Source: an uncultured Atopobiaceae bacterium
Lineage (GTDB): Bacteria > Actinomycetota > Coriobacteriia > Coriobacteriales > Atopobiaceae
Assembly: GCA_944321005.1 (NCBI GenBank)
Contig: CALUJT010000018.1
Location: 1-16,379, forward strand
DNA: 16,379 nucleotides
Direction of reading: 5' to 3'
The notes under the pieces: model-generated
Seen by the model: the letters and a program-made list of their open reading frames with translations, nothing else
Told to the model about the DNA's origin: nothing
Databases searched by the model: none
Translations under genes and position numbers: made by a program
In this document: positions 1 through 16,379 of the stretch, in pieces
Position numbering within the stretch: position 1 is the stretch's first letter
Layout: each line of letters opens with the position of its first letter

Positions 1-1710
1 CTCGTCGTATCCCCTCTCGGCAATTTGCCCGAGAGCGTCCCGTGCCAACAAGGCCAGCTCCTCGTCCGTGGCATCTCGGGCGAACTTGAGCTCAATGGTG
101 ACGAGCGGCCGGAGGCGAGAAACCAGGTGCCGGCTCGTGGGCGAGCTCTCCGGAGAGAGGCGTATGTCGGGACGTCCGAGCCCCCTCTCCCTGTTTGATA
201 CGGGGTCGGAATACCCGGACATGCCAAAGAGCAGCCCCAGGAGCAGCATGTGACAGGAGTTCTCGCTCACGAGGTCGAAAGAGCTCGCGGAGTCTCGCGC
301 GATTCTGCCGATGGCGGCGGCAACGCCCTGCTCGTCACCAGCAACTAGGGCCGAATGAAGCCGGGAGACGCGCGCCCTCCCTCCGGAGATCGCCGCGAAG
401 CGCTCCACTATCTCGCCCCTGAAGAGGCGGGCGATCTCGCGGTTCGGGATGCGCAGGGGCCTCAGCGAGACCGAGTCATTGGGAAGCGCGGTGTCCTCGG
501 TCGTGAGGTAGCCCGCAAGGTAGAGCATGCTCCAGAGGGCGTCCCCGGCGAGTCCCTCCTCCGGAAAGACCGTGCCCAGGTCGAGCGGGGCCCAGACCAC
601 TCCGTCAGGCTCGAGGAGCCCGTAAACCTGCTCGAGCGTCTCCTCGTCGGCGCCGCGCACAAGGTCGCCAATCACCGCGTTGCCCGAGGTGTTGCCCCAG
701 TAGACGTCAGCCGAGCAGTCGCGGTCCAGGTAGTTGAGCACGCTCCAGGGATTGTAGACGTCCGTGCCCCCAAAGCGGTAGCCGTCGTACCACTCCCTGA
801 GCTCGGCCATGCGGTCCCGGTGCCCCAGGTACGCGGACAGCGCCTCGACCTCGGCGTCCGTGAACCCGTATCGCTCGTCAAAGAGCGAGTCCAGCGCAGT
901 CGACACGACCAGGTTGTTGAGGTCCGAGAACACCGACTCCTTTGAGATCCTCTGCACGCCCGTGAGGCACGCGAAGGCGAGCGCCTCCCCGCCGTCCTTG
1001 AGAGCCCCCGTGAGCCAGCCCCTGAGAAAGGAGACCGCCTCCCGGTAGTAGCCCCCGCCCGGAGCGGAATAGGCCGCCATGATGGGGGCGTCGTACTCAT
1101 CGAGCAGCACCACGACGCCTCGCCCGTGATGCCTCCTGAGGCAGCGGGTGAGAAACAGCAGCGAGCCGGCGAGCTCGGGGTCGGATGATGTCCCGGCGAT
1201 GAGGCGCGACAGACGGTCGCGGTCGTCGCGCGTCATCGAGGGGCTCTCGTGAAGGTAGTCGTGGCGCCTTGCCTCAGCTGCCACGAGCTCACGCAGCGCC
1301 CCGTGAGCCTGCTCCCAGGAATCGCCTTTGGCCGCCCTAAAGCTCAGGTGAACGACCGGATAGGCGCCCTGGTGCTCGCGGTATCGGCCACCCTCGGCCT
1401 CCCAGACGCGCGTGCCCTCGAAGAGCTGGGCCCGGGAGCGACCGTCCGGCGGCGTCTCGAGAAAGGCCTTCAGCATCGTCATGTTGAGGGTCTTGCCAAA
1501 GCGCCGCGGCCTGCAGAAGAGGGTGGCGGTGTACCCCGAGTCCAGCACGTCGGCAATGAGCATGGTCTTGTCCACCAGCACGGATGCCTCCGCCGCCGGC
1601 TCGAAGCCGTCGCGACCGATGGGGAGCATGTGCCTTCCCGCGCGGTCTATGATGCGCGCGCCGGGCGCGGCCCAAACGCCGCCGCCGTGGTCTACGAGCT
1701 CAACGGACAT
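1..1710 (-). CDS. AAA-ATPase_like / PD-(D/E)XK nuclease-domain protein (3' end beyond left edge)
   Basis: An uninterrupted frame of 570 codons runs from an ATG at 1710 off the left edge, so only a short C-terminal tail is missing. GGGAGG lies six bases upstream of the ATG. The N-terminal half fits the AAA-ATPase_like family. It has the family's variant P-loop CRPRRFGKT at residues 66-74, not a canonical GxxxxGK, and a Walker B stretch ending LLDEYD at 202-207. The C-terminus fits the companion PD-(D/E)XK domain: D515, then ExK in IELKF (E540, K542), then a Q562-Y568 motif (GQIAERGY). Family members are common in Bacteroidetes, Clostridia and Coriobacteriia, often as multiple paralogues, and their biological role is not settled. 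The protein stands alone, with no partner gene on its strand in view. Family assignment is firm; function is not. Confidence 0.88.
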   Translation of the reverse strand, partial: MSVELVDHGGGVWAAPGARIIDRAGRHMLPIGRDGFEPAAEASVLVDKTMLIADVLDSGYTATLFCRPRRFGKTLNMTMLKAFLETPPDGRSRAQLFEGTRVWEAEGGRYREHQGAYPVVHLSFRAAKGDSWEQAHGALRELVAAEARRHDYLHESPSMTRDDRDRLSRLIAGTSSDPELAGSLLFLTRCLRRHHGRGVVVLLDEYDAPIMAAYSAPGGGYYREAVSFLRGWLTGALKDGGEALAFACLTGVQRISKESVFSDLNNLVVSTALDSLFDERYGFTDAEVEALSAYLGHRDRMAELREWYDGYRFGGTDVYNPWSVLNYLDRDCSADVYWGNTSGNAVIGDLVRGADEETLEQVYGLLEPDGVVWAPLDLGTVFPEEGLAGDALWSMLYLAGYLTTEDTALPNDSVSLRPLRIPNREIARLFRGEIVERFAAISGGRARVSRLHSALVAGDEQGVAAAIGRIARDSASSFDLVSENSCHMLLLGLLFGMSGYSDPVSNRERGLGRPDIRLSPESSPTSRHLVSRLRPLVTIELKFARDATDEELALLARDALGQIAERGYDE

Positions 1711-1859
1711 AGGCGGCCTCCCTATTTCAGACCCTCGCCCCTTCAGTAGCTCAATAATAGTCCATGGGGACGGGACGCGGGCCTCGCCCGGAACGTTCCG
1801 CTCCGCCTCCGGACCGCCCCTCTCGATAGCAGCTGCACGGCGAGAATGACGGGCGGATG
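1711..1859. other. Intergenic region with a candidate promoter and a palindrome
   Basis: These 149 bases separate two minus-strand genes. A TATTAT hexamer on the minus strand (1754-1759) sits about 44 bases before the ATPase start and could be its -10 box, but no convincing -35 box lies at the right distance. CGGAACGTTCCG (1789-1800) is a perfect 12-base palindrome, next to a small 5-bp inverted repeat at 1778-1790. Neither is followed by a T-run on the minus strand, so neither looks like a standard terminator for the SLH gene. The palindrome could be an operator; nothing in the sequence proves it. Confidence 0.25.
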
Positions 1860-3593
1860 CTACGCGCTCAGCTTGGCGATGGTGCTCTCGGTGACCCGCA
1901 GCATCGTCTCAGGACCACCGACGCCCATGTAACCCGCCGTAAAGAAATCGTAAGTGAGGTAACTATCCGTAGTCCCGGCACCAAACCGATCGAGGGCGTC
2001 CCAGTACTCCTCGGAGGAGACGATGGCGCCGTCGAGCACGTAGACGTAGTCCCTCCCCTGGTAGTAGCCCCCGAAGTTGCCCACATAGCCAAAGGCGCCG
2101 CTGTCATCGAGACCAAGGACGGTAAAGGTCTCGGGCAGGACCAACAGGTAGTACAGGCGGCCGTCGACGCCCTTGGTGATCTCGATGTGGTAGAAGCCCC
2201 CGTTGTCCTCGGTGGCCCCGCCAGACCACTCCCTCACCACGGCGTCGGTCTTCTCGTCGTAGTTCCAGATCGCCACCCAGTAGCCGCCGCTCCCTGTTGC
2301 CGAGTTGGGGAACTCGGGGCGAGCGGAGGGAACGCGCCACGCGGTGAGGAGCCGCTCCTGCCCGTCGCCGAAGTCCTTGAGGTCCACGAGGCAGAGTCCG
2401 TCCACCCACTTGACGGCGCCGCCGTAGAACGTGCCGTTGACTAGGGTCGCCGGACCGTAGCTCGCCTGGAGTTCTGCCACCTTGTCGAGGTAGGCGGCAT
2501 AGCGGCCGCGGGACTCTTCGCCGACTCCGGGATTCTGCCCGTCGCCGGACTCGCCGGTGCCGGGCTTGCCGGGCTCGTCGGGTTCGTCGGGCTCGCCGCC
2601 GTCTCCGGCGCCGGGGTTCTGGCCGTCATCGCCGCCGCCGGGCTGTCCGGGCTGTCCGGGGTTCTGTCCATCGCCCTCGCCGGGACGGTCGCCCTCGTCG
2701 GGGTTCTGTCCGTCACCCTCGCCGGGAACGTCACCCTCGCCGGGATCCTGGTCGTCGTCACCTCCGGGCAGCTGCTCGTCGTCGCCGGGCTCCTGTCCCT
2801 CGCCAGGCTCCTGCCCCTCGCCAGGTTTCTGCCCCTCGCCGGGCTCCCCGGGCTGCTCGCCTTCCCCCGACTCCCCAGGCTGCTCCCCCTCTTCGCCGCC
2901 GGGCTCGTCATCGGGGAGAGTCTCGAGGATGTCGCGGTGGAACACGGTGATCATCTTGGCGAGCTGCTCGCGCAGGGCACTGCCCTGCGGCATGGCAAGA
3001 GGCGTGCCGGTGGACATGTCTCCCGTGAGAATGCCCTCGTCAACTGCCCAGGCCATGCCGTCCCAGAGCGTCACGGACGAGGAGTCGGCCATCGCGGAGA
3101 GGGCAACGCCGTCAGAGGAGACGTCGAGACCCTCGACGTTGCCCGCGTAGCGGGCGAGCATCGTGGCAAGCTGCTCGCGGGTGACCGGGTCGGCCGGGCC
3201 AAAGCTACCGTCCTCGTAGCCCGTGACGACCCCGACCTCGAGCGCCCAGGACACGGCCTCGGCGTAGAAGCAACTCTCGGAGTAGTCGCAGTCCGGGAAG
3301 CGGGGCGTCCCGTCGGCGGCGTCGGGCTCGCCGGCAACGCGCCAGAGGACCGTGACCACCTGGGAGCGCGCAACCGAGTCCCTGGGGCCAAAGCGGCCGT
3401 CTTCGTAGCCCGTCATGAGCCCCGCGCGCAGGACGTAGTCGAGGTACCCTCCCGTCACGTACCAGTCGCTGGCAGAGACGTCGGAGAAGCCCGCGTAGTA
3501 GGCGCGGGCAGTGAAGGGCGTGGCGAGAAGCGCCACGGCGAGCGCGAGCGCCGCCAGGAAGGGCGCGCGGCCCGTCTTCTTGTTGCTGCTCAT
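1860..3593 (-). CDS. Secreted protein with three SLH domains and an unidentified C-terminal domain
   Basis: The protein has 577 residues. The start is ATG 3593 because GGAGGAGG lies just upstream and a typical signal peptide follows directly: basic MSSNKK, a hydrophobic core, and likely cleavage after TARA at about residue 31. A longer in-frame start at 3695 would bury the signal peptide. Three SLH repeats follow, at about 35-87, 99-152 and 165-221, with the hallmark TGYEDG.FGP and (V)xREQL pieces. The third is degenerate (TGDMSTGTPLAMPQ). SLH triplets are known to hold proteins to the wall by binding pyruvylated secondary wall polymers. Residues about 227-362 form an acidic Pro/Gly linker built from PGEG and DGQNP units, probably a wall-spanning spacer. 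The last 215 or so residues look globular and Gly/Tyr/Trp-rich; I do not recognise the fold. Surface location is well supported; the activity is unknown. Confidence 0.9.
   Translation of the reverse strand: MSSNKKTGRAPFLAALALAVALLATPFTARAYYAGFSDVSASDWYVTGGYLDYVLRAGLMTGYEDGRFGPRDSVARSQVVTVLWRVAGEPDAADGTPRFPDCDYSESCFYAEAVSWALEVGVVTGYEDGSFGPADPVTREQLATMLARYAGNVEGLDVSSDGVALSAMADSSSVTLWDGMAWAVDEGILTGDMSTGTPLAMPQGSALREQLAKMITVFHRDILETLPDDEPGGEEGEQPGESGEGEQPGEPGEGQKPGEGQEPGEGQEPGDDEQLPGGDDDQDPGEGDVPGEGDGQNPDEGDRPGEGDGQNPGQPGQPGGGDDGQNPGAGDGGEPDEPDEPGKPGTGESGDGQNPGVGEESRGRYAAYLDKVAELQASYGPATLVNGTFYGGAVKWVDGLCLVDLKDFGDGQERLLTAWRVPSARPEFPNSATGSGGYWVAIWNYDEKTDAVVREWSGGATEDNGGFYHIEITKGVDGRLYYLLVLPETFTVLGLDDSGAFGYVGNFGGYYQGRDYVYVLDGAIVSSEEYWDALDRFGAGTTDSYLTYDFFTAGYMGVGGPETMLRVTESTIAKLSA
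2511..2912 (-). repeat. Degenerate repeats encoding the acidic Pro/Gly linker of the SLH protein
   Basis: This stretch encodes repeated units such as GEGQEPGEG, GEGDGQNP (twice, nearly identical) and DDGQNPGAGDGG. In the DNA, near-copies of a GGGTTCTGTCCGTC-like element recur around 2610, 2660, 2700 and 2530. Such low-complexity coding repeats often vary in copy number between strains through slippage or recombination. The linker probably lifts the C-terminal domain away from the SLH anchor. Confidence 0.7.
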
Positions 3594-3836
3594 CTCTCCT
3601 CCTCCGCGGAATGCGCGCCGTAGGCAGCGCGCGCTGTCGGCAAGGCGAACGTCATCAGAAACCTTAAGCCATGCACGTTTCCCCGGCGTTGCCAAAGGAC
3701 GAGTGTTCGGCGGACGGTTGAGACTAGGCCGACCCGACGGCAGGGGGCATCACATGAGGGGCACCGAGAAGAACGACGGCTCGACAGGTCGAGCGTCCCG
3801 AGCCCGTCACCGGGCACGCCCGAGCACCGTCAGGGG

Positions 3837-3842
3837 TATGAT
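3837..3842 (+). promoter_or_regulatory. Candidate -10 box for the DUF6541/GT2/DUF2304 operon
   Basis: TATGAT matches the sigma-70-type -10 consensus at five of six positions. It would place the transcript start near 3849, about 34 bases before the preferred ATG at 3883. No good -35 hexamer stands at 16-18 bases upstream. A perfect inverted repeat CTCGAC-AG-GTCGAG at 3780-3793 lies about 45 bases further upstream and could bind a regulator. The rest of the 3594-3882 gap shows no gene that I can support. Confidence 0.33.
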
Positions 3843-3882
3843 GTAGCAGATAGCGAGCCCCAAAATGTTCGAGGTATTCCAG

Positions 3883-5970
3883 ATGATGAACTCCATCCTC
3901 CCGGTCGCGCTCGTCATGTGCGTCGTGCTGCTGGCGCCCGGGTTCCTCACGTTCAGGGCGTTCGGCATGCCCCGGACGTGGGCCGCCGTATGCGCCCCGC
4001 TGGCGAGCCTCTCCCTCATAGCCATCGTGGGCGAGGCCATGGCGCTTGTGGGGGTGCCGTCCAGCGCCCCGCTCATGGGAGCAGTCCTGCTGGTTCCCAC
4101 GGGTGCCGCCGCCCTCGTCGCGCGCGGGCGCGTGCCGAGCCTCTCGCTCGGCAGGATCGAGCCGTGGGTCCCCCTTGTCTACCTCGTCATAGGGGCGGCG
4201 CTCGGGTACAACCTGTTCCTCACGCGCCTGGGGAGCCCGGACGCGCTCTTCCAGGCCTATGACGTCACCCAGCACCTCAACCTCATCCAGTCCATGGCCG
4301 ACTCCGGGAGGCTCTCCTCCCTCGGGACCAACTTCTACCTCTCCGCGGCGGACGCCGCCATAGACCCAATCAACTCCTCCGGCTTCTACCCGGCCGCGTG
4401 GCACTCGCTCTGCGCCCTCGTGGTCATGATCACGGGCGCCTCCGTCCCGCTCGTCATCAACGTCTCCATGTACGTGCTCGCCTGCCTCGCCTACCCCCTC
4501 GCCTTGCTCGCGCTCGTGGGCGTGCTCTTCCCGGGCAGGCGCGGGATGCAGCTCTGCGGCGCCCTCGTCTCGCTCGCCTTCGTGGCGTTCCCCTGGAACC
4601 TGCTCGCCTTTGGCCCTATCTACGCCAACGTCGCGGGCTTTGCCCTCATGCCCGTCGCGATGGCCCTCTTCGTCCACCTCCTCGCCGACGACCTCTCCGT
4701 CTCGGAGCGCGTCCGCACGCTCGTGACGCTCCTGGGGTGCGTCGTGGGCATGGCGCTCTGCCACCCCAACACCGTGTTCACGTGCGTGGCCGCGCTCACG
4801 CCCTACTGCGTCTCGCGCATCTGCTCGGCATGCGCCTCCAAGGGATGGGGCCTCGCGCGCAAGCTCGCGCTGAGCGCCCTCTTCTGCCTCTTCGTGGCGG
4901 CGTTCTGGCTCCTCTGCTTCAACCTACCCGCCCTCCAGGAGACGGTCCGGCACTTCTGGAAGCCCCATTCCTGGCTCTTCCAGCAGCTCGTCAACACCCT
5001 CACCCTCATCTACAACTACGGCTTCAACAGCGAGATAGCGGCACAGCTCGTGCTGGGGGCACTCGTGGTCATAGGCTTCGTCAAGGCCCTCAACACCCCC
5101 GGGAGGCGCTGGCTCGCCGCCTCCTACGCCGTCGTCTGCTACATCGTGCTCATCGGCGCCACCCACGAGGACGAGTACCGCCAGATCCTCGCCGGCTTCT
5201 GGTACACGGACCCCATGCGCCTCGCGGCCATCGCCGCGATATGCGCGACGCCTCTCGCCACCATGGGCATCAAGTGGGTCTACGACCTCGCGGTTAGGCT
5301 CGTCTCCGCCTACAACGCCCCGCGAAAGAGGCCCGCGCGCACGCCGGTCATAGCCGGTGCCGTGGGGGCACTCTTCCTCCTCCTCAACTTCATGCCGGAG
5401 CTCAGCCTCCCGGGACTCCACCACGTCTACACCCTCGAGGAGCAGACCAAGTACGAGAACGTGGAGTTCCGCGACTGGCCCAAGAGCGTCCACACCACCT
5501 ACGGCGACTACCGCGAGGTGGTGGAGGAGGTCTACTCCTACAAGAGCCCGCTCAGCGTCCAGGAGCAGCAGTTCCTCGACGAGGTGAAGGAGCTCGTGCC
5601 TGACGGTGCGCTCATAGTCAACAACCCCATGGACGGCAGCTTCCTCGCCTACGGCGCGGACGGCCTCAGGCTCTACTACCGCAACTTCATTGGCGTGGGC
5701 TCCGCAAGCGAGACGGAGGACAGCCGCTACATCAGGCTGCGCCTGTGCTTCTACGACTCCGACCCCCGGGTCCGCGAGGCCGTGGAGGCCGTGGACGCTC
5801 AGTACGTCCTCGTGATGCAGGACGGAGAGTTCAACTCCGCCTTCATCAACCTGCGCGGGGACTACAACGACGCTGATTTCGCCGGCATCACGTCCATCAC
5901 GGACGACACGCCGGGCTTCAGCGTGGTCAAGCGCCAGGCGGGCCTCGTCCTCTACAAGATCGAGCGCTAG
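3883..5970 (+). CDS. Large multi-spanning membrane protein, DUF6541 type (GT-C-like candidate)
   Basis: The protein has 695 residues from ATG 3883. That start is preferred because GAGGT (3871-3875) lies seven bases ahead of it; the in-frame ATG at 3865 has no ribosome site and would leave a very short leader after the candidate promoter. Residues 1 to about 530 are strongly hydrophobic, with roughly 12 membrane segments. The final 165 or so residues form a polar, probably extracytoplasmic domain. The first large loop after the early helices carries D120, D127, H131, D157, D161 and H174 (AYDVTQHL and following), which resembles the acidic first loop of GT-C glycosyltransferases that use polyprenyl-phosphate sugars. 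Position ahead of a polyprenyl-sugar-type GT2 and a DUF2304 protein supports that role. The family name is recalled from similarity, and the enzymatic role is inference; a polymerase is an alternative. Confidence 0.8.
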   Translation: MMNSILPVALVMCVVLLAPGFLTFRAFGMPRTWAAVCAPLASLSLIAIVGEAMALVGVPSSAPLMGAVLLVPTGAAALVARGRVPSLSLGRIEPWVPLVYLVIGAALGYNLFLTRLGSPDALFQAYDVTQHLNLIQSMADSGRLSSLGTNFYLSAADAAIDPINSSGFYPAAWHSLCALVVMITGASVPLVINVSMYVLACLAYPLALLALVGVLFPGRRGMQLCGALVSLAFVAFPWNLLAFGPIYANVAGFALMPVAMALFVHLLADDLSVSERVRTLVTLLGCVVGMALCHPNTVFTCVAALTPYCVSRICSACASKGWGLARKLALSALFCLFVAAFWLLCFNLPALQETVRHFWKPHSWLFQQLVNTLTLIYNYGFNSEIAAQLVLGALVVIGFVKALNTPGRRWLAASYAVVCYIVLIGATHEDEYRQILAGFWYTDPMRLAAIAAICATPLATMGIKWVYDLAVRLVSAYNAPRKRPARTPVIAGAVGALFLLLNFMPELSLPGLHHVYTLEEQTKYENVEFRDWPKSVHTTYGDYREVVEEVYSYKSPLSVQEQQFLDEVKELVPDGALIVNNPMDGSFLAYGADGLRLYYRNFIGVGSASETEDSRYIRLRLCFYDSDPRVREAVEAVDAQYVLVMQDGEFNSAFINLRGDYNDADFAGITSITDDTPGFSVVKRQAGLVLYKIER

Positions 5971-6032
5971 CCGGTCCAACGAGCAATGCTAGACTTGATG
6001 CGTACCGTAGTCTCCCAGGGAGCCGCCCGAAC

Positions 6033-6716
6033 ATGAGAGTCCTTGCCGTCGTGCCCGCCTTCAACGAGGAAGAGTGCCTCGCCAACACCGTGGCCTCGCT
6101 CAAGAGTACCTGCCCGGACGTCGACTGCCTCGTGGTCAATGACGGCTCGAGCGACGGCACGTGGGACATCGTGCGCAAGAACCGCCTCCACGGCGCCAAC
6201 CTCCCCGTCAACACCGGGCTCACCTCCGCTTTCCGCACCGGAATGAAATACGCCCTCAGGCACGGCTACGACGCCGTGGTCCAGTTCGACGCGGACGGCC
6301 AGCACCTCCCCTCCTACATCCCCGTCATGGCGCGCAAGCTCGAGGAGACGGGCGCCAACATGGTCATCGCCTCGCGCTACCTCGACGGGACGGTAAGGCC
6401 CTCGGGCGCACGCGGCGCCGGCTCGCGCCTCATCACGTTCCTCATCAGGCTCACCACCGGGGCCAGGATCACGGACCCCACAAGCGGCATGCGCATGTAC
6501 AGCAAGGAGATGATTCGCCTCTTTGCCACCTCCTTCGACTGTGCGCCCGAGCCCGACATGGTGGCCCTCGCCGCACGCCGGTACGGCCCGGTCGTGGAGA
6601 TCCAGGCGACGATGCAGGAGCGGCAGGGCGGCGAGAGCTACCTCAAGCTCGGCAACGTGATCAAGTACATGTCGAGGACGTGCCTCTCCATCCTCATGCT
6701 CCGCTTCCTTAGGTAG
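6033..6716 (+). CDS. GT2 glycosyltransferase, polyprenyl-phosphate-sugar synthase type (GacI/DPM1-like)
   Basis: This 227-residue protein is one GT-A catalytic domain with no C-terminal membrane helices. Motifs: VVPAFNEE at 6-13, NDGSSDGT at 36-43, the metal-binding DADGQH at 86-91, a TDPTSGMRMYS region around 147-157, and QERQGGESY at 195-203. This set is typical of dolichol-phosphate-mannose-synthase-like enzymes that move a sugar from a nucleotide donor to a polyprenyl phosphate on the inner membrane face. In streptococci the similar GacI makes undecaprenyl-phosphate-GlcNAc and is strongly stimulated by its DUF2304 partner GacJ. The same partner type is encoded eight bases downstream here. 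The sugar cannot be read from the sequence. The gap from the upstream gene is 62 bases and the ribosome site (AGGGAG, 11 bases from the ATG) is only fair. Confidence 0.9.
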   Translation: MRVLAVVPAFNEEECLANTVASLKSTCPDVDCLVVNDGSSDGTWDIVRKNRLHGANLPVNTGLTSAFRTGMKYALRHGYDAVVQFDADGQHLPSYIPVMARKLEETGANMVIASRYLDGTVRPSGARGAGSRLITFLIRLTTGARITDPTSGMRMYSKEMIRLFATSFDCAPEPDMVALAARRYGPVVEIQATMQERQGGESYLKLGNVIKYMSRTCLSILMLRFLR

Positions 6717-6724
6717 GTGTTCCG

Positions 6725-7087
6725 ATGCTCCCCACTCAGCTCCGCGTACTGCTCGTCATCGGCGCGCTCCTGGCCCTGCTCATCGTCTGCAACCGCGTGA
6801 AGAAGTCCAAGATCCTCATGGAGGACGCCATCTTCTGGACGGTCCTCGCCTTCGTGCTGGTGCTCCTCGCCGTCTTCCCGCAGATCGCCATCTGCGTCTC
6901 ACAGGCGCTGGGCTTCGTCTCCGCGAGCAACTTCGTCTACCTCGTGGTCATGGTGCTCCTCCTCTGGAAGGTGTTCACCAACTCCTCGGAGATCTCACGC
7001 CTCAAGGCAAAGGTCAACGAGCTCGCACAGGAGATTGCGCTCGCGCACGTGGACGAGGACGAAAGCGCCGAGAAGAACTGCGGGTAG
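6725..7087 (+). CDS. DUF2304 small membrane protein (GacJ-like partner of the GT2)
   Basis: The protein has 120 residues and three predicted membrane helices at about 5-22, 36-58 and 68-86. A basic loop RVKKSK (24-29) lies between helices 1 and 2. A short amphipathic, probably coiled-coil tail (about 88-108, SEISRLKAKVNELAQEI) precedes an acidic end. This pattern matches DUF2304. Such proteins are known from streptococcal group carbohydrate loci, where GacJ binds the GacI GT2 and raises its activity at the membrane. The start follows the GT2 stop by eight bases with an AGGTAGGTG ribosome site between, so the two are almost certainly co-translated, which suits a stoichiometric complex. The GT2 has no membrane anchor of its own, and this protein would supply it. 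Confidence 0.87.
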   Translation: MLPTQLRVLLVIGALLALLIVCNRVKKSKILMEDAIFWTVLAFVLVLLAVFPQIAICVSQALGFVSASNFVYLVVMVLLLWKVFTNSSEISRLKAKVNELAQEIALAHVDEDESAEKNCG

Positions 7088-7100
7088 CGAAGACGGACCC

Positions 7101-8006
7101 CTAGAGAGCCCCCGCTAGGAAGAGAAGCCGGAGAGCCATCTCCTCGAGGGGCTTCTGCCTCAGACGCACGGGAATGAGCGCCTTCGAGAGCCTCCCTCCG
7201 TCGAGCGCCCTGTCGAGCAGGAGCCGGCGCTTCGGTGGCATGTCGCCTCCGCATACCTCGCGCAGTCGCTCGAGCTGCTCGGTAATGCGGAAGAGCTCGC
7301 CCTTCTCGAAGAAGGTCCTGATTCGGTAGCGCAGCAGGGAGAGGCCGCCGGCGCCCGTGGGACTCACGTTCGAGCCGGTCCTTCGGTACTCGAGACACGC
7401 GAAGTCGTCAAAGGTGAGCTCGCCCACCGCAGTCGCAAGCAGCGCGAGCCACCAGTCGTGGCAGTAGACCCCCTCGGAGCCGGCCTCCGCGACAAGGTCG
7501 GCCAGCGCGCGATTGATGACAGTCGTGTTGCCCGAGACCATGTTCTCGTAGAGCATCGTGGGGAAGCCCACCCCTATGCGGTTGAGGCGCGAGCGCCCCT
7601 GCGGGCGCATGTCGGCGTCGCAGAAGACGTACTCGGCGCAGTAGAGCTGCGGCACCACCGGGTCCTTCTCGGCCAGGACCTCGAGGGCGCGGGAGAGCTT
7701 GTCGGGGTGCCAGACGTCGTCCTGGTCGGCGAGGGCTATGAAGTCCGCGTCCGCGGGCACTCGGGATATGAGGTCGATGAAGGAGCCCACGACGCCGAGG
7801 TTCTCTCCCCGGACGAGCGCGATCTCACCGGCGCGCTCGTACGTCTCGAGGATGCCCACGGTACCGTCAGACGATCCGTCGTCCCGCACGAGGACCGAGA
7901 GGTTCCCAGCGTCTTGGGCGAGCACGCTGTCAAGCTGCTCGGCGAGGTGCTCGGCGCCGTTGTACGTTGACATCACCACAAACGTCCTCGGCGCCTCGCG
8001 TCCCAT
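7101..8006 (-). CDS. GT2 glycosyltransferase, rhamnosyltransferase-like
   Basis: The protein has 301 residues from ATG 8006, preceded by a strong AGGAGG. It has a GT-A fold at the N-terminus: VVMSTYNGAEHLAEQLDS (10-27), RDDGSSDGT (41-49), an NLGVVGSF segment (69-76) and the metal-binding ADQDDVW (93-99). A conserved CHDWW element follows further on, near the position expected for the catalytic base region. This motif pattern is common in transferases that build rhamnose-containing surface polymers (RgpB-like), but donor and acceptor cannot be assigned from sequence alone. It probably adds a sugar to a lipid-linked oligosaccharide on the cytoplasmic face. It converges on the DUF2304 gene with only 13 bases between stop codons, so there is no room for a separate terminator. 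It is divergent from the next GT2. Confidence 0.87.
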   Translation of the reverse strand: MGREAPRTFVVMSTYNGAEHLAEQLDSVLAQDAGNLSVLVRDDGSSDGTVGILETYERAGEIALVRGENLGVVGSFIDLISRVPADADFIALADQDDVWHPDKLSRALEVLAEKDPVVPQLYCAEYVFCDADMRPQGRSRLNRIGVGFPTMLYENMVSGNTTVINRALADLVAEAGSEGVYCHDWWLALLATAVGELTFDDFACLEYRRTGSNVSPTGAGGLSLLRYRIRTFFEKGELFRITEQLERLREVCGGDMPPKRRLLLDRALDGGRLSKALIPVRLRQKPLEEMALRLLFLAGAL

Positions 8007-8084
8007 CCTCTTCCTCCTGACATTGCCCGCAGGCTAAGGGTTACCATGGAACCTAAGGATACCGCAGCTCGAGAGGACCGCCTC
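8007..8084. promoter_or_regulatory. Shared divergent leader between two GT2 genes
   Basis: The 78 bases between the two divergent starts must hold transcription and translation signals for both genes. Rightward, CTGACA (8017-8022) and TACCAT (8042-8047) could be -35 and -10 boxes, though with a long 19-base spacer; they would start a transcript near 8054, ahead of the ATG at 8085. The leftward ribosome site (AGGAGG on the minus strand) overlaps the same -35 candidate. No leftward promoter is evident here, so it may lie inside the neighbouring coding sequence. Confidence 0.22.
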
Positions 8085-9137
8085 ATGGCAACACACGGCA
8101 CCACCAAGCTGAGCATAGTAGTTCCCTGCTACAAGACCGAGGCGTATCTCCCGCGCTGCCTTGACTCCCTTCTTGCCCAGACGCTCGGGGGGATCGAGAT
8201 CATCTGCGTGAACGACGGCTCCCCTGACGGCACCCTCGCGCTCCTGCGCTCCTACGAGACGACAAACCCGGACATCGTACGAGTGGTGAACAAGGAGAAC
8301 GGCGGACTGTGGAACGCCCGGTGGAGCGGGACCGACGTCGCGAGTGGCGAGTACGTAACCTACGTTGACAGCGACGACTACGTCAGCCCCACGTTCGCGC
8401 AGGACCTCTACGAGACGGCGGTGAGCGAGGATGCCGAGATTGTGGTCTGCGGCTTTCAGCGCGTAGAGGAGGGAACGGGGAGGGTCCTCTCGACGGAGAT
8501 GGACGCCCATCACCCCTCCTTCGATCCCGCAGAAGACCCCGGGCGCCTCGTGGAGATCAACCCCGCCGCATGGAACAAGTGCTTTCGTCGAGCCCTCCTG
8601 GGACGCATGCGCCGGCTCTCGGAGCCGCCGGCCATCCTCGAGGACGTCACGCTGAGCCAGCTCGCCTACCTCGCGTGTCATGGGCGCGTCGCCTTCACTG
8701 GGACAGCGCCCTACCGCTATCTCATCCGAGAGGGCTCGATGATCAACTCCGTGACCACGGAGCAGGTGGAGAGCGTGAGGAGAGCCCTCCTCGAGGTGCG
8801 GCGCCACTTCGAGGACGAGGGCGCGCCCGTCGAGCTTCTGGCCTCGCTAGACGCCACGGTCTTCCTGCACCTGGGCGTCTCGATGAGCTTTAGGCTCTCC
8901 TGCAACCCGCAGGTCGACCTGGCTCGGGAGCTGGCGAGAGCAACGGCGTACCTCGACGAGCACTTCCCCACCTGGAGGAACTCGCCCTTCATCGGCATCC
9001 GCTACGCGCTCTCCCACGGCGCCGCATACCAGCGCCTGCTTGCCGCGCAGCTCTTCTACCGGGCGCACCTCATGAGGCCCTTCCTCGCGGCGTACCGCTT
9101 CTACCTCGCGCACTCCGGGCGCGACCTCAAGTGGTAG
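8085..9137 (+). CDS. GT2 glycosyltransferase (EpsJ/WcaA-like)
   Basis: The protein has 350 residues from ATG 8085, chosen because AGAGGA sits seven bases upstream and the GT-A domain begins almost at once. An in-frame ATG at 8046 would add 13 polar residues and overlaps the candidate promoter. Motifs: LSIVVPCYKTEAYL (9-22), VNDGSPDGT (42-50) and the metal-binding VDSDDYV (94-100). The usual GG.S.ARN.G element is altered to GGLWNARWSG (73-82). An ILEDVTLS segment further on matches the region carrying the catalytic base in this subfamily. The C-terminal third is helical and basic and probably sits against the membrane. It likely adds one sugar to a surface-polymer repeat unit, but the sugar is unknown. 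It is a single-gene transcription unit on the plus strand, converging on the lectin-transpeptidase gene. Confidence 0.87.
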   Translation: MATHGTTKLSIVVPCYKTEAYLPRCLDSLLAQTLGGIEIICVNDGSPDGTLALLRSYETTNPDIVRVVNKENGGLWNARWSGTDVASGEYVTYVDSDDYVSPTFAQDLYETAVSEDAEIVVCGFQRVEEGTGRVLSTEMDAHHPSFDPAEDPGRLVEINPAAWNKCFRRALLGRMRRLSEPPAILEDVTLSQLAYLACHGRVAFTGTAPYRYLIREGSMINSVTTEQVESVRRALLEVRRHFEDEGAPVELLASLDATVFLHLGVSMSFRLSCNPQVDLARELARATAYLDEHFPTWRNSPFIGIRYALSHGAAYQRLLAAQLFYRAHLMRPFLAAYRFYLAHSGRDLKW

Positions 9138-9190
9138 GCGCCTCGGGACTCTGGCGGCCCGTCATCCTCTCGAGCGCTCGATGGTCCGTG

Positions 9191-9223
9191 CGAAAACGGG
9201 CCCCGCTTTTGACGGGGCCCGTT
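9191..9223 (-). terminator. Intrinsic terminator of the lectin-transpeptidase gene
   Basis: AACGGGCCCCG (9195-9205) pairs perfectly with CGGGGCCCGTT (9213-9223) around a seven-base loop. Read on the minus strand, the stem ends in TTTT then CG, so it suits the gene that stops at 9262, 38 bases upstream. Rightward the stem is not followed by a T-run, but its strength may also limit read-through from the GT2 ending at 9137. Confidence 0.8.
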
Positions 9224-9261
9224 AGTGGCGCTCTGGGTTGCTCTGAGACGCGCAGGCAAAG

Positions 9262-11613
9262 CTAGAAGATGTACACCGTCGAGCCGACGCTCATGTTGTC
9301 GTGGAGCCACTTCGCCTTGTCGTAGTCGGGGATGCAGATGCAGCCGCTCCCATAGAAGCCGTAGTGGAAGCCCTGCCCCTCGTCATAGCCCTTGCCCTCG
9401 ACGTAGCGCATGTTGTCGGAGCTGGGGGACGACCACCAGTCCTCGACGTAGCCAACATACCAGTCGTTGACGTTGATGCAGTTGGGCTCCTTCCAGTAGC
9501 CCCGAGCGGTGATGTACACGGTGTGAACGCCGGTAAACGTGTTGCCGCTCGTGATCACGTCCATGGAGTTCGAGAGCACCCACCCGTCGGAGCTGCTGCG
9601 GAAGACCGTTGCTCGGTCCCTCGCCTTGTCGACCACGGTGACGATCCCGGTCTGGCTCCCCACCTGGGAGGCACGCTCCCGCATCGCGGAGATATACCCG
9701 GCGTCTCCCCATATGTCGGAGACGTCACCCGCGGGAGCGGGGTCCTCGGGAGTCGGGTCGACCGTCTCGGTGTAGTCCGTGGGCACAAAGGTCCACGAGC
9801 GGGCGGCATCGGACCCGGGCTCGGAGATGACGACGGGAGAGCCGGAGACGGGCGTGCCGTCGCCAGCGGCAAGGACAAAGTCGCCAAGGGCCGACGTCAC
9901 CTGCACGCCTCCGTTGGGGGCCACGGAGAAAGCCCAGCACTGGGCGGGACTGTCGTTAGACTCGTACTGCTGGACCACGGTCCCAGAGGCCCCGTTTGCG
10001 TCGCGCACGTCGAGGACGAGTCCAGAGGCGGCGTTGGAGATCTTGTACTGGCCAGACGCCCTCCTCTCGACGAGCCACTTCTGAGCGGACGTGCCATTGC
10101 TCTCGTAGGTCTGCAGGGCGAGCGCGTTCTGGGCGAGCGCGTTCGGAACGTCGATGACCTGGCTGCCGAGGGCGCGGCTGGCGATCACGTAGTACCCGTC
10201 ATCGACAAGGGCCACCAGAGAGAGCGCCCAACCTCGAGCCTGGCCTCCCGGAGCAGAGGACGTCACCACCCTGGTCCCGTCCTCCGCGACCCCTCCGCTG
10301 AGGGACAGCGCACGATGGGAGGAGACGTTCTCGAATATGTAGCCCCACCCGCCGACGGTGACGCGCCAGCGAGCCTGGTCCGAGATCGAGGAAGCGCCCT
10401 CCAGCCCACTCCCGGACTCCGAGAGGTACAGGCCCGTGTCGGCGTTCCTCAGCGTGAAGGTCCCGTCCTCGAGAGGCGCGACCTCCCACTTCTGGGAGAG
10501 CTCGCCCCCCGTCTCCCCCACCTGGAGAGCGGCATCCGCATCGGAGGCACCGGAGACCTCGAGGGCCATCGAGTCGGCGGCAGCGGGCGCAATCCGATAG
10601 ATGCCCCTGAGGCCCAGGGTCACCGGGGAAAGCTCCCAGCGCTGGGCGGCGCTGCCATTGGGCGCGTACATCTGAATCTGCGCGCCGTCAGTCGCCCGAG
10701 CGTCGGGCACGTCGAGGGCAAGGCCGGAGATGGCCGAGCGGATCTCGTAGCCGTCCCCGCTCTCGACGATGCTCCAGAGCTGGGCGATGGTGCCGTTGCA
10801 CTCATACTGCTGAATCCTCACGCCAGACGCGGCGCTGGCGTCTGGCACGTCCACGGACTTGTTCGAGCAGAGGGACACCAACGTGTAGAAGCCGGTATTT
10901 GCGTCGAAGGACAGCCCCCACCTCTGGGCGTTGGATCCGTTGTCGCCCCAGAGCTGGATCCTCGCACCGTTGTCCGTCGAGGCGTTGCTCACGTCAAGGA
11001 CCTTGGCCGGGTCGAGCGAGCTGCCGATCTGATACACGCCGCTGTCAACGGTGCGCTCGACCTTTACCAGGGACCACTTCTGGGCCATGCTCCCGTTGGG
11101 CTGGTACACTTGAACGTTGGTCCCGTCGGCAGACTCGCCCATCTCGACGTCGAGGTTCAGGCCGTTGAGCGCAGAGACGATGGACAGAGAGCCATCGTCG
11201 TTGCCCACCACGTCCCATAGCTGCCCCGGGCGACCGTCGAAGGCGGAGATCTGAACGTTGGTGCCCGACGACATGCCGTCACCGGAGACCGAGAGCGCGC
11301 GCCCGGATATCGAGTTCCTGATCGCGTAGCTGTCCCCGACACGCTCCAGGCGCCAGTTCTGCCCACCGTCCCACGTTCTGGAGAAGAGCTGCACGTTGGA
11401 CCCGTCAGACAGCTGGCTGCCGGCAACGTCCAGGTACTTGTCGCTCCCCTCGCCAACGATCAGGTAGACGCCCTCCTCGACGCCGTTCCCGTCCTCTGCG
11501 AGCGCCCGAGAGGGCACGAGCGAGAAGAGCCCGAGCACGGACAGGGCGACCGCACAAAGAAGCGCTGCAAGGAGGCGTATTCTCGGCGACGCGTGATTAT
11601 GACCACGGCTCAT
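9262..11613 (-). CDS. Secreted ricin-type lectin-repeat protein with C-terminal YkuD-like L,D-transpeptidase domain
   Basis: The protein has 783 residues from ATG 11613, with GGGGA six bases upstream. The signal peptide spans about 1-39, with likely cleavage after SRALA. Residues about 45-630 hold some 12 repeats of roughly 48 residues ending in QxW or a relaxed form (QNW, QLW, QKW, QRW, QLW, QRW, QKW, QARW, ARGW, QKW, QCW, RSW). That would make four beta-trefoils of the ricin B type, which bind carbohydrate. A short Pro-rich joint follows. The last 131 residues (653-783) look like a YkuD domain, with a TVVDKARDRATVF strand, a VITSGNTFTGVHTVYIT segment, and a terminal Cys motif H750-YGFYGSG-C758. 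YkuD enzymes form 3-3 cross-links or attach proteins to peptidoglycan. The canonical SHGC.R is changed here to GSGCIC, so activity is likely but unproven. It probably acts in the wall, held by glycan binding. Confidence 0.86.
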   Translation of the reverse strand: MSRGHNHASPRIRLLAALLCAVALSVLGLFSLVPSRALAEDGNGVEEGVYLIVGEGSDKYLDVAGSQLSDGSNVQLFSRTWDGGQNWRLERVGDSYAIRNSISGRALSVSGDGMSSGTNVQISAFDGRPGQLWDVVGNDDGSLSIVSALNGLNLDVEMGESADGTNVQVYQPNGSMAQKWSLVKVERTVDSGVYQIGSSLDPAKVLDVSNASTDNGARIQLWGDNGSNAQRWGLSFDANTGFYTLVSLCSNKSVDVPDASAASGVRIQQYECNGTIAQLWSIVESGDGYEIRSAISGLALDVPDARATDGAQIQMYAPNGSAAQRWELSPVTLGLRGIYRIAPAAADSMALEVSGASDADAALQVGETGGELSQKWEVAPLEDGTFTLRNADTGLYLSESGSGLEGASSISDQARWRVTVGGWGYIFENVSSHRALSLSGGVAEDGTRVVTSSAPGGQARGWALSLVALVDDGYYVIASRALGSQVIDVPNALAQNALALQTYESNGTSAQKWLVERRASGQYKISNAASGLVLDVRDANGASGTVVQQYESNDSPAQCWAFSVAPNGGVQVTSALGDFVLAAGDGTPVSGSPVVISEPGSDAARSWTFVPTDYTETVDPTPEDPAPAGDVSDIWGDAGYISAMRERASQVGSQTGIVTVVDKARDRATVFRSSSDGWVLSNSMDVITSGNTFTGVHTVYITARGYWKEPNCINVNDWYVGYVEDWWSSPSSDNMRYVEGKGYDEGQGFHYGFYGSGCICIPDYDKAKWLHDNMSVGSTVYIF

Positions 11614-11619
11614 GTGACA

Positions 11620-11655
11620 TCCCCATTCCTCGTTAGTGCATCCATCAAAAGTATA
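11620..11655 (-). promoter_or_regulatory. Candidate -10 box and ribosome site for the lectin-transpeptidase
   Basis: On the minus strand TATACT (11650-11655) is a five-of-six match to the -10 consensus. It lies just past the terminator of the upstream operon and would give a leader of about 30 bases. The -35 region is weak. GGGGA (11620-11624) is spaced six bases from the ATG. The arrangement implies that this gene is transcribed separately from the polysaccharide operon. Confidence 0.4.
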
Positions 11656-11660
11656 AGCGG

Positions 11661-11696
11661 AAAAGACGGCTCTCGAGAAAAACTCCGAGGACCGTC
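11661..11696 (-). terminator. Intrinsic terminator ending the polysaccharide operon
   Basis: On the minus strand GACGG (11692-11696) pairs with CCGTC (11665-11669). An inner CTCG/CGAG stem encloses a ten-base loop, and the hairpin is followed at once by TTTT. The 5' arm begins inside the TGA stop codon of the GT2 that ends at 11695. One G-T pair and one C-A mismatch separate the two stem blocks, so it is moderately strong. Confidence 0.65.
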
Positions 11697-12657
11697 ACAT
11701 CGTGACGCCCCTGCCCAGCAGCGCCCTGGACCCTAGCACGAGATACCATCGTGGGACGCCCAGCAGGTAGCCGAGGCCGCCCCTCTCGCGGAGGGCCTCA
11801 CGGACGGAGGCGCCCAGAGAGGCGACGCGCACCTTGCCCACGCTCCACTTGAGCAAGACTCGGTAGTAGGTGCGCTTGGCGGCTCGCAGCGCCTCGTCAT
11901 TGCCGTAGCGCCGGGCGTACTCGACGAGCGTCCGGCCGAAGAGGACCTCGTTCTGCGCGTACTTCTCGTTGATCCTCACGCGCGAAGAATAGCTCGAGCC
12001 CCCGCTCGAGACGTGTCGATAGGCGCTCCAGGCCTCCTGAAACACCCTCACCCTTCCGGCGACCAGGAGGATGAACGCGTTTCTCCTGTCCTCCGGATAG
12101 GCGTCGAACTGCTTGAGCTCGAGAAAGCGGCCCTTCTCCCTGAGGTACTCCTCCCGGCGGACCATGAACGTGGACGTCTGCCCAGGCATGGTGCAGTAGA
12201 AGTTCTCGTCGAACGTGTACTCGTCCTCGAGGCAGTCCGGGTACTTCTCCCCGTTGGGCTCCGAGTCGGCGCCGACGACCGTGCAGTGATGAAACGTCGC
12301 GGAGAAGTCGGGGTGCGCCTCGAGAAAGGCTGCCTGCTCCTGGAGCTTTCCGTCATAGGTCCAGAAGTCGTCCCCCTCGCAGATGGCAAGGTACTTCCCG
12401 CGGCAGCGCGCGATCAGGTCCTCGTTGTTTCCGTCACAGAGGTTCTTCTCGCGATAGAAGATCTTGAAGTTGTCCGGGAGCTCGGGCTCGAGGCGCTTTA
12501 TGACCTCGCGCGAGTTGTCCGGGGAGCAGTCCTCGCCCACGAGCACCTCGAAGGGATAGGAGCACTTCTGCATGGCGATGCCGCGAAGGCACCTCTCGAC
12601 ATAGGGGGCGTGGTTGTAGACGGTCACGATGACCGAGATGAGCGGCTCTTGCTCCAA
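11695..12657 (-). CDS. GT2 glycosyltransferase with TTG start
   Basis: The protein has 320 residues. The start codon is TTG at 12657, supported by GGAGGG six bases upstream and by the GT-A domain beginning at residue 6; no ATG or GTG is available in that position. Motifs: ISVIVTVYNHAPYVERCL (7-24), GEDCSPDNS (41-49) and the metal-binding CEGDDFW (93-99), followed by a KLQEQAAFLEAHPDFS stretch and a downstream PEDRRNAF segment. The GEDCS and EGDDFW pair is typical of GT2 enzymes in capsule and exopolysaccharide loci. The C-terminal 70 or so residues are basic and partly hydrophobic, so membrane association is likely. It is the last gene of the operon, 15 bases after the aminotransferase, which suggests it may transfer the amino sugar; that link is inference. 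Confidence 0.87.
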   Translation of the reverse strand: MEQEPLISVIVTVYNHAPYVERCLRGIAMQKCSYPFEVLVGEDCSPDNSREVIKRLEPELPDNFKIFYREKNLCDGNNEDLIARCRGKYLAICEGDDFWTYDGKLQEQAAFLEAHPDFSATFHHCTVVGADSEPNGEKYPDCLEDEYTFDENFYCTMPGQTSTFMVRREEYLREKGRFLELKQFDAYPEDRRNAFILLVAGRVRVFQEAWSAYRHVSSGGSSYSSRVRINEKYAQNEVLFGRTLVEYARRYGNDEALRAAKRTYYRVLLKWSVGKVRVASLGASVREALRERGGLGYLLGVPRWYLVLGSRALLGRGVTM

Positions 12658-12672
12658 GGCGGTCCCTCCAAG

Positions 12673-13785
12673 CTATCTCTTAGAAAGCCCCAGCGTGACG
12701 CGACAGATGTGGTCGACCTCGTCAAGGGGCAGGTCGGCGTACATGGGAAGCGTGAGGACGCGGTCCGCGACGTGGGCGGCGACGGGCGTGGAGCTCGAGT
12801 CGAACCTGCCGCGATAGCAGGCGAAGTCCGTGATGAGCGGGTAGAAGTACTTTCTCGAGAAGACCCCCTCGCGCTTGAGCGCCATATAGACGTCATCTCT
12901 GGTCGAGCCGAACTCGTCCTCGAACACGACGGGCAGGTACGCGTAGTTGGACGTGGTCCCCTCCTTGGGACGGCACACGCGTATCCCCGCCACTCCGTCC
13001 AGATGCTCCCAGTAGCGCTCGGCGACCACCCTGCGCTTGGCGATCTCGTCGTCGAGGTGGCGGAGGTTGCAGATGCCCATCGCGGCGCAGAACTCGTTCA
13101 TCTTGGCGTTTCCGCCGACGTACTCCACGTCCTCCGGCCCGGTGATGCCGAAGTTCTTCCACTGGTTGAGGAGGTCCCTCAGCCCCGGGTCGCGGAAGCA
13201 GACCGCGCCCCCCTCTATGGTGTTGAAGACCTTGGTCGCATGGAAGGAGAACATCGAGGCGTCGCCGAACGACGCAGAGGAGACGTCCCCGCGGCGCACG
13301 CCGAAGGCATGGGCGGCGTCGTAGATGACCTTGAGCCCATGGCGGTCCGCGATATCCTGGATCGCGTCGACGTCGCAGAGGTTGCCGTAGACGTGCACCG
13401 GCACGATGGCGCAGGTGTCCTCGTCGATGAGATCCTCTATGAGGCCGGGGTCGAGCGTGTAGTCGTCCGGCCTTATGTCCGCGAAGACGGGCGTGAGGCC
13501 CTTGCGCACGATGGCGTGCGTGGTCGAGGCGAAGGTGTAGGGGGTGGTGATCACCTTGCCGTGAAGCCCCATCGCCTCGAACACGCACTCGAGGGCGCTG
13601 TGCCCGTTGGTAAAGAGCGCGATGTTCTCCACCCCAAGGTACTCCTTGAGGCTCCGCTCCAGCTGATGATGCTTCTCACCCATGTTGGTGAGCCAGTGGG
13701 ACTCCCAGAGGGGCTCGATCTCGCGAACGAACTCCTCGAGCGGCGGCATGGAGGAGCGGGTCACGAGAATTGGCGAGTTGGACAT
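12673..13785 (-). CDS. DegT/DnrJ/EryC1/StrS-family nucleotide-sugar aminotransferase
   Basis: The protein has 370 residues from ATG 13785, with GGGAG five bases upstream; a start at 13821 would add 12 residues without a better ribosome site. The family's PLP features are present: a TNGHSALE segment (59-66) contacting the cofactor phosphate, YDAAHAFG at 155-162 with D156 (cofactor ring) and H159, and SFHATKVFNTIEGG with the Schiff-base lysine K185. These enzymes transfer an amino group from glutamate to a keto group of a nucleotide-linked sugar. The HATKVFNTIEGG form is frequent in makers of dTDP-4-amino-4,6-dideoxy or 3-amino-3,6-dideoxy sugars (VioA/FdtB-like), but position and stereochemistry cannot be told from sequence. 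It lies 41 bases downstream of the flippase and 15 bases upstream of a GT2. No nucleotide-sugar dehydratase is in the window to supply its substrate. Confidence 0.92.
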   Translation of the reverse strand: MSNSPILVTRSSMPPLEEFVREIEPLWESHWLTNMGEKHHQLERSLKEYLGVENIALFTNGHSALECVFEAMGLHGKVITTPYTFASTTHAIVRKGLTPVFADIRPDDYTLDPGLIEDLIDEDTCAIVPVHVYGNLCDVDAIQDIADRHGLKVIYDAAHAFGVRRGDVSSASFGDASMFSFHATKVFNTIEGGAVCFRDPGLRDLLNQWKNFGITGPEDVEYVGGNAKMNEFCAAMGICNLRHLDDEIAKRRVVAERYWEHLDGVAGIRVCRPKEGTTSNYAYLPVVFEDEFGSTRDDVYMALKREGVFSRKYFYPLITDFACYRGRFDSSSTPVAAHVADRVLTLPMYADLPLDEVDHICRVTLGLSKR

Positions 13786-13826
13786 GATGACTCCCGTCAG
13801 TTGACGCGCGTGGTACCGCAAGGGGG

Positions 13827-15287
13827 CTAGCGCCCCCTCCTACCCATAATATCCCTCATGGTGTTGAGCAGGTAGGTGAGCTCCTCCACGCGGAAGAGGC
13901 GCGCGATGGCCAGGTACGCCACGGCCATGACCAGCACCTGCAGGGCAACGACGGCAATGTCGGGGAGGCCGAGAAGCCCGATCGGGAACGCCAGGGCGCC
14001 CGAGACGGCCGAGAGCAGGAACGCCGGGCAGATGTCACGAACCTGCTCGCGGTAGGAGTAGCCGATGACGCGCCTGTTGGGAGACGCGTTGATGAAGGTG
14101 CAGATAACGCCGGTCACCGCATAGCCCACCACGATGAAGAAGATGTCACGCAGCACGAACGCGGTGAAGCACATGACGGAGACGCCCACGACCTTCTTGA
14201 TAATCTCGAGCCTGAGGAAGAGGTCGCTCCTGCCAACGCCGTTGAGCACCTGGAGGTTGGTCGTGTGGATGGGCTGCAGGGCATAGATGAAGCAGTACAT
14301 CTGGAGAAAGGGAACGCACGGCAGCCACTTCTCCCCCAGAAGCAACGTCACGAGGGGCGCCGCCACGATGCCAAACGCGCTCATGGCCGGGACGATGAGG
14401 AAGGTGCTCGTCTTGAGGGCGCGTCGAGCGAGTCGCTTGACCTGGTGCCTGTCCTCCTGGACATGCGCCACCGCAGAGAGCATGACGGGCTGTATGGCCC
14501 CGTCGAGCGTGACGCCGAGCGCCTGTGGGTACTTCTTGCCCTGAGAGACGTAGCCGAGGTCCGTGCTCGTGAAGACCTTGCCGATTATAAGATCGGAGAG
14601 GCTCTGGTAGCCCTGGTCGAGCAGCCCCGAGACGAGGAGCTTCCATCCAAAGCGGAAGAGCGTCGCCGCGCGCGCCCCGTCGAACACGACACGTGGCTTC
14701 CAGGGAATCTGAGCCGCCAGCACGACGCACTTGCAGAGCTGGTAGAGAAGCTGCTGGATCACAAGGGCCCAGATGCCGGCGCCCAAGAGAGCCGAGGCGA
14801 TGCTCACGCAGCCGGAGACGACGCCCGCGGTGACCGTGGAGCGAAAGGTCTTGTGGAACTCGAGGTTGCGCGCGACGATGGCCTCCTGGATTGCGTTGTA
14901 GGCGTTCACCACCAGGATGAGCACAAGTGCGCGCAGCGGCCACACCACCCCCGGCATGCCGTAGAAGCCCGCGATGAGGGGCGCGGCGAGAAAGACGGCG
15001 GCGTAGAGCGCCACGGAGATGGCGAGGCTCATCCAGAAGACGGTCGAGTAGTCCCGCTCGGTCACGTCCGGCGCCTGGATGACGGCCGTGTTGAGGCCGG
15101 ACTGCACGATGACGTTGCCCACGTTCACGAAGACGAGCATGATCGCGAGCATGCCAAACTCGTCCGGCGCCAGGATGCGCGCCATGACGATCTGCACCAC
15201 GAGGGTGATGGCGGCCGCCCCGCCCTGCTCGAAGAGCTTCCAGAAGAGCGAGCGTATGGTCGAGGACTTGAGGTCTGAGCTGGGCAT
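13827..15287 (-). CDS. Polysaccharide flippase, Wzx/MVF type (lipid-linked oligosaccharide exporter)
   Basis: The protein has 486 residues from ATG 15287, with AGGGAG four bases upstream. The same frame stays open upstream to 15725, but that part overlaps the SMR-like genes and encodes an Arg/Pro-rich stretch with no membrane segment, so it is rejected. The N-terminus (SLFWKLFEQGGAAAITLVVQ, about 13-32) and the following VMARILAPDEFGMLAI signature are typical of the polysaccharide-synthesis MATE-like exporters. About 12-14 hydrophobic helices span the protein. A GYQSLSDLIIGKVFTSTDLGYVSQGKK region corresponds to the family's conserved middle. It should move an undecaprenyl-diphosphate-linked repeat unit to the outer face. 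Eight bases separate it from the upstream SMR-like gene. A closely similar role in teichuronic acid export (TuaB-like) is an alternative. Confidence 0.92.
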   Translation of the reverse strand: MPSSDLKSSTIRSLFWKLFEQGGAAAITLVVQIVMARILAPDEFGMLAIMLVFVNVGNVIVQSGLNTAVIQAPDVTERDYSTVFWMSLAISVALYAAVFLAAPLIAGFYGMPGVVWPLRALVLILVVNAYNAIQEAIVARNLEFHKTFRSTVTAGVVSGCVSIASALLGAGIWALVIQQLLYQLCKCVVLAAQIPWKPRVVFDGARAATLFRFGWKLLVSGLLDQGYQSLSDLIIGKVFTSTDLGYVSQGKKYPQALGVTLDGAIQPVMLSAVAHVQEDRHQVKRLARRALKTSTFLIVPAMSAFGIVAAPLVTLLLGEKWLPCVPFLQMYCFIYALQPIHTTNLQVLNGVGRSDLFLRLEIIKKVVGVSVMCFTAFVLRDIFFIVVGYAVTGVICTFINASPNRRVIGYSYREQVRDICPAFLLSAVSGALAFPIGLLGLPDIAVVALQVLVMAVAYLAIARLFRVEELTYLLNTMRDIMGRRGR

Positions 15288-15295
15288 GCGGCTCC

Positions 15296-15649
15296 CTAGA
15301 CGCCGGTCGAGTAGATGAGGATGCCGCAGATGACGAGCGCGAGCGCGAGCACCTTGCGGCGGTTGAGGCGCTCGTGGAAGATGAGGACGCCGAACGCCGT
15401 CACGTAGATGTAGCCGGTGGCGTCGAGGACGGGCCCCATTGAGAGCGGTATGACCTTGTACGCGAGCGTAGAGAGCAGGGTCGACACCACGAAGAGGACA
15501 TAGGCAAAGACGACGAGCGGGTTGAGGTACTCCCCGAGGGGGCCCTCGTGGGTCCTGAGGGCGGACTTTTTGAGAAGAACCTGGGAGATGCCGCTCACGA
15601 ACACGCCGAAGAGCGCGATGGCGGCATAGGCAAGGACGGACTCGCTCAC
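15296..15649 (-). CDS. Small EamA/SMR-like four-helix membrane protein, second of a pair
   Basis: The protein has 117 residues and four hydrophobic helices. Its start is GTG 15649, which shares GTGA with the stop of the upstream gene, a four-base overlap implying translational coupling; GGAGG lies nine bases upstream. The fourth-helix region VLIFHERLNRRKVLALALVI and the GPVLDATGYIYV segment fit the half-size EamA/SMR transporter fold. Known pairs of such proteins include ArnE/ArnF, which are required to flip undecaprenyl-phosphate-aminoarabinose, and small multidrug pairs that act as heterodimers. In a polysaccharide operon a polyprenyl-phosphate-sugar flippase is more likely than drug export, but this is inference. 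The helices resemble the C-terminal half of a full-length EamA protein. Confidence 0.8.
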   Translation of the reverse strand: MSESVLAYAAIALFGVFVSGISQVLLKKSALRTHEGPLGEYLNPLVVFAYVLFVVSTLLSTLAYKVIPLSMGPVLDATGYIYVTAFGVLIFHERLNRRKVLALALVICGILIYSTGV

Positions 15650-16053
15650 GACCGATCGCCTCCCCTCGCCTCAACGTCGTCTGGTGCGGGCTCGGGGTCG
15701 TCCCCCGCCATGGCAAAGAGAACAACCCCCGCGAGCACCACGACGGCGCCCAGGACCTTCTGCCAGCTCACGGTCTCGTCAAAGAGAAGCGCGCCCCAGA
15801 CGATGCCCCAGATCACGGTAACCGCGCGGTTGGCGTAGGCCGTGGTGAGCGGAATCCTCTTGATGACCTGCTGCCAGCCTATGGCATAGACGCCCAGCAC
15901 GACGATCATGCCGCCGTAGCACAGGACGAACTCCGCGCTCATGAACGGGAACTGCGCCGCGAGCTTGCTCATGATGCCGCTCAGGGAGAAGACGGCCAAA
16001 AGGAGGTGGAGCGCGAGAAGCGTCTTGCCCCGAGTTCCGGAGGCGGCGCTCAT
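15646..16053 (-). CDS. Small EamA/SMR-like four-helix membrane protein, first of a pair
   Basis: The protein has 135 residues from ATG 16053, which overlaps the stop of the ATP-grasp-like gene by ATGA. It has four hydrophobic helices. The segment RIPLTTAYANRAVTVIWGIV with LLFDETVSWQKVLGAVVV is a classic SMR/EamA signature (the PLTxAYAxxxxxxxx and E-x-x-x-x-x-K-x-L-G pieces). An acidic hydrophilic tail of about 20 residues (DDPEPAPDDVEARGGD) follows the last helix; the partner protein lacks it. The coupling to the next gene by a four-base overlap argues for an obligate heterodimer. A pair of this kind may flip a lipid-phosphate sugar or amino sugar; a drug/metabolite transporter remains possible. 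Confidence 0.8.
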   Translation of the reverse strand: MSAASGTRGKTLLALHLLLAVFSLSGIMSKLAAQFPFMSAEFVLCYGGMIVVLGVYAIGWQQVIKRIPLTTAYANRAVTVIWGIVWGALLFDETVSWQKVLGAVVVLAGVVLFAMAGDDPEPAPDDVEARGGDRS

Positions 16054-16379
16054 GCCCTCTCGCCCCCGTAGACGACCCTTACGTGACGGGAGGCGGCGCC
16101 GAGGAGCTCCTCCATCTGGCGCACCCCGTCAAAGCGGAGAAAGAGGATGCCGAGGGCCTTGTTCGCCCCGTCGAGCGCGCTGACCTCGTCGCCCTCCTCC
16201 ACGTACATGACGCTGCGGTACACGTGAGGGCCAAGCTCCTCGGACAGGGAGAGCCCTCCGTACGTCCCCGGACGGTCCGCGTGGACGACGTAGGTGGCAT
16301 AGGCGCCCTCCGCGGACGCGCCGTCGAACGAGACGTCCTGGGAGAAGTCCCCCATGGCGCAGCGGACGTTGGCCTCCAC
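16050..16379 (-). CDS. C-terminal part of a probable ATP-grasp protein (5' end beyond right edge)
   Basis: Only the last 109 or so codons are present and the frame is open to the right edge; the GTG at the edge is best read as an internal Val. Visible features are ANVRCAMGDFSQDVSFD near the start, a GGLSLSEELGPHVYRSVMYVEEGD middle, and a near-terminal GILFLRFDGVRQMEELL. These resemble the carboxy-terminal piece of ATP-grasp (carbamoyl-phosphate-synthase-like) proteins that I recall from surface-polysaccharide loci of gut Firmicutes and Actinobacteria. The diagnostic ATP-binding core is outside the window, so the call is tentative. ATP-grasp enzymes join a carboxylate to an amine or thiol, and the downstream aminotransferase could supply an amino sugar as acceptor. 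ATGA overlap with the next gene shows it belongs to the operon. Confidence 0.45.
   Translation of the reverse strand: MEANVRCAMGDFSQDVSFDGASAEGAYATYVVHADRPGTYGGLSLSEELGPHVYRSVMYVEEGDEVSALDGANKALGILFLRFDGVRQMEELLGAASRHVRVVYGGERA

What the first reader, a model, noticed from the sequence alone, without database searches (positions are those of the whole stretch)
3883..7087. Candidate three-component extracytoplasmic glycosylation module: DUF6541 + GT2 + DUF2304
A GT2 with polyprenyl-phosphate-sugar-synthase motifs is followed after eight bases by a DUF2304 protein. That pair is the GacI/GacJ arrangement that makes undecaprenyl-phosphate-GlcNAc in group A streptococci. In streptococci a GT-C protein (GacL) then uses the donor outside the cell. 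Here the third gene is a DUF6541-type protein with many helices, an acidic His-containing first outer loop (D120, D127, H131) and a C-terminal polar domain. If it is the acceptor-side transferase, DUF6541 would gain a function as a GT-C-like enzyme that decorates a wall polymer.
Basis: partly seen in the sequence, partly recalled or inferred. Interest (0 to 1): 0.7.

Follow-up and report, generated by a model that had tools for sequence, protein, structure and literature searches.

The report
Cell-wall sugar-decorating enzyme trio
Three neighbouring genes in a gut actinobacterium probably load a sugar onto a membrane lipid inside the cell and attach it to a surface polymer outside, which links a protein family with no assigned function to an enzyme already studied in mycobacteria.

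Summary
The trio is real: DUF6541 (3865-5970), GT2 (6033-6716) and DUF2304 (6725-7087), one strand, opposite-strand genes on both sides. The DUF6541 model (pLDDT 95) has a GT-C fold: the 5 Foldseek PDB matches with E<=1e-3 are AftA, two oligosaccharyltransferases and two ArnT entries. In the order, 79 of 80 genomes with DUF6541 also have DUF2304, against 43 of 117 without. Mycobacterium-like genomes with a PpgS-DUF2304 pair also carry a DUF6541 protein, in at least six of eight beside GlfT1. By locus and N-terminus this is Rv3779, reported to put galactosamine on arabinogalactan from a polyprenyl-phosphate donor. So the trio is best read as a GacI/J/L- or PpgS/Rv3632/Rv3779-type decoration system with DUF6541 as its acceptor-side GT-C enzyme. 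Sugar, acceptor and flippase are unproven. Unresolved: C. glutamicum, said to have an Rv3779 ortholog, shows no DUF6541 match. Searches of the held papers for DUF6541 and PF20176 found none.

The parts
3865..5970 (+). DUF6541 protein, predicted GT-C-fold acceptor-side glycosyltransferase (701 aa; alternative start 3883)
   Evidence: PF20176 E 7e-155; GT-C fold of the model; invariant D133, H137, R452
6033..6716 (+). GT2, predicted polyprenyl-phosphate sugar synthase without membrane helices of its own
   Evidence: PF00535; PDB sequence relatives ArnC and DPMS; best NCBIfam match PpgS at 76 bits, far under its cut-off of 370
6725..7087 (+). DUF2304 small membrane protein, predicted partner of the GT2 (GacJ/Rv3632-like)
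   Evidence: PF10066 E 1e-25; model with helices 4-26, 32-50, 52-62 and a long helix 67-119
13827..15245 (-). Wzx-type flippase, one candidate for turning the lipid-sugar over (start uncertain; the mechanical ORF runs to 15725)
   Evidence: PF13440 312 bits; homologues in L004, L005, L007, L009, L010 and part of L008
15296..16053 (-). two half-size EamA proteins overlapping by 4 bases (15296-15649, 15646-16053), ArnE/ArnF-like in layout, another flippase candidate
   Evidence: EamA 30.4 bits (cut-off 28.2) and 27.6 bits (below it); ArnE/ArnF NCBIfam matches far below cut-off; otherwise found only in L006

Best explanation
The three genes form one multi-component transmembrane glycosylation system. 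Step 1 (inferred from homology): the GT2, held at the membrane by the DUF2304 protein, moves a sugar from a nucleotide to polyprenyl phosphate on the inner face. Step 2 (inferred; gene not identified): a flippase turns the lipid-sugar over. Step 3 (fold and conserved residues shown by computation, activity inferred): the DUF6541 protein, a GT-C-fold enzyme with an invariant Asp/His loop, a conserved WYTDPxR loop and a C-terminal globular domain, moves the sugar to an envelope glycan outside the cell. DUF6541 is very probably the family of mycobacterial Rv3779, so an amino sugar (GlcNAc or GalNAc) on a cell-wall polysaccharide is the likeliest product.
For: GT-C fold. D133 and H137 in 71 of 71 sequences. 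Co-occurrence with DUF2304: 79/80 against 43/117 genomes, Fisher 4e-22; 43/43 against 19/46 genera, Fisher 9e-11. Proximity: 8 of 14 one-contig genomes within 20 kb against 0.38 expected. Adjacent on the same strand in 14 of 54 loci, in both gene orders. All 8 genomes over the PpgS cut-off carry both a full-length DUF6541 and a DUF2304 gene 8-16 bases from the PpgS match; in 6 of 6 scanned, GlfT1 lies close to the DUF6541 gene, as expected for Rv3779 (PMC3229680, passages); N-terminus as in a printed Rv3779 primer. Rv3779 reported to transfer galactosamine to arabinogalactan (PMC9671496, PMC3485146, PMC5964476, passages).
Against: No activity was tested. 19 of 54 loci have no GT2/DUF2304 in the held flank, most of them with full 10-kb flanks. 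G260 and G316 have DUF6541 without DUF2304, and the Methanosarcina acetivorans control has DUF6541 but no DUF2304 match. C. glutamicum, said to have an Rv3779 ortholog, has DUF2304 but no PF20176 match. Counting also the 21 phylum genomes with weak PF20176 matches over the cut-off, of which 9 have DUF2304, the phylum figure falls from 32 of 34 to 41 of 55. An earlier report gave Rv3779 a polyprenyl-phosphomannose synthase activity in vitro. Other glycan genes also gather in these loci, so part of the proximity is what any glycan gene would show.
Confidence: 0.8

Rival explanations
1. Same chemistry, different acceptor: DUF6541 puts the sugar on a protein or on a membrane lipid or lipoglycan rather than on a wall polysaccharide.
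Against: Neighbours of DUF6541 are polysaccharide genes (LicD, ABC-2 permeases, RmlB-like); the studied family member is reported to act on arabinogalactan. A shared fold does not fix the acceptor.
Confidence: 0.1
2. DUF6541 is a GT-C enzyme that builds a polymer or handles a diphosphate-linked oligosaccharide, and lies near GT2-DUF2304 only because glycan genes cluster.
For: GT2-DUF2304 is absent from the held flank of 19 of 54 loci; G260 and G316 have DUF6541 without DUF2304.
Against: Genome-wide and genus-wide co-occurrence is not explained by clustering alone; GT2-DUF2304 is more frequent among neighbours than LicD, the flippase cluster or the RmlB-like cluster.
Confidence: 0.06
3. The lipid-sugar made by GT2-DUF2304 is used by another GT-C enzyme of the cell, such as the YfhO protein, and DUF6541 does something else.
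For: The own genome has a YfhO match at C4:2101-4326 and a GtrA at C4:19451-19804.
Against: YfhO lies on another contig, while the trio is closely spaced on one strand and co-occurs 79/80. PMT_2, DUF2142 and PMT were not found in the own genome, which is only 85% complete.
Confidence: 0.04

Closest known systems
Arabinogalactan galactosamine pathway PpgS (Rv3631) - Rv3632 - Rv3779 of mycobacteria
   Same: GT2 followed closely by a DUF2304 protein, with a DUF6541 acceptor-side enzyme; shared blocks around D133/H137, D449/R452 and D590/G591.
   Different: Low identity (25% over 225 and 22% over 186 residues for DUF6541; 35% over 158 for the GT2). In most of these genomes DUF6541 is far from the PpgS pair (about 200 kb in G038 and G150; other contigs in five; 7 kb in G298), whereas here the three genes are contiguous. 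No arabinogalactan is expected here (recalled).
GacI / GacJ / GacK / GacL of group A streptococci
   Same: GT2 + DUF2304 pair making polyprenyl-P-GlcNAc, and a GT-C enzyme outside (PMC8035078, PMC8327497, passages).
   Different: GacL is listed as PMT-2-like; the window's DUF6541 matches only PF20176 in Pfam. The flippase here is not identified.
GT-C enzymes with solved structures (STT3/PglB/AglB, ArnT, AftA, AftD)
   Same: Fold of the core and C-terminal domain.
   Different: About 10% identity; three extra N-terminal helices that most rows do not cover (AftA aligns from residue 29).

Membership tests
GT-C glycosyltransferase superfamily | multi-spanning GT-C fold | tested here: met
GT-C glycosyltransferase superfamily | conserved acidic residue in the first outer loop of the core | tested here: met
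   D133 in 71 of 71, at the start of helix 134-147; equivalence to known catalytic Asp is by position and recalled knowledge, no residue-level superposition
GT-C glycosyltransferase superfamily | transfer from a polyprenyl-linked sugar | not testable with these tools
   needs an assay
PF20176 (DUF6541), the family that very probably includes Rv3779 | profile match over cut-off | tested here: met
   window 517 bits; L094 and L097 (Rv3779-like) 290 and 288 bits; cut-off 29
Multi-component transmembrane glycosylation system | GT2 polyprenyl-phosphate sugar synthase | tested here: met
   by homology only
Multi-component transmembrane glycosylation system | flippase for the lipid-sugar | tested here: inconclusive
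   Wzx and EamA pair 7-9 kb away on the other strand, GtrA on another contig; none tied to the trio
Multi-component transmembrane glycosylation system | GT-C acceptor-side enzyme | tested here: met
   fold only
PpgS equivalog (NF058614) | score over the curated cut-off of 370 bits | tested here: not met
   window GT2 scores 76.4 bits
GacL-like (PMT_2/PMT) acceptor-side enzymes | match to PMT_2 or PMT | tested here: not met
   the only Pfam match of the window protein at E<=0.01 is PF20176

The most novel reading that the evidence does not exclude
DUF6541 is an unrecognised GT-C family largely dedicated to polyprenyl-phosphate sugars made by the split GT2-DUF2304 synthase. Gut Coriobacteriia use it to decorate a wall polysaccharide that has hardly been described, while related genomes place other membrane proteins (DUF2142, DUF7657) beside the same synthase, so the last enzyme is exchangeable and sets the acceptor.
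Probability: 0.45. Interest if true: 0.65.

Novelty: new member of a known kind. Interest (0 to 1): 0.52.

Why it matters
It gives a Pfam family of unknown function, over its cut-off in 80 of 197 sampled genomes of this order, a testable enzymatic role and an active-site signature. It ties the envelope glycans of these gut bacteria to pathways studied in mycobacteria and streptococci, and names the three genes to delete in order to find the unknown side chain.

Tried and rejected
PpgS membership of the GT2 and PMT_2/PMT membership of DUF6541: not met. Sequence search of the PDB with DUF6541: only chance-level hits. EamA pair as a conserved flippase: found in only one other locus, L006. Promoter/terminator scan: no promoter-like site and three weak terminator-like sites, no use made of it. 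Literature: DUF6541 and PF20176 gave 0 papers each; DUF2304 gave 1; a search on Coriobacteria wall polysaccharide gave one review, seen in the listing only. The 2010 paper on the galactosamine pathway is not held, so its content is taken from passages of PMC9671496, PMC3485146, PMC3229680 and PMC5964476. PMC8035078 and PMC8327497 were also read as passages only. PMC8562490 was seen in listings only.

Exchange of DUF6541 for other proteins: I read the flanks of 20 of the 43 order genomes with DUF2304 only. My membrane-protein filter found a candidate in 16 of the 20. I scanned candidates from 14 of these; L112 and L123 were not scanned. DUF2142 was found in 6 and DUF7657/DUF7654 in 1; the other 7 gave Wzx-like (3), sulfatase-like (1) or no match (3). 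The idea rests on 7 of 20.

Dropped before a count: in the phylum sample I compared only the 34 genomes with PF20176 matches of at least 250 bits (32 with DUF2304). A further 21 genomes have weak matches over the cut-off (about 29-46 bits, mostly partial); 9 of these 21 have DUF2304. With them the figure is 41 of 55 against 106 of 341 others. The 31-kb threshold was chosen after seeing the distances; the 20-kb and 5-kb figures are given beside it.
Full report
Observation. The window holds three same-strand genes, DUF6541 (3865-5970), GT2 (6033-6716) and DUF2304 (6725-7087), with gaps of 62 and 8 bases. The genes on either side, an SLH-domain protein (1860-3695) and another GT2 (7101-8006), are on the other strand, so the trio looks like an operon of its own. 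Pfam assignments are far above cut-offs. The closest named relatives (L002-L005 and L011, 56-62% identity) are Atopobium, Olsenella and Thermophilibacter, so the source is very probably a member of the Atopobiaceae, class Coriobacteriia (names recalled). The genome held is 2.24 Mb in 294 contigs, 85% complete, with one DUF6541 gene.

Conserved residues. In 71 DUF6541 sequences (56 from the loci and the window, 15 from other Actinomycetota), D133, H137, Y175, P176, P243, G404, R452 and G591 are in 71 of 71, Y447 in 70 and D449 in 68; D126 is D in only 27. D133 begins helix 134-147, shortly after helix 102-117, near the start of the part that aligns with GT-C enzymes. I take it as the counterpart of their catalytic Asp by position (recalled knowledge; no residue-level superposition was available).

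Linkage in the order. In 197 genomes, PF20176 is over its cut-off in 80 and PF10066 in 122. 79 of the 80 also have DUF2304, against 43 of the other 117 (Fisher 4e-22; G260 is the exception). By genus, which reduces shared ancestry, it is 43 of 43 against 19 of 46 (Fisher 9e-11). In the 79, the nearest pair is within 1 kb in 17, 1-5 kb in 9, 5-20 kb in 27, 20-50 kb in 9, over 50 kb in 3 and on different contigs in 14. In the 14 one-contig genomes with both, 2 are within 5 kb (mean of random placement 0.12; 130 of 20,000 trials reach it), 8 within 20 kb (mean 0.38, never reached) and 13 within 31 kb (mean 0.54, never reached; threshold chosen afterwards); G301 has them 769 kb apart. In the 53 loci plus the window, 35 of 54 have the GacI-like GT2 or DUF2304 in the held flank, 14 of them adjacent on the same strand and 3 adjacent on the opposite strand; 19 have neither, and most of these 19 have full 10-kb flanks. 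A few genomes are represented by two loci. Both gene orders occur: DUF6541-GT2-DUF2304 (window, L005, L006, L008-L010 and others) and GT2-DUF2304-DUF6541 (L013, L014, L052).

Outside the order. In 396 Actinomycetota genomes, 34 have a DUF6541 match of at least 250 bits, 21 in the order and 13 outside. 32 of the 34 have DUF2304 over cut-off, against 115 of 362 others (Fisher 4e-13); G260 and G316 lack it. A further 21 genomes have weak, mostly partial matches that still pass the cut-off; 9 of them have DUF2304, which makes 41 of 55 if they are counted. G257, outside the order, has the window's own gene order with a DUF6541, a GT2 and a DUF2304 in 3 kb (L105).

The precedent. The same 396 genomes were searched for PpgS, the polyprenyl-phospho-GalNAc synthase (NF058614): 8 are over its cut-off. 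All 8 carry a full-length DUF6541 (251-364 bits) and a DUF2304 match 8-16 bases from the PpgS match. I read the DUF6541 loci of all 8 (L094-L101). A GlfT1 candidate near the DUF6541 gene was scanned in 6 and passed its equivalog cut-off in all 6; L096 and L097 were not scanned. In L094 the galactan exporter ATPase Wzt also passed. A held review places the arabinogalactan cluster at Rv3779-Rv3809c (PMC3229680, passages); that GlfT1 is Rv3782 is recalled. The DUF6541 frame of L097 encodes VGLWFG, which matches the start amplified by the Rv3779 primer printed in PMC3485146 (14 of 16 bases in L095, L097, L100 and L101, 13 in L098, 12 in L099; in L094 and L096 the best match lies elsewhere). I conclude that Rv3779 is very probably a DUF6541 protein; I did not handle the Rv3779 sequence itself. 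Rv3779 is reported to transfer galactosamine to arabinogalactan from the lipid made by PpgS, with help from Rv3632 (PMC9671496, PMC3485146, PMC5964476, passages). An earlier report gave it polyprenyl-phosphomannose synthase activity in vitro; PMC3485146 found that it could not replace that function in vivo. The gene in the place of Rv3632 here (L109) is DUF2304. Window and L097 DUF6541 share low identity (25% over 225 and 22% over 186 residues), but these blocks hold the signature residues.

Points that do not fit. PMC9671496 calls C. glutamicum Cgp_0658 an ortholog of Rv3779, yet the C. glutamicum control genome rings for DUF2304 and not for PF20176. Methanosarcina acetivorans rings for PF20176 and not for DUF2304. 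I could not resolve either.

When DUF6541 is absent. From 20 of the 43 order genomes with DUF2304 only, I read up to about 18 kb around the pair. None has DUF6541 there. DUF2142 lies near in 6 (L110, L114, L115, L116, L120, L124) and DUF7657/DUF7654 in 1 (L128); the rest had Wzx-like, sulfatase-like, unmatched, unscanned or no such membrane protein. That DUF2142 is GT-C-like is recalled, not tested.

Flippase and polymer. Candidates for the flippase are the Wzx at 13827-15245 (homologues in L004, L005, L007, L009, L010 and part of L008), the EamA pair at 15296-16053 (otherwise only in L006) and a GtrA beside an RmlA-like nucleotidyltransferase on contig C4. Recurring neighbours of DUF6541 in the 54 loci are the GacI-like GT2 (33), a broad GT2 group (29), DUF2304 (27), LicD (19), an unmatched flippase-like cluster (14), an RmlB-like dehydratase (13), ABC-2 permeases (12) and an RmlA-like cluster (10) (RmlA and flippase by resemblance). 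This would suit an ABC-exported, perhaps rhamnose-containing wall polysaccharide. That is inference. The own genome also has a YfhO protein, another possible GT-C enzyme.

Verdict. It is a new member of a known kind of system, and the family very probably already has a studied member under another name. The acceptor, the sugar and the flippase remain open.

Noticed in passing
9262-11613 (-): A 783-aa protein with many ricin-type lectin repeats (11 stretches) and a C-terminal tail without Pfam match that resembles an L,D-transpeptidase active site (HYGFYGSGCI; motif recalled).
   Followed up: partly
1860-3695 (-): SLH-domain protein with a long Gly/Glu/Pro/Gln-rich low-complexity stretch, divergent from the trio.
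   Followed up: partly
1-1710 (-): AAA-ATPase-like protein (PF09820, 127 bits) running off the window's left end.
   Followed up: partly
15296-16053 (-): Two half-size EamA proteins overlapping by 4 bases, next to the Wzx gene; otherwise found only in L006.
   Followed up: partly
L110, L114, L115, L116, L120, L124, L128: GT2-DUF2304 pairs without DUF6541 have a DUF2142 protein (6 loci) or a DUF7657/DUF7654 protein (1 locus) within about 9 kb, perhaps exchangeable last enzymes.
   Followed up: partly
L131-L133 and L130 (own genome contig C4): A YfhO-family protein (C4:2101-4326) about 15 kb from a GtrA gene (C4:19451-19804), possibly a second transmembrane glycosylation system of the same cell.
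   Followed up: no
16050-16379 (-): C-terminal end of a protein with a sub-threshold match to L-amino acid ligase C-terminal domain 2 (25.4 bits, cut-off 29.4), cut by the window edge.
   Followed up: no
C. glutamicum control genome: Has PpgS/DUF2304-type matches but no PF20176 match, although a paper calls Cgp_0658 an Rv3779 ortholog.
   Followed up: no
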